From contig JAKQBN010000046.1 in assembly GCA_029559475.1 (NCBI GenBank), positions 1 to 58,018 of the forward strand: a stretch of 58,018 nucleotides of DNA, in the 5' to 3' direction. The position numbers were made by a program, and so were the translations under genes. The stretch is from a bacterium (GTDB lineage: Bacteria > UBA4055). Shown piece after piece: positions 1 through 58,018 of this stretch (positions are counted from its first letter, which is position 1; each line of letters begins with the position of its first letter). The notes under the pieces are model-generated. The model searched no databases and was not told the origin of the DNA. It was given only the letters and a program-made list of their open reading frames with translations.

Positions 1-1
1 T

Positions 2-154
2 AAAAGTATTACTCACTTCAGTGTTGAAACGGCAGGCAGTTTTGATCTTGATGCTGAATTGAAAATATGGATCTCGAGTGCGAAGGAGCCCATCCAGAAG
101 CAGTTTAATAAGAGTGTTGATATTTATGAGGTCCAGAAGATACTTGCGATGTAA
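2..154 (+). CDS. C-terminal fragment of an unknown protein
   Basis: The window opens inside a reading frame that runs 50 codons to a TAA stop at 152-154, ending in ...YEVQKILAM. No start is visible, so the gene continues to the left. I do not recognise the family. The frame has ordinary codon use for this genome and no repeats or membrane segment. It is followed by the convergent PIN module. It could be a real C-terminus or chance; the length of open frame and the natural-looking amphipathic sequence favour a real gene. Confidence 0.4.
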   Translation, partial: KSITHFSVETAGSFDLDAELKIWISSAKEPIQKQFNKSVDIYEVQKILAM

Positions 155-186
155 GTTTTAGGATAATTAAAGCGTAACTGTCGTAT

Positions 187-429
187 TTATTTTTTATCAG
201 TATCTGGATTGTATTCACTTATTTTATCAGAAACGGCAAGGCTGATATTATCAGTTTTAGGATATGCGTTATCTGTCGGTTTTAAACCGAGTTTTTCCAT
301 TATCTTGACTGATTTTATAATAGAAGCATCAAGGGCTTTTTTCAGATCAATGTTCTCAACCTCGGCAGCGGCTTTTTCTTTCCATTCCCAGACTTCGATC
401 TGAGCTTTAGAAATGTTATTCGTTTTCAT
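187..429 (-). CDS. Presumed antitoxin partner of PIN toxin
   Basis: This 80-residue, charged, probably helical protein begins with a KAQIEVWEWKEKA segment, which resembles small proteins I recall beside PIN-domain ribonucleases. Its start is well supported: a GGAGG Shine-Dalgarno sequence lies 6 bases before the ATG at 427-429. It overlaps the end of the PIN gene by 14 bp, so the two are co-transcribed and probably translationally coupled, toxin first. No DNA-binding motif is obvious. The antitoxin role is inferred from position and size, not from a recognised antitoxin fold. Confidence 0.6.
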   Translation of the reverse strand: MKTNNISKAQIEVWEWKEKAAAEVENIDLKKALDASIIKSVKIMEKLGLKPTDNAYPKTDNISLAVSDKISEYNPDTDKK

Positions 430-910
430 AGATGACCTCCATAGGTGTGCAGATCCTCATATTATGCGTATATCCTTCGCCGATATTCCACGATATGACC
501 TTTCTTTCTCTGTTGATGTTAGCCATGTGTTTGTAATTCCAGCTTATTAGAGCATCTATCTGATAATATGTGCAAACTGCGATATGCAAGGCGTCCATCA
601 GGCTTTTTCTGGGCAGAATTCCCTGCTCGATATATCCTTGTGCTATAAATTCGATATCATTTTTATTTGTCTCGATATCGAGAATACGAAGGTCATAGTC
701 TTTGATTACTGAAATAAGTCTAACTTTTTTATCTTCATTTTCAGTCTGATTTATTTCGGTTAATACGATAGGTGAAATGTAGGTGTTGTATTTTTTAGTC
801 TTAATATATTTATCGAATAACTCGATCGTTAATAGTTTTGCTTCTGGTGCGTCATCTGCGAACAGATGGTTGATAACGCTCGTATCAAGATAAATATTTA
901 ATTTTTTCAT
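416..910 (-). CDS. PIN-domain ribonuclease, probable toxin
   Basis: This protein of about 164 residues is a PIN-fold nuclease. Acidic residues expected to bind Mg2+ are visible: Asp in YLDTSV near residue 8, Glu in VLTEI near residue 43, and Asp in MDALHIA near residue 109. PIN toxins of type II modules typically cleave RNA, often tRNA or mRNA; the target here cannot be read from sequence. The start chosen is the ATG at 908-910, which has GGAG 9 bases upstream; a longer frame from 934 adds eight residues without a good ribosome site. The downstream overlapping small gene at 187-429 is the likely antitoxin. Confidence 0.8.
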   Translation of the reverse strand: MKKLNIYLDTSVINHLFADDAPEAKLLTIELFDKYIKTKKYNTYISPIVLTEINQTENEDKKVRLISVIKDYDLRILDIETNKNDIEFIAQGYIEQGILPRKSLMDALHIAVCTYYQIDALISWNYKHMANINRERKVISWNIGEGYTHNMRICTPMEVIYENE

Positions 911-1154
911 ATACAAATTCTCCTTCAAACTCAAAGGATAATATACGAAATCAAAATGTTTTTTACTAATTAAATAATATTATAAAAAATGAGCGTTCTG
1001 AGAGATCCGAATATAGCCGATGATAAACTGATGCCGGAGGAATGAAAAATGTCGTGACACTTTTACAGTTTTTTGGACAAAAGCACTATTGAATTATGAA
1101 TGAAGGAAACTTCGTAGAATTATTCAATTTGTTGTAATATTCGATGTTTACAAG

Positions 1155-1179
1155 ATTGTCGTGACAGTGTCACGACAAT
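1155..1179. promoter_or_regulatory. Perfect 11-bp inverted repeat before ORF6N remnant
   Basis: Two 11-base arms (ATTGTCGTGAC and its exact reverse complement) flank a 3-base centre. The element sits immediately upstream of the decayed ORF6N reading frame, where it could be an operator for a DNA-binding protein or a relic of an insertion end. A half-match, GTCGTGACAC, lies about 100 bp upstream at 1051-1060. The symmetry is directly visible; the function is a guess. Confidence 0.5.
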
Positions 1180-1499
1180 TGAAATCAGGTGATGCTGGAC
1201 AGGGATCTGGCGGAATTGTACGGGGTGGGTACGAAAGTGCTTAATCAGGCAGTAAGTCGTAATATTGAAAGATTCCCTGAGAATTATCGTTTTCAGCTTA
1301 ATATTTCAGTATATGCAGAATGGAAGTCACAAATTGTGACTTCCATTGGCGACAAGATGGGTTTAAGAAAAAGACCATATGTGTTTACCGAGCAAGGTGT
1401 AGCGATGCTTGCAGGCGTTTTTAAAAGTCAGACGGCAGGAAATGGTTCGGATTCTCGAGAATGGATATTGAGTCTGTCGAAATGCTGTCAAGGTTAGGG
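1180..1499 (+). pseudogene. Decayed ORF6N-domain gene
   Basis: The frame from the GTG at 1189 encodes the core of an ORF6N domain, a DNA-binding-type domain of phage and accessory genes: VMLDRDLAELYGV, KVLNQAVSRNIERFPENY, and YVFTEQGVAMLAGV. The usual beginning (a lead-in ending IRGQ-V-M-L-D) is broken: an in-frame TGA lies at 1180-1182, and the IR-like codons sit in another frame just before VMLD, suggesting a small deletion. At the other end the sequence departs from the family after residue 82 and stops at 1497, where full proteins continue for 50-100 or more residues. I read this as a remnant inactivated at both ends. Confidence 0.6.
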
Positions 1500-1582
1500 A
1501 AGTAGAAAACAACGCGTAAGTAAATATTTTTATAGTATTTTACAGCTTCTTGCGTTATATTTTGGTTATAATTGGAGAAGAA

Positions 1583-1891
1583 ATGAAACTGCCCAAGCTG
1601 GAAATAAATGAAAAAAAGGTCAAAGAAATAGCATCTTCATATAAAATACTGGAGTTGTATATTTTTGGTTCAGCGCTCAGGCAGGATTTTAATGATAAAA
1701 GCGATGTTGACCTGTTGATTAAAATTTCAAAAGATTCAGGATATTCGATCTTTGAGCTGCTGGAGATAAAAGAAAAATTCGAGAAACTGTTCAAGAGAAA
1801 GATCGATCTTGTGGAAATGGACGGTTTAAGGAATCCATACAGAAAGAAAGAGATATTAAGCACAGCCAGGAAGATATATGCCTCTGAATGA
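1583..1891 (+). CDS. mntA: MntA-like minimal nucleotidyltransferase antitoxin
   Basis: This 102-residue protein is a minimal nucleotidyltransferase. The active-site signature GSX10DXD is complete: Gly29-Ser30, then Asp41 and Asp43, with a third acidic residue at Asp75 in KIDLVEM. Family members of HepT/MntA modules neutralise the HEPN toxin by adding AMP residues to a tyrosine next to its catalytic histidine. The start at 1583 has GGAG five bases upstream; the frame extends to 1550 without a ribosome site. It overlaps the HepT gene by 14 bp, antitoxin first. Confidence 0.85.
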   Translation: MKLPKLEINEKKVKEIASSYKILELYIFGSALRQDFNDKSDVDLLIKISKDSGYSIFELLEIKEKFEKLFKRKIDLVEMDGLRNPYRKKEILSTARKIYASE

Positions 1892-2213
1892 TAAGGACAG
1901 TTCATATTTATGGGATATAGTACAGGCCGGTAAAGAGATACTCGAGTTCATCAATGGTATTTCATATCATAAATTCTGCGAAAAGAAAATCATCAGATAT
2001 GCAGTTGAAAGGCAGCTGCTTGTAATCGGAGAAGCGGCTAATCATTTGTCTGATGAATTTAAAGCATCAGAATCCGAATTTCCCTGGGAAAAGATCATAG
2101 GAATGCGTAATATAATAGCCCATGAGTATGGTGAGATTCTTGAAGAGAGGATATGGGCTACAGCCAATGATCATATTAAACCGTTGATCGATTCGCTGGA
2201 AAAATACTTATAA
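1878..2213 (+). CDS. hepT: HepT-like HEPN (DUF86) ribonuclease toxin
   Basis: This 111-residue all-helical HEPN protein of the DUF86 family carries the RX4HXY motif: Arg77, His82 and Tyr84 within RNIIAHEY. Arg and His are the catalytic residues of HEPN RNases, and the Tyr is the AMPylation site in characterised HepT proteins. Length matches the family. With the upstream MntA it forms an intact toxin-antitoxin pair; both key motifs are complete, so the module is likely functional. The overlap with mntA indicates one transcript. Confidence 0.87.
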   Translation: MPLNDKDSSYLWDIVQAGKEILEFINGISYHKFCEKKIIRYAVERQLLVIGEAANHLSDEFKASESEFPWEKIIGMRNIIAHEYGEILEERIWATANDHIKPLIDSLEKYL

Positions 2214-2268
2214 GCTTCTTATGTGTAGGATTTATAGCTAATTATAGCAAAAATCAAGAGTAGGCTAT

Positions 2269-3114
2269 TTGAATATAATTAAATGCCCGGTTTGCGGCAA
2301 AAAAACAGAGAAGAAAGATAAAACATATATTTGCATAAATAATCATTCTTTCGATATTGCAAAGCAGGGATATACGAATTTTCTGCTGAACAACGATAAA
2401 AAGTCCAAGGAGCCCGGGGACACAAAGGAGATGCTGCTCGCCAGAAAGAATTTTCTAGATAAAGGTTATTATAAATTTATTTTAGAACATGTAAAAAATA
2501 CGATCATTACCGACATAACCGGCGCTCAAAACAAAAGTATCAATCTGAATGTTATTGATGTAGGATGCGGGGAAGGCTATTATCTATCAGGAATGATAAA
2601 CGATATAGATGAGGCTGTGAAAAATATCAGCGCTCATTATTACGGGGTAGATATTTCAAAAGAAGGAATAAGATTGGCTGCGCTCAGGAATGTGAATGTG
2701 GAATGGTTCGCTGCAAATTCATTCAATCTGCCGTTCGTTGATAACTGTTTCGACTATATAATATACATGTTTTCAATACTGGATGTAAAAGAATGCTCCA
2801 GAGTATTAAGGAATAACGGAAAAATAATCTTCGTGACCGCGCAAAAAGAGCATTTGAAAGAATTAAAGGAAATAATATATCCGGTCTTAACGGAAAAAAA
2901 ATACGAGGCGGAAAATCTGCAGGGATGCGATATATTACAAAGCACAGATTATTTAAGTAAAGTTATGATAGATTCAAATTCTGACCTTTGGAACCTTTTA
3001 TCCATGACGCCGCATTTCTGGAAGGCGGAAGAAAAGAATAAGCTGCTCTTAAATGATCATGATAGCCTTGAAGTTACGATCAATATTAATATTAAAGTTT
3101 TAAAATTTAAATAA
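2269..3114 (+). CDS. rlmA: 23S rRNA (guanine-N1)-methyltransferase RlmA-like
   Basis: The 281-residue protein has the RlmA layout. An N-terminal zinc finger comprises Cys6, Cys9, Cys22 and His26, followed by the family signature FDIAKQGYTNFL and EPGDTKEML-ARKNFLDKGYY. A Rossmann SAM-binding domain begins near residue 100 (VIDVGCGEGYYL). RlmA-type enzymes methylate N1 of a guanosine in helix 35 of 23S rRNA (G745 in E. coli, G748 in Gram-positive relatives); which position is used here cannot be told. Translation probably starts at TTG, since no ATG precedes the zinc finger; a weak AAGAG lies upstream. It is convergent with the RND pump gene, 4 bp apart. Confidence 0.85.
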   Translation: MNIIKCPVCGKKTEKKDKTYICINNHSFDIAKQGYTNFLLNNDKKSKEPGDTKEMLLARKNFLDKGYYKFILEHVKNTIITDITGAQNKSINLNVIDVGCGEGYYLSGMINDIDEAVKNISAHYYGVDISKEGIRLAALRNVNVEWFAANSFNLPFVDNCFDYIIYMFSILDVKECSRVLRNNGKIIFVTAQKEHLKELKEIIYPVLTEKKYEAENLQGCDILQSTDYLSKVMIDSNSDLWNLLSMTPHFWKAEEKNKLLLNDHDSLEVTININIKVLKFK

Positions 3115-3118
3115 CCGT

Positions 3119-6100
3119 TTACGCTTTTTTCTTTCTAACCTTCTCTTCAAATATCGTATAGATCACAGGTATCAAAATTAAAGTGATCACGGTCGAGCTT
3201 AAAAGTCCGCCTATAACAACTCTGGCTAACGGAGCCTGGCTTTCACCACCTTCGCCGAGTCCGAAGGAGAGGGGGAGAAGTCCGAGCACTGTCGTCGAAG
3301 TCGTCATGAGGATCGGCCTTAGTCTCCGCGCACCTGCCGTGCAGACAGCCTCGATCATTTCCATTCCGTGCTTAAATCTGAGCTGGTTCGTGTAATCGAC
3401 AAGCAGAATGGCGTTATTGACAACGATACCGGCGAGCATTATGCAGCCTATGAACGCCTGCATGCTGAATATGGTTCCCGTCAGCATCATAACGGCTACG
3501 ATCCCTATCAGCGCGACAGGTATTGAGAACAGAATCACGAACGGGTCAATAAGCGATTCGAACTGGCCGGCCATGACGAGATAAACGAGAACGAGGGCGA
3601 GAATAAATCCTAGCATCAGCTCTTTAAATGCCTTCTGCTGCTCCTCGTAATCCCCGCCGAAGATTATCGCGAAATCTTTAGGCACGGGAACATCTTTTAG
3701 AAGCTCACGCGTGTCGCTGATGATGCTGCCCAGATCTCTGCCGGTGAAATTCCCGGTAACTTCGATTATCCTCTCTTGATCTTTCCTTTCAAGTTCGGCC
3801 GGGCCTTCGCGCATTTCGGTTCTAACCACATTTCTTAAGGCTATGTGCTGTTTTTTATTATTAACGACCGTAAGGTCGAGAATGTCCTCAAGATCGGTTC
3901 TGTCTTCCTTCTTGAGCCTGAGAATGATCCTGTACTGTTTTCCGTGCTCCCTGTAATATGAGGCTGTACTTCCGCTGACAGCAGCCTGTACAGCCCTTCC
4001 AATTGAGTAAACGCTCAGCCCCAGATCGGCCGCTTTCTGTTTATCGATAAGAATGATCTGTTCGGGATTGCCTTCAGCTCTCGATATGTCTGTGTCGGTT
4101 ATACCTTCAACTTGTTTAATTCTGTTTTCCACTTCAATTGCGATTTTTTGTGCTTCGGAAAGGTCATATCCTCTTATCTCAACGCTTAATTCATTCGCAG
4201 AGGACTGATTCATACGCATAAAATTCATTCCTCCGCCTGATCGTGTTCTAATTGATACTCCGGGTATTCCCTTTATTAATCTTCGGAGATCATCCGCAAT
4301 GTCATTGCTTGACCTGCCTCTATCTGCTTTGGAAACCAGCCTTATTCTAATGCTGCCGCCGTCGCTTTCAAGTCTTGTCATCATCGAAACTGCTTCGGGG
4401 ACATTGTCTTTTACCATTTTTTCGATCTTAAGCGAAGCCTCGTCCATGATCTCGAGTTTTGTGCCTACCGCCATTTCGAATGATACGCTTACCTCGCCTT
4501 CGTCTGCCGTAGGCATAAGTTCAACGCCGATAAAAGGTATAAGAGCGACGGAAATGACGAGAAGAGAGCCCAGAACTGCAACGACTTTTTTCTGGTTGGA
4601 AAGTGCGCGTTTCAGAAATTTTCTGTATTTGTCCTCAATAATGCTGAACGTTCTCCCGCTGGCTTCGTATATCCTTTTCTTTAAAGAACGTTCTTTTAAT
4701 GAAGATTCCTTTTCCGTGTGAAGAAATTTCGATGAAAGCATAGGTATAAGAGTCAGCGCAACGAAGAGTGAGCATAAAAGCGCGAAGCCGACAACATAAG
4801 CCATCTGCTTAAATATAATTCCGGACATTCCCCTGATGAATATGACGGGAAAGAAGACTACAACAGTCGTAAGAGTGCTTGACAAAATAGCTGACCAGAC
4901 TTCGTCAGCTCCTTCGATAGCGGCTTTCTTTAATAACGCGCCGCTCTCTCTATGTCTGTAAATGTTTTCAAGAACTACTATAGAGCTGTCTAGAAGCATT
5001 CCTATACCGAGAGCCAGCCCGCCGAAAGTGATAGTATTCAAAGTGAATCCGCCGAAATACATAAGACCGAAAGTTGCTATTATGGAAACGGGTATAGCTG
5101 TAGCTATAATTAGTGTACTCGCTGCGTTCCTCAAAAAAAGGAACAGGATCAGAACAGCCAGAAAACCGCCCCATATAGCCGAAACGCTGATGCTGTTAAT
5201 GGACTGCTTTATAAATTTTGCCGAATCGAATAAAGCTAAAAGTTTAAGCTGGGAAAAATCCTTATTTATTATCGTGATCTCTTCATTTACCTTTTCTACT
5301 ACCTGAACAGTATTCGCCCCGGACTGTTTTGAGATCGAGACGGTCACGCCCGGAGTTCCGTTTATCCTGATGATCTGATCCGCTTCCTCCCAGGAATCCG
5401 ATACTTCTGCAACATCTTTCAGCTTAAGCTGGGTGCCGTTAACAGATTTTACGACAGTGTTTTTTATATCCTCGACCGATGAGTATTCCGCCAGCGTTCT
5501 TATCAGCACGGTCGAAGTACCTTTCTCGAAATCTCCCGCCGGAATGTTCTGGTTATCATTCTTGAGACTTGTTATTATATCGTCAATAGATATTCCGTAT
5601 GCTTTAAGCTTTGAAGATTCAAATTCGACATGGATCTCTCTGTTGAGTCCGCCCCTGATGTCTGCCGAAGCTACTCCGGGTACTCTTTCAAGCCTGTATT
5701 TTATCTGATCGTCAATGATCTTTCTTAATTCGATCGGGTTAAGGTCCGAGGATACGCCTATCATCATGACGGGGGCTGAAGATGTGTCGAACTTCCTTAT
5801 GGTCGGTTTCTCCATATCGTCAGGAAGTCTGCCTATCACCCTGTCGAGCCGGTCTCTTATGTCGTTCGCAGCTACATCCAGATCCGTTCCCCACGCGAAA
5901 GATACCCTGATCCTGCTTTCGCCCTCGCCTGATGAAGACGTGATCGTTTCCACGCCCGAAACTGCCGAAAGAGCTTCTTCTATTGGTCTTGTGACCATTT
6001 CCTCGATCTCCTGAGGCCCCACGTTGCCGTAGTTTGAAAAAACCGTTATCGTCGGATAAGTGATCTCAGGCATCAGATCGATCGAAAGCCTGGATAAAGA

Positions 6101-6181
6101 AACTATACCGAGTATTATTATTATCGTATAAACAACAAGCGTGAGTACAGGCCTGTTGACGGATCTGCTGCCCAGGCTCAT
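3119..6181 (-). CDS. RND efflux pump inner-membrane permease (HAE1/AcrB type)
   Basis: This 1020-residue protein has the full length and twofold organisation of a hydrophobe/amphiphile efflux RND permease: TM1 near residues 12-30, a large periplasmic porter domain, a TM bundle near 330-530, a second porter domain, and a closing TM bundle near 850-1010. The TM4 proton-relay segment reads GMLLDSSIVVLENIYRHRE, keeping the first Asp but with Ser at the next position, a variant seen in many RND proteins outside proteobacteria. It overlaps the adaptor gene by 4 bp (ATGA), so the pair is coupled. No outer-membrane TolC-type gene is adjacent, so an exit duct must be supplied from elsewhere. Substrate is unknown. 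Confidence 0.9.
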   Translation of the reverse strand: MSLGSRSVNRPVLTLVVYTIIIILGIVSLSRLSIDLMPEITYPTITVFSNYGNVGPQEIEEMVTRPIEEALSAVSGVETITSSSGEGESRIRVSFAWGTDLDVAANDIRDRLDRVIGRLPDDMEKPTIRKFDTSSAPVMMIGVSSDLNPIELRKIIDDQIKYRLERVPGVASADIRGGLNREIHVEFESSKLKAYGISIDDIITSLKNDNQNIPAGDFEKGTSTVLIRTLAEYSSVEDIKNTVVKSVNGTQLKLKDVAEVSDSWEEADQIIRINGTPGVTVSISKQSGANTVQVVEKVNEEITIINKDFSQLKLLALFDSAKFIKQSINSISVSAIWGGFLAVLILFLFLRNAASTLIIATAIPVSIIATFGLMYFGGFTLNTITFGGLALGIGMLLDSSIVVLENIYRHRESGALLKKAAIEGADEVWSAILSSTLTTVVVFFPVIFIRGMSGIIFKQMAYVVGFALLCSLFVALTLIPMLSSKFLHTEKESSLKERSLKKRIYEASGRTFSIIEDKYRKFLKRALSNQKKVVAVLGSLLVISVALIPFIGVELMPTADEGEVSVSFEMAVGTKLEIMDEASLKIEKMVKDNVPEAVSMMTRLESDGGSIRIRLVSKADRGRSSNDIADDLRRLIKGIPGVSIRTRSGGGMNFMRMNQSSANELSVEIRGYDLSEAQKIAIEVENRIKQVEGITDTDISRAEGNPEQIILIDKQKAADLGLSVYSIGRAVQAAVSGSTASYYREHGKQYRIILRLKKEDRTDLEDILDLTVVNNKKQHIALRNVVRTEMREGPAELERKDQERIIEVTGNFTGRDLGSIISDTRELLKDVPVPKDFAIIFGGDYEEQQKAFKELMLGFILALVLVYLVMAGQFESLIDPFVILFSIPVALIGIVAVMMLTGTIFSMQAFIGCIMLAGIVVNNAILLVDYTNQLRFKHGMEMIEAVCTAGARRLRPILMTTSTTVLGLLPLSFGLGEGGESQAPLARVVIGGLLSSTVITLILIPVIYTIFEEKVRKKKA

Positions 6182-7347
6182 CTGCTTTTCTCCGTTTCTT
6201 TTTTACCGCTGCTGCCTGACCTTTCAGTCATTATCTTCGAACCGTCGCTTAAAAGATGCTGACCGAGCGTTACAACTTCCCCTTCTATCACCGGCGAAAC
6301 TATTTCGATCTTTGTCGTATTTCTTATTCCTGTTTCGACGGGAACGAATATAACTTCGGAATTATTTTTATCTGTAAGGAACACGCCTTCAGTTCCCTTA
6401 AAATTCACAAGAGCGGTAAACGGAATGGTTCGTGCGGATACTTTTTTGCTTATTATCAAACTAATACTGCAGAACATTCCGGGTTTTAGAAATCTGTCAT
6501 TGTTTTGTATTTCTATCTCGGCAGCTGCGGTTCTCGTCTGCTCGTCAAATGCCGGAGCCAATCTTTTTATAACTCCCGTGAATTTCTTACCTTTATATGC
6601 GTCAACCGTGATCTCGGCATTCTGGCCAATCTTGACCTTTGGGTAAACATCTTCAGTCAGTGACGTTTTTACGATAACCTTTTCAATTCCGACAACGGTC
6701 GCTACCGGCGAGTTCTGGGACAGATTGTTCCCTTCATCGGTAAACCTTTCAGCTATAATTCCTTTCTTTGGAGAAGTTATCCTTGTGTATTCGAGGTTTA
6801 TTTTCGCAGATCTCAATGATGCTTCTTTCTGCATCACCTGGGCTTTGGCATTTTTTACTCTGTTCTCGGATGCGGTATAGGCCGTTTCGGCTTTCGCGAA
6901 GTCAAGATCCGAAGAAAATTTCTTTTCTTTCAGGGATCTGGCAGTTTCAAAATCCTGTTTTGCGATTATTAGCTGCGATTCCGCGTCGGACTGATTGGCT
7001 TTCGCGATCTCGAGACCGGCTTCGGCTTCGATCAGATCCTGTCTGTATTCGCTGTCGTCAAGAAGAGCGATCAGATCACCTGCTATAACAGCATCCCCAA
7101 TATTCTTCTTAATGCTTACGATCTTGCCTGAAAGCTTTGATGACGCTGTAAATCTGTATTCCGGAGAAATGCTTCCGGACAATTCCTTAATTTCCTGTAT
7201 CGGCTCGATCATAATTTTCTCGGTTATTACGGCTAATGCCTGTTTATGTCTCTGATTGTCAATATTTTCAGAACAGGACAAAGTCAAAGCTGATATACCA
7301 GCGATAAATATACTTAATAATAATTTTCTGTTAAAAGTTCCTTTCAT
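6178..7347 (-). CDS. RND periplasmic adaptor (membrane fusion) lipoprotein
   Basis: This 389-residue adaptor connects an RND permease to an outer-membrane duct. A lipoprotein signal ends in LTLSC, with the acylated Cys at residue 25. It is followed by a biotinyl-lipoyl-like half (GKIVSIKKNIGDAVIAGDLIALL), a long alpha-helical hairpin near residues 105-175, a second lipoyl half (ITSPKKGIIAERFTDEGN), and beta-barrel and membrane-proximal domains. A GGAG site precedes the ATG. It is first in the two-gene efflux operon and divergent from the small lipoprotein gene at 7531. Confidence 0.9.
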   Translation of the reverse strand: MKGTFNRKLLLSIFIAGISALTLSCSENIDNQRHKQALAVITEKIMIEPIQEIKELSGSISPEYRFTASSKLSGKIVSIKKNIGDAVIAGDLIALLDDSEYRQDLIEAEAGLEIAKANQSDAESQLIIAKQDFETARSLKEKKFSSDLDFAKAETAYTASENRVKNAKAQVMQKEASLRSAKINLEYTRITSPKKGIIAERFTDEGNNLSQNSPVATVVGIEKVIVKTSLTEDVYPKVKIGQNAEITVDAYKGKKFTGVIKRLAPAFDEQTRTAAAEIEIQNNDRFLKPGMFCSISLIISKKVSARTIPFTALVNFKGTEGVFLTDKNNSEVIFVPVETGIRNTTKIEIVSPVIEGEVVTLGQHLLSDGSKIMTERSGSSGKKETEKSR

Positions 7348-7464
7348 GTTTTCTCCGGTACTTGTTAATTTACTATTTTAAAGTAAACGGAATATATAAT
7401 AATTTATTCTGAAATAATAGCTGAAAATTTAAAATGATCAGGTAAAACAAAAAGATTATTGCAC

Positions 7465-7492
7465 TTGACAATCGGCAAATATTTCGTAATTT
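7465..7492 (+). promoter_or_regulatory. Candidate sigma-70 promoter for small lipoprotein
   Basis: A perfect -35 box TTGACA (7465-7470) and a TAATTT -10 box (7487-7492) are separated by 16 bp, about 38 bp before the start codon. This is inference from consensus only. Confidence 0.5.
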
Positions 7493-7530
7493 ACAGATGA
7501 CATAAACATTAACAATTTACGGAGGGTAAA

Positions 7531-7782
7531 ATGAAAAAAATGTTGGTCGTGATGGCTATCGGAGCGATGCTTCTGGTAAGCTGCTCAAAAGAGGAACTCA
7601 ACAAATTGCAGGCTGAAGCAGCTACATTAAAAGCTGATCTTGCTAATTTGCAAACACAGATACAGACTCTGACGCAGGAAAAAGACGCAATGACGACTCA
7701 GATCACTGCTCTAACAGCTGAAAAGGATAGAGCTGTTTTCGTTCTTGACTCAATAAAAACAAAATATAAGATCAAAATGTAA
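7531..7782 (+). CDS. Small coiled-coil lipoprotein (Lpp-like)
   Basis: This 83-residue protein has a lipoprotein signal peptide ending LLVSC, with Cys18 the predicted acylation site. From about residue 20 to 70 it is a continuous coiled coil with heptad-spaced hydrophobics (LNKLQAEAATLKADLANLQ and similar). The organisation resembles Lpp-type envelope lipoproteins, but no C-terminal lysine cross-link motif can be claimed (it ends KYKIKM). It is a single-gene unit with its own promoter, a strong GGAGG site and a terminator, which suggests high expression. The family is not recognised by name. Confidence 0.8.
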   Translation: MKKMLVVMAIGAMLLVSCSKEELNKLQAEAATLKADLANLQTQIQTLTQEKDAMTTQITALTAEKDRAVFVLDSIKTKYKIKM

Positions 7783-7787
7783 TTTGT

Positions 7788-7813
7788 AAAAAGCCCGGAT
7801 GTCCGGGCTTTTT
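7788..7813. terminator. Rho-independent terminator (bidirectional)
   Basis: A 12-bp perfect stem (AAAAAGCCCGGA and its complement) closes a 2-base centre and is flanked by A and T runs on both sides. It ends the lipoprotein transcript and, on the other strand, the pab operon. Confidence 0.9.
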
Positions 7814-8634
7814 TATTTAAGATAGAAATTTCTGATCCTTTCTCCCGTGTCTGAAGGTATAAACTTTATTTCTTTTTTCTCTAAGCTGAGTGAAGAATAA
7901 TCCCTTGCTATAACAAGACTGTTTACCATTATAGCGCCAGTACAGTCTTCTAAGAATTCCTTACTGAATCCGACCTTTACGGTTTCACAATTATTGAAAC
8001 CGAGTTTTTTATGATCTGCGATGATATGTTTTTGCATGATGCCATAAAGATAGTTCTCCGCCTGATCACAATAATAAAGTGCATTATCTTTCACGCATAA
8101 AATATTCGACCTTGAACCTTCTATTATGTTATTCTGAAAGTTCGCAAAAAGTATCTCTTCGTCATTTCTTCCGGCTATAGATAGATAATTCTGCATGTAT
8201 GATAGAGTTTTATGTTTGTAAAAAGCGCTGTCTCGAATTGACTGACTTATACTTCCCCTTACCGGCGAAATGTCTCTATTGTATTCAGCTGCTGAAACAA
8301 GCATATTCCATACTGTTTTTTCAAAAAGCGGAGCGAACATTATTTTTATTCTGGCGGTTTTATCAGTCAAGCCGTTCTGGCTTATCAGGTCTGCGATCGA
8401 TTCTTCTAATGCCCATTCAGATTCCGGTACAGGTAATTTTAATTCCGCGCAGGAGTTTTTCAATCTTTTAAGATGGTCTTTTAAAAAAAAGATACTGCCT
8501 TTGTCAAAAAGTACTGTTTCAAAAAGACCGCAGCCGTAATTTAATGCCGGCGAGTCAGGTTTGATCATTATATTATCAATAAATTTTATCTGCCTGTCAA
8601 GCAGTACCTTTCTTCCCAGATCTCCTCCATGCAC
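7813..8634 (-). CDS. pabC: Class IV aminotransferase, probable aminodeoxychorismate lyase
   Basis: This PLP enzyme of fold type IV, 273 residues at the longest start, most likely releases pyruvate from 4-amino-4-deoxychorismate to give p-aminobenzoate. Family features include LNYGCGLFETVLF near residue 30, and KHKTLSYMQNYLSIAGR near residue 145 with the expected PLP lysine, followed by a family-typical EGSRSNI segment. The call of PabC over branched-chain or D-amino acid transaminase rests on position directly after pabB. The start is uncertain: the ATG at 8632-8634 overlaps pabB by 49 bp, and the family sequence really begins around residue 15. An internal ATG at residue 23 would be too late. 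Confidence 0.8.
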   Translation of the reverse strand: MHGGDLGRKVLLDRQIKFIDNIMIKPDSPALNYGCGLFETVLFDKGSIFFLKDHLKRLKNSCAELKLPVPESEWALEESIADLISQNGLTDKTARIKIMFAPLFEKTVWNMLVSAAEYNRDISPVRGSISQSIRDSAFYKHKTLSYMQNYLSIAGRNDEEILFANFQNNIIEGSRSNILCVKDNALYYCDQAENYLYGIMQKHIIADHKKLGFNNCETVKVGFSKEFLEDCTGAIMVNSLVIARDYSSLSLEKKEIKFIPSDTGERIRNFYLK

Positions 8635-9908
8635 GAAGCGTCATAAATGTTCTTTGCTTTGTGGATCGTTTCTTCGAATTCCTCTTCCGGGTTGGATAAA
8701 AGAGTTATACCTCCTCCCACGCTGAAAGATATTTTCCCTTTATCATAAAGAAGAGTTCTGATCATAATGTTGAAATCCATGTCTCCGTTGAAGCAGATGT
8801 ATCCGTAATTGCCGGTATAAGGCCCTCTACCTTCAGGCTCCAGTTCTTCGATTATCTGGCAGGCTCTGATCTTCGGACAGCCGGTGATCGAACCTCCGGG
8901 GAAAAGAGCTGAAATTATGTCGGTGAACGAATCCGTATTCAGTTTTCCTTCTATCCCTGCATAAAGATGGTAGACGTTCTTAAGCTTCATAGAAAGCGGA
9001 AATCCCGTCACTTTCACTTCAGAACAGACCTTATTCATATCGTTCCTCAAAAGATCAACGATCATCGCGAGTTCGGCCATGTTTTTTCTGCTTTTCATAA
9101 GATTGGACAAGTTCAAATCATCTCTTTTCGTATCAGAAGATCTCCTTATAGTACCCTTTATCGGTTCCGAAGTGAGAATTCCCTCTCTAATTTGAAAGAA
9201 CCTTTCCGGCGAAGTCGAAATAATATATTTTCCGTCTATATTTGCGAATACGCCGAATTCAATAAAGTTCGAGTCTTTCAGTCTTAAAGCCAGATCAAGA
9301 GGTTCGATATTCGTTGTTCCTGAAATTTTTCTCGTCAGGTTGACCTGATAAATATCGCCGGATTTTATGTAGTTCTTTATACTCCTCACACCCTGTTCGA
9401 AATGCAGCTTGTCAAGAGAAGTGTCGGAGTATTTCGTAACAGGTTCCCGATGTTCTGTCTCTACCGTGCGGGAAAAGAAAGTGTCAGGGTCCGCTTTGAT
9501 ATGAGAAGAATCGAATTCAAGTGTGATAAGCTTCAGGCTGTCTTTATTTGAATTTTCAGCAATAATATAGTATTCATAAACGGCAAATCTGAATTCGGGA
9601 AACATGTGATCGTGTTTATCGGAATACAGACCCGGTTCCTCGAGTTTGTCTTTATAATCGTATGAAATATATCCCGCTACAAGAGGAAATTCAGAACTCA
9701 TATCAGAATTTTCTTTTAGAACTGTATCGACTTTTTCCGGCGAATCCATTTTTATGACAGGATTTATGCAGACAATATTCCTTCCCCGGTTATTATCATC
9801 GGCGGATGTAAAAAGGCAGACACCTGAGAATCTGTCTGCGATCGAGAATAGAAGCTCCAGATTCCACGCGATCTTTATTTCACTTATATTTTTATTTGTT
9901 ATGCGCAT
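8586..9908 (-). CDS. pabB: Aminodeoxychorismate synthase component I
   Basis: This 440-residue chorismate-binding enzyme aminates chorismate to 4-amino-4-deoxychorismate in folate synthesis. Conserved segments are GDIYQVNLTRKI, STSPERFF, EPIKGTIRR, LLRNDMNKVC, FPGGSITGCPKIRA, and GPYTGNYGYI. The Lys in PIKGT is the residue that separates PabB from anthranilate synthase TrpE (Ala there), so the PabB call is firm. It overlaps pabA by 17 bp and pabC by up to 49 bp, so all three steps to p-aminobenzoate come from one transcript. Confidence 0.92.
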   Translation of the reverse strand: MRITNKNISEIKIAWNLELLFSIADRFSGVCLFTSADDNNRGRNIVCINPVIKMDSPEKVDTVLKENSDMSSEFPLVAGYISYDYKDKLEEPGLYSDKHDHMFPEFRFAVYEYYIIAENSNKDSLKLITLEFDSSHIKADPDTFFSRTVETEHREPVTKYSDTSLDKLHFEQGVRSIKNYIKSGDIYQVNLTRKISGTTNIEPLDLALRLKDSNFIEFGVFANIDGKYIISTSPERFFQIREGILTSEPIKGTIRRSSDTKRDDLNLSNLMKSRKNMAELAMIVDLLRNDMNKVCSEVKVTGFPLSMKLKNVYHLYAGIEGKLNTDSFTDIISALFPGGSITGCPKIRACQIIEELEPEGRGPYTGNYGYICFNGDMDFNIMIRTLLYDKGKISFSVGGGITLLSNPEEEFEETIHKAKNIYDASCMEEIWEERYCLTGR

Positions 9909-10485
9909 AAATTTCCATAAAATTTTTAATAAGGGTTTCGCCGTATTCTGTAAGAAAGCTTTCTGGATGATACTGGAATCCGGCTATCGGGAAAAGCACG
10001 TGTTTTGCGGCCATTACCGATCCCGAGCCTTCTTCGAAAGCGATCATTTCTAACGGACCGTCTTCCATATCTTCGGCAAATTCGAGACCGAGAGAATTGT
10101 AACGTGCGGCTGTAAAGCTTTCGGGTATGTTATTAAACAAAGGATCGGAATTATGCATAACATTCACCGCAGATCCGTGGAGAGGTTTCTTGCAGGCTGT
10201 AATCTCATAACCGAAATATCCCGCGATGAACTGCATTCCGAGACATATACCGAGCACAGGCTTCTTCTCGGGTATAACAGTTTTTTCAAAAAGGTCTGTT
10301 AGAAGACCGGTTTCTTTCCAAGTCATCGGACCCGGTGAAATTACAAGAACATCGAATTCCTCATCTAGAGCAGAAAGGTCGCGGTTCCTTTTGATAGTAA
10401 TATCGGCATCCTTAACAGCTTTTCGGATCAAAGCTTTAAGATTATGCGTAAAAGAATCGTAATTGTCAAAAATGAGTATTTTCAT
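9892..10485 (-). CDS. pabA: Aminodeoxychorismate synthase glutaminase component
   Basis: This 197-residue class I glutamine amidotransferase supplies ammonia to PabB. It has the triad Cys81 (GICLGMQ), His173 and Glu175 (FQYHPES), plus the N-terminal IFDNYDSFTHNL motif of the TrpG/PabA family. In some bacteria one such subunit serves both PabB and TrpE; adjacency to pabB argues for folate as the main role here. It is first gene of the pabA-pabB-pabC operon and divergent from the carboxyltransferase gene. Confidence 0.92.
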   Translation of the reverse strand: MKILIFDNYDSFTHNLKALIRKAVKDADITIKRNRDLSALDEEFDVLVISPGPMTWKETGLLTDLFEKTVIPEKKPVLGICLGMQFIAGYFGYEITACKKPLHGSAVNVMHNSDPLFNNIPESFTAARYNSLGLEFAEDMEDGPLEMIAFEEGSGSVMAAKHVLFPIAGFQYHPESFLTEYGETLIKNFMEIYAHNK

Positions 10486-10540
10486 ATATGTAAGATAAGC
10501 AATTTTTAGAAAAAAACAAAAAAAAATATGGATAATATCA

Positions 10541-10569
10541 TTGCTTTATGATGTTAAATTAAATAAATT
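10541..10569 (+). promoter_or_regulatory. Possible promoter for carboxyltransferase gene
   Basis: TTGCTT and TAAATT boxes are spaced 17 bp apart, 34 bp before the start codon, in very AT-rich DNA. This is a weak consensus match. Confidence 0.3.
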
Positions 10570-10603
10570 TGGTCACTAAAATAATAAAGACTGAAGGAAT
10601 TAA

Positions 10604-12262
10604 ATGAAAAAGCTGAAAATACGAGATCTGACTTTGAGGGACGGACAGCAGTCACAGCTGGCGACGAGAATGAGCCAGGCTCATGTCGACAGGGTGCTTC
10701 CGTTGTATGCTAAAGCCGGTTTTTACGCCTGCGAGGTCTGGGGCGGAGCCGTTCCAGATTCAATAATGCGTTATCTGAATGAGAATCCATGGGACAGACT
10801 GGAAAAGATCAAAAAGGGAATAGGTGCCGGATCAAAACTGACTTCTTTATCGAGAGGAAGGAACCTTTTCGGTTACGCTCCCTATCCTGACGAAGTTATC
10901 GAGGGTTTTTTTAAAAATTCCATAGAGTCCGGACTCGACATTATCAGGATATTCGACGCTCTGAACGATATAAATAACATGACATCATCTATAAAATTCG
11001 CGAAAAAATACGGGGGAATACCCGACTGTGCCGTATGTTTTACGGTAGATCCGAAATTTACGTTCAAAGAAAAATTCCGCGCTTTCATTAGAGGCAAAAA
11101 GCTGCCGACCGATATTTTCAACGTGAAATATTTTACTGACAAAGCCGTTCAGCTCGAAAAAGAGGGTGCGGAAATAATTACCATTAAAGATATGGCGGGT
11201 CTGATACATCCAAAAATGACAGGCGAACTCATCAGAAGCCTGAAAGCGAACGTAAAAGTGCCTATAAACCTTCATACGCACGATACACCCGGATTTGGAC
11301 TTGCTTCGGTTCTTATGGCTATAGTAAACGGCGTTGACATAGTCGATACTGTTCTGTATTCATTCGCAGGAGGACCTGCCGCTCCCGCTTTCGAGCTTGT
11401 TCAGATATTCTGCGACAAACTCGGTATCGAGACCGGAGTAGACAGAAATCAGGTCGAACTGATAGATGAGGAACTTATAAAGATCAGGCACGAGCTTGCT
11501 GAATTCGATACGACTAAAAAATTCCCGATAGACTTTAACATTTCAGATTACAAACTCGAACCGGAAATAGATTCGCTTTTCGATAAAGCGATAGCAGCAG
11601 CAAAAAATGAGAAAGTGGACGAACTTCTGACATGCACACAAGAAATAACTGCGCATTTTAATTTTCCGGCTCCTGACGAAAAGGTCAAGAACGCAGAAAT
11701 CCCCGGCGGAATGTACACGAACATGGTCGCACAGCTTAAACAGCTCAAGCTGGACCATATCATGAACAGAGCGCTTGAGCTTGTTCCTGAATGCAGGCTC
11801 GATTCCGGATGTCCGCCGCTTGTTACTCCGACAAGTCAGATAGTCGGGACACAGGCAGTAAATCTTGCGCTTGACGAACTTAATGGTAAAGCGCCATATA
11901 CGACAGTCACAAATCAGTTCGTAAATCTCGTTCAGGGCCAGTACGGAAAAACCCCATGGCCGGTAGATCCCGAATTCAGAAAAAAGATCTGCGGTACGCC
12001 CGAAGAAATACCGTACGACACCAGCAAATACAAAAAACAGCCTAATCCTGTGTTAAAAGATTTCGGCGACATGAAACTGGCTTTGAATTATAAGGAAGAA
12101 TTACTTATTGAGCTTTTCCCGAACGTGGCAGACGGATTTCTGAAAAAGAAAAGGGAAGCTGAGTGGAAGGCGGCCAATCCTTATATTCCGCCGAGAGTGA
12201 TCAAGCCTAAAGTACTTACTCAGGAAGATCACGAAAGGCTGTATAACAACGGATGGTATTAA
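10604..12262 (+). CDS. Biotin-dependent carboxyltransferase subunit (PycB/OadA/5S-type)
   Basis: This 552-residue subunit moves a carboxyl group between carboxybiotin and an oxo-acid (pyruvate/oxaloacetate). A TIM-barrel HMGL-like domain (about 1-280) holds the metal-binding Asp in LTLRDGQQS, the carbamylated-lysine segment ITIKDMAGL, and the LHTHDTPG histidines. A conserved PYC/OADA domain follows (about 295-490; GQYGKTPWPV). The family's C-terminal biotinyl domain (A-M-K-M motif) is absent, so biotin must ride on a separate carrier protein, as in transcarboxylase 5S or two-subunit pyruvate carboxylases. No biotin carboxylase or carrier lies nearby. Whether it is pyruvate carboxylase, oxaloacetate decarboxylase or methylmalonyl-CoA transcarboxylase cannot be settled here. 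Confidence 0.85.
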   Translation: MKKLKIRDLTLRDGQQSQLATRMSQAHVDRVLPLYAKAGFYACEVWGGAVPDSIMRYLNENPWDRLEKIKKGIGAGSKLTSLSRGRNLFGYAPYPDEVIEGFFKNSIESGLDIIRIFDALNDINNMTSSIKFAKKYGGIPDCAVCFTVDPKFTFKEKFRAFIRGKKLPTDIFNVKYFTDKAVQLEKEGAEIITIKDMAGLIHPKMTGELIRSLKANVKVPINLHTHDTPGFGLASVLMAIVNGVDIVDTVLYSFAGGPAAPAFELVQIFCDKLGIETGVDRNQVELIDEELIKIRHELAEFDTTKKFPIDFNISDYKLEPEIDSLFDKAIAAAKNEKVDELLTCTQEITAHFNFPAPDEKVKNAEIPGGMYTNMVAQLKQLKLDHIMNRALELVPECRLDSGCPPLVTPTSQIVGTQAVNLALDELNGKAPYTTVTNQFVNLVQGQYGKTPWPVDPEFRKKICGTPEEIPYDTSKYKKQPNPVLKDFGDMKLALNYKEELLIELFPNVADGFLKKKREAEWKAANPYIPPRVIKPKVLTQEDHERLYNNGWY

Positions 12263-12265
12263 AGA

Positions 12266-12291
12266 AAAAAGGCGGTTCAGTCCGCCTTTTT
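12266..12291. terminator. Rho-independent terminator (bidirectional)
   Basis: An A5-GGCGG / CCGCC-T5 stem closes a 6-base loop, with T and A runs on either strand. It serves the carboxyltransferase gene and overlaps the end of rdgB on the other strand. Confidence 0.85.
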
Positions 12292-12873
12292 CATTTCCAT
12301 AATAATTTCAGCCATCTTTTTGACAGCTAATCCTCGGTGGCTTATCTTATTCTTATCTTCAATTGACATTTCAGCAAGTGTGATATTATATCCCTCAGGC
12401 ACAAAAATAGGATCATAGCCGAAACCGTCAGTACCTTTGGATTCTTCAATTATATGGCCTTTTAATTCCCCGACCGATATTTTAAGAACATTTTTCGCGT
12501 AAAGGGTGATCACGCATTTGAATTTGGCTATTCTTTTATCATAAGGAACACCCTCAAGTTTCTTTAGCATTTTTCTGTTGTTATCCGCAAAAGTACAGCC
12601 TTCACCCGCCCAGCGTGCGGAATATACTCCGGGCTCTCCGTTCAGATAATCTACCTCAAGTCCGGTATCATCAGCCAGAGTCGTTATTCCCGAATGTTCG
12701 AATATCTCTTTCGCCTTTTTAAAAGAATTCTGCTCAAGTGTTTCACCGTCTTCGATCACTTCCGGCATATCGGGAAAATCATCAAGGGACAATATTTTTA
12801 AATTTGAATGTTTGAGTGCGTCCTTTATCTCTTTGATCTTGTGTCTGTTGTGCGTAGCTAGAAGCAGTTTCAT
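12277..12873 (-). CDS. rdgB: XTP/dITP pyrophosphatase (HAM1 family)
   Basis: This 198-residue house-cleaning enzyme hydrolyses deaminated purine triphosphates (dITP, XTP) to monophosphates. Signature segments are LLATHNRHKIKEI at the N-terminus, LADDTGLEVD near residue 68, GEPGVYSARWAG, FGYDPIFVP, and SHRG near the C-terminus. Length is typical. Its stop lies inside the terminator hairpin it shares with the convergent carboxyltransferase gene. Confidence 0.93.
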   Translation of the reverse strand: MKLLLATHNRHKIKEIKDALKHSNLKILSLDDFPDMPEVIEDGETLEQNSFKKAKEIFEHSGITTLADDTGLEVDYLNGEPGVYSARWAGEGCTFADNNRKMLKKLEGVPYDKRIAKFKCVITLYAKNVLKISVGELKGHIIEESKGTDGFGYDPIFVPEGYNITLAEMSIEDKNKISHRGLAVKKMAEIIMEMKKAD

Positions 12874-13004
12874 AGAACGGTCCTGATTTTATTCGGAAAT
12901 ATAAGCGGTTTAACATTGAATCCACAATAATATATTGCTGAATTTTCTTGTAGAACTCTCCTTATTTGATTAGATTTCAGTGATGAAATAAAGTCGGAGT
13001 AAAA

Positions 13005-13817
13005 ATGGACATATCCGAATATATTCTTCCTGAGATGATAGAGATCAAATTCGGTCATTTTACAAAGGACGAAGTGCTTGATAACATTGCTGAAATGGTT
13101 TATAACAGGATCGGAACGGATGCTCATACAAAGCACGAGATCGAGAGGAAGCTGAGAGAAAGGGAAGAGCTCGGGACAACGGGATTCGGTAATCACATCG
13201 CGATACCTCACTGCGCGCTTTCGGGGATCGAGGATTTTGTAATCGGAATGATTCTTTACACGGACGGCGCTGATTTCGATTCAATGGATCAGAAACCTGT
13301 GAAATTCGTTGTTTTCATAATAGCACCGGAAAAGAAGAAAAACCAGCACATCAGATATCTCTCGGAAGTATCAGGAGTACTCAGGCAGCCGGGAGCCCTC
13401 GAGGATATTTCTTCACAGCTTAATTCAGTAGCTATAAGGGAAAAATTTCTGAAATACGCGCTTCCGACATCCAAGGATAAAAAACAAAAAGAAGAATATG
13501 CTCTGTTAAATATTTTTTGTCAGGATGAAAAGAAATTCAATGAGATCATGGATATTCTATCAGTTATAAAAGACCGCGATATTTCCGTTTACGACGGTTA
13601 CGACGCGAAGAATTTTATGAAAAAAACACTTTTCGGAAAGATGTGGGTGGACGCTACCTCAAAATTCCATAAACTTATATTTGTTGTAGTTCCTTCAGAC
13701 CTGGCGAACGACGCGATACGTAAAGTCAACAACGTGATAGACACGATGCCGGAAAGAAAAGGGATCATGCTCATTATGCAGAAGATCGATTATATCAGCG
13801 GTTATTTAAAAGATTAA
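13005..13817 (+). CDS. PTS IIA (fructose/nitrogen type) with extra C-terminal domain
   Basis: This protein is 270 residues long. Residues 1-150 are a PTS EIIA type-2 domain with the phospho-acceptor His69 in the conserved GNHIAIPHCAL motif. The usual PtsN/FruA IIA domain is about 150 residues; here a further 110-120 residues (about 160-270) follow, with an alternating beta-alpha pattern (ALLNIFCQDEKKFNEIMDIL, KLIFVVVPSDLANDAIRKVN) that resembles a ferredoxin-like or PII-like regulatory fold. No EI, HPr or IIBC gene is adjacent, so a regulatory rather than transport role is likely. GGAG precedes the ATG. Confidence 0.8.
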   Translation: MDISEYILPEMIEIKFGHFTKDEVLDNIAEMVYNRIGTDAHTKHEIERKLREREELGTTGFGNHIAIPHCALSGIEDFVIGMILYTDGADFDSMDQKPVKFVVFIIAPEKKKNQHIRYLSEVSGVLRQPGALEDISSQLNSVAIREKFLKYALPTSKDKKQKEEYALLNIFCQDEKKFNEIMDILSVIKDRDISVYDGYDAKNFMKKTLFGKMWVDATSKFHKLIFVVVPSDLANDAIRKVNNVIDTMPERKGIMLIMQKIDYISGYLKD

Positions 13818-13855
13818 CCCGGAATTATGGCTATTAATAGAGAAAGTAAAAAAAT

Positions 13856-14788
13856 ATGAATAAATATTTTATAGGCATGGACGGCGGAGGGACGAAAACA
13901 GCCGTTTCTATGCTTGATGATGAGGGCAGACTTGTGTTTTCTGATACTTTCGGGCCTTCAAATCTTCTGAACGGGAAAGAATTCGAAGAAACCGTTAACG
14001 CGGTGATAAAATCACTTACGGGGATAATAAAACAGCAGACAAGGGAAAAAGCCGTTCTTGAGATTATGTCAGGATTCGCCGGGATTTCTTCTAACGATCA
14101 CGAGGACAGGTTCAGATCAACTGTTAAAAGATCACTGCTGGGCCGCGACATAACCGCCGGAAGCCTGATAATTTTGTCCGATGCGCTTCTTGCTCTTGAA
14201 GTATATTTTCCGAACGGCTCGGGTCTGCTTCTGATCTCAGGAACCGGCAGCATCTGTTACGGAAAAGATAAAGACGGAAAAATATTCAGGACCGGAGGTT
14301 TCGGATATCTCATTGATGATCTCGGGAGCGGATACTGGTTCGGTAAAGAAGCCGTTAGAGCAGCTTTGTATTCAAGATTCCACTATAACGAGAAATCAGT
14401 TCTTGAAGAACTGGTGTTTAAGCATTTCAGCATATCTCAGCCAGGCGAGCTTCTGGACCTGATCTACAAGAATAATTCAAAAATGATTATCTCTTCGGCT
14501 TCTGAGCTCGTTTTTAAAGCTGCGGAACAGGGATGCCCGCTGGCAGAGAAAATAATCGCAAAAGGGGCATATGAGCTTGTTTATCTAATAATTAATTGTT
14601 CCGAGCTTATCGGCAATAGTTCCCCCTGCGTTATGCTTCACGGATCGGTATTTAAACAAGAAGCTCTGTCGGAGAGAATAAAAAAACAGCTACAAGACCG
14701 GATGAACGTTTATTTAAGCGAAAAAAGGATCGATCTCGAGGCCGCGAATCTTATTTACGAAAGATCAAAATATCAGAAAGAACCGTAA
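13856..14788 (+). CDS. BadF/BadG-type ATPase, probable N-acetylglucosamine kinase
   Basis: This 310-residue ASKHA-fold protein has the phosphate-1 motif GMDGGGTKT at residue 7, the LISGTGSI-YG phosphate-2 region near 135, and GGFGYLIDDLGSGYWFGKEAV, as in GlcNAc kinases of the BcrAD_BadFG family. It probably phosphorylates an amino sugar, perhaps recycled from peptidoglycan; the exact sugar is inferred. It lies 38 bp after the PTS IIA gene, possibly in one transcript, and its 3' end overlaps the convergent HAD gene by 16 bp. Confidence 0.8.
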   Translation: MNKYFIGMDGGGTKTAVSMLDDEGRLVFSDTFGPSNLLNGKEFEETVNAVIKSLTGIIKQQTREKAVLEIMSGFAGISSNDHEDRFRSTVKRSLLGRDITAGSLIILSDALLALEVYFPNGSGLLLISGTGSICYGKDKDGKIFRTGGFGYLIDDLGSGYWFGKEAVRAALYSRFHYNEKSVLEELVFKHFSISQPGELLDLIYKNNSKMIISSASELVFKAAEQGCPLAEKIIAKGAYELVYLIINCSELIGNSSPCVMLHGSVFKQEALSERIKKQLQDRMNVYLSEKRIDLEAANLIYERSKYQKEP

Positions 14789-15543
14789 TTTTTAAATATA
14801 TTTTCAAGAATTTCAATCACGCCGAATGTCACAGGCTTTTCACTTATATAAAGGCTTTTTGAATCAAGTTCTGATGAAAGCGGTTTTTTATGCTTGAATT
14901 TAGCGAGCCGTTCGACCGTAAACGGATCGGCATTCGCAGGCATATATGAAATATCGGCTTTCTTCAGCATTTCGATGTCGTTCAAAGAATCAGCGACAGC
15001 TATGAAAACATCAGTGTGCTTGCCGAAATATTCAAGCCCGTTGTATTTGTCGTGCTTTGAGGGGATGATGTCCACGGCAACGCTTGATCTTGTTACTCTT
15101 GCATAATCGAGATACTGGAGATCGTTCTTTATCTTCTGATAAAAATCTTCGAGGGACGATTCGTATTTTGTGAACATGCTGATCGTGGATAACCTTCTCG
15201 CGAATTTATACACTTCGGGATAATCGCAGTCGATAAGCGTATTTTCAAGGATCTTTATCTGAGCGACGATGTTCTGTGGAACTATTATCTCCTCTTTCAG
15301 CATATCGTTTGAGATCACGCAGCCCGTTTCGAGTACAGCTCCCGAAAAAAGATCCGCCAGGTCGCCGAGCTTTCTTTTTACGAACGGGAGGTCATTGCCT
15401 GTGCAAAGGTAAAGTCTGATGTTTTCCGGTCTGGAAGATATAATATTTCTCAAAGCATCGTGAGATCCTTGGGTAATAAACTCTTTATTGTCGATCAGGG
15501 TGCCGTGCAGGTCAATGCCGACGTGGAATATTGTATCTTTCAT
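14773..15543 (-). CDS. HAD-superfamily hydrolase with altered motif I
   Basis: This 256-residue protein has HAD fold and a C2-type cap between motifs. Motif I reads GIDLHGTLID: nucleophile Asp11 is present, but the second Asp of the DxD signature is His13. Motif II is CTGND (Thr near residue 48), and motif IV is VADSLNDIEML with the metal-binding Asp pair. The arrangement resembles archaeal phosphoglycolate phosphatase and sucrose-phosphate phosphatase relatives; substrate unknown. Its end overlaps the sugar kinase on the opposite strand by 16 bp. Confidence 0.75.
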   Translation of the reverse strand: MKDTIFHVGIDLHGTLIDNKEFITQGSHDALRNIISSRPENIRLYLCTGNDLPFVKRKLGDLADLFSGAVLETGCVISNDMLKEEIIVPQNIVAQIKILENTLIDCDYPEVYKFARRLSTISMFTKYESSLEDFYQKIKNDLQYLDYARVTRSSVAVDIIPSKHDKYNGLEYFGKHTDVFIAVADSLNDIEMLKKADISYMPANADPFTVERLAKFKHKKPLSSELDSKSLYISEKPVTFGVIEILENIFKNYGSF

Positions 15544-15610
15544 AAGTCCGCCAGTTTAATTGCCGATAATTTATTTAAAATCATTTTTTTCTGCAAGCAA
15601 TTTGTATTAC

Positions 15611-15639
15611 TTGATAGTAATAATTTTTTAATATATATT
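15611..15639 (+). promoter_or_regulatory. Possible promoter for HAD gene
   Basis: TTGATA and TATATT are separated by 17 bp, 28 bp before the ATG. The consensus match is good, but the region is strongly AT-rich. Confidence 0.4.
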
Positions 15640-15666
15640 TAAAATCAAATAACGGCGGGAAGATGA

Positions 15667-16377
15667 ATGGATTATAAAACCGTAACGCTGGACTTCTGGG
15701 ATACGCTTGCGTTCTATCCAATGACGGACGAGATTTTCATGGAACGCGTTGCCCATGCGTCAGATATCTTCAGAAAATACGACATTGGATATGAGACTTC
15801 TATAATGCTTATGAGATCGATATACGAGAATTTCGAAAACCTGTGGCATAACGAATTCAGAACGCCTACGACACCCGAGTCTTTCAGATTCATAGAAAAG
15901 ATAATCGGCTACGAATTCGATAAAAAGCATTTTGACGAACTTGTGAGATATAACGAACAGCTTATCACGGAAAAATACTTTGTTTTGAGAAGAGAAGTGG
16001 GTGAGGCTATAATTAAGCTGGCTGAAAAATACAGGCTGGTAATCATATCGGATACCGGTTTCGAGCCGGGTCGCGAGTTGAGGAAAGCCCTTGAAAAGCA
16101 CGGGCTGATGAAATATATAACAGAAGGAGTGTTCTCCGATGAGACCGGTTTCTCGAAGCCTGACATAAGAGCTTTCCAGAAAGCATCGGAGATATCAAGA
16201 ACCGCTTTATCCGAAATGATCCATGTGGGTGACAGGGAATTGAAAGATATTAGGGGTGCGTCCGATGCCGGAATGGGGACGATCCTGTTTACCGGATTCA
16301 GGCCGGACGATAAAGATTCCACAACGGCCGATCATACGGCTGAATCGTGGGATGAAGTTCTCAGGATCTTATTATAG
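15667..16377 (+). CDS. HAD-superfamily hydrolase (REG-2-like motif I)
   Basis: This 236-residue protein has HAD fold and a helical C1 cap (about 18-100). Motif I is TLDFWDTL, with nucleophile Asp9 and Trp at the +2 position where classical phosphatases have Asp; such DxW/DxF forms occur in the REG-2-like branch. Motif II is IISDTGF, motif III contains the Lys of SKPD, and motif IV is IHVGDRELKDIRGA. Substrate unknown. It lies 18 bp upstream of the MMPL-type exporter and may be the first gene of that operon. Confidence 0.78.
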   Translation: MDYKTVTLDFWDTLAFYPMTDEIFMERVAHASDIFRKYDIGYETSIMLMRSIYENFENLWHNEFRTPTTPESFRFIEKIIGYEFDKKHFDELVRYNEQLITEKYFVLRREVGEAIIKLAEKYRLVIISDTGFEPGRELRKALEKHGLMKYITEGVFSDETGFSKPDIRAFQKASEISRTALSEMIHVGDRELKDIRGASDAGMGTILFTGFRPDDKDSTTADHTAESWDEVLRILL

Positions 16378-16395
16378 GAACAGCGCGGTTTTTTT

Positions 16396-19239
16396 ATGAG
16401 AGAGAAAATCTATAATTTTATAGCCGGGCTTGTAATAAAGGGGAACAGAACAGTGATTCTGATAATATCGCTGATAACTCTCGTTTCGCTGATCCTGTCG
16501 TTCAGGCTCGGGATAAAAAATCAGCTCGCGGATATGATGCCGCAGGATATCCCTCAGGTCGAATCGTTCAATTCTATTATCAAAGATTTTACATCGGACG
16601 CGGTAGTCATGGTAGCAGTAGGCAGTCACGAAAAGGACGAAAAAAGGATGATCGAAGCCGCCGAATATATAGCTGACGACCTTTCGTTCGTTCAGAATAT
16701 TAAACCGTTTCCCGATCAGGACTTAGGTATAATTCAGAGATGGAAGATCTTCAGTGGCGAATTTCCCGTCGAAGGGGTAAGGTACGATACTTTAAATTAT
16801 ATCAAAAGAATAGATCTGAAGCTCGATACGGAATTTGCGCTCAGGCACGGCGGAATAATTCAGAAGAACCCGGATCTGAAAAATTTCTCAAAAATGTTCA
16901 AAGATGCAGGTTTTGCAGAAATACTCCAGAACATTAACGATGTTTTCGAGAGTGAATACATCGGAGACGCGTACAGGCTGAATTCAATTGATAAGGAAGC
17001 GAAAGCCATAGCGGGACTTCATAATATCTTCAGTTTCGCAGATTCTTTCGGACGTTATATTGACATTAAAGATACTGTCGAAGCGCGAGATTCTGTAAAA
17101 CGGCTTGTGATCGGCGACGAATACTTTTTTTCTCCTGACAGATCTATGCTTCTCGTCGAGATAACTCCGAACGTAAGTACGGATGATTTCGACAATATAA
17201 TCATAATGAGCAGGGAGATAAGCCGGAGGATAGAAAAAATATCGGAGATATATCCTGATCTTCAGTTCAGCATCGCAGGAACCCCGGTTCTGGCACAGCA
17301 GGAGCAGGACGCTGTACTTAATGACGCATGGAGTTCTACCATGATAGCGCTTATTATAGTAGCATTCATAATGATAGCTTCTTTCAGGTCATGGAGAAAT
17401 CCATTAAGTTCGATCATAACTCTTTCTGCCTCTCTTGTCATTTCTGCAGGCGTTCTGACTTTGACACTTGGCGATCTTAATACGATGTCCGCAGCGTTCG
17501 GCGTGATGCTTGTCGGGCTTGGAATAGATTACGCTATACATTTCCTGACTGGATACAAAGACGCCAGAGATCATGGAGAGAACTGCGAACAGGCTGTACA
17601 CACTATGTATCTTAAAGTCGGGAACGGAGTACTTACCGGCGCAATTACTACCTCTGCAGTGTTTTTTATTCTTGTAACGATCGGATTCAGGGCGTTCTCC
17701 GATATGGGTTTTGCTATGGGTATATCAATAATTCTGGCTGCCATTCTTATGTTCGTTCTTTTTCCCGCGCTTCTGGTAAGTTCTGAACGAAAATCCGGGC
17801 GTTTACAATTGAAGCGGTTAAAAAAAGTCTTCAATAACAGGATATTTGTGCGGATCGGAGATCTTATGCAGTTCAGGTTTATGGAAAAGATCGGCAGTCT
17901 ATCAAAGAACCGTCTCTATATCGTTTCTGTAATTGTGATCAGCGTTATCATTACATTTTTTTCTTTATACGGAATGTACAATATAAAGTATGAATATGAT
18001 CTTACGAAGCTTGAGCCTGAAGGCCTTCCGGCAATAGATGCGCAGAACATGATAATAGAAAAATACGGCATATCACCGGATTTTGCTATGTTCTTAAGCA
18101 GAGATGTTGACAGTGTAAGGCATAAAGTCGAAAAACTGAAAGAACTGGCTGACAGGACAGAACTCATCGGAAGGATCGATGCCGTAACAGAATATTTTGC
18201 GCCTGAAGAAGAGCAGAATAAAAACAAATCGGTTCTTATTGATTTCCGCAATGAAATGGGAGCGTTTAGTCCCGGGTCGTACAGTTCCGGAACATCAGAA
18301 AAAATCTTATATGAACTTCACAGGCTTCATGATAACATAGTTGAGATAGGCGAGATCGCAGTTGCTAATTCGGGCGAGAATAATAAACTTACGGTAAAAG
18401 CCGATGAGATCGCGGGCAGAAGGGACGAAGACAGCAGAATACTTAAAATAATGAGCAAATTCGAAAAAACAAACGATAAAGAAACTGTTGTCATGGGGTT
18501 TCAGGAAGCTTATGTGACCGAGCTTAGAAATGTTCTTATGCAAATTACAGATACGGCTTTTGTCACTTTTGAAAATATCCCTGAGAATATAAGATCGAGA
18601 TACATGAACGAAAAAACAGGCAGTATGCTCGTTTCGGTCTATCCCTCATCTAATATATGGGAGGAAAACAATCTCAGGAACTTTCTTGACCGTACAGGAG
18701 AGATCGATAAAAATATTACCGGAATGCCTGTTCTGACAATGATCTTTGTCGATCTAATAAAAACTAAGGGAAAAGAGGCTGTGCTGTGGGGATTACTTAT
18801 CATCGTCGTTCTTCTTTTGATCGATTTCAGGTCGGTAAAATATACGGCAATAGCTGTAATACCTCTCGTTCTCGGTCTTATCTGGATGCTCGGCATTATG
18901 TTTCTCTTCGGAATGAAGCTGAACATTAATAATTTTATGGCTATGCCGATTATAATCGGGATCGGAATTGATGATGGAGTGCACATGCTTCACAGGTACC
19001 TGATAGAAGGCAGACACTCAATTGATAAAGTCACACGATTCACGGGTAAAGCTGTTCTTTTGACATCATTAACGACTGTCATAGGATTCGGGTCTATCGC
19101 ATTCTCGGATCACAGAGGTCTTGCAAGCATGGGTACGGTTCTTGCGATTGGCGTGATGACATGTTTCATCACTTCGGCTTTTCTGCTTCCTGCAATAATT
19201 TCGCTTAAGGATAAGATCAAATACGGAGACAGACTATGA
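16396..19239 (+). CDS. MMPL/RND-superfamily lipid exporter-like membrane protein
   Basis: This 947-residue protein has the RND fold of the MMPL/sterol-sensing branch: TM1 near 19-38, an extracytoplasmic domain to about 310, a TM bundle (about 315-460) containing GVMLVGLGIDYAIHFLTGY, a second extracytoplasmic domain, and a closing TM bundle (about 795-935) containing IIIGIGIDDGVHMLHRY. The conserved GxGxDyaih and GIDDGVH segments fit proton-coupled lipid or hopanoid exporters. It overlaps the LolA-like gene by 4 bp (ATGA). With the next two genes it looks like a lipid or lipoprotein transport path across the envelope. Confidence 0.85.
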   Translation: MREKIYNFIAGLVIKGNRTVILIISLITLVSLILSFRLGIKNQLADMMPQDIPQVESFNSIIKDFTSDAVVMVAVGSHEKDEKRMIEAAEYIADDLSFVQNIKPFPDQDLGIIQRWKIFSGEFPVEGVRYDTLNYIKRIDLKLDTEFALRHGGIIQKNPDLKNFSKMFKDAGFAEILQNINDVFESEYIGDAYRLNSIDKEAKAIAGLHNIFSFADSFGRYIDIKDTVEARDSVKRLVIGDEYFFSPDRSMLLVEITPNVSTDDFDNIIIMSREISRRIEKISEIYPDLQFSIAGTPVLAQQEQDAVLNDAWSSTMIALIIVAFIMIASFRSWRNPLSSIITLSASLVISAGVLTLTLGDLNTMSAAFGVMLVGLGIDYAIHFLTGYKDARDHGENCEQAVHTMYLKVGNGVLTGAITTSAVFFILVTIGFRAFSDMGFAMGISIILAAILMFVLFPALLVSSERKSGRLQLKRLKKVFNNRIFVRIGDLMQFRFMEKIGSLSKNRLYIVSVIVISVIITFFSLYGMYNIKYEYDLTKLEPEGLPAIDAQNMIIEKYGISPDFAMFLSRDVDSVRHKVEKLKELADRTELIGRIDAVTEYFAPEEEQNKNKSVLIDFRNEMGAFSPGSYSSGTSEKILYELHRLHDNIVEIGEIAVANSGENNKLTVKADEIAGRRDEDSRILKIMSKFEKTNDKETVVMGFQEAYVTELRNVLMQITDTAFVTFENIPENIRSRYMNEKTGSMLVSVYPSSNIWEENNLRNFLDRTGEIDKNITGMPVLTMIFVDLIKTKGKEAVLWGLLIIVVLLLIDFRSVKYTAIAVIPLVLGLIWMLGIMFLFGMKLNINNFMAMPIIIGIGIDDGVHMLHRYLIEGRHSIDKVTRFTGKAVLLTSLTTVIGFGSIAFSDHRGLASMGTVLAIGVMTCFITSAFLLPAIISLKDKIKYGDRL

Positions 19240-19967
19240 AAGTGTTCTTAATGATCCTTTATTTGACAGCGGTCTGTTATCCTTTTACTGCAGATGAAAT
19301 CCTTGACCGAAATGAAGAAAATGAAAATTTCAGAACTTCAGTGTCATTTAATATTGAAGAAGTATATAACCCTGGCGGATCATTAAGGGTATCCGAAATG
19401 AAAGCTTATTCGCAGAACGGCGATGAAAAAGTGCTTCTGGAATATATTGAGCCTAAAAAGGTCAAAGGTATGAAGATACTGATGCTCAATAACGGAGATG
19501 ACATCTGGTTCTACTCGAACAGGACGAACAGGGTCAGGAAGATCGCGGCGCATCAGAAAAAACAGTCAGCCAATAATTCTGATTTTTCGTATCAGGACAT
19601 GTCGATGTCGGATTACAGAAAGGATTACAGCTATAAGCTTGAAGGAGAAGAAAAAAGATCGGGCAGGGAGTGCTTCAGAATATCATTCTCGGCAAAGCAG
19701 AAAGATGCGGTTTACAGCAGATTTACACTTTGGATAGATAAAACGGATTATTATACTTTTGCCGGTGAATTCTTCGATGAAACAGGAAGGCTGTGGAAAA
19801 TGCTTGAAGTCAAAAATGTTAAAAAAACGGGAAAATACTGGACTGCCGGAGAGATAGAGATGAAGAACGTTCAGAAGAATTCCAGAACGGTAGTTAAAAC
19901 CAAAGATATCATGTTCGATATAGAACTTCCTGAGGAAATGTTCACTGAGAGGGGGCTGAAAAGATAA
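19236..19967 (+). CDS. LolA-like outer-membrane lipoprotein-sorting protein
   Basis: This 243-residue protein has an N-terminal signal peptide (about 1-19) and a LolA-like beta-rich fold: segments KVLLEYIEPKKVKGMKILML and DDIWFYSNRTNRVRKI match the outer-membrane lipoprotein-sorting protein family associated with MMPL exporters. The likely role is to carry a lipidic cargo across the periplasm. Start and stop overlap both neighbours (ATGA with the exporter, TAATG with the barrel gene), so the three are translationally coupled. Confidence 0.8.
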   Translation: MKVFLMILYLTAVCYPFTADEILDRNEENENFRTSVSFNIEEVYNPGGSLRVSEMKAYSQNGDEKVLLEYIEPKKVKGMKILMLNNGDDIWFYSNRTNRVRKIAAHQKKQSANNSDFSYQDMSMSDYRKDYSYKLEGEEKRSGRECFRISFSAKQKDAVYSRFTLWIDKTDYYTFAGEFFDETGRLWKMLEVKNVKKTGKYWTAGEIEMKNVQKNSRTVVKTKDIMFDIELPEEMFTERGLKR

Positions 19968-21250
19968 TGAAGAGAATATTGTTCATACCGCTTTTGATCT
20001 TTGTTTTGAGCATTGAAGCGCAGGATCAGAATATTAAACTCGGCGGTTATCTCGAGTCAAAAATGTCATGTTTTTTATCTGAAGATGAAATAACGTCAGC
20101 AAACGCTTTATTCAGGCTGGAAGGTGACTACGATATTCCCGACAGGGGGCGTGTTGAAGCTCATCTGCTGTATTATTTTAATATGGAACCGCTAGACCCT
20201 TTCTCCGGCTTCAAAGAAGGCAGTATTTACGATCGGATAATCGACAGATATTATCAGGAAACTATAGACGGTATCGCGCCTGTTCTTGACGATCTTACGG
20301 CTGATGAGCGGGAACTGCTGTTTAAGCTGCTTGAAATATATTCATCAGGCTATTTTGATCATTTGTCCTATTCGTCATTCTATCCGAAAGAAACAATAGT
20401 AATGGACAGAGCGCTTATAAGGCTTTATTTCGACAGAGCGGATCTCACATTCGGCAAACAGCAGATAGCCTGGGGAACAGGATACGCGTTCAATCCTACA
20501 GACATCTGGAACATTAAGGATCCTTCTAATCCTGATGGTCCGAAGATAGGTGTGCTGGCTTCATCGGTCGAATTCTTTTACGGCGAAAATTCTTCTGTCA
20601 ATATTATCGCGGCTCCGGGAAGCGATTTCAATCACATGAGATACGGATTAAGGGCTAAATCATCCATCGACAGATTCGAATATTCGTTTTCAGCTATAAG
20701 GGATAGATCTGACGACGGATCTGTGCTCGATCTTCCCGAACGAATTCAGGTCGGAGCGGATTTTGCCGGCGAGATAATAAACGAAATTGGTATTTTCGGC
20801 GAGGCGGCTTTATCTAATCCCAGATACACCGGTATGGAAATGTCCGATACGGATTCGGCATATGTTCAGATCTGCGCGGGTATGGATTACACTTTTAAAA
20901 ACGGGCTTTATCTGCTTGGCGAATATTATTATAACGGGCTCGGCGAACGGGATAATGATTTTGATCTTAAAGCTTTCACAAGGCTGACAGGAGGATTAAT
21001 GTCAGGATTGTCAAGAAATTATTTCTCAGCCGTTTTTATGTATCCTTTCCTGCGTTATTATAAGGTCTCTCTGATAACGCTAGCCAATCTTGACGACGGA
21101 TCGTGCGTAACCGTTCCTGAGCTTGAATATTCATTTCATGAAAATCTCAGCATCAGGATAAATTCAAATATCTATATCGGCAGCAGTTCAGACACCGAGT
21201 ACGGAGGGTTGATTAATAAGATAACCTTCAATGTTACTGGTTATTTTTAA
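19967..21250 (+). CDS. DUF1302-like outer-membrane beta-barrel protein
   Basis: This 427-residue protein has a signal peptide (about 1-18) and many alternating amphipathic strands ending in an aromatic residue (NVTGYF), as outer-membrane barrels do. The segment LTFGKQQIAWGTGYAFNPTD matches the pattern I recall in DUF1302-type porin-like proteins. Coupled to the LolA-like and MMPL genes, it could be the outer-membrane partner. The family assignment is by motif memory only. Confidence 0.65.
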   Translation: MKRILFIPLLIFVLSIEAQDQNIKLGGYLESKMSCFLSEDEITSANALFRLEGDYDIPDRGRVEAHLLYYFNMEPLDPFSGFKEGSIYDRIIDRYYQETIDGIAPVLDDLTADERELLFKLLEIYSSGYFDHLSYSSFYPKETIVMDRALIRLYFDRADLTFGKQQIAWGTGYAFNPTDIWNIKDPSNPDGPKIGVLASSVEFFYGENSSVNIIAAPGSDFNHMRYGLRAKSSIDRFEYSFSAIRDRSDDGSVLDLPERIQVGADFAGEIINEIGIFGEAALSNPRYTGMEMSDTDSAYVQICAGMDYTFKNGLYLLGEYYYNGLGERDNDFDLKAFTRLTGGLMSGLSRNYFSAVFMYPFLRYYKVSLITLANLDDGSCVTVPELEYSFHENLSIRINSNIYIGSSSDTEYGGLINKITFNVTGYF

Positions 21251-21337
21251 CAATGTTTTTAATAAAATCAAATTATCTTCTTGAATTGACTGAAAGATAA
21301 AATTATATTGAGATGACAGTATAAACCGGGAGCTGAA

Positions 21338-22474
21338 ATGACCGATAAGTATTTTGAAAAGCTTTTAGAACACAGAAGAAATCTTCACAGAATTCCGGAA
21401 ACAGCATTTAATGAATTTCAAACGGGCGAGTATTTAAAAGACTGCCTTTATAAAGCGGGATGTTTTAATGTACAGCTTATGGCTAAAACAGGCATTATAG
21501 CATCATATACCGGCGGGTCAGGTGATTATATTGCCTTCAGGACCGACATCGACGCATTAAAGATAAAAGAAGAAACAGGACTGGAATTCTCGTCTGTAAA
21601 TGACGGATTCATGCATGCCTGCGGCCACGATCTACACATGAGCATGCTTCTCACACTTGCGGAGTGGATAGGGAAAACCCGCCCCGAAAAAAATATCCTT
21701 CTGATTTTTCAGCCAGCCGAAGAAGGATTCGGGGGCGGCGAGCTTATGGTAAAGGAGGGCTTGTTCAGCAAGTTCAAAGTTAAAGAGATATACGCTCTGC
21801 ATAATACGAACGAATTCCCTGTAGGTGTGATAGCGCTTAATAACGGAAAAATGTTCGCCGGTACCATCGAGTTCGAGATCATTCTCGAAGGTAAAGGAGG
21901 CCATGCGGCGGTACCGCATCAGAACAGCGACCTGATAACAGCCGCAGCACAGCTTGTGACTCTTTTAAATACTATCGAACCCAGATTTTTAGATCCGGTA
22001 CACGAAAATCTGCTTTCTATAGGAATGATCCATGCGGGTGAAGCTGCAAACATTCTGCCTTCACAGGCTGTAATAAAAGGAACCGCCAGATCGTATTATA
22101 AGGATGACCTTTCAGTCATAAAAAATAAGCTCAAAGACATGTGCAGTTCGGTCTCGATAGCTTTCGGACTTAAATCGAAACTGATAATCCATTCAGAATA
22201 CATACCTGCTCTAAACAATCCGGATATCGCAGACAGGATCAGCAGCACGGATTTCGGTAAGAACATAAAAGTGACAGAATGCGAAAAGAAAATGACCGGA
22301 GAGGACTTCGGGTTTATGCTTGAAGCTGTTCCTGGAGCGATAGCCTGGCTCGGCGCAGGAAACGATACAAACATGAATTTCGGTCTTCATAACAAGGCGT
22401 ATAATCCTGACGAAAAAGCGATGGCTGCAGGGTTCGCATACTACAAAAAACTCATCGAAAGCTTTAAAAAATAA
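21338..22474 (+). CDS. M20-family amidohydrolase (hippurate/N-acyl amino acid type)
   Basis: This 378-residue metallopeptidase-fold amidohydrolase has the first metal and catalytic region HACGHDLHMSM near residue 95, PAEEGFGG with the general-base Glu, a dimerisation-domain segment GKGGHAAVPH, and a final metal ligand in GLHNKAYNPDE. It removes an acyl group from an N-acyl amino acid. N-acetyl-diaminopimelate deacetylase is one possibility, since a DapH acetylase gene lies 12 kb downstream, but sequence motifs here do not decide substrate. Confidence 0.85.
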   Translation: MTDKYFEKLLEHRRNLHRIPETAFNEFQTGEYLKDCLYKAGCFNVQLMAKTGIIASYTGGSGDYIAFRTDIDALKIKEETGLEFSSVNDGFMHACGHDLHMSMLLTLAEWIGKTRPEKNILLIFQPAEEGFGGGELMVKEGLFSKFKVKEIYALHNTNEFPVGVIALNNGKMFAGTIEFEIILEGKGGHAAVPHQNSDLITAAAQLVTLLNTIEPRFLDPVHENLLSIGMIHAGEAANILPSQAVIKGTARSYYKDDLSVIKNKLKDMCSSVSIAFGLKSKLIIHSEYIPALNNPDIADRISSTDFGKNIKVTECEKKMTGEDFGFMLEAVPGAIAWLGAGNDTNMNFGLHNKAYNPDEKAMAAGFAYYKKLIESFKK

Positions 22475-22488
22475 AAATCGGAGCGTAT

Positions 22489-22944
22489 ATGGAAGAACTG
22501 AATATACCGAAATTAAGAAAAGAAGTAGAGATCGCATTCAAGGACGGCGGAATAATTAAGATCACGAAAATGATCCTTTTTCTAAACAAATTTTCAGCCT
22601 ATCATTCCGGTGAGGAAACAGTTCTTGAAGTGCTAAACGACAGATCGAAATTCATTCCCGCCATGATACCTAACGGCCAGGAAACTTTCGCGATACTCAA
22701 CGTTGATTCTATATTTTATGTGACTGAAACCGATCAGGATGAAACCCAGATGCAGAAAGAAGACTTATGCATTCAGTTCATTACCGGAGAGAAAATGGAA
22801 TTTAAGATACATGAAGAGCTTCCGGGCAACAGATCGAGAGCTGTGGATTTTTTAAACAGCGAAAGGCTTTTTCTTACTTTTTTGAGAAATAATCACAAAG
22901 TGTATATTAACAAGAATAAAATCAATAAGGTGGAAGTATTATGA
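22489..22944 (+). CDS. Unknown protein coupled to PilT
   Basis: I do not recognise this 151-residue protein. It has no signal peptide or membrane segment. It is predicted mixed alpha/beta, with two similar beta segments, FIPAMIPNGQETFAILNVDSIF and the lysine-rich NNHKVYINKNKINKVEVL, each suggesting a small beta-sandwich or SH3-like unit. Its stop overlaps the pilT-like start (ATGA), so it is made with that ATPase and may act in pilus function or twitching control. Confidence 0.65.
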   Translation: MEELNIPKLRKEVEIAFKDGGIIKITKMILFLNKFSAYHSGEETVLEVLNDRSKFIPAMIPNGQETFAILNVDSIFYVTETDQDETQMQKEDLCIQFITGEKMEFKIHEELPGNRSRAVDFLNSERLFLTFLRNNHKVYINKNKINKVEVL

Positions 22945-24410
22945 GCAACATAGAAAAACTTTTAAAAATGATGATCGCGAAAGAAGCCGAGAAAGTCGTT
23001 CTTAACATAGGCGAACCCATATATCTTGTCATAAACGGTCAGAAAAAGATACTTACTCAGGCTCCGCTGAGCGAGAATGAACTGGATGCGATGAAATCTG
23101 AATGCGACGATTTTTTCGGAGACTCATCAAGCTTTAATTTCGAAGGAAAGGCGGTTAAAGTCGGACGTACTCTTAATTCGATAGTTTTCGATTCCGGGAA
23201 ACAGCCGGCGGCTCAGGCAAAAGCATCCGCACAAAGTGCATCTCCTCAGGCTAAAAGCAGTTCTGCAGGATCGAACGAAGTCGCAGGAGCAGGTAGACTG
23301 CAGACCGAACAGCAGGGCGGAGGTATAAATATCGACGATCTTTTGAGATATATGATAGAAAATAAAGCATCTGACCTTCACATCTGTACAGGCACAAAGC
23401 CTATGCTCAGACTGGACGGAGATATGATCGAGCTTGATGATTTTCCCGAAGTAACGGAAGACGATATGTGGCCGATAATTAATTACGTTACACCGAAAAA
23501 GAATATAGATGAATTTAAGACTACAAATGATTCTGACTATGCCTATGAGATAGAGGGTTTATGCAGGTTCAGGGCGAATATATTCAGGGATCACAGAGGC
23601 GTAGGAGCCGTTTTCAGACAGATCCCTTTCAAGATCCTACCGCCTGAAGTATTAAAGATACCGCCCAAGATCATAGAACTGTGCGATCTTCCCAAGGGGC
23701 TTATTCTTGTAACAGGGCCTACAGGTTCCGGAAAATCAACAACTCTCGCCGCGCTTATGGATTACGTTAACAGAACTTACAGAAAGCACATAATTACGAT
23801 CGAGGACCCTGTAGAGTTCGTGCATAAGAACCAGTCCTGTCTGATAAATCAGAGGGAGGTCGGCGTTCACACCCAGTCATTTAAAAGAGCCCTCAGGGCA
23901 GCGTTGAGGGAAGACCCGGACGTTATCCTTGTCGGCGAGATGAGGGATCTTGAAACGATCAGCATAGCGATAGAAATGGCGGAAACCGGACATCTAGTTT
24001 TCGGTACACTGCATACAAATACTGCTGTCGGAACGGTAGACAGGATAATAGACCAGTTCCCATCCAATCAGCAGAATCAGATAAGAGCGATGTTAGCTGA
24101 TTCCCTGGTCGGTGTAGTGTCTCAGATGCTTTGTAAAAAGCAGGAGGGGGGAAGGGTCGCAGTTTACGAAACTCTTGTAGTTACTTCCGCTGTATCGAAC
24201 CTTATAAGAGAATGCAAAAATTTCCAGATACCTTCGATCATGGAGGTAGGCAAGCAGCAGGGCCAGAAACTTATGAACGAATCGTTCATGGAGCTTATCA
24301 AAGATGGAACTATTTCAATTGAGGAGGCACTGGACAAAGCTGTTGACAGGAACGAGCTCATCCATCTTCTTCAGAATAAGAATATGATAGGTTCGGTGGA
24401 AATCAGATAA
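22941..24410 (+). CDS. pilT: PilT-like pilus retraction ATPase with duplicated N-domain
   Basis: This 489-residue protein is longer than typical PilT (about 345-370). Residues 129-489 are a standard PilT: Walker A GPTGSGKST at 259-267, Asp box near ITIEDPVEF, Walker B DPDVILVGEMRD, and His box GHLVFGTLHTNTAVGTVDRI. Residues 1-60 look like a second, diverged copy of the PilT N-terminal domain found at 129-186, joined by an Ala/Ser/Gln/Gly-rich linker (87-128). PilT powers type IV pilus retraction in the cytoplasm at the inner membrane. No other pilus genes are in the window. Confidence 0.88.
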   Translation: MSNIEKLLKMMIAKEAEKVVLNIGEPIYLVINGQKKILTQAPLSENELDAMKSECDDFFGDSSSFNFEGKAVKVGRTLNSIVFDSGKQPAAQAKASAQSASPQAKSSSAGSNEVAGAGRLQTEQQGGGINIDDLLRYMIENKASDLHICTGTKPMLRLDGDMIELDDFPEVTEDDMWPIINYVTPKKNIDEFKTTNDSDYAYEIEGLCRFRANIFRDHRGVGAVFRQIPFKILPPEVLKIPPKIIELCDLPKGLILVTGPTGSGKSTTLAALMDYVNRTYRKHIITIEDPVEFVHKNQSCLINQREVGVHTQSFKRALRAALREDPDVILVGEMRDLETISIAIEMAETGHLVFGTLHTNTAVGTVDRIIDQFPSNQQNQIRAMLADSLVGVVSQMLCKKQEGGRVAVYETLVVTSAVSNLIRECKNFQIPSIMEVGKQQGQKLMNESFMELIKDGTISIEEALDKAVDRNELIHLLQNKNMIGSVEIR

Positions 24411-24430
24411 AGCGTTCATATAAAATTTAA

Positions 24431-24455
24431 GGCCGGATCAATCCGGCCCTTTTTC
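24431..24455. terminator. Rho-independent terminator between convergent genes
   Basis: A GGCCGGA-TCAA-TCCGGCC hairpin is followed by C-T5 on the plus strand. It ends the pilT transcript and overlaps the last codons of the reverse-strand flippase-like gene. Confidence 0.85.
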
Positions 24456-25391
24456 TTTTTTAGGTCCGATAAAATATAAAAATCCGCCGTAACCGCTGAT
24501 AATGAGCGAAATCGATACTGTTAAAAAATCGACTGAAGCTGCAAGGTTTTCACTTATTCCGAAACTTTTGAGTATAAAAACCCACGAAACAGCACTCAAC
24601 CCAAGTCCGTTAAAAGATACGGGGATCATTTTGATTACATTAATAATAGAGAACAGTGCGACTGCGTGAGCATATGTAAGCTCTATTCCAACGCTTTTCA
24701 GAACGAAATAAACGAAGAAACCGTCGAATATTTTAAATCCGAATGAAATCAGAAATACATAGAAAAGTTTTAAAAACGATGATGAATAACCTGAGAAATC
24801 TTTTAAATATCCTGTGACTGTCTCTCCGATCTTTGCAGGCAGATAATCTGAGATCAAGCCGCAGACCGCTTCATTCGATCTCGGATTAAGAACCGCAGCA
24901 AGAATTAGTATTAGAGTAGTAAGAAGTATGAGACTTATGCTCATGTATCCCGGTCCTGATTCGATCCCCAGGAACATAAATCCCATAATACCGATCGTAA
25001 GAAGCGATATCAGCCCTATGACTCTTTCTACGAAAACGGATGAAAGCGCTACTTCCTTTGAATTTATTACTTTCGCTGCCCCGACTATCCTTACAACATC
25101 ACCGCCAATCGAGCCGGGCAGAAAATTATTGAAGAACATACCGATGAAATATTCTCTGAAGCTGTCCGCAAAAGGCATTTTCTTATTCTGGATCCTGATG
25201 ACATATTCCCATCTGTATGCTGCCGCCGCTACGGACATGATGAAAAAAACGACCGACAGTCCGATATAACCAATTTTAACGTTATATACGATCGAAATCA
25301 GGCTTCTGAAATCGACAAGATAATAAAACAGGTAAAAGATCAGAATTACAGATACCGCGATCTTGACATATTTTGAGATCTTACTTTTCAA
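24438..25391 (-). CDS. Flippase-like integral membrane protein (UPF0104/LPG synthase TM family)
   Basis: This 317-residue polytopic protein has about eight TM helices and the family pattern YRWEYVIRIQ followed by FFNNFLPGSIGGDVVRI, which marks the lysylphosphatidylglycerol synthase TM / YbhN family. Members are thought to move or modify lipid-linked compounds; without the C-terminal catalytic domain this is a stand-alone membrane part. Its start overlaps the end of the DUF2723 gene by 11 bp, and it is last in the ansA-vanZ-DUF2723 operon. Confidence 0.8.
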   Translation of the reverse strand: MKSKISKYVKIAVSVILIFYLFYYLVDFRSLISIVYNVKIGYIGLSVVFFIMSVAAAAYRWEYVIRIQNKKMPFADSFREYFIGMFFNNFLPGSIGGDVVRIVGAAKVINSKEVALSSVFVERVIGLISLLTIGIMGFMFLGIESGPGYMSISLILLTTLILILAAVLNPRSNEAVCGLISDYLPAKIGETVTGYLKDFSGYSSSFLKLFYVFLISFGFKIFDGFFVYFVLKSVGIELTYAHAVALFSIINVIKMIPVSFNGLGLSAVSWVFILKSFGISENLAASVDFLTVSISLIISGYGGFLYFIGPKKEKGPD

Positions 25392-28380
25392 CGCTAAGTC
25401 CGGCTCCGGCTTTTTTCATTTCAAGTTCAGCTTTCATAGCAGTGTATTCTTCATCACCGGGTTTTATCGAAAGGAAGACATTTACCATTTCGAGAGCTTT
25501 ATCGTAGTCAGCGGACATAGTATGGATCTGGCACAGAAGGTCTACAGCCTCAAGATCTGTACGGTTGATCTCGATGTATTTATTCAGAGCAGTTACCGAA
25601 TTCTGTTTGTCCCCGCTCTGATAGCAAAGAACCGCGAATTCCTTGAACATAGAGTTTCGAAGTTCTATATTCTGAACCGAAGCCAATTTTACAACTGTTT
25701 TTTCGAATATCAGCTGTTTCATTTCCGGTTCGTTCAACTTTGAGAAACCCGCGTACATTTCAAGGTATTTCTCGTATTTAGAGCGTGATTCAGGAAGAGC
25801 TTCGATTTCGGTTAATATCTGAAACAGGATCGAACTTCCGTATTCCTTATATCCTCTTGAAGATGAATGCAGCAGGAATCTGAGTTTTTTATTTAGTGAC
25901 ATGGATTTTATATCAATAGATTTCAAAAGTTCCAATCCCTTTTCCGTTTCGTTTATGTCGGCGTACATACCTGCCAGTTCAGCAACTACCATCTCATTTG
26001 TGATCGGAATGACTTTCGCGGGTATAAATTCTTCCATCTTTAATAGAAGGTACTTCTTTTTATCATTGATCGAAAAGTCGTTGAATTCATCGAACGTATA
26101 GTTTTTCATAAAATCCAGTGCCGGATCGTTCGCTTCTGATTCGGGATTGACCTCCAGTTCGTCGTAATACAGAGCAAGCTGTAAAAACGCGCTTCTGTAA
26201 TTCTGTACCAGCCTCTGGATGTTGTCGTCATAGAATATGCCCGGATCATTAAGATTTCTGTATGCGGTCAGATATCTGCCAAGAATTCTGTCATAAACCA
26301 CCGGCGGTTCGATCCCTTTATCTGCTTTGTAATCTACTACTCTAAAACAGAGACCGTCCATACGCATCCATTCGTCAAGACCAATAAAATTCGAACTGCC
26401 AACCGTTACTGCGAAATAAACAGGTCTTTTCCAGTTCATTTGAGCGTTGTAAGCCACAATCTCGAGAACCATCTGGTCCTGTATCTTAAGAAATCCTTCA
26501 GCTTTATTTTGAACCGGGATCTTCATTGTCGGTCCGAGCTTCCATTCGATAATGCCTTTATTATCTTTCGCAGACAGCTGAAGAGATCTTTCTTGAGGCC
26601 AGTATCTTCTCATAAATCCTTCGGAAGTCATCAAATGCTGATCGAAATATTCTGCTATCTGCTGATCGGTATATCTGATATAATCAGGCATTTTCTCTTT
26701 GAGTTGCTTTATATACCAGCCGGTGTTCAGAAGAGAAAGATTTACTACCTGGACATCTTTTCTAATGCCTTCCACTTCCTGAAGATACCAGACGGGGAAA
26801 GTGTCGTTGTCGCCGTTAGTGAAAAGGATCCCGTTCTCGTCACAGCTTTCGAGAATATTTTTTGAATAATCCCAAGCTACGAAGTTCCCAGTTCTGTCAG
26901 TTATAAAATAATTAGCCTTAAGTTCCATTACAGGGATTATAAGCGCTATGATAGCGACGGGCATTATCAGCTTTGCATATATGCGGTTCTCTTTTAGAGT
27001 TTCGAGTATTGAAGCTACACCGAACCCTATCCATATTGAAAAAATAAAGAACGAGCCCACATAAAAATAATCCCTTTCTCTCGGCTGCATAAAATCCTGA
27101 TTCTGGTATATCACAAGTCCGAGGCTCATTATAACGAACAGAGCCATAAGCGCTGCAGCCTTTTTCCAGTCTTTGAAAAAGTGATGAAGCGCTCCCCATA
27201 ATCCCGCAAGAAAAGGTACCGCGTAAAGACCGTCGAGAGTTACAACGGAGTTTATCTTATTTATATTCATTCCAATGAACTGCCAGTTGAAATATCTGAT
27301 ATACATATCGACTATCTGGTATTTCCAGAAAAATGCCCAGTGACCTTTCCACGGATCGTCCGATGAGCCTGCAACAGCTCCGATCTTTTCGAGCGATTCA
27401 AGATACTTTCTGTTAGGGTTTCCGAAGAAGAGCGTCACAGCGTTCTTAAGCTGCTCTTCATCACCGTACTGCTCGCGGTTAAGATAGGCGAGCATTCTTG
27501 TCCAGTTGGAAGGATCGTTCTCGTTAATAGGGGGATTAAGACCAGCTCTTAGAAAGATCATCAGATAGGTCGAATATCCGAGTATAAGAAGGAGAGGCAT
27601 TATGAACACGAGCGAAATATCTTCATTGTTCTCCATTCTCCGGAATATAATTATCAGTATAAAAAATATGAAAAGGGAATAGATCTTCCAGTCTAAAGGA
27701 ACCGCGAAAAGAACAAGAATAGAAATAAATACTCCCGCGCCCACGATCATGGCTGTTCTTCTGTCGTAGTACCACATAATAAAAACAGCTACAGGCAGTG
27801 TCAGAATGTTCAAGAGATGTACTCCTGTTCCGAGTCCTACCAGAAGCATCATAATAAGTAGGTATTTTGCAGAGTCCGGTTCATTATGTTTTTCGGTCCA
27901 GACCAGTGTAAGCCATATTATTATTGCGGTAAAGAACATGCTTAGTGCATATACTTCCGCTTCAACGGCGTTGAACCAGAACGTGTAAGTGAAGGCAAAA
28001 GTCAGTGCTCCTATAGCTGAGCTTGCATGAATAATGAACAGATCATAGTTGTCTATAGCAGCGCCGCGCCAGTTCCTTATCAGCCTTGCGCTGATAAGAT
28101 ATAGCAATAGTACTGTAACCGCGCTCGAGAATACCGAAATGAGATTTACGCGGTATCCGATATCATCTCCGAAGGGCATCATGGAAAAAAGTCTGCCCAG
28201 CATCAGATAAAAAGGCGCTCCGGGCGGGTGAGGTATGCCGAGGATGTACGAAGTAGTTATGAATTCTCCGCAGTCCCAGAAAGACGTGGTGTCTGCCACT
28301 GTCATAAGATAAACCACAAGGCTAAGAAGCAGAACTGCAGCTCCTGTAAATCGAGTGACTTTTTTTTCATTTGTGATCAT
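25381..28380 (-). CDS. DUF2723 GT-C-type membrane glycosyltransferase with C-terminal TPR region
   Basis: This 999-residue protein opens with the DUF2723 signature: DTTSFWDCGEFITTSY, then LGIPHPPGAPFYLMLGR. The Asp/Glu of the first loop are the presumed catalytic acids of GT-C enzymes related to protein O-mannosyltransferases. About a dozen TM helices occupy residues 12-490; a soluble region (about 500-740) and TPR-like helical repeats (about 790-990) follow. It probably transfers a sugar from a lipid carrier to protein or glycan on the outer face of the inner membrane. Only 1 bp separates it from the VanZ-like gene. Confidence 0.85.
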   Translation of the reverse strand: MITNEKKVTRFTGAAVLLLSLVVYLMTVADTTSFWDCGEFITTSYILGIPHPPGAPFYLMLGRLFSMMPFGDDIGYRVNLISVFSSAVTVLLLYLISARLIRNWRGAAIDNYDLFIIHASSAIGALTFAFTYTFWFNAVEAEVYALSMFFTAIIIWLTLVWTEKHNEPDSAKYLLIMMLLVGLGTGVHLLNILTLPVAVFIMWYYDRRTAMIVGAGVFISILVLFAVPLDWKIYSLFIFFILIIIFRRMENNEDISLVFIMPLLLILGYSTYLMIFLRAGLNPPINENDPSNWTRMLAYLNREQYGDEEQLKNAVTLFFGNPNRKYLESLEKIGAVAGSSDDPWKGHWAFFWKYQIVDMYIRYFNWQFIGMNINKINSVVTLDGLYAVPFLAGLWGALHHFFKDWKKAAALMALFVIMSLGLVIYQNQDFMQPRERDYFYVGSFFIFSIWIGFGVASILETLKENRIYAKLIMPVAIIALIIPVMELKANYFITDRTGNFVAWDYSKNILESCDENGILFTNGDNDTFPVWYLQEVEGIRKDVQVVNLSLLNTGWYIKQLKEKMPDYIRYTDQQIAEYFDQHLMTSEGFMRRYWPQERSLQLSAKDNKGIIEWKLGPTMKIPVQNKAEGFLKIQDQMVLEIVAYNAQMNWKRPVYFAVTVGSSNFIGLDEWMRMDGLCFRVVDYKADKGIEPPVVYDRILGRYLTAYRNLNDPGIFYDDNIQRLVQNYRSAFLQLALYYDELEVNPESEANDPALDFMKNYTFDEFNDFSINDKKKYLLLKMEEFIPAKVIPITNEMVVAELAGMYADINETEKGLELLKSIDIKSMSLNKKLRFLLHSSSRGYKEYGSSILFQILTEIEALPESRSKYEKYLEMYAGFSKLNEPEMKQLIFEKTVVKLASVQNIELRNSMFKEFAVLCYQSGDKQNSVTALNKYIEINRTDLEAVDLLCQIHTMSADYDKALEMVNVFLSIKPGDEEYTAMKAELEMKKAGAGLSVEK

Positions 28381-28381
28381 T

Positions 28382-28807
28382 TTATTCCTGCAAGTTTGTT
28401 TTTAAAAGCATTCTTCTGTGCATGAGTAGAAATATAAGGATAATAAAAGATATACCCGCAACGTCAGCCAAAAAATCGAGAGGATCGGGATCTCTTAAAC
28501 CGCCGAATATGCCCGTTCCAAAATATCCCACAAAGCCCTGATGTATCTCATCCGAGGCAGCATATAATGCTCCTGTTATAAAGGTCAGGAAAGAGGATAT
28601 ATTAATGTCTTTGAATCTGTTTATGCTGAAATACTTCATCAGTAGAAAACCCAGTATAGCATATTCTGTGAAATGTATCAGCTTGTCATTAAGCATAAAT
28701 CCACTGCCGGTATCTTTGAATGTAAGCGATGATAAAGTGAAGATTACGATCATGTAAAGGATCAGAGATAACCTGATAAATATTCTGCTGTTGAAAATAT
28801 CCCGCAT
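28382..28807 (-). CDS. VanZ-like membrane protein
   Basis: This 141-residue protein has four or so TM helices and the VanZ-family pattern: LNDKLIHFTEYAILGFLL, then ALYAASDEIHQGFVGYF-RDPDPLDFLADVAG. VanZ relatives include a teicoplanin resistance accessory protein, but most have no known function. It lies between ansA and DUF2723 with gaps of 7 and 1 bp, so it is part of the envelope operon. A drug-resistance role should not be assumed. Confidence 0.82.
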   Translation of the reverse strand: MRDIFNSRIFIRLSLILYMIVIFTLSSLTFKDTGSGFMLNDKLIHFTEYAILGFLLMKYFSINRFKDINISSFLTFITGALYAASDEIHQGFVGYFGTGIFGGLRDPDPLDFLADVAGISFIILIFLLMHRRMLLKTNLQE

Positions 28808-28814
28808 TTTAAGA

Positions 28815-29792
28815 TTAGCCTCTGTCTTCTTTAAAGATTTCTCTTATTTCGTCAACAGTTTTGCCGAGTCCGAGCAGAACCATGAGCTTAAGTCTCGCTT
28901 TTTCGCTGTTCAGATCATATCCCATTATTGCTCCATTGTCTTCGAGTTGTTTTGCTCCGCCTTCGTAACCGTATATTCCCAGTACTCTTCCGTTGGGCAC
29001 TCTGGAAGTTATTACTACAGGTATTCCTTTCTTTATCGCCTCAACTATCCCGGCTTTCATTTCCGGATTGACGTTCCCTCTGCCGAAAGCTTCTATTATT
29101 ATTCCTTTTACGCCGGTATTTACCGAATAATCTATGAACTTGCGACTTATTCCCGCGCACATCTTTATCAGGTCGACATTAGTTTCGATCCGTTCAGTCT
29201 TAAATTTATATCTGAATTCAGATTTTCTGTAATAAATTATATCGTCAACGTCGATCATGCCAAGCATTCCGTAATTCGGCGCGTCGAAAGCATTGATCTT
29301 GCTTGTTGATGATTTATAAACTTCTCTCACGCTGAATATCTCGTCGTTAACAGCAAGCATTACGCCGCGGTCGTAGCTTTTATCGCTTGCAGCTACCCTG
29401 ATTGCGTTGAAAAGATTTCGCGGACCATCAAGTCCGGTTTCTTCGTTCGATCTCATTGCCGCCGTAAAGATCACCGGCTTTTTGGTCTGCAGGGTAAGGA
29501 AGAGCAGATATGAAGTTTCTTCTATAGTATCTGTCCCGTGTGTAATTACAACTCCGTCAAAATGATCAATTCGTTCTGAGACCAGTCTTGAAAGTTCGAA
29601 CATTTTCTGAGGTGTCATCATAGGGCTGGGAATGTTGCTGAACTCAAAAAGACTAATATCGGCATAATTATCAATTTCAGGCAGAAGTTTAACTATCTCA
29701 TTACCGGTAAGCGAAGGAACCACACCGTCAGATCCGGCTTTCATGGATATTGTACCTCCGGTAGTGATTATCAGTATTTTCTTCTTTCCCAT
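28815..29792 (-). CDS. ansA: Type I L-asparaginase
   Basis: This 325-residue enzyme hydrolyses L-asparagine to aspartate and ammonia. Both active-site signatures are present: IITTGGTIS near residues 8-16, with nucleophilic Thr11, and VVITHGTDTIEET near 83-95. The absence of a signal peptide points to the cytoplasmic type I form. A strong AAAGGAGAAAATT site precedes the ATG. It is the first gene of the reverse-strand operon, sharing an AT-rich divergent upstream region with the DUF5679 gene. Confidence 0.9.
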   Translation of the reverse strand: MGKKKILIITTGGTISMKAGSDGVVPSLTGNEIVKLLPEIDNYADISLFEFSNIPSPMMTPQKMFELSRLVSERIDHFDGVVITHGTDTIEETSYLLFLTLQTKKPVIFTAAMRSNEETGLDGPRNLFNAIRVAASDKSYDRGVMLAVNDEIFSVREVYKSSTSKINAFDAPNYGMLGMIDVDDIIYYRKSEFRYKFKTERIETNVDLIKMCAGISRKFIDYSVNTGVKGIIIEAFGRGNVNPEMKAGIVEAIKKGIPVVITSRVPNGRVLGIYGYEGGAKQLEDNGAIMGYDLNSEKARLKLMVLLGLGKTVDEIREIFKEDRG

Positions 29793-30286
29793 AATTTTCT
29801 CCTTTCAGCGTGTTTATACGCGCTTTTCGGCTTAATGTTCTTATTATATTAATTAATGAATTAAGCGCGGGCATTAAATATAGTGTTTGATATTTCTTTT
29901 TTCAAGAAAATAATTTGAAGTAAAACATCAAATATTTTTTCATTTCAGACACGACGGAAAATGCAATATCGGACAAATGATTTTTTAAAAAAGTTATTAA
30001 CAATTTGTTAACAAAAAAAATGTTTTCTGAAAAATATTTTATTTTTTTTGTGAAAGGATTGTCGATAAACTGTTTATGTTAAAAAATGGAAATCAGGCAT
30101 TTTTTGTAGCTAAATTAAGAAATATTAAAAAAAAAAACACTGATAAAGGGACGTTATAAGCATAATTCTCGCACAAAAAAAAAGTGAATTTTTCTCTTGA
30201 CAAACGTATACGCAGTATATAAATTGTTCTTATCAAGGCTAAGTTGTGAGGAAACAACAAACAAAAACAAAAAAAAGGAGAGAAAA
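29793..30286. other. Long AT-rich divergent intergenic region
   Basis: This stretch of about 490 bp between ansA and the DUF5679 gene has no convincing reading frame. It is rich in A and T runs and contains a perfect palindrome, TTAACAA-T-TTGTTAA, at 29997-30011. It must hold the ansA promoter and carries the DUF5679 promoter at its right end. I see no structured RNA. Confidence 0.7.
30197..30225 (+). promoter_or_regulatory. Candidate strong promoter for DUF5679 gene
   Basis: A consensus TTGACA (30197-30202) and an overlapping -10 region TATAAATT (30218-30225) lie about 62 bp before the start codon, after A-tract-rich DNA that could act as an UP element. Confidence 0.55.
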
Positions 30287-30451
30287 ATGGCAGAAAAAAA
30301 ACTAACAGGTTACTGCGTAAAATGCAGAGCAAAAAGCGAATTCAAAAACGCTAAAGAAGTAAAAATGAAAAACGGAAGACCGGCTCTTAAAGGTGTTTGC
30401 GCAAAATGCGGAACCGGCATGTACAGAATTCTTTCTGCAAAGAAAAAATAA
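30287..30451 (+). CDS. DUF5679 small zinc-ribbon protein
   Basis: This 54-residue, lysine-rich protein has two CxxC pairs, YCVKC near residue 9 and VCAKC near residue 42, that would bind one zinc ion. The central segment KEVKMKNGRPALKGVC matches DUF5679. Function unknown; size, charge and zinc ribbon suggest nucleic-acid or ribosome association. The start at 30287 is fixed by GGAG six bases upstream; a longer frame begins at 30197 within the promoter. Own promoter and terminator imply an independently, probably highly, expressed gene. Confidence 0.85.
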   Translation: MAEKKLTGYCVKCRAKSEFKNAKEVKMKNGRPALKGVCAKCGTGMYRILSAKKK

Positions 30452-30474
30452 CCGTTTTCATGCACAAAGTATTG

Positions 30475-30503
30475 AAAGGGAAGGTCAGCCTTCCCTTTTT
30501 TTA
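30475..30503 (+). terminator. Rho-independent terminator
   Basis: A 10-bp perfect stem, AAAGGGAAGG / CCTTCCCTTT, closes a TCAG loop followed by T's. It ends the DUF5679 transcript. Confidence 0.9.
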
Positions 30504-30538
30504 TTTCATAAGAACACAATGTTGTTTATATTTCCTGA

Positions 30539-31405
30539 ATGCTATATCTTGTTGTTAATAAATATTCCGGAAACTATTCGGCTAAAAAGATCACCGAGCT
30601 TAAATCAGAGCTCGATCAGCAATTTGGCAACTATGAATTCATAAATACGGTTTTAACGGACAATAAAGTCCTCATTGATCTGGACCATAAGAAGATCAGA
30701 AGGAACGATACGATCTGTGCGGTCGGAGGCGACGGGACTGTAAACGCCTGCCTTCAGTTCGTTCACGACAAAGGACTTCAGAAAAAGGTACTGCTCGGTG
30801 TGATCCCGGTAGGTACGGGAAACAACATGATCGGTTCTCTTAATCTGAAAAAAGGATTTAAGAAAGCTGTTCAAATAATCAAAGAAGCTAAAACCGAAAA
30901 GATCAGATATGCTACTATCAACGGCGAACGGGCTTTTTTCAACTGCAGCTTCGGATTTACGTCCCATATACTATCCAACAGAAAAACCAATTCCCTTGCG
31001 GGGTATTTTTATGATACGATAAGGCTGTTCCCTTCGTATAAATTCTGCCGCATACTTTTAGAGAGAGAAACAAAGGAAAGAATAATATTCGCCGGATTTT
31101 TCATCAATACAAAAGTTTATATGTCAAAATTCAGATTCCTTAAAAAGAACAATCAGGAAGCTGGGCTTCAGTTCTTTTTTATCGAAAGAGGAAGTATAAT
31201 AGATATTCCGGCGCGTGCAGCTCTCACATTTGCTGATCCCAGGTTTTACAGCAGTATGAAAAAAAATAAATATATTATCTATCCGAAGAAGAATTGTATT
31301 TTCGAACTTGACGGCGATATTTACAGTTCAAGCAAATGTAATGAATCAGTAATGATAGAAAACAGCTCGGCTGTAAGAGTGATAACGAACAATAAGATCA
31401 AATGA
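30539..31405 (+). CDS. Diacylglycerol/lipid kinase family protein
   Basis: This 288-residue protein has a DAGK catalytic domain: nucleotide-binding CAVGGDGTVNAC near residue 60, and VIPVGTGNNMIGSL near 98, where family members usually have GTxND. The beta-sandwich C-terminal half carries the catalytic-type loop ELDGDIY. It probably phosphorylates a lipid such as diacylglycerol at the membrane. The ATG has no clear Shine-Dalgarno sequence. A short C-terminus and Asn instead of Asp in GTGNN are mild departures. Confidence 0.8.
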   Translation: MLYLVVNKYSGNYSAKKITELKSELDQQFGNYEFINTVLTDNKVLIDLDHKKIRRNDTICAVGGDGTVNACLQFVHDKGLQKKVLLGVIPVGTGNNMIGSLNLKKGFKKAVQIIKEAKTEKIRYATINGERAFFNCSFGFTSHILSNRKTNSLAGYFYDTIRLFPSYKFCRILLERETKERIIFAGFFINTKVYMSKFRFLKKNNQEAGLQFFFIERGSIIDIPARAALTFADPRFYSSMKKNKYIIYPKKNCIFELDGDIYSSSKCNESVMIENSSAVRVITNNKIK

Positions 31406-31457
31406 CAACTTTTTTAAATACGCGGGTCTAAGTAATAAAATTAATTCGGAGATATTT

Positions 31458-33851
31458 ATGAAAAAAACAATAGCAGCCCTTCTAATCCTTGCCGCATCTC
31501 TATTCTGTCAGACGACCGGATTCAGAGGGATGGCTTCGGAACAGAGCGGATTAAAAATGTTCCTGAACCCGTCTCTATTAGGGTATGAACCCGGAGCAAG
31601 ACTGTTCATTTTCGATGAGTACGACGGTGATGTGGAAAAAGGTTTAGGATTAGGTATAAATCTCGGCACAATAGGCTTTTCATATTTCAAAGACAGGGAT
31701 GATCTTGAATCCTATGTTTTTGCGACCGGTTCTGAAGTGATCCCTGGTTATTATACGGGAAGCGCTATAAGATGGTTTTCAGGAAGTATTCTTAACCCGG
31801 AGCTTGATCTTTCACTAACCATAAGGCCGCTGAAGTACTTTTCTATTGCCGGTAATGTGAAAAACATCTGGGAAAGTAATACACTACCCGTAAATTCGAA
31901 TATCGGACTGGCAATCAGACCTTTCGGTGACAATAAGCTAACTGTCGAAGGCGATATTTCTTTCGATAAAGATAATATTGAAGATTCGTATTATACTATA
32001 GGCGCATCAACGGAGATCATAAAAGGTATAAATCTAAACGGCGGTTATACTGCCCGGATGAACAATGACGACTTCGATCCTGTTTATGAATTCGGATTCT
32101 CGCTTTCGCTGAATAATACTACTGCGGGAACAAGAGGGTTTAAATACGAGGATTCAGACAGTTATCTCAATTTTATTGAATTCGGAGATATAGCTCCGCC
32201 GTCTTTTTTCAAACTCAAAAATTCCAAGATAATCGAGATCGAACTCGAAGGAGAATATAAGGAAGAGACATCGAAAAATTTCCTGAGCAGGATCTTCGGA
32301 GGAAGAGGTAAGAGCGCACGTGAGCTTATAGGGCAGATCAATAAACTCAAGGACGATAAAGAGGTAGCTGCGATACTCATTAAAAGCAAAAATTATAAAA
32401 TGACATTCGCGCAAAGAGAAGAGCTGAGGAACGCGCTTGTTGATTTTAAAAATTCCGGCAAAAGGATCTACTCTTACTTCGTTACAGCTTCGCAGTCCGG
32501 ATTCTATATTCTGTCAGTATCGGATAAGATCTATATGTATCCGGAAGGCGAACTCGCATTTGAGGGAATGGGTGCAGAGCTGATGTTCTTCAAGGGTATT
32601 CTTGACAAGCTCGGTGTTAAAATGCAGGCGATCAGGCACGGTAAATTCAAAAGCGCAGTTGAGCCTTTCACGCAGGAACAGGCCAGTGCTGAAAACCTAG
32701 AGCAGATTGATAAATTTATTACACGTATAGACGATCATATGAAAGCCTGCGTATCATCAGGTAGGAAGATGACCGTTGAACAGCTGAATGATCTTATGAA
32801 CAGAGTACCGTTTTATACAGGGAAGACGGCACTGGAAAATAAAATGGTTGACGAACTGATAATCGAAGATAAGCTGGAAAAAGCAGTACGCAAAGACGAG
32901 AATGATAAAGCTAAGATCGTAAGCTCAAAACTGTATTTCGAGCTAAAAACCGAAGATTCGCAGTGGTCAGCCATGTTAGACCGTCAGGTTGCTATTGTTT
33001 ACGCTACCGGTTCAATTATGACAGGCAAAAGCTCGGGCGGGGGATTTTTATCGGGCGAAAGAATGGGAAGCGATACTACAGCCGAGCTTATCAGAAAAGC
33101 AAGAAAGGATAAAAACGTTAAAGCTATCGTTTTCAGAGTCGACTCGGGCGGAGGAAGCGGACTCGCTTCGGATCTTATACTGACCGAACTTAAACTGGCT
33201 CAGGAAGAAAATAAAAAACCGGTAATCATATCGATGGGCAGCATGGCGGCTTCAGGCGGTTACTGGATATCCTGCTACGGAGACAGGATTTTCGCGGATA
33301 AAACCACTCTGACCGGATCGATTGGAGTGTTCGGTCTAGTTCCTTCTGTTGACGGACTTCTAGGCAAAGTCGGCATAAATACTCAGAAGATCAGAAAGAA
33401 CAAATTCGCGGTTCAGTCGTGGTATGAGGATCTTAATCAGGATGAAACGGATTTTATGCAGATGCACATTGATTCGTTCTACAAAGGATTTGTGGAAAAA
33501 GTAGCCGATGCCAGAAAAAAATCATTTGATGAGATTGATAAGATAGCAGAAGGCAGAGTATGGGCAGGAGAAGATGCTCTCGAGATCGGACTGATCGATG
33601 AGATCGGCGATCTTAACGATGCTGTAAAATACGCTGCGGAAAAAGTAAAAGTCGATCTTGAGCATAATAATTCAGTTAAAATATATACGAAATTCAGCGA
33701 ATTCTCATTCGGAGACATAGCATTGAATGTTTTCGCCGACAAGCTGGATATTGAAATGCTGGACAAACTCAAAAACAGCGAAATCTACGATCTGCTTTCT
33801 TCGGATGAAACTATATTTATGATGATGCCCTACCAGGTTGAATTGAAATAA
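31458..33851 (+). CDS. sppA: Signal peptide peptidase SppA with N-terminal beta domain
   Basis: This 797-residue protein has a signal peptide (about 1-17). Residues 20-240 form a beta-rich, barrel-like domain (alternating strands, GLGLGINLGTIGFSYF, NVKNIWESNTLPVNSNIGLAI). From about residue 250 two SppA/ClpP-fold repeats follow, with catalytic Lys398 in GKFKSAVEPF and nucleophile Ser599 in MAASGGYW, at the spacing of E. coli-type SppA. SppA degrades cleaved signal peptides in the membrane. Typical SppA has only a TM anchor, so the N-terminal domain is unusual; it may place the protease in the periplasm or outer membrane. Confidence 0.87.
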   Translation: MKKTIAALLILAASLFCQTTGFRGMASEQSGLKMFLNPSLLGYEPGARLFIFDEYDGDVEKGLGLGINLGTIGFSYFKDRDDLESYVFATGSEVIPGYYTGSAIRWFSGSILNPELDLSLTIRPLKYFSIAGNVKNIWESNTLPVNSNIGLAIRPFGDNKLTVEGDISFDKDNIEDSYYTIGASTEIIKGINLNGGYTARMNNDDFDPVYEFGFSLSLNNTTAGTRGFKYEDSDSYLNFIEFGDIAPPSFFKLKNSKIIEIELEGEYKEETSKNFLSRIFGGRGKSARELIGQINKLKDDKEVAAILIKSKNYKMTFAQREELRNALVDFKNSGKRIYSYFVTASQSGFYILSVSDKIYMYPEGELAFEGMGAELMFFKGILDKLGVKMQAIRHGKFKSAVEPFTQEQASAENLEQIDKFITRIDDHMKACVSSGRKMTVEQLNDLMNRVPFYTGKTALENKMVDELIIEDKLEKAVRKDENDKAKIVSSKLYFELKTEDSQWSAMLDRQVAIVYATGSIMTGKSSGGGFLSGERMGSDTTAELIRKARKDKNVKAIVFRVDSGGGSGLASDLILTELKLAQEENKKPVIISMGSMAASGGYWISCYGDRIFADKTTLTGSIGVFGLVPSVDGLLGKVGINTQKIRKNKFAVQSWYEDLNQDETDFMQMHIDSFYKGFVEKVADARKKSFDEIDKIAEGRVWAGEDALEIGLIDEIGDLNDAVKYAAEKVKVDLEHNNSVKIYTKFSEFSFGDIALNVFADKLDIEMLDKLKNSEIYDLLSSDETIFMMMPYQVELK

Positions 33852-33873
33852 TATTCAAGCTGACCGATTACTG

Positions 33874-33900
33874 AAAAAGCGCAATTTTGCGCTTTTTCTT
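33874..33900 (+). terminator. Rho-independent terminator
   Basis: An AAAAAGCGCAA / TTGCGCTTTTT hairpin is followed by CTTTTTAT, just after sppA. Confidence 0.9.
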
Positions 33901-33976
33901 TTTATATAAATTTTAGAATTGCTAAAATGCAAAAAAAATAGCATATTCAGATGTTTAATTCGGACGGGAAAAATTT

Positions 33977-34675
33977 ATGGATACACAGGCACTAATAGAT
34001 ATGATATCAAAATCGAAGAAAACCACTCCGGTCGAAGTGATGATCAGGGGGGATATGAAAGAGATAGATTTCAAAGACCTTAAGTTCTTCGGAAACGAAG
34101 AATTCGGGACTGTTTTCGGCGACTGGGATATTGTAAAGCAGATGCTTGACCAGAACAAAAAGAAGATTTACGATCATCATATAAAAAGCGACAGGCGTAA
34201 TTCAGCGATCCCGCTTCTTGACACAAAAAATCTCAACTGCAGGATCGAACCCGGAGCTATAATCAGAGATACAGCTGAGATAGGAAGAAACTGCGTAATT
34301 ATGATGGGAGCTGTTATCAATCTCGGTGCAGTGATCGGTGACAACACGATGATAGACATGAATGTTGTTGTAGGCGGGCGCGTGTTAATCGGAAAACACT
34401 GCCATATCGGAGCGGGAGCTGTTCTTGCCGGAGTTATCGAGCCTCCTTCAGCTCAGCCTGTAACAATAGGAGATAATGTGATGATAGGCGCAAACGCTGT
34501 AGTTCTGGAAGGCGTTAGTATAGGAAACAACGCTGTAATAGCCGCGGGATCGGTGGTTACTTCAGATGTACCGGATGATATGGTCGCAGCAGGCGTTCCG
34601 GCAAAGATCATCAAGAAAAGAGATGAAAAAACAAATTCAAAAACTGTCTTCGTCGATTCGCTCAGACAGTTATAG
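33977..34675 (+). CDS. dapH: Tetrahydrodipicolinate N-acetyltransferase
   Basis: This 232-residue enzyme acetylates L-2,3,4,5-tetrahydrodipicolinate in the acetylase branch of lysine/diaminopimelate synthesis. The N-terminal DapH domain (about 1-85, [21 protein letters not shown]) precedes left-handed beta-helix hexapeptide repeats (about 88-205), and the family insert [17 protein letters not shown] is present. Length matches DapH. It points to diaminopimelate in the cell wall. It lies 9 bp before the M14 peptidase gene. Confidence 0.9.
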
Positions 34676-34684
34676 GAGAAACTA

Positions 34685-36346
34685 ATGAAAAGTATATTAC
34701 TGTGGTTTCTGTTTTCAGCAGCGCTTGTTTACGCTGAAGCTGTAAAATATGAATATGCCGAAGTATATATAAGTTCAGATAAGGATCTGAGCTTTCTTTC
34801 TTCCCGAGGCATAGATATCGACAGATCGAGCCTGGGACCAAACGGTGCAGTGCTCAACGGGAAAATCACTGTGTACGTTAACGAAGATCAGTTTAGCGAA
34901 ATAGCGAATTCCGGTTATAAGACCGAATGGAAGCCTCTAATCATTTCAAAAGCAGGCTACAGGTACAATGAGGCTATCGGAGATTCGATGCTTATCTGGC
35001 AGAACAGACACCCGTCAATATGTAAAAGGCTTCAGATCGGGACATCGGTTCAGGGAAGACCGATGTGGGCGCTTAAGATAACCGACAGTGTTGAAGTTGA
35101 AGAAGCCGAACCCGAAGTCAAGCTGATATCAACGATGCACGGTGATGAAGTTACAGGCATGGAAATGGAGATGCTCCTTATAGAGAATATTTTAAAAGGC
35201 TATGCGGCTGAGAACGATACGATGAGATTCTTAGTTGATAATACTGAACTTTATATAATGCCTTTAATGAATCCGGACGGAATGGCAAACAATTCAAGAT
35301 ATAACGCCAACGGTTATGATCTCAACAGGAATTTTCCCGAAGGAACATATTACGATGCGGACAGCGTAAACGCAGCGGTGCTGCCAGAGATAGATGCTAT
35401 CATCAAATGGACTAAAGAGCACAATTTCGTTCTCTCAACGAACTATCACGGCGGTGCTTTAGTGGCGAACTATCTCTACGACAAGGATTTCGGAGTGCCT
35501 AACTACTCATACGCCGCCTGCCCGGACGATCCGCACGTAACATGGATGGCATATAATTATTCAGTCAGGAACTCGCCGATGTTTAACGGTTCTTTTACAG
35601 ACGGAATAACTAACGGCTGCGTCTGGTACACCATAGACGGAGGTATGCAGGACTGGAATTACAGATATCACAATTGTCTCGATATTACCCTCGAGATAAG
35701 CAACACGAAATGGCCTGCTTATTCAGCTATTCCCGGATTCTGGGCAGACAACAGGGAGGCTATGATGTGGTATCTGTCAGCAGCTCATAAGGGTATTTTC
35801 GGGACTGTGACTGATTCAGTTACTGGGGAACCTTTAAACGCTACAATTGAGATCGCAGGGATCAGCAAGCAGTATTTCACAGACCCGGACATTGGCGATT
35901 ATTACAGAATCCTTAAGTCCGGTACATATACGATGACAGTTTCGGCAGAGAATTACAACCCCCAGACGATAGAAAATATAATCGTAACTGACGAAACGGG
36001 AGCTTTCAGAGAAGCGACTGAAGTGAATGTAAAACTGGTTTCATGCTTGGGGATCGGCGGGGAGGATATGAGAATACCTCTAAAGATCACGCTTGAACAG
36101 AACTATCCGAATCCTTTCAATCCTTCTACTACAATCGATTTTACAGTCGCTGAAGATTCTAATCTAAAACTAATTATTACGGATTGCAGCGGCAAAGTTG
36201 TTAACAGCGGAGAGAGCAGATTCTACAATAAAGGCAGACACACTATGGAATTCAAAGCTGAAGGGTTATCTTCAGGGATTTATAATTACTCTTTTAAGAA
36301 AGATGACGGCTCGGTCGTATCAAGAAAAATGTTAATATTAAAATAA
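34685..36346 (+). CDS. Secreted M14 zinc carboxypeptidase with T9SS sorting domain
   Basis: This 553-residue protein has a signal peptide (about 1-17) and an M14 catalytic domain with zinc ligands His152 and Glu155 (MHGDEVTG), substrate Arg in GYDLNRNFPEG, the third zinc His in STNYHGGALVA, and the catalytic Glu in DITLEISNTKWP. A carboxypeptidase-regulatory-like beta domain (about 373-450) and a C-terminal type A sorting domain (about 470-553) starting QNYPNPFNPSTTIDF follow; the latter directs export by the type IX system. It likely degrades extracellular protein. This is the only clear T9SS cargo in the window. Confidence 0.92.
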   Translation: MKSILLWFLFSAALVYAEAVKYEYAEVYISSDKDLSFLSSRGIDIDRSSLGPNGAVLNGKITVYVNEDQFSEIANSGYKTEWKPLIISKAGYRYNEAIGDSMLIWQNRHPSICKRLQIGTSVQGRPMWALKITDSVEVEEAEPEVKLISTMHGDEVTGMEMEMLLIENILKGYAAENDTMRFLVDNTELYIMPLMNPDGMANNSRYNANGYDLNRNFPEGTYYDADSVNAAVLPEIDAIIKWTKEHNFVLSTNYHGGALVANYLYDKDFGVPNYSYAACPDDPHVTWMAYNYSVRNSPMFNGSFTDGITNGCVWYTIDGGMQDWNYRYHNCLDITLEISNTKWPAYSAIPGFWADNREAMMWYLSAAHKGIFGTVTDSVTGEPLNATIEIAGISKQYFTDPDIGDYYRILKSGTYTMTVSAENYNPQTIENIIVTDETGAFREATEVNVKLVSCLGIGGEDMRIPLKITLEQNYPNPFNPSTTIDFTVAEDSNLKLIITDCSGKVVNSGESRFYNKGRHTMEFKAEGLSSGIYNYSFKKDDGSVVSRKMLILK

Positions 36347-36358
36347 AAAGGCTGACAG

Positions 36359-37645
36359 ATGAGTAAAAAAGAAATGCTGAAACTTGCTTTGGATCTTAAC
36401 CAGTTCATTGACGCTTCTAAAACCCCTTCGCACTGTGTGGCAGAAGTAGAGAAAAAGCTGATCGCTAACGGTTTTTCAAGACTTTACGAAACGGATTCAT
36501 GGAAATTAAAAAAAGGCGATAAATTTTATGTGATCAAGCACGAATCTGCTCTGATCGCCGGAATATGCGGAAAAAAATCCCCGAAGGATTCAGGATTCAG
36601 AATAATCGGTTCTCATACCGACTCGCCTTCATTCAAGCTGAAACCTAAAGCGGTTTTTACAAAAGACGGATATATTCAGCTTACGACCGAAGTTTACGGC
36701 GGTCCGATATTTCCGAGCTGGGTCGACAGAGAGCTTTCTCTGGCGGGTAAAGTCGTAGTAAAAAAAGGTAAAACCTATGAGATCAGACTCGTTGATATGG
36801 AAAAACCGATACTTTTGATCCCGCAGCTAGCGATACATTACAACAGAGATGTTAACGAATCGTTCAAATTGAATCCGCAGGAACATCTTGTGCCTGTAGT
36901 CGGATTGACCGACAAGTCTGTAAACGATGAATTCATCATAGAAATGATTGCCGGTAAGCTCAAGATAAAAACATCCGATATCCTAAATTATGATCTTGAG
37001 TTGTATCCTTATCAGAAAGGAGAGATTTGCGGCATCGGAAACGAGTTCATCATGAACCGCGGACTAGATAATAAGGCAATGGTTCATGCGTCTCTTGAAG
37101 CATTTCTCGAAGCAGAACCATCAGACGCGACCCTGGTTATAGCGCTTTACGATAATGAGGAAGTGGGTTCATCGACGACTAACGGCGGAAAATCATCGTT
37201 CAGTGAGGATTTTCTTGAAAGGCTTGTAAATTTCAGCAGGGAGGATCTGCTAAGATCTGTTGCACGGTCTTATTATATCAGCGCGGACGGAGCTCACGCA
37301 TTTCACCCGAACTACGCCGGAAAGTTTGACAGCATGAATAAAGTTTACATGAATAAAGGACCGGTCATCAAAATAAATGCGAATACGAATTATGCAACGA
37401 CCGCCGAATCATCCGCGGTTTTTGAAATGATATGTAACGAAAGAAAGATACCTTATCAGAAATTTGTCAACAGGGCAGATGTGAGAGGTGGAGGAACAAT
37501 AGGTTCAATGATAGCTTCCAATCTCGGTGTACGTACTGTTGATGTCGGTAATGCGATGCTGGCGATGCATTCTGCCCGTGAAACATCTGGAGTTGAAGAT
37601 CATTTCTGGATGAAGGAAGCTCTAAAAGGGTTTTTGGAGTACTAG
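36359..37645 (+). CDS. M18-family aminopeptidase
   Basis: This 428-residue di-zinc aminopeptidase is close to aspartyl aminopeptidases. It shows the metal site IIGSHTDSPSFKLKP near residue 80, GLDNKAM with the bridging Asp near 238, YDNEEVGSSTTNG with the general-base Glu, and ADGAHAFHPNY and HSARETSG near the C-terminus. No signal peptide, so cytoplasmic; it trims N-terminal acidic residues from peptides. It lies 12 bp after the secreted carboxypeptidase gene, so external and internal peptide breakdown may be co-expressed. Confidence 0.9.
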   Translation: MSKKEMLKLALDLNQFIDASKTPSHCVAEVEKKLIANGFSRLYETDSWKLKKGDKFYVIKHESALIAGICGKKSPKDSGFRIIGSHTDSPSFKLKPKAVFTKDGYIQLTTEVYGGPIFPSWVDRELSLAGKVVVKKGKTYEIRLVDMEKPILLIPQLAIHYNRDVNESFKLNPQEHLVPVVGLTDKSVNDEFIIEMIAGKLKIKTSDILNYDLELYPYQKGEICGIGNEFIMNRGLDNKAMVHASLEAFLEAEPSDATLVIALYDNEEVGSSTTNGGKSSFSEDFLERLVNFSREDLLRSVARSYYISADGAHAFHPNYAGKFDSMNKVYMNKGPVIKINANTNYATTAESSAVFEMICNERKIPYQKFVNRADVRGGGTIGSMIASNLGVRTVDVGNAMLAMHSARETSGVEDHFWMKEALKGFLEY

Positions 37646-37657
37646 AAATTACTTAAA

Positions 37658-37688
37658 TAAAAAAAGCGGCTTTACAACCGCTTTTTTT
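37658..37688. terminator. Rho-independent terminator (bidirectional)
   Basis: An A6-GCGG / CCGC-T6 stem with an 8-base loop lies between the convergent M18 and hutU genes. Confidence 0.88.
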
Positions 37689-37703
37689 ATTTATAACGTG
37701 AAT

Positions 37704-39704
37704 TTATTTAACGAGTTTTGAAATCAGGCTGTCGTCAGCGAAATTCGGTATAGTGACCTTAAGTGAAGGATTTTCCTTCATGGCCCTTTTAATCGCGAAT
37801 ACTGCTCCTTCGTTTCTCGCCCAGCTTCTTCTCGAGATTCCGTTGTTGACATCCCAGAAAAGCATGGATTTCAACCTTTTTTCGGCATCTTTTGAACCGT
37901 CCAGAACCATTCCGAATCCGCCGTTTATAACTTCGCCCCATCCTACTCCGCCGCCGTTATGGATCGAAACCCAGGTCGCTCCTCTGAACGAGTCTCCTAT
38001 AACGTTCTGAATAGCCATATCGGCCGTGAACTGCGAGCCGTCATAAATATTTGAAGTTTCTCTGTAAGGTGAATCAGTACCGGACACATCATGATGATCT
38101 CTTCCAAGCACTACCGGAGCAGAAATATCGCCCTTTTTAATAGCGTCATTGAAGGCTTTTGCGATCTTCATCCTGCCCTCAGCATCCGCGTAAAGTATCC
38201 TTGCCTGAGAACCTACGACCATCTTATTCTTTTTAGCTTCCTTAATCCATCTTATATTATCATTCATCTGCTGAGTAATTTCAGCAGGCGACGTTTTCGC
38301 GATCTTTTCAAGAACATTCATTGCTATTTTATCAGTCTTATCGAGATCTTCAGGTTTAGAAGATGTGCATACCCATCTGAAAGGTCCGAAACCGTAATCG
38401 AAACACATCGGCCCCATTATATCCTGAACGTATGAAGGATATCTGAATGTGCCGTCTTTTTTCATAACATCCGCGCCTGCCCTTGAAGATTCAAGCAGGA
38501 ACGCGTTACCGTAATCGAAGAAATACATTCCTTTTGCGGTGAGCTTGTTTATCGCAGCGACCTGTCTTCTGAGGCTTTCCTGAACTTTCTTTTTAAAATT
38601 ATCAGGATCTGACGCCATCATTTTGTTGGACTGCTCAAAAGAAAGTCCGGCAGGATAATATCCGCCTGCCCACGGATTATGCAGGGATGTCTGATCGGAA
38701 CCCAGCTCGACCTTTATGTTTTTTTCTGTGAACTTTTCCCAGAGGTCAACAATGTTGCCCTGATATGCGATCGAAACTGCTTCCTTATTCTTTTTTGCTT
38801 TTTCAATTCTTTTAAGAAGTTTATCAAGATCTTCATATACTTCATCAACCCAGCCCTGAGAATGTCTGGTCTGAACTGCTTTCGGATTGATCTCAGCGAT
38901 CACGCCTATAGCTCCTGCAATAACAGCCGCTTTTGCCTGTGCCCCGCTCATACCCCCGAGTCCTGAAGATACGAACAATTTTCCTCCCAGACCGTTTTTA
39001 TCTATCATTCTTCCCGCGTTAAGTACAGTTATCGTTGTTCCGTGAACGATACCCTGCGGGCCGATGTACATATATGATCCTGCCGTCATCTGACCGTACT
39101 GCGAAACTCCGAGCGCGTTGAATTTTTCCCAGTGGTCGGGTTTGGAATAATTCGGAATGACCATGCCGTTGGTAACGACAACCCTCGGCGCGTCTTTGTG
39201 GGAAGGAAAGAGACCCATAGGGTGTCCTGAATACATAACCAGGGTCTGCTCATCTGTCATTTCTGCAAGATATTTCATTGTCAGCCTGTATTGTGCCCAG
39301 TTCTGAAAAACCGCTCCGTTACCGCCGTAAGTAATTAGCTCGTGCGGATGCTGAGCGACAGCGTGATCCAGATTGTTCGAAAGCATGAGCATTATAGCGG
39401 CCGCCTGTACTGATCTGTGCGGGAACTGATCTATCGATCTTGCGTATATATTATAATCAGGTCTCAGTCTGTACATATATATTCTGCCGTAAGTATTCAG
39501 CTCTTCCAGGAATTCAGGAGCAAGGGTTTTATGATGTTTTTTATCAAAATATCTGAGAGCGTTCTTCAGAGCAAGTTTCTTTTCCTCTTTTGTCAGAATA
39601 TCTTTTCTTTTCGGCGCATGATTAACTGATACATCATAAGGTTTGGGTTCCGGGAGTTTATCCGGTATTCCTTCGAGAACTTGAGCTTTAAAAGCCTGAT
39701 CCAT
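37704..39704 (-). CDS. hutU: Urocanate hydratase
   Basis: This 666-residue enzyme converts urocanate to 4-imidazolone-5-propionate in histidine breakdown. NAD-site and family segments include ITYGGNGAVFQNWAQY, MYSGHPMGLFPS, VTNGMVIPNYS, YIGPQGIVHGTT, SGLGGMSGAQAKAA and, near the end, GRDHHDVSGTDSPYRETSNI and WVSIHNGGGVGWGEV. It is of the longer form (about 660-680 residues) found in Bacteroidetes-type bacteria. AAAAGGAG precedes the ATG. None of hutH, hutI or hutF adjoin it, so it is a lone pathway gene here. Confidence 0.93.
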   Translation of the reverse strand: MDQAFKAQVLEGIPDKLPEPKPYDVSVNHAPKRKDILTKEEKKLALKNALRYFDKKHHKTLAPEFLEELNTYGRIYMYRLRPDYNIYARSIDQFPHRSVQAAAIMLMLSNNLDHAVAQHPHELITYGGNGAVFQNWAQYRLTMKYLAEMTDEQTLVMYSGHPMGLFPSHKDAPRVVVTNGMVIPNYSKPDHWEKFNALGVSQYGQMTAGSYMYIGPQGIVHGTTITVLNAGRMIDKNGLGGKLFVSSGLGGMSGAQAKAAVIAGAIGVIAEINPKAVQTRHSQGWVDEVYEDLDKLLKRIEKAKKNKEAVSIAYQGNIVDLWEKFTEKNIKVELGSDQTSLHNPWAGGYYPAGLSFEQSNKMMASDPDNFKKKVQESLRRQVAAINKLTAKGMYFFDYGNAFLLESSRAGADVMKKDGTFRYPSYVQDIMGPMCFDYGFGPFRWVCTSSKPEDLDKTDKIAMNVLEKIAKTSPAEITQQMNDNIRWIKEAKKNKMVVGSQARILYADAEGRMKIAKAFNDAIKKGDISAPVVLGRDHHDVSGTDSPYRETSNIYDGSQFTADMAIQNVIGDSFRGATWVSIHNGGGVGWGEVINGGFGMVLDGSKDAEKRLKSMLFWDVNNGISRRSWARNEGAVFAIKRAMKENPSLKVTIPNFADDSLISKLVK

Positions 39705-39807
39705 TTTTCGACTCCTTTTAATTTGCCGTAAATTTAAATAAAAAGTTTATGAAATACCAAAATTATTTATTAAATTTGCGGGGCCTGAAAAACAAGCAGG
39801 GAGAAAA

Positions 39808-41436
39808 ATGATAAGCGTATCGAACGTAACAAAGACAATGGGTGGAGTTCCTTTATACACGAACGCCTGTTTTCAGATATATCAGGGAGAAAAGATCGGA
39901 CTCGTCGGACCGAACGGAACGGGAAAAACTACTTTCTTCAGGCTGATCACTGGAGAATTAAAGCCGGATGAAGGATCAATAATCATCCAGAATAATACCA
40001 GGATCGCTTATTTTTCTCAGAGCGTGGATGAAATGTCGGGAAGAACCGCTCTCGAAGAAGTGATCGCCGGAAATGAAAAGATCAGCATTTTATCTCATAA
40101 ACTACATCAGTATCACACAAAGCTTGAAGATCCTTCCATAAGTACTGACGACATGAATTCAGTACTTGAAAAAATGGGTGAGGATCAGGCCGAGTTCGAA
40201 GCGCTGGGAGGTTACGAAATTGAGACTAATGCACAGGAGATACTTACAGGGCTCGGTATATTCCCTGAAGACCATGATAAACCGGTAGAATATTTTTCCG
40301 GCGGCTGGAAAATGCGTATCGCGCTTGCAAAAGTTCTTATTCTCGATCCTGATCTGATCCTCATGGATGAACCGACGAATTATCTTGACATGGAAACCAT
40401 AATCTGGCTCGAGGAGTGGCTATTAAAGTTTAAAGGGGCTTTTCTACTCACTACGCACGACAGAGAGTTCATGAACAGAATAGTAAAAAAGATAATAGAG
40501 ATTTCGAACGGCAAAGTGACTACTTTTTCAGGTGATTATGACTTTTATGAAAGAGAAAAAGCCATTCTTCTAAGAAATAACGCCGCTGAGTTTTCCCGCC
40601 AGCAGAGCATGTTGAAAAAGGAGGAGGATTTTATAGCCCGGTTCAAAGCCAGAGCCAGCCATGCGGCACAGGTTCAGTCCAGGGTGAAAAAGATCGAAAA
40701 GATAGAGCGGGTCGAGCTTGTACCGGAAGATTATGAAATAAGGATCGAGCTTCCGGAGATCCCCAGAGGAGGTAATGATGTTATCTCGATAAAGGATCTC
40801 GGAAAAAGCTGGACTTATCCGGACGGAAAGGTCAAGCACGTATTTTCGGGACTTACTGCAATGGTGGAGCGTCAGAACAAGATCGCTGTGGTAGGAGTTA
40901 ACGGCGCGGGAAAATCTACTTTTCTGAAAGTGATAAGCCGTCAGACGCCTGCAACTGAAGGCGAGGTCGTGATCGGACCCAGTATCTCGATTGGTTATTT
41001 CGGACAGTTCACGCTTGAACAGCTGGACGGCGATGCGACCGTTCTTGAAGAAGTACAGGCGAAACTTCCTCAGTTAACAGATTCTTCAGTCAGGAATCTT
41101 CTGGCTTCCTTTTTATTCAGAGGAGATGAAGTTTATAAAAAAATAAAACTTCTTTCGGGAGGTGAAAAAGCAAGGCTGATACTTTCTTATCTTCTTTCAC
41201 TTCCGCACAATTGTCTGGTACTGGACGAACCGACGAACCATCTTGATATCAAATCAAGAGTGATACTTCTTGACGCGCTGAAAAGATACGAGGGGACTGT
41301 TATTCTGGTCAGCCACGACCGTTATTTTTTAAAAGAACTCATAAACAGGGTCTTTGAGGTCGATCACGGAAAGATAAACATCTGGGAAGGCGATTACAGA
41401 TATTATCTCGACAACAAAGCTGAACGTCCGCGTTAA
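39808..41436 (+). CDS. ABC-F family ATPase (ribosome-associated translation factor type)
   Basis: This 542-residue protein has two ABC domains and no membrane part. The first has Walker A GPNGTGKTT (34-42), signature FSGGWKMR and Walker B LILMDEPTNYLD; the second has GVNGAGKST near 365, signature LSGGEKARL and LVLDEPTNHLD. Between them lies a charged helical linker (about 245-320), the P-site-tRNA interaction motif of ABC-F factors such as EttA and Uup. It probably acts on stalled or initiating ribosomes; a resistance role cannot be excluded but has no support. Confidence 0.9.
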   Translation: MISVSNVTKTMGGVPLYTNACFQIYQGEKIGLVGPNGTGKTTFFRLITGELKPDEGSIIIQNNTRIAYFSQSVDEMSGRTALEEVIAGNEKISILSHKLHQYHTKLEDPSISTDDMNSVLEKMGEDQAEFEALGGYEIETNAQEILTGLGIFPEDHDKPVEYFSGGWKMRIALAKVLILDPDLILMDEPTNYLDMETIIWLEEWLLKFKGAFLLTTHDREFMNRIVKKIIEISNGKVTTFSGDYDFYEREKAILLRNNAAEFSRQQSMLKKEEDFIARFKARASHAAQVQSRVKKIEKIERVELVPEDYEIRIELPEIPRGGNDVISIKDLGKSWTYPDGKVKHVFSGLTAMVERQNKIAVVGVNGAGKSTFLKVISRQTPATEGEVVIGPSISIGYFGQFTLEQLDGDATVLEEVQAKLPQLTDSSVRNLLASFLFRGDEVYKKIKLLSGGEKARLILSYLLSLPHNCLVLDEPTNHLDIKSRVILLDALKRYEGTVILVSHDRYFLKELINRVFEVDHGKINIWEGDYRYYLDNKAERPR

Positions 41437-41510
41437 ATATTATTGTTGTTTTTATATACTTAAAAGATTATATTTACGCATTAATTGAAACAAATGGAAG
41501 TTAAGGGGAA

Positions 41511-42695
41511 ATGCACGGTTTCAAATATTTCATACAGGGAATACTCACAGGTCTGCTTGTAGCGCTCATAATGCTTTATTACGGATTGAGCAGAGGCATT
41601 CTTGACAAAAAACCTGTAACGATAGAAAAGACTGTAACACAGCAGATAAGCGAAGAAAAGGAAAGCGCGATCACGAAAGCCGTTGAAGAGATCAGTCCCT
41701 CAGTAGTCGGTATTAACGTAGTTAAATTGAAAAAAGAAAAAGTACGCACTATCTTCGACAACGATCCCTTCTTTTCGAATTTCTTCCCGCCTCAGTACGA
41801 AAACAGGGTCGTGCCGAGTATGGGAAGCGGATTTATATATACTCCGGACGGTTATATAATAACGAACGACCATGTCATAAACGACGCGCAGCGGATCATA
41901 GTGACTTCAACGGAAGGAAAACAGTATGAGGCGAAAATAATCGGTTCTGACGAAAGAAGCGATATAGCTGTTCTGAAGATCGATGTTAAAGATCATTCTT
42001 ATGCGAAACTCGGCAGCGATAAAAACGTTGTGCGGGGAGAGTGGGTGATAGCTTTCGGAAATCCCTACGGTCTTTTCGAATACGTGAATAATCCGCTTAT
42101 AACGGTCGGAGTAGTGTCCGGTCTCAAGATAAATTTCGGTTTTAATACTGCTGATAAGCATTTCTATGAGAACATGATCCAGACAGACGCATCCATAAAT
42201 CCCGGGAATTCAGGCGGACCTTTAGTTAATGCGAAAGGCGAAGTTATAGGAATGAACACGATGATCTATTCGGCGGGAACAGGCGGCAGTATCGGAATAG
42301 GGTTCGCGATCCCGGTAAGCAAGATAATAAACATTTCAAAAACCCTGATCGAAAAAGGCTTTATTGACAGGAATTTCTATTTCGGATTTAAACTTGCAGA
42401 TCATTTCAATTCTGCAGTCTTAAAAAATAAGAAGGGTAAAAGCGGCGAAAGCGAGCTTATTTCCGGAGTCGAGGTCAAAGAGATAAGCGGGGGAGGACCT
42501 GCCGAGAAAGCCGGATTCTTGAAAGGGGACATCATAATTGCAGTAGATAATATAAAGATCAACAGCTTCAGGGACATGGGTAAAGCGCTTCTGGAGCTTA
42601 AAGACTATAAAGTAGGGGATTCGATCGAATTCGTAGTATTCAGGAACGAAGATTACAAAAAACTTGTAATGACCCTTGAATCTTTTAAACAGTAA
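41511..42695 (+). CDS. HtrA/DegP-family serine protease, membrane-anchored
   Basis: This 394-residue protein has one N-terminal TM anchor (about 8-26), a trypsin-like domain with triad His121 (TNDHVIND), Asp151 (SDIAVLKI) and Ser234 (NPGNSGGPL), and one C-terminal PDZ domain (about 290-390). The single PDZ and TM anchor make it DegS-like in layout; it degrades or senses misfolded envelope proteins. It is first of a tight six-gene run (psd 14 bp downstream, then pssA, ribE, ribBA, methyltransferase). Confidence 0.92.
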   Translation: MHGFKYFIQGILTGLLVALIMLYYGLSRGILDKKPVTIEKTVTQQISEEKESAITKAVEEISPSVVGINVVKLKKEKVRTIFDNDPFFSNFFPPQYENRVVPSMGSGFIYTPDGYIITNDHVINDAQRIIVTSTEGKQYEAKIIGSDERSDIAVLKIDVKDHSYAKLGSDKNVVRGEWVIAFGNPYGLFEYVNNPLITVGVVSGLKINFGFNTADKHFYENMIQTDASINPGNSGGPLVNAKGEVIGMNTMIYSAGTGGSIGIGFAIPVSKIINISKTLIEKGFIDRNFYFGFKLADHFNSAVLKNKKGKSGESELISGVEVKEISGGGPAEKAGFLKGDIIIAVDNIKINSFRDMGKALLELKDYKVGDSIEFVVFRNEDYKKLVMTLESFKQ

Positions 42696-42709
42696 AAAAG
42701 GAGATAAAA

Positions 42710-43393
42710 ATGGGCTATAAACTGGCTGCCGGAAGCGGAAGCGTGATCAAGAAGCTTTTTTATATACTGATCGGTCTCGGAGTCCTGTTCGCCATTCAGG
42801 CGATATATCCGCATTTCATCGAGTATATTATTATAGTTATGTTCGCGTTCGGAGCATTCGTATTTTTGTTCTCTTTCTGGTTCTTCAGAGATCCCGACAG
42901 ATTTATCGACATGGAAACCCAGAACGATAAAGCTATCATCGCTCCGGCTGACGGGAAAGTTATTAAAGTCGAAAATTTCCTCGATGAAGAATACAGGATG
43001 GAAGAATCTCAGATCGTCTCTATTTTTATGAGCGTGTTCGATGTACATGTAAACAGGTATCCCGTAAAAGGGAAAGTAGAATACGTGAATTATAAAAAAG
43101 GTAAATTCATGGCTGCATGGAACGATAAAGCTTCTGAATATAACGAACAGACAGTTATCGGTATAAGATCAGGGAATAATCTGGTGACTGTAAAACAGAT
43201 TGCGGGTCTTATCGCAAAAAGAATAGTTTGCTACGCTGATGTAGGCGATGACGTTCAACAGGGTCAGAAGCTCGGTCTTATCAAATTCGGATCAAGGGTG
43301 GACGTAATTCTTCCGATCAACTGCGATCTGAAAGTAAAGATCGGCGATAGAGTGAAAGCCGGAGAAACAGTTCTGGGCGAATTTTTTCAATAA
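42710..43393 (+). CDS. psd: Phosphatidylserine decarboxylase (short, PSD-A type)
   Basis: This 227-residue proenzyme decarboxylates phosphatidylserine to phosphatidylethanolamine at the inner membrane. Two N-terminal TM helices (about 14-55), APADGKVIKVE near residue 78, and the self-cleavage site Gly194-Ser195 in KFGSRVDVILP, where the pyruvoyl group forms, are visible. Length fits the archaeal/bacterial short family. It lies 9 bp before pssA, which makes its substrate. AAAAAGGAG precedes the ATG. Confidence 0.92.
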   Translation: MGYKLAAGSGSVIKKLFYILIGLGVLFAIQAIYPHFIEYIIIVMFAFGAFVFLFSFWFFRDPDRFIDMETQNDKAIIAPADGKVIKVENFLDEEYRMEESQIVSIFMSVFDVHVNRYPVKGKVEYVNYKKGKFMAAWNDKASEYNEQTVIGIRSGNNLVTVKQIAGLIAKRIVCYADVGDDVQQGQKLGLIKFGSRVDVILPINCDLKVKIGDRVKAGETVLGEFFQ

Positions 43394-43402
43394 GGAATTC
43401 TG

Positions 43403-44179
43403 ATGAGTAAAAAAATGGCAATATTTCCGAATTCACTTACGATAGGGAACATGTTCTTCGGTTACTGGTCGATCATAATGTCGATCCACGGTGATTATCT
43501 AACAGCGTGTTATTTCGTGATCCTCGGCGGGATCTGCGATGCTTTTGACGGAAAAGTCGCAAGGCTTGTAAAAAGCACTTCCGATTTCGGTATAGAGTTC
43601 GACTCGCTTGCTGATGTGATCACTTTCGGCGCAGCTCCGTCAGTTATGATGTATATGCTTTACAAAAATGTTTACATAAACAGATACCCGGGTCTTGAGG
43701 ATCTCGGTCATCTGAGCATGATATTCTCCTTTTTTCCGCTTCTTTTTGCGAGCATCAGACTGGCAAGATTTAACGCCGAGCTTGTGGATCCGACCGTAAA
43801 AGGCGCATTCAGCGGACTGCCGTCCCCGGCATCCGCCCTGACTATAATCTCGTTCGTTTTATTCGAAATTGAACAGTACGGCGGCATAAAACATTTCAGG
43901 TGGCTGACGGCCACTTCTCTAGTTGTATCTTATCTTATGATATCAAGGATCCAGTATCACGGGTTTCCTCTGCTCTTTAAGAAGGGCGAGAGTTTTGCAG
44001 TAAGGAATCTGAAGATACTTTCAATAGTAGTGATAGTCGTACTGATCGTTAAGCTTAAGATGTCGCTTTTATTTCCCGCGATGATAATTTTCGTGCTTTC
44101 GGGAATTATACTGAACATCATCGAAAGGGCTAAAAGAGAGGACAGAGGTGAATTTGAGGACGACGAGGATCAGTTCTGA
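43403..44179 (+). CDS. pssA: CDP-diacylglycerol-serine O-phosphatidyltransferase
   Basis: This 258-residue polytopic enzyme joins CDP-diacylglycerol and serine to give phosphatidylserine. The CDP-alcohol phosphotransferase signature DGX2ARX8GX3DX3D is complete in DAFDGKVARL to EFDSLADV (about 46-70). It works directly before Psd in phosphatidylethanolamine synthesis. Its stop overlaps the ribE start (TGATG), an odd functional mix but a clear translational link. Confidence 0.92.
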   Translation: MSKKMAIFPNSLTIGNMFFGYWSIIMSIHGDYLTACYFVILGGICDAFDGKVARLVKSTSDFGIEFDSLADVITFGAAPSVMMYMLYKNVYINRYPGLEDLGHLSMIFSFFPLLFASIRLARFNAELVDPTVKGAFSGLPSPASALTIISFVLFEIEQYGGIKHFRWLTATSLVVSYLMISRIQYHGFPLLFKKGESFAVRNLKILSIVVIVVLIVKLKMSLLFPAMIIFVLSGIILNIIERAKREDRGEFEDDEDQF

Positions 44180-44811
44180 TGTTCACAGGGATTATTAAAG
44201 ATATAGGGATAATTAAAAACATCAGATCTTCAGGCGACGGACTCGAGATCGAAATAAGATCTGAAAAAATCTGCTCCGATGCTAAACCGGATGATTCAGT
44301 AGCCGTTAACGGAGTTTGTCTCACGATAACAAAGACTGATGGTTCTTTTTTTACTGTTCAGTCAGTCAGGGAATCTATATCAAGAACTAACATCGGTTTA
44401 TTAAAGAAAGGGGACTATGTGAACCTTGAGCCTGCCCTAAGACCTTCCGACAGACTCGGAGGCCATATTGTTCAGGGTCACATTGACGGAAAAGGTGAAG
44501 TGATCCGGACCGTGGCTAATAAGATGGGCAGAGAATTCTGGATAAGCGCTGATCCTGATGTCATGAAATATATCGTGGCTAAAGGTTCTGTGTGTCTCGA
44601 CGGAGTAAGCCTGACAGTCGCCGAAAAAAAGCCCGGTTCGTTCAGGGTCGCAGTGATACCTCATACGGAAAAGAATACTACTGTCCGCGAATGGAATAAC
44701 AGCAGAAACATAAATATTGAAACAGACATTATTGGCAGATACATCGAGAATTTTTTAAAAACGGATGATTCCGGACTTACAATCGAAAAATTAACAGAAT
44801 TGGGATATTAG
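44179..44811 (+). CDS. ribE: Riboflavin synthase, alpha chain
   Basis: This 210-residue enzyme dismutates 6,7-dimethyl-8-ribityllumazine to riboflavin. It has the N-terminal MFTGIIKDIG and the two-barrel internal duplication: SVAVNGVCLTI in the first half and SVCLDGVSLTV in the second, with GGHIVQGHIDG between them. Length is typical. It is followed 3 bp later by ribBA; lumazine synthase and ribD are not in the window. No FMN riboswitch precedes it, as it starts inside pssA. Confidence 0.93.
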   Translation: MFTGIIKDIGIIKNIRSSGDGLEIEIRSEKICSDAKPDDSVAVNGVCLTITKTDGSFFTVQSVRESISRTNIGLLKKGDYVNLEPALRPSDRLGGHIVQGHIDGKGEVIRTVANKMGREFWISADPDVMKYIVAKGSVCLDGVSLTVAEKKPGSFRVAVIPHTEKNTTVREWNNSRNINIETDIIGRYIENFLKTDDSGLTIEKLTELGY

Positions 44812-44814
44812 AAT

Positions 44815-46020
44815 ATGTTCAGCAGGATCGAAGATCTGATAAAAGATATTTCAGAAGGAAAAATGATAATCCTTCTTGATGACGAGAATAGGGAAAATGA
44901 GGGTGATCTGCTTGTAGCGGCGGAAAAAACAACTCCTGAAACAGTCAATTTCATGACTAAATACGCAAGGGGGCTGATCTGCATGCCTGTTACCGAAGCT
45001 ATTGCTAAACAAAAAAACCTTGAATTCATGACCGATAAGAATACAGATTCGAAACATACGAATTTCACAATATCAGTGGACTATAAACACGGCACAACTA
45101 CAGGTATATCTGCGTTCGACAGATATAAAACTATTAAGGCCATGATCGATAAGAAAACTCTATCGTCAGATTTCGCACGGCCGGGCCATATGTTCCCGCT
45201 TGTTGCGAGAGAGGGCGGAGTTCTTGTCAGAGCCGGTCATACTGAAGCCGCGGTCGATCTTTCACGGCTTGCCGGTCTTGAACCCGCAGGAGTTATTTGC
45301 GAGATCATGAACGAAGACGGAACGATGGCCCGCTATCCCGAACTTGTTATGTTCGCAAAGAAACACGGTTTGAAACTCGGTACGATCCAGGATCTGATAG
45401 AATACAGAAGGAGAAGCGAGAAGCTTATTGAATGCGAAACTGCGGCAAAGCTTCCTACCGATTACGGTGAGTTTACAATAAAATATTACATTTCAAAGAC
45501 CGACTCTCAGGAACATATCGCGCTTGTGAAAGGCGATGTCAATACGGACGAACCTGTTCTTGTCAGAGTTCATTCCGAATGTTTGACCGGTGATGTCTTC
45601 GCAAGCTCAAGATGCGACTGCGGAGATCAGCTTCATACGGCAATGAAAATGATAGCGTCCGAAGGAAGGGGCGTACTTATTTATATGCGCCAGGAGGGAA
45701 GAGGCATAGGCCTCAGAGCAAAACTCAAAGCTTATCATCTTCAGGACAACGGGTTCGATACTGTTGAAGCCAATGAAGAGCTCGGATATGCGGCCGATCT
45801 GAGAGATTACGGTATCGGAGCTCAGATACTTGTAGATCTGGGCGTGAAGAACATAAGGCTCATGACGAACAATCCGAAAAAGATAATCGGATTAAAGGGC
45901 TACGGACTTTCAAATGTGGAAAGAGTTCCTATAGAAGTCAAACTTAAACCTGAAAATTTAAGATATTTAAAAACGAAAAGGGATAAGATGGGTCATCTGA
46001 TCCTGAAAGATGTGAAATAA
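44815..46020 (+). CDS. ribBA: Bifunctional 3,4-DHBP synthase / GTP cyclohydrolase II
   Basis: This 401-residue fusion provides both entry steps to riboflavin. Residues 1-205 are DHBP synthase ([13 protein letters not shown] acidic loop, [11 protein letters not shown]). Residues 206-401 are GTP cyclohydrolase II, with zinc cysteines in [17 protein letters not shown], the RQEGRGIGL arginine loop, and [14 protein letters not shown]. The key residues of both domains appear intact, so both activities are expected. Confidence 0.94.
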
Positions 46021-46036
46021 ACCGGACAGGCATTTT

Positions 46037-46915
46037 TTGAATGAGGGGCAGAAATACTGCGAATTCTGCGGACAGGATCATAAGGGGATCTTTTACAGCA
46101 GAGGAAGTAATTATACGGTTCTAAAATGTTCCGAATGTTCACTTCTGTGGTCTGATCCGCTTACCGATGATGATTATGAAAAGCAGATAAACTCCGATTA
46201 TTTCGGAGAAGACATATATTTAAGCAAAGAAAAGAATCAGAAGGAGCGATTTCGGGATCAGATAAATAAAGTTCTGAAAATGCTGGAGCCGTCTGTGGAG
46301 AAAGATAAAATTAAAATTCTCGATATCGGATCAGGTCTGGGATTTTTTCTCGATGTGTGCGATGAGGAAGGGATTTACTGCGAAGGCTGCGATATAAATG
46401 AAAAAGCTGTGCAGTATGCGAACAGGAACCGGGTAAAGACAAGGCTAGGTACCGCTGATGCATATTATGAAGATAATTCTTTTGATATTATTTTCGCGCT
46501 TAATCTTATTGAGCATATACCCCATCCTAAAGAATTTATTACACAGTGCAGAAGGATATTAAAGCCGGGAGGACTTCTTGTTCTTGAAACACCTATACAG
46601 GAAAGTCTTTTTCACATTATTGCAAGGGCCGGTGACTATCTCACGGGATTTAAAATGAACAATTACGGCATAAACACGAACGGCCATATATATAAATTCT
46701 GCGGTAAAACTTTTGAGAAGATCGCCGGATCTGGTTTTGAGATCATTCATAAACAAAAGATCGGATCGCCTTTAAAGGAAATCATGGGTAAAACCACATA
46801 CATGTCATTTAAGAACAGGATCGTTCTTAAAGCTGTGCTGCCGGTAGCCTGGCTGACAGCGAGAGTTCTCAATCTGGAGAACAGGATATTTATCGTAATG
46901 AAAACAGTAAAATAA
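46037..46915 (+). CDS. Class I SAM-dependent methyltransferase with N-terminal Cys motif
   Basis: This 292-residue protein begins with a putative zinc-binding segment (YCEFCGQDH, then LKCSECSLLW) of the type found in methyltransferases acting on sugars or small polar groups. A Rossmann SAM domain follows: ILDIGSGLGFFLDV near residue 95, FDIIFALNLIEHIPHP near 155, and LKPGGLLVLETP. It probably starts at TTG 46037, since no in-frame ATG precedes the Cys motif. Substrate unknown. Confidence 0.75.
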   Translation: MNEGQKYCEFCGQDHKGIFYSRGSNYTVLKCSECSLLWSDPLTDDDYEKQINSDYFGEDIYLSKEKNQKERFRDQINKVLKMLEPSVEKDKIKILDIGSGLGFFLDVCDEEGIYCEGCDINEKAVQYANRNRVKTRLGTADAYYEDNSFDIIFALNLIEHIPHPKEFITQCRRILKPGGLLVLETPIQESLFHIIARAGDYLTGFKMNNYGINTNGHIYKFCGKTFEKIAGSGFEIIHKQKIGSPLKEIMGKTTYMSFKNRIVLKAVLPVAWLTARVLNLENRIFIVMKTVK

Positions 46916-46941
46916 AAAATCCCGATATTCGGGATTTTTTT
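46914..46941. terminator. Rho-independent terminator
   Basis: An AAAAAATCCCGA / TCGGGATTTTTT hairpin with a 3-base loop ends the htrA-psd-rib-methyltransferase run. On the other strand it lies two bases past the tRNA 3' end, so it can end that transcript too. Confidence 0.9.
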
Positions 46942-46942
46942 A

Positions 46943-47016
46943 TGGCGGTACACGGATTTGAACCGCGGACACGTGGATTATGATTCCACTGCTCTAACCA
47001 ACTGAGCTATACCGCC
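46943..47016 (-). tRNA. tRNA with CAU anticodon (Met, or Ile2 after lysidine modification)
   Basis: The 74-base sequence folds as a full cloverleaf: acceptor GGCGGTA/TACCGCC, D-stem GCTC/GAGC, anticodon stem GTGGA/TCCAC with loop ATCATAA (anticodon CAT), 5-base variable loop, and T-stem CGCGG/CCGTG with TTCAAAT loop. The discriminator base is A, and CCA is not encoded. The first pair is G-C, so this is not the initiator. CAU can be elongator Met or the AUA-reading Ile2; identity elements were not decisive by eye. Confidence 0.93.
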
Positions 47017-47029
47017 AAAACAGACTGCA

Positions 47030-47058
47030 AATATAAAGCAACAATAAATCCAATGCAA
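47030..47058 (-). promoter_or_regulatory. Candidate promoter for the tRNA gene
   Basis: Read on the minus strand: TTGCAT, a 17-bp spacer, then TATATT, ending 14 bp before the tRNA 5' end. The spacing is ideal. Confidence 0.55.
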
Positions 47059-47090
47059 GTGAAAATTTGCGAATTTTTCTGCGAATTCAC

Positions 47091-47119
47091 TTGAAAACGA
47101 ACTTCAATAGTTTTATAAT
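47091..47119 (+). promoter_or_regulatory. Near-consensus promoter for the phzF-like gene
   Basis: TTGAAA and a perfect TATAAT are separated by exactly 17 bp. The -10 box ends only 6 bp before the ATG, so transcription would begin at or next to the start codon. Confidence 0.6.
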
Positions 47120-47125
47120 TAAATA

Positions 47126-47995
47126 ATGAAGATAAAAGTTTATACCTTGAACGCATTCGTGAAAGAGGGGAGAGGAGGGAATCCCGCAGGAGTCGTATTA
47201 TCTGCGGATTTGATAACAGACGCAGAAATGCAGCTGATAGCTAAAATAGTTGGTTTTTCAGAGACTGCATTTGTTTTAAAAACTAATAATGCTGATTACG
47301 GGTTGAGGTATTTTACACCCGCAGGCGAAGTTCCGCTTTGCGGACACGCAACCGTCGCATCTTTCGGCCTGCTTGCTTTAAAAGGTCCAGTATCAGCAGG
47401 TAAATATAAACTCGAAACGAAAGCAGGGATCTTAAACGTTGAAGTTTTACCGGATAAAAAGATTCTGATGGATCAGAACCTGCCTGAATATTATGAAACG
47501 ATAGATAAAAATGAGATCGCAGAGTCACTTGAAATCCCTGTAGAAGCCATCTGTTCCGAACTTCCTGTTCAGGTCGTTTCGACAGGATTGAAAGACATAA
47601 TCGTACCTGTCAGATCTTTAAAAAAACTGCTTGAGATCAGACCGTATTTTCATAAGATAGCTGAAGTAAGCAGAAAATACGATGGCGCAGGCTATCACGT
47701 ATTCGCAACTGAGACGAAAAATAATTCAACTGCGCACTGCAGAAATTTCGCACCGCTTTACGATATACCTGAAGAATCAGCGACGGGCACCGCTTCGGGC
47801 GCACTTGCCTGCTATATGTTCAAATACGGAATAATAAACGAAGAACAGGCTGAAAACATTATATTCGAGCAGGGCTATTATATGGGCAGCCCGTCAGAAA
47901 TTTCAGCTTCGCTTGAAATTATGAACAGAAATATCACAGGCGTGAAAATCGGCGGAATATCAGGCGATTTAAAAGATATCGAAATTGAAATATAG
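47126..47995 (+). CDS. PhzF-family isomerase/epimerase-like protein
   Basis: This 289-residue protein has the twofold diaminopimelate-epimerase-like fold of PhzF: GNPAGVVL near residue 18 with GFSETAFVL following (catalytic-type Glu), RYFTPAGEVPLCGHATVAS near 55, and in the second half NFAPLYDIPEESATGTASGAL. Only phenazine producers use PhzF for that pathway; here the substrate is unknown and no other phenazine gene is present. There is no Shine-Dalgarno sequence; see the promoter at 47091-47119. Confidence 0.85.
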   Translation: MKIKVYTLNAFVKEGRGGNPAGVVLSADLITDAEMQLIAKIVGFSETAFVLKTNNADYGLRYFTPAGEVPLCGHATVASFGLLALKGPVSAGKYKLETKAGILNVEVLPDKKILMDQNLPEYYETIDKNEIAESLEIPVEAICSELPVQVVSTGLKDIIVPVRSLKKLLEIRPYFHKIAEVSRKYDGAGYHVFATETKNNSTAHCRNFAPLYDIPEESATGTASGALACYMFKYGIINEEQAENIIFEQGYYMGSPSEISASLEIMNRNITGVKIGGISGDLKDIEIEI

Positions 47996-48007
47996 AGGGA
48001 GGGCATC

Positions 48008-48295
48008 ATGATCAATCCGTGCGGGGTCAACTGCGCAGAATGCGGTTATTTTAAAAAAGAATGTCCGGGCTGCAGAGAAGTTGAAGGAAAGACATTCTGG
48101 GCTGTAGAATATTATGAAAATCAGTTATGTCCTATATACAAATGCTGTGTGAACGAAAAGGAATATGAACATTGTGGACAGTGCGCTCTTCTGCCTTGTC
48201 ATACATTTACAGACCTGAGAGATCCTTCCATGTCTGATGATGAATACGAATCAAGCCTGAACAAGAGGCTGGAAGAATTGAGAAAGGCGGAATAG
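48008..48295 (+). CDS. DUF3795 cysteine-rich protein
   Basis: This 95-residue protein has the DUF3795 cysteine pattern: CGVNCAECGYFKKECPGC at the N-terminus, then CPIYKCC and CGQCALLPCHTF. The ten or so cysteines suggest a bound metal or Fe-S cluster. Function is unknown. A GAGGGAGGG site precedes the ATG; it follows the phzF-like gene by 12 bp and is convergent with the ABC permease gene. Confidence 0.85.
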   Translation: MINPCGVNCAECGYFKKECPGCREVEGKTFWAVEYYENQLCPIYKCCVNEKEYEHCGQCALLPCHTFTDLRDPSMSDDEYESSLNKRLEELRKAE

Positions 48296-48296
48296 C

Positions 48297-50576
48297 TTAT
48301 TTCTCTGTCGGGACGACTATACCTTTGATTATTATATTCTGGAAGAATACGAAAACGGCGAATGTCGGTATCGCGGCGATCACAAGCGCGGCATATCCTA
48401 CGCCGGGGCTTGATCTCTGCGACAGCTGATAGATCTGGACCATTAATGTCCACATGCTTTCATCCTGGCAGACGATGAACGCGAACATGAAATTTCTGTA
48501 CGCTGCATTGAATGCTCCCAAGGCTATAACGGCCATGATCGGTTTTGATAATGACATTGCAATACGGGTGAAGATAGTGATCTCGCCGGCTCCGTCAACT
48601 CTTGCAGATTCGAACAGCTCCTTCGGCAGCGAATCAAAGAATCCCTTTAACAGAAATATGAAATATCCGTCGGCTGCTGCTGGCAGAATTAAAGCCCAGA
48701 ATGTGTTCAGCAGATTGAGGTTTTTCAGGATCAGAAAGTTCGGGATGCCCATGACCATCGGCGGGAACGCCATTGTAAGCATCAGAAAGAAGATTATCCA
48801 GTAATTGTACCGCAGGTTAAATCTGCTCATAGCGTATGCCGCAAGCGGATTGACTATCAGCGAAACGAGAATAGCCAGCAGGCAGTACCACAGCGTATTG
48901 AATACAGCTCTGCCGTTATTGTATATTTCATCGAGCACCATTATGTAATTTCTCGTGAGCTGCTCTTTAAAGATCGCTTTTTTATTAGCTTTGAACACGA
49001 AGTAATCTATATTCTGATAATCAATGCTGAAGCTGTCGAAATCTTCAGTTTTCAGCCTGTAAGCTGAATTCAGGCTGTCAATGCTCCCGTACTTATTGTT
49101 TAGATAAGCAATCCATCTTCCGTTTTCGGCCTGAGATATCGATAAAAATCTCGGGTCAGCATGGTTTAATACGAAATCGCGCCACAGCTCCTCATGTTTT
49201 TTTCCCGCTGGAAGATATGCCGCCGGATAAATATTCAGTTCGTTATCATAATTTGTACCGTAAGTTTCATTCAGAGCCTTTACATCAAGCTCTTCAGATC
49301 CTGTGATCTTTTTCAGATAAGATATGTAATCGAACTGGCTTAAAGGGGAGACGCTTACATTTGAAAGATCCGAATTCTTTATAAATTCCGTCCAGTCTTT
49401 CTTCATAGCGAGATTATTCTCGGGTGAATTTGCCGGAAGAAAAACTTCCTTAAAATCTTTATAACCGAGAGAATAGGAATCATTTAGTGCTTCAGCATTC
49501 TTATATTTATTCTTTAAGAACTCTCTGAAATCATATTCCGCGCTTTGAAGAATGATCGTCTCCGGTACGGCGAGATTCTCGATGTAGAAAATATAATCGA
49601 GGATAGGCGCACCGCTTTTAAAAGCGTCTTTTAAGGTAATTTCAGAAAAATCAGAAATTCCTGCATCCCATGATGAATTGAGCATGGATACTTCGGTGTA
49701 TTTTTTTTTCAGAAAATCTTTTAATCCGTTCACGCCGGTAGAATCGAGCGTAATATGATGAATGTTAAGCACTTTTTTTACATAGTGTATCCAATGATCT
49801 CTTAACGGTCCCTGCGGTACTGTGCGAGTCAGAATTATCCTGTCCCATGACACGAAATCCGTTCCGAGGCTGTCGTTTAAAGCCTGAAGATTTCCTCTGT
49901 AAAACGGCAATAATTCATTGTTGACGAAGTGTCCGTCAAGCGACATGAAGCTCTTCTGATCTAAAGGGAGTTCACGCCTGAATTTATCATAGGGCACCAT
50001 CATGCCTGTCATCTCGGTCGTGAACTTTCTCGAAAGAATGTCGCGGGATTCTTCTCTGACATCCTCCCATGAAGGTACTGAGAATCCGTAGATACTGTTC
50101 AGTTTTGCCAGATCGCCGCCTGATTCAGCGTACATTCTGTCTCTGAACGCTCTTTCGTTCACGGTATAAACACCGCGAGAGAACTGTTCCGAGACCGCGA
50201 AATCAAATTCGGTATAATCTTTATGCCGCGGAGTTATGAATTCATTCCAGTCATCGTTCATCGCTTCATTCGGTATGTCCGGGAATTTTAGAAATTCAAC
50301 CGTGACGAATTTGTTTTTATACTGTGAAGTGAAATCGAAAGCCTGTTCGTTATATCTTGATTCGATATACTTTTTATAAAGGACTTCATCATTATAAAAA
50401 TACTGGGGAACGATATCCATTCCTCTTGAATCCACTCTGCTTTTGAATGAAGCCGACATCATCATCAGGAAAGGGTAGATCATCGTGACAGCACCGATAA
50501 GCAGAACGATATGAATATTCATGTTAAGTAATCTAACTTTAAGCGATTTTCTGCCTACTTTTCCGATGATGCTCAA
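48297..50576 (-). CDS. MalG-like ABC permease with giant repeat-bearing extracytoplasmic insertion
   Basis: This 759-residue protein should be about 280 residues for a MalG-type sugar permease. TM1 is at about 21-41; the remaining TM helices and the EAA loop (SARVDGAGEITIFTRIAMSLSKPI, 657-680) occupy 557-759. The roughly 510 residues between them (about 45-555) are hydrophilic and would sit outside the membrane. They hold six diverged repeats around an LN(S/D/E)xxY/W/L motif (see the repeat entry). The core permease is intact, so the protein probably works in import with the SBP-permease fusion upstream. The insertion may bind glycan or contact the fused binding protein. Confidence 0.85.
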   Translation of the reverse strand: MSIIGKVGRKSLKVRLLNMNIHIVLLIGAVTMIYPFLMMMSASFKSRVDSRGMDIVPQYFYNDEVLYKKYIESRYNEQAFDFTSQYKNKFVTVEFLKFPDIPNEAMNDDWNEFITPRHKDYTEFDFAVSEQFSRGVYTVNERAFRDRMYAESGGDLAKLNSIYGFSVPSWEDVREESRDILSRKFTTEMTGMMVPYDKFRRELPLDQKSFMSLDGHFVNNELLPFYRGNLQALNDSLGTDFVSWDRIILTRTVPQGPLRDHWIHYVKKVLNIHHITLDSTGVNGLKDFLKKKYTEVSMLNSSWDAGISDFSEITLKDAFKSGAPILDYIFYIENLAVPETIILQSAEYDFREFLKNKYKNAEALNDSYSLGYKDFKEVFLPANSPENNLAMKKDWTEFIKNSDLSNVSVSPLSQFDYISYLKKITGSEELDVKALNETYGTNYDNELNIYPAAYLPAGKKHEELWRDFVLNHADPRFLSISQAENGRWIAYLNNKYGSIDSLNSAYRLKTEDFDSFSIDYQNIDYFVFKANKKAIFKEQLTRNYIMVLDEIYNNGRAVFNTLWYCLLAILVSLIVNPLAAYAMSRFNLRYNYWIIFFLMLTMAFPPMVMGIPNFLILKNLNLLNTFWALILPAAADGYFIFLLKGFFDSLPKELFESARVDGAGEITIFTRIAMSLSKPIMAVIALGAFNAAYRNFMFAFIVCQDESMWTLMVQIYQLSQRSSPGVGYAALVIAAIPTFAVFVFFQNIIIKGIVVPTEK
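49020..50147 (-). repeat. Six diverged 65-74-residue repeats inside the permease
   Basis: Within the insertion, the motif Leu-Asn followed by an aromatic and a (D/S)(F/W)xx(I/V) tail recurs with LN at residues 159, 233, 299, 364, 435 and 502. Examples are KLNSIYGFSVPSWEDV, ALNDSLGTDFVSWDRI, ALNDSYSLGYKDFKEV and SLNSAYRLKTEDFDSF. Most copies are preceded by a helix such as FLKKKY, FLKNKY or YLNNKYGS. The spacing is 74, 66, 65, 71 and 67 residues. The copies are recognisable only as protein, not at the DNA level, so the duplication is old. Confidence 0.75.
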
Positions 50577-50586
50577 TTTAATCCCG

Positions 50587-53010
50587 TCAGTTTGATTTAA
50601 ATTCCATATTGGACAGTTTTTTGATCTGGAAAACCGTCACGAACATTAGCAGAAGTCCCAGCATCCACGCCATAGTCGTGGCTATGCCGAAATTCAAATA
50701 AAGATACGCTTTTTCGAATATTAACAGATCGGCCACCCTTGTAGCTTCATTCGGACCTCCGAAGGTCATGATCAGTATGAATTCGCTCTGCTGCGTGGCT
50801 GCGATGAAAGCGGCAATGAACTGAATAAATATCAGCGATTTGAGAGCGGGGAAGACGATATGCCTAATCTTCTGAAAGAATCCCGCGCCGTCAATATCGG
50901 CAGCCTCATAAATATCATCTGGTATTCCCTTGAGCGCGGCGAGATAGATCAGAGAACCCGGCCCGAGCCCGGCCCAGACTGAAGGAAGCACTGTCAGGAT
51001 CATCGCGAGGCTTTCATCCTTTATCCACCGGCTCTTTTCAAAACCGAGCGCGAGAAGTATCTGATTCAGCCCGCCGGCATCCGATGGATCGTATAATAAT
51101 TTCCACAGATAAATGACGATAACACCGCTGATAACGGCCGGCATGTAATAAATGACCCTGTAAACGATCTTTCCCTGCGGTACTTCCTGAAGAAGTATTG
51201 CGAGCAGCAGCGGAGGAAGGAAGCCGAAAGAAAGTGACAAAACCATGTAATAAAGGGTCTTTCCTAGAGCCGACCACCAGACGGGATCGAAAAGGACATC
51301 GGCGAAATTCGCCAGACCCACCCATTCAGAATTTCCTATCAGCCTGTAATTTTGGAAGGCCATGAAAGATCCCATTACCATAGGTACATATTTCCACAGA
51401 AGGATGGATATAAGAGCGGGAGCTAAAAGTGTCGCCACGAGAACTGCGATACGCGGATTCTTTTTCCTTCTCTCAAGTCCTGTCTTAGGAGTGAATATCT
51501 TCCAAACTCTGAATAGCGTAAATCCGAACACGACGAATATAAAGATCGCTACAAGAACCGCGGTGCTGTTCCTCTTATTCCGTTCTTCCTTTGATATCTT
51601 GCCGATCATATTCTTATTTGTAATGTCAACTGCATTGTCAAATATCGCAGCTATATTTTTATCTTTTTCCTCTTCATCGGCTCCAAGTTCGCCCTTCTCC
51701 TCAAGAGAGATGCAGTTCTCAACCGGGTTCGTCATATATTCATATATCTTCTGACAGTTCTTTCCGTACGGTTCAGGCTTTCCGTTCTCGAGAGCTTCCT
51801 CGAAGGTCTGAATCCAGTCGGGCGGGGTAAATTTTACATATTCCTCATATCCGAATTTTTTAAGATAAAGCGGATTCTGCATCCTTCCGAAGCCTGCATT
51901 GATCATTATCTCAAGTCGTATTTTTCTTGCTTCATCAGAATCATAAAAGCGGATATAACTCCAGGCAGCGTCCCTGACTCTTTGAGGATCCCTGTCGCCC
52001 AGACCGCCGTTATTGGATATTCCGGCTCCTGAGAATATTCCCATCATCCTGCAGTTGATTTCTGAGCCTCTCAATCCCGTCGGTCCTTTCGGCGGAGGAG
52101 CGAACCCCCACAGATTAGGATCAAGATCGCCTCCGAGCCTCTTATCATCCATATATCCCATCAGGATGCCCAGTTTCCCGTCATCCCGCATATATCCCCA
52201 GTTGCCTTCCCGGTAAACATATCCCTGCTGGAGATTGCCGTTATGATCTTTCCATTTTGTAGTAATAAGCTTCAGATAGAATTTCATAGCTTCAACGGCA
52301 GGTTTTCCGTTATATGAAGCTGTCCATTCTCCGGTTACCGGATCTCGCACTACGGCGTCCCCGCCTGCGCTCCAAAGATAAGTGATCCAGTCGTAAGCAG
52401 CCTCCCGTCCGCTCGCGAGGTAAAGACCGTATGAACCTTCATCCGGCATGGTGAGCCGTTTTGCGACTTCAAGCAGCTCATTCCAGTCTTTCGGCGGCTG
52501 TTCGGGATCAAGACCGGCTTTGTAGAACAGGTCTTTTCTGTAAAGCATTACCCTGACCAGCGTTTCATACGGCAGGCACCAGTAATGCTCGTCTTTTTCA
52601 CCTGTTCTGTTTCTTTTCACAACAGGTTTGACAGGCTTTGCGATCCTGCTCTTTAATTCTTCATCCGTAAGCTGAGCTATATAATCATCAAGAGGGTAGA
52701 GGAAGTTGTTCTCGATATATGTTGAAGACTGTCTGAAATTGACATAAATAACATCCGGGGAGACACCGCCTGCGATAGCCATCAGAGGGCGGGCGTCCAT
52801 ATCCATGTTCTCAAGCTCTATCCCTGAATAACCGCGAAGCTCGATATTCGGAAATTTTTTCTTGAAGGCATTGATCACAGCCATATCGGCTCTGTTGAAA
52901 GGTTCGTTACTCTTCGCGTCAGGCAGCTTGAAGACCTTTAAAATGACATTATCGTCCGAAATCAGAAGTGAAACGAAAATAAATAATATTAAGGTAAAAT
53001 ATCTTCTCAT
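50587..53010 (-). CDS. Fused sugar-binding protein and MalF-like ABC permease
   Basis: This 807-residue protein has a signal/anchor at about 4-18; residues 20-470 are a family 1 extracellular solute-binding protein (FKKKFPNIELRGYSG, SPDVIYVNFRQSS, YRKDLFYKAGLDPEQPPKDWNELLEVAKRL, DWITYLWSAGGD). A TM helix at about 483-501 leads into a MalF-type permease at about 520-807 with an EAA loop, YEAADIDGAGFFQKIRHIVFP (701-721). Binding protein and permease are normally separate genes. The fused form keeps one binding domain tethered to each translocator. It lies 10 bp before the second permease gene. Confidence 0.9.
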   Translation of the reverse strand: MRRYFTLILFIFVSLLISDDNVILKVFKLPDAKSNEPFNRADMAVINAFKKKFPNIELRGYSGIELENMDMDARPLMAIAGGVSPDVIYVNFRQSSTYIENNFLYPLDDYIAQLTDEELKSRIAKPVKPVVKRNRTGEKDEHYWCLPYETLVRVMLYRKDLFYKAGLDPEQPPKDWNELLEVAKRLTMPDEGSYGLYLASGREAAYDWITYLWSAGGDAVVRDPVTGEWTASYNGKPAVEAMKFYLKLITTKWKDHNGNLQQGYVYREGNWGYMRDDGKLGILMGYMDDKRLGGDLDPNLWGFAPPPKGPTGLRGSEINCRMMGIFSGAGISNNGGLGDRDPQRVRDAAWSYIRFYDSDEARKIRLEIMINAGFGRMQNPLYLKKFGYEEYVKFTPPDWIQTFEEALENGKPEPYGKNCQKIYEYMTNPVENCISLEEKGELGADEEEKDKNIAAIFDNAVDITNKNMIGKISKEERNKRNSTAVLVAIFIFVVFGFTLFRVWKIFTPKTGLERRKKNPRIAVLVATLLAPALISILLWKYVPMVMGSFMAFQNYRLIGNSEWVGLANFADVLFDPVWWSALGKTLYYMVLSLSFGFLPPLLLAILLQEVPQGKIVYRVIYYMPAVISGVIVIYLWKLLYDPSDAGGLNQILLALGFEKSRWIKDESLAMILTVLPSVWAGLGPGSLIYLAALKGIPDDIYEAADIDGAGFFQKIRHIVFPALKSLIFIQFIAAFIAATQQSEFILIMTFGGPNEATRVADLLIFEKAYLYLNFGIATTMAWMLGLLLMFVTVFQIKKLSNMEFKSN

Positions 53011-53018
53011 TTAATAAA

Positions 53019-54119
53019 TTACAGCCTGTTCTCAGTTTTTGCGTCAAAGAAATGCGCTTTGCCTATATTGACTGGCAGTTCGACCGTTTCCCCGACTGAA
53101 TAACTGGTCCCGCCCGATTCTATCCTTGAAATAATTTCATGCTTACCGCAGGTCAGGTAAATGTATATCTCCGAACCGAGAGGTTCTATTACATCTATTC
53201 TGCCTTTTATGACCGGGTTTGTTGAGTTGCTTTTAGCCGTCAGAGATCCTATTTCCTCCGGTCTGATCCCCATGATGATATTCTCATAACCCGAGCCTGA
53301 AAGGAAAGTAAGATCATTTCCGAGCTTGAGACTTATGCCGTCATCCGACTTGAAGAACCTGTCCCCGCCTGAATTTATGATACTGCCGTAAAAGAAATTC
53401 ATCTGGGGCATTCCGATAAATCCCGCCGTGAATTTATTGGCGGGTTTATTATATAATTCAAGCGGTTCAGCTACCTGCTGAATAAATCCGTCTTTCATGA
53501 CCACGATCCTGTCGCCCATGGTCATAGCTTCGGTCTGATCGTGCGTGACGTATATCATTGTCGCGTTTAAACTACTATGTAGCCTTTTTATCTCGGTGCG
53601 CATCTGTGTCCTGAGCTTTGCGTCAAGATTGGACAACGGTTCGTCGAAAAGGAAAACGGAAGGTTTTCTTACTATCGCTCTGCCGACAGCCACACGCTGT
53701 CTTTGTCCGCCCGAAAGCGCACCCGGTCTTCTGTTTAAAAGATCTCCGATGCCTAAGATCTCGGCAGCTGACTTCACCGAGCTTTCAATTTCTTTTTTAG
53801 GGAACTTTCTGAGCTTCAGCCCGAAAGCCATATTTTCGAATACGCTCATGTGCGGATAAAGCGCGTAGTTCTGGAATACCATGGCTATATTTCTGTCCTT
53901 CGGAAGAACTTCATTGACCACTTTTCCGTCAATTGAGATCGTTCCTGAAGTAATTTCTTCAAGCCCCGCGATCATTCTGAGAGTGGTCGACTTTCCGCAA
54001 CCTGATGGACCCACGAAGACAACGAATTCCTTATCTTTTATCTCAAGATTAAAATCGTTTACGGCGACATTTTTATTGTCGTAAACCTTCTTTACATTTT
54101 TCAGGATCACTTCAGCCAT
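53019..54119 (-). CDS. MalK/UgpC-type sugar ABC transporter ATPase
   Basis: This 366-residue ATPase has Walker A VGPSGCGKST (37-45), signature LSGGQRQRVAVGRAI, Walker B VFLFDEPLSNLDAKLR and the switch His in YVTHDQTEAM. A C-terminal OB/TOBE regulatory domain (about 240-360, MGIRPEEI) is typical of carbohydrate importers of the CUT1 class. It powers the importer encoded by the next two genes and follows the GH130 gene by 2 bp, so sugar uptake and processing are co-expressed. Confidence 0.93.
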   Translation of the reverse strand: MAEVILKNVKKVYDNKNVAVNDFNLEIKDKEFVVFVGPSGCGKSTTLRMIAGLEEITSGTISIDGKVVNEVLPKDRNIAMVFQNYALYPHMSVFENMAFGLKLRKFPKKEIESSVKSAAEILGIGDLLNRRPGALSGGQRQRVAVGRAIVRKPSVFLFDEPLSNLDAKLRTQMRTEIKRLHSSLNATMIYVTHDQTEAMTMGDRIVVMKDGFIQQVAEPLELYNKPANKFTAGFIGMPQMNFFYGSIINSGGDRFFKSDDGISLKLGNDLTFLSGSGYENIIMGIRPEEIGSLTAKSNSTNPVIKGRIDVIEPLGSEIYIYLTCGKHEIISRIESGGTSYSVGETVELPVNIGKAHFFDAKTENRL

Positions 54120-54121
54120 AT

Positions 54122-55066
54122 TTATTCCATGCTTTTGATAAGTTCGTCAACTGTTGTGAAAGCCAGTCCGGTGCAGGTATCCGCGCAGCCGTAATAAAGA
54201 GCTATCCGACCGGACTTTTCATCATTAAGGGCGGCGCACGGGAAAACTACGTTCGGAACATCTCCCACGCACTCATAATACTCCCACGGCGCCAATATGT
54301 AATTTCTTGTTCTTTTCAAAACTTTCCACGGCTCTTTCAGGTCTAAAAGGGCTGCTCCCATGCTGTAAACATATCCGTTGCATGATGTCAGCACTCCGTG
54401 ATAGATCAGCAGCCAGCCTTTCTTTGTTTCGATCGGTACAGGGCCTGCGCCTACTTTGGTGCTCTGCCATCCGTCGTTGATAGTACCCATAACATGCCTG
54501 TGTTTACCCCAGAAAGTCAGGTCAGGGCTTTCGGAATAAAATATATCCCCGAAGGCTGTATGTCCTGTATCGCTCGGCCTTGAGAGCATAGCGTAATTCT
54601 CGTTTATCTTTTTGGGGAACAGCACTCCGTTCCTGTTATATGGTAAAAAGGCGTTTTCAAGCTGATGGAATTTTTTAAAATCCTTCGTCCAGCCTATTCC
54701 GATAGTCGGCCCGAAATATCCGTTGCACCAGGTTACGTAATAAATATCTCCGATCTTCGTTACGCGCGGATCGTAGGCATAAACGAAATTCCCGATCTCT
54801 TTATCTTCGCAGATGAATTTTATCGGTTTTTCATCGATATCCCATTTGATCCCGTCCTTTGAAAATCCCGCGTGGATCCTCATCTGACGCGCTCTGTTGT
54901 CGCATCTGAATACACCTGCGAAACCGTCCTTATAGGGCACGGCAGCGCTGTTGAAAATGCTGTTCGAAGTTTTCAGCTGGTCTCTTTCTATTACAGGGTT
55001 TTTTGTATAACGCCAGACAGGTCCGTTATAACCTTCCGGTTTATCTTCCCATGGGATCGGTTTCAT
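54122..55066 (-). CDS. GH130-family glycoside phosphorylase/hydrolase
   Basis: This 314-residue five-bladed beta-propeller of family GH130 has the general acid Asp99 in [14 protein letters not shown]. Supporting blade motifs include [60 protein letters not shown], and LLIYHGV. GH130 enzymes mostly phosphorolyse beta-1,2- or beta-1,4-mannosides (mannosyl-GlcNAc, mannobiose) and some hydrolyse them; there is no signal peptide, so it acts in the cytoplasm on imported sugar. Start overlaps the previous stop as ATGA. Subfamily and exact linkage cannot be settled by eye. Confidence 0.88.
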
Positions 55067-55533
55067 TTGGGCTCCATATCAATAATTTTAAGAATGATCT
55101 CGTTCGATCTGATCTTTACGTACGAACAAAACAATTTATAAATACCGGGTTTATAAAAAACATGATCGCCGTGATTACCGTCTTCAAGCAGAATGTTTTT
55201 ATTCAGAAGCGGATATTCAATACATTTTCCGGGTTGAAGCTGATTAGAAGGATTTCTTCCGTGTCCCAATGAATAGGAGGGGTGATCAATCTGTATAGTA
55301 TCGGAACCGCATACAGCCTGAGTATTTATGAACTGCTGGAAGTATGGGGAATAGGGAATCGTAATAACCGAATCCGATAAGTTTTTTACTAAAAGTTTGA
55401 GCTGAACAGGGTCACCCATTTGATAAATTGAATCAGGCGACGAAATTTCAAGGCTGATCGGATAATTTAAAGTATAATCCTGAGACAAAATCAGAACCTG
55501 TTTGAGTAATATAAAAAGCACAAAATATTTCAT
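55063..55533 (-). CDS. Small secreted Ig-like protein leading the ABC/GH130 operon
   Basis: This 156-residue protein has a signal peptide (about 1-18 from the chosen ATG at 55531-55533; the frame extends to a TTG at 55554). The mature part is beta-rich with the pattern of an Ig-like or proteinase-inhibitor-like sandwich ([36 protein letters not shown]). I do not recognise the family. Its TGA overlaps the GH130 ATG, so it belongs to the operon, and it may sit in the periplasm near the transporter. Confidence 0.65.
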
Positions 55534-55566
55534 AGCTATTCCGAGATTAAACAATCAGAATGAGAA

Positions 55567-55740
55567 TATACCCTGAGAGCATTACAAAGTCAAAGGAAAA
55601 ATTCATACGGAACTTGTAACAATGAAATACAACTATTAAATTGCTTAACAATTAAAGATGAGAGAATTATAAAAATCATATTAGATAATATCGCGCTGGT
55701 AGCTAAATCCGTAGACAAAAGTATCCAAAAGCTAAATTAA
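55567..55740 (+). other. Start-less open frame, possible gene remnant
   Basis: A 57-codon open stretch ends at TAA 55738-55740 with a helix-like C-terminus (ERIIKIILDNIALVAKSVDKSIQKLN) but has no ATG, GTG or TTG start and follows a TGA. It may be the tail of a lost gene in the divergent region between the ABC operon and fic. The rest of the 55534-55819 gap holds the fic promoter. Confidence 0.25.
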
Positions 55741-55771
55741 TTTCTCAATCGATTTAAAAAGATAATAAAAC

Positions 55772-55800
55772 TTGCATATATGTCCCATTTTTGTTATTTT
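55772..55800 (+). promoter_or_regulatory. Candidate promoter for fic
   Basis: TTGCAT and TATTTT are separated by 17 bp, 19 bp before the ATG, with GAGGAGAG as ribosome site in between. Confidence 0.4.
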
Positions 55801-55819
55801 TGGTACATGAGGAGAGAAT

Positions 55820-56902
55820 ATGAGACAAATTGCACCATATACCGTTCTATCAAATCTGCCAGTTGAAAGGGAGAAAGTAGAAACCATTGAGATATTAAAA
55901 CAGGCAAATAAGGCAGGTTCCGCTCTTGCCGAATTGAAAGGATTAGCTAAAACTATCCCGAATCAGGAAATTCTGATCAATGCCTTAGTCCTGCAGGAAG
56001 CAAAGGACAGTTCGGAAATAGAGAATATTGTAACGACACAGGATGAATTATACAAGGCGTTAACTGCAACAAACCCGAATATTTCACAAGGAACAAAGGA
56101 AGTCGTCAACTACAGAAAAGCTTTATTCCGCGGCTTTGATCTTATCAAAAGTCAAGGTTTTTTAAGAATAAACGACATCGTTACCATACAACAGGAACTT
56201 GTTGAAAATACTGCCGGTATCAGAAATACACCGGGCACTGTGTTAAAGAATGATAAAACCGGAGAAATTGTTTATACACCGCCTCAGAACAAACAGGAAA
56301 TCATGGATCTGCTGACAAATTTAGTCCTGCACTACAATGAACAAAATGACGATCTGCCGCCTTTGATCAATCTTGCGATCCTTCACTATCAATTTGAAAG
56401 TATTCACCCATTCTACGACGGAAACGGAAGAACGGGAAGAATTCTAAATATTCTGTATCTGATATTAAACAATCTGATCGAAATTCCCATTCTTTATTTA
56501 AGCTCATACATAATAAAAAACAAAGCTGATTACTACAAACTTCTCAATCAAACAAACAAAACTGGCGACTGGAAAGACTGGATATTATATATCCTCAAAG
56601 CTGTCGAGATTACTTCATTACAAACTATAAAAAAAATCAATTCGATAAACGCACTTCTTGAACAAACAATTCTGCAAGTACAGAAAGAATCTCCGAAGAT
56701 CTATAAAAAAGAGTTGATTGAATTACTCTTCGAACAGCCATACTCGAAAATTGATTTCGTCGTCAACAGGCTCAATGTAGAAAGAAAAGCAGCATCCCGC
56801 TATCTTAAAGAGCTTGAAAACATAGGGATTCTTAAATCCTATAAAGCAGGAAGAGAGACTTTATACATAAATACAAGACTGATCGACGTGCTGAAACAGT
56901 AG
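55820..56902 (+). CDS. Fic-family AMP-transferase, class II (self-inhibited)
   Basis: This 360-residue protein has an N-terminal Fic_N-type region. An inhibitory-helix motif S-x3-E-N lies at residues 64-69 (SSEIEN), and the catalytic Fic motif HPFYDGNGRTGR at 196-207 is complete. A winged-helix C-terminus follows (about 295-355, LNVERKAASRYLKELENIGIL). Such proteins transfer AMP to target hydroxyl groups; the inhibitory Glu normally blocks ATP binding until released. The target is unknown. It sits 41 bp upstream of the GrpB-domain gene, in accessory DNA. Confidence 0.9.
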   Translation: MRQIAPYTVLSNLPVEREKVETIEILKQANKAGSALAELKGLAKTIPNQEILINALVLQEAKDSSEIENIVTTQDELYKALTATNPNISQGTKEVVNYRKALFRGFDLIKSQGFLRINDIVTIQQELVENTAGIRNTPGTVLKNDKTGEIVYTPPQNKQEIMDLLTNLVLHYNEQNDDLPPLINLAILHYQFESIHPFYDGNGRTGRILNILYLILNNLIEIPILYLSSYIIKNKADYYKLLNQTNKTGDWKDWILYILKAVEITSLQTIKKINSINALLEQTILQVQKESPKIYKKELIELLFEQPYSKIDFVVNRLNVERKAASRYLKELENIGILKSYKAGRETLYINTRLIDVLKQ

Positions 56903-56943
56903 TTTTTTGTAAAGGTCTTAAGTTTTTTACAGGTAGAGGAAGA

Positions 56944-57921
56944 ATGATTTTATCTGAATACGATCCGAATTGGGAATACGAATATCGAAAACTTGGCCTG
57001 TTTTATATTGAAATCCTAGGTGAATTATTAGTCAGAATTGAGCATGTGGGAAGCACAGCTATATACGGTATTAAAGCAAAACCAATACTTGATATTGATC
57101 TTGTTATTGAAGATAATTCAGTCCTTTCCGAAGTCGTAAAAAAACTCAAAACGATCGGCTACACGCATAACGGAGATCAGGGTATTCCTGGAAGAGAAGC
57201 ATTTCTGCGTGATGATCAGTCTGTCCCTTGGAATCAAAAAAATAAAACATGGATGAAACATCATCTCTATGTCTGCACAAAAGACAGCCGGGAATTAGAC
57301 AGACACATTCAGTTTCGTGACTACCTGAACACAAATTCTGAAGCCGCAAAAGAATATGAAAATATAAAACTCGAAATAGAATCAAGATCGAACGGAGACA
57401 GAAAATTATACGCTGACATCAAAGAGAACGACGGTGTCTGTTCCGCCTATGTGGAGAGAGTATTAGCGATCGTAGCCCAAAAGAAATATCTTAGGGAATT
57501 AAAATATAGATTTTCATTACAGCTAAGAACTATTAATAGATTAATCAGTATTTGTGCTTTGCCAATGGGGTTAGTAACTAGACAAGAAGGTGACATCATT
57601 ACTGATTATTTTTATTTCTGTGTTACAAAGGCATGCAAATCTCTAAAAGCAATAAAATTACTATATGAAAACAAATACTTTGAAGATTCTTTATCGCTTT
57701 TACGGAGTACTTATGAATCATATCTCAACACGAGGTTCATGTTGTACTCAAAAGACGATAAACGTATAGACTTTCTAGTAAGAAATCCAATAAGATTAAA
57801 TAATGAATCGTTTTTTTATTTGACAAAGGAAAATGGTAAGAAAGATAGAAATAAAATAATTGATACCGGAAGAAATAAGATTGTAGATTCTTGTCAAAGT
57901 GTCCCACTGATTCCTGTTTAA
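56944..57921 (+). CDS. GrpB-domain protein with C-terminal helical domain, 3' end cut by an IS
   Basis: Residues 1-175 are a GrpB/UPF0157 nucleotidyltransferase-fold domain (EHVGSTAIYGIKAKPILDIDLV near residue 33, with the GS and DID active-site-type residues; HHLYVCTKDSRELDRHIQFRDYL). Residues 180-316 are a separate helical domain resembling DUF5677-type proteins (YFEDSLSLLRSTYESYLNTRFML). From codon 317 (57892) the reading frame runs into what looks like an insertion-sequence end and stops after nine foreign residues, so the native C-terminus is lost. The function of the fusion is unknown; a defence or toxin-antitoxin role is possible given the fic neighbour. Confidence 0.7.
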   Translation: MILSEYDPNWEYEYRKLGLFYIEILGELLVRIEHVGSTAIYGIKAKPILDIDLVIEDNSVLSEVVKKLKTIGYTHNGDQGIPGREAFLRDDQSVPWNQKNKTWMKHHLYVCTKDSRELDRHIQFRDYLNTNSEAAKEYENIKLEIESRSNGDRKLYADIKENDGVCSAYVERVLAIVAQKKYLRELKYRFSLQLRTINRLISICALPMGLVTRQEGDIITDYFYFCVTKACKSLKAIKLLYENKYFEDSLSLLRSTYESYLNTRFMLYSKDDKRIDFLVRNPIRLNNESFFYLTKENGKKDRNKIIDTGRNKIVDSCQSVPLIPV

Positions 57922-58018
57922 AGTGTCACAGTTTCCACCTCCTGAACCCGTTAAAATTTAACCATTCTTTTTCTTCGCTGCAACCTTTTTATTCTTTCTC
58001 ATAGATTCCCCTGTAATA
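57892..58018 (-). mobile_element. Terminus of an IS21-family insertion sequence
   Basis: The end starts TGTCAAAGTGTCCCACTG (IS21 elements begin TG) and holds an 8-base direct repeat, AAAGTGTC, at 57896-57903 and 57920-57927, 24 bp apart, like the multiple terminal sites of IS21 elements. An IstB-like C-terminus reads toward it on the minus strand. The rest of the element and its target duplication lie beyond the window. Confidence 0.55.
57958..58018 (-). CDS. istB: C-terminus of an IstB-like IS helper ATPase (partial)
   Basis: Nineteen codons enter from the window edge and end at TAA 57958-57960, reading ITGESMRKNKKVAAKKKNG. An (I)xGES(x)R segment followed by a basic tail is how many IstB proteins end, and the position just inside the IS terminus is as expected. 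The fragment is too short for a firm call. Confidence 0.45.
   Translation of the reverse strand, partial: ITGESMRKNKKVAAKKKNG

Follow-up and report, generated by a model that had tools for sequence, protein, structure and literature searches.

A MalG-type permease with a tandem array of units related to subdomain H of GH42 glycosidases, accompanied by a binding protein fused to MalF

The window, a 58,018-nucleotide stretch of bacterial DNA, encodes a transport system that sequence and gene context identify as a type I (MalFGK2-like) carbohydrate importer, and its MalG-type permease (P0001) carries an array of tandem units in the P1 loop. Judged on sequence and predicted fold together, the array unit is a non-catalytic copy of subdomain H of GH42 glycosidases (clan GH-A). 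The permease is accompanied by a binding protein (SBP) fused to the partner subunit, MalF (P0002). Taken as a whole, these features may describe a glycosidase subdomain that, without its enzyme, has been turned into a repeat arm of the MalG P1 loop, where it would cradle the tethered SBP or hand it glycans, giving a one-SBP-per-transporter machine unlike the maltose system with its free SBP; we advance this composite reading tentatively, at somewhat less than even chances. The second permease, a TOBE-domain ATPase and the family SBP are all present in the window operon (Table 1), in which the P0002 gene lies upstream of the P0001 gene and the GH130 enzyme is likely to be substrate-related. Elsewhere in the window, a PhzF protein stands alone (47126-47995); at another locus, outside the window (L080:4482-7277 (-)), a single 932 aa open frame combines a GH106-like region with a complete PhzC-PhzF domain that follows it. 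A SoFic-like Fic protein (55820-56902 (+)) is followed in the window by a GrpB + DUF5677 protein (56944-57921 (+)).

Table 1. Positions of the array permease, its partner and the adjoining genes in the window.
Feature	Window coordinates	Strand	Basis or remarks
MalG-type permease with array insertion, P0001	48297..50576	(-)	759 aa, BPD_transp_1 and GH42 matches
TM2-TM6 translocation core of P0001, residues 555-759	48300..48914	(-)	89% mean pairwise identity, Delongbacteria
EAA loop of P0001, PKELFESARVDGAGE..., residues about 651-671	48564..48626	(-)	sequence, invariant core residues
P1-loop insertion of P0001, residues 47-553, extracytoplasmic (inferred)	48918..50438	(-)	
Unit 6, residues 483-544	48945..49130	(-)	LN at 502; last helix heads towards TM2
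Unit 5, residues 412-482	49131..49343	(-)	LN at 435
Unit 4, residues 346-411	49344..49541	(-)	LN at 364; alone over Pfam GH42 cut-off
Unit 3, residues 280-345	49542..49739	(-)	LN at 299; model region superposing on GH42
Unit 2, residues 213-279	49740..49940	(-)	LN at 233; of all units the best conserved in Delongbacteria
Unit 1, about residues 139-176	50049..50162	(-)	degenerate, LN at 159
Unit 0, about residues 64-115	50232..50387	(-)	degenerate, no LN; unit HMM E 4e-4
TM1 of P0001, residues 19-44	50445..50522	(-)	hydropathy; kept in full-length relatives
SBP::MalF fusion, P0002, 807 aa	50587..53010	(-)	SBP_bac_1 at 41-362, BPD_transp_1 at 616-792
Extra TM helix of P0002, residues 479-507	51490..51576	(-)	hydropathy; links SBP domain to MalF; then basic KTGLERRKKNPR
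MalK/UgpC-type ATPase with OB/TOBE regulatory domain	53019..54119	(-)	UgpC model 477 bits, over cut-off
GH130 mannoside phosphorylase-like enzyme	54122..55066	(-)	PF04041 E 5.5e-73

The description of P0001 in an earlier, sequence-only reading, as a MalG-like permease that keeps TM1 and a C-terminal core with its EAA loop, is borne out by the profile matches: PF00528 (BPD_transp_1) scores over its cut-off (E 4.5e-11, residues 577-753), and the UgpE (E 2.5e-19) and MalG (E 8e-18) models match the core from residue 558 on, the equivalog cut-off not being reached. The C-terminal 205 residues are thus a MalG/UgpE-type core. Hydropathy gives TM-like stretches at residues 19-44 and then from 555 onward, leaving a gap of 507 residues between TM1 and TM2, in agreement with the insertion of about 510 residues proposed after TM1; as residue 558 aligns to position 77 of the UgpE model, about 481 of these residues are extra. 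The short P1 loop of MalG, which is usual in the superfamily rather than diagnostic of it, is absent. The start codon is TTG, a choice supported by the ATG found at the same alignment column in all full-length relatives, and the N-terminus that it sets ahead of TM1 is basic (KVGRKSLKVR) and presumably cytoplasmic, from which, by the positive-inside rule and the TM topology, we infer that the insertion lies on the extracytoplasmic side. Three further MalG-type permeases, of 406 and 485-486 aa, were found to have different TM1-TM2 insertions with no Pfam match (L057:1483-2700 (-), L065:1474-2931 (-) and L070:504-1958 (+)), and insertions may have entered the MalG P1 loop repeatedly.

To compare the insertion with itself, a profile of eight relatives was aligned against its own columns. 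The best off-diagonal match scored 29.1 (residues 259-321 against 462-524), compared with a maximum of 12.5 in 100 column shuffles, and a chance origin of the repeats was rejected on this basis; pairwise hhalign comparisons of the units reach E 8e-13 to 4e-12 among units 3, 4 and 6, and 5e-10 for units 2 and 5, with unit 1 weaker. The internal repeats on which the sequence-only reading depended are therefore significant, and the six LN-centered motifs that it had placed at 65-74-residue spacing are present as described, with LN pairs at residues 159, 233, 299, 364, 435 and 502 (spacings 74, 66, 65, 71 and 67). Its count and its boundaries need revision. A degenerate seventh unit (E 4e-4) precedes the six, the array extends beyond window position 49020 to residue 544 (window 48945), and the motif marks only part of what recurs, since the 63-residue length of the off-diagonal match makes the unit a full period of about 66 residues. 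Built out family-wide to 44 sequences, a unit HMM recovers seven units in P0001 (66-114, 153-174, 226-269, 287-315, 350-401, 430-476 and 487-515), which grade into five strong units and a weak first two. At the same cut-off, the HMM gave three weak matches in 45 reversed sequences; the unit consensus is RYraYLrkRYggdIeaLNaaYGTeYtSFedVtPPaerPersalaaDWeeFvrtklPaR.

The resemblance to GH42 glycosidases, which the sequence-only reading had pointed out, is confirmed. Pfam Glyco_hydro_42 exceeds its gathering score at residues 343-402 of P0001 (E 3.6e-7, 30.3 bits vs 21), and unit 4 by itself matches model positions 152-213 (E 1.4e-6). The match recurs at E ≤ 0.01 in seven of the eight Delongbacteria array permeases and in most of those scanned from other groups (E down to 7e-14). 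Searched against the PDB, the permease-unit profile found 25 sequences at E ≤ 0.01, all 25 of them glycosidases or a related glucosyltransferase, spanning GH42, GH50, GH167, GH14 and others. The pattern common to the units and GH42 reads F/Y-L-K-x-K-Y-G ... L-N-x-x-W/Y-G-T ... S-F/W-x-x-I ... D-W/F-x-x-F. Among detectable relatives of the unit outside permeases, all are glycosidases or glycosyltransferases except one contractile-injection-system protein. This protein, encoded at L022:1-2196 (+) on G297:C315, is a CIS12-like contractile-injection/phage-tail protein (Tail_P2_I, TIGR02242) with two tandem GH42-type units, at residues about 501-549 and 564-613, so that the unit exists outside both enzymes and permeases. 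By tblastn, neither these tail-protein units were found in phages nor the P0001 insertion in plasmids or phages.

Structure predictions point to the same part of the enzyme. The AlphaFold2 model of the P0001 insertion (from three sequences; mean pLDDT 51.7, with central units at about 70-85) shows a helix, a short strand and two helices in each strong unit, and secondary structure is regular from unit to unit in the predicted models, at a pTM of 0.35. The full-length P0001 model, also from three sequences, is of low confidence (pLDDT 42.5, pTM 0.28). In Foldseek, nearly all of the top rows for the insertion model are barrel glycosidases, with a best E of 1.2 that is not significant. VIA-align was used as a second look at these rows, and its top 27 entries are without exception barrel glycosidases or a related glucosyltransferase; model residues 202-294 (P0001 about 248-340) superpose on GH42, mostly with an rmsd of 1.2-2.9 Å over 55-70 residues and with Z up to 7.0, which is below 8 and comes from a model of moderate confidence. 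As these Z values are modest and the Foldseek E-values not significant, sequence and structure were weighed together. In GH42, the superposed part (8ibs range 160-241) follows directly on the catalytic acid/base (Glu-160, PMC10688820). Subdomain H is the segment between strand 4 and helix 4, a protein-contact element in GH42 and GH164 that has been implicated in trimerization (PMC5725463, PMC7105311).

Because Pfam scores Glyco_hydro_42 over its gathering threshold in P0001, the insertion could be taken for a glycosidase acting on the substrate ahead of its import. The permease matches cover only positions 147-218 of the 376 in the GH42 model, and both the acid/base (position 136) and the nucleophile (position 295; PMC5725463) fall outside this range, so that the units hold no catalytic residue and no barrel. 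No family member scanned matches the (beta/alpha)8 barrel or the segments that hold the acid/base and the nucleophile. The absence of a catalytic barrel noted from the sequence alone thus stands. A catalytic role for the insertion was rejected on these grounds and we consider it extremely improbable.

The enzymes to which the unit is related also invite the suggestion that the arm binds glycans, its units holding oligosaccharide chains near the pore and feeding them to the tethered SBP. Nearly all non-permease relatives of the unit are glycosidases or glycosyltransferases, and in BiBga42A two residues at the helix tips of the subdomain H region, Trp-200 and Phe-221, touch sugar in the neighboring subunit (PMC10688820). 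The operon context also points to carbohydrates: in addition to the GH130 gene of the window, a GH38 alpha-mannosidase lies near the array permease in two relatives, and from this context a mannoside is a plausible substrate for the Delongbacteria transporter. One of these two relatives was checked to have a class II aldolase as well; two other relatives have a ROK kinase nearby, and G080 a DUF2961 protein. Against glycan binding, the GH42 match lies outside both catalytic residues, and the best-conserved unit positions are those of the pattern common to GH42 and therefore look structural. A conserved exposed aromatic platform could not be shown in the units, and no result favors glycan binding specifically. 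We regard this role as rather unlikely. In the array permeases scanned, no CBM-family model matched, and the structure predicted for the unit is helical.

A search for other permeases with an insertion after TM1, which the sequence-only reading had proposed, revealed a family of about 100 genomes with the array architecture. Among 386 genomes sampled from the whole domain, array permeases are confined to four phylum-level groups. In Delongbacteria, the phylum of the window, nine of 13 genomes match, eight with the insertion and one through a fragment of the C-terminal part that lies at the end of a contig; P0001 has orthologs in eight further genomes of this phylum, the one with the fragment included. 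The phylum of G016, suspected to be Armatimonadota, has the permease in 94 of 201 genomes, its open frames mostly of 500-840 aa, and two smaller groups complete the set. One of these, that of G313, is uncertain, since the G313 genome shows 5% contamination, the contigs bearing its copies are short and both sister genomes are without an array permease. A tree made with FastTree alone unites the array-permease cores in one clade, set apart from the cores of 25 ordinary MalG proteins (SH-like support 1.0, branch 0.62), which suggests that the architecture probably arose once.

Within the family, arrays have about 2-7 units each, with 1-3 counted at protein lengths of 503-536 aa, 3-6 in most proteins of 573-667 aa and seven in P0001. 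Among Delongbacteria, pairwise identity is 40-58% in the array, compared with 89% in the TM core, so the array diverges much faster. Such rapid divergence is what a neutral, functionless insertion, or a degenerate or misassembled frame, would produce. However, the seven full-length Delongbacteria copies keep an open frame, a similar insertion length (503-509 residues) and the repeat register, and the family is present in four phylum-level groups; we give this explanation next to no weight. A repeat that is itself kept while its sequence drifts and its copy number varies from 2 to 7 would fit a spacer or oligomerization arm, for example a rod or collar that reaches out to the peptidoglycan or the outer membrane, or that pairs transporters through trimer-type contacts like those in which subdomain H takes part in GH42 and GH164. 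No peptidoglycan-binding or outer-membrane anchor was recognized in the arm, and we judge a structural role of this kind improbable.

The partner subunit provides the context for the role that we prefer. The UgpA model covers residues 523-797 of P0002, corresponding to a permease of UgpA size that lacks a P2 domain, to which the SBP domain is joined through an extra TM helix. In Delongbacteria, G080 and G313, the array permease is found together with the SBP::MalF fusion, and of 20 loci in the large phylum, 11 have a MalF-like neighbor with SBP sequence within the stretch analyzed. Across the 201 genomes of the G016 phylum, a close SBP::MalF homolog was found in 88 of the 94 array carriers, whereas all 107 remaining genomes are without it (Fisher p 2e-50, a value inflated by genome relatedness). 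The association holds even in family f5, whose genomes have both genes although these are widely separated or on separate contigs. Two SBP::MalF copies (G541:C1:2619447-2621720 and G474:C1:2180742-2182985) have one in-frame stop each, TGA and TAG, respectively, which may stem from sequencing error, decay or recoding.

We propose that the tethered SBP docks onto, or is cradled by, the array of the MalG P1 loop, a role to which we assign close to an even chance. About seven tandem copies of subdomain H would form an extracytoplasmic arm positioned over the translocation pathway, where it would serve as a protein-protein docking surface. Rather than being free, the SBP is fused to MalF via the extra TM helix, and the arm would orient it over the pore, replacing both the normal P1 contact and the MalF-P2 domain that the UgpA-sized MalF lacks. 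Contact of MalE with MalF-P2 and MalG-P1 has been reported (Daus 2007, as cited in PMC3150292), and the position of the array in this same MalG-P1 loop, together with its strict co-occurrence with SBP::MalF, lends docking circumstantial support. The protein-contact role of subdomain H in GH42 and GH164 and the partner specificity, maintained even where the genes are unlinked, also favor it. On the other hand, co-occurrence is expected for any two subunits of one transporter, and a precise interface need not tolerate the fast drift of the array or its range of 2-7 units.

Other SBP::MalF fusions also bear on docking. Fusions of 764-835 aa adjoin ordinary MalG permeases of 293-307 aa at L158, L160 and L161 (G221, G016 and G164, in whose lineages tethered binding proteins are common), so tethering alone needs no arm, and the idea that the array is required because the SBP is tethered was rejected as a general rule. 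The array is instead tied to one transporter subfamily rather than to SBP tethering as such. At L159:3581-5317 (+) in G016, a 579-aa frame encoding a MalG-type permease with an extra N-terminal hydrophobic sequence adjoins another SBP::MalF fusion.

With the E. coli MalFGK2-MalE and UgpBAEC systems, which are CUT1-like type I carbohydrate importers, the window system shares a MalG/UgpE-type core with EAA loop, a MalF/UgpA-type partner, a MalK/UgpC-type TOBE ATPase and an SBP_bac_1 binding domain. It differs in a P1 loop that is about 480 residues longer and holds GH42-type units, in the fusion of the SBP to MalF via an extra TM and in the absence of MalF-P2. The P2 domain of enterobacterial MalF is likewise a large extracytoplasmic domain in a loop of a maltose-type permease and contacts the SBP, but it belongs to another subunit and another loop and is a single domain, and no sequence relation to the array was found. 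In sequence pattern and predicted fold, the units resemble GH42 subdomain H (1KWG, 3TTS, 8IBT), with similar segments in GH14, GH50, GH164 and GH167. Unlike the enzymes, they are tandem and sit in a transporter, without barrel, acid/base or nucleophile. OpuA and GlnPQ serve substrate classes other than those of a carbohydrate importer, and we know of no array on the partner subunit of either. They resemble the window system in that the SBP is covalently tied to the TMD (PMC11065425 for OpuA).

In the open-licence papers searched, no description of the array-permease layout came to light, in line with the earlier impression that no described system shares it. The importer type is already known, as is the unit inside enzymes; it is their combination that was not found described, and the GH42 + BPD_transp_1 architecture is presumably already visible in domain databases. 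For annotation, the family flags GH42 matches that are not enzymes, as domain annotation labels part of this permease family beta-galactosidase. For the biology of the transporters, it presents an import machine in which a subdomain taken from an enzyme serves anew as a tandem repeat. With the SBP on one subunit and the repeat arm on the other, it is a natural test of how much rebuilding SBP-permease docking allows, and the range of arm lengths from 2 to 7 units provides ready-made variants for experiments.
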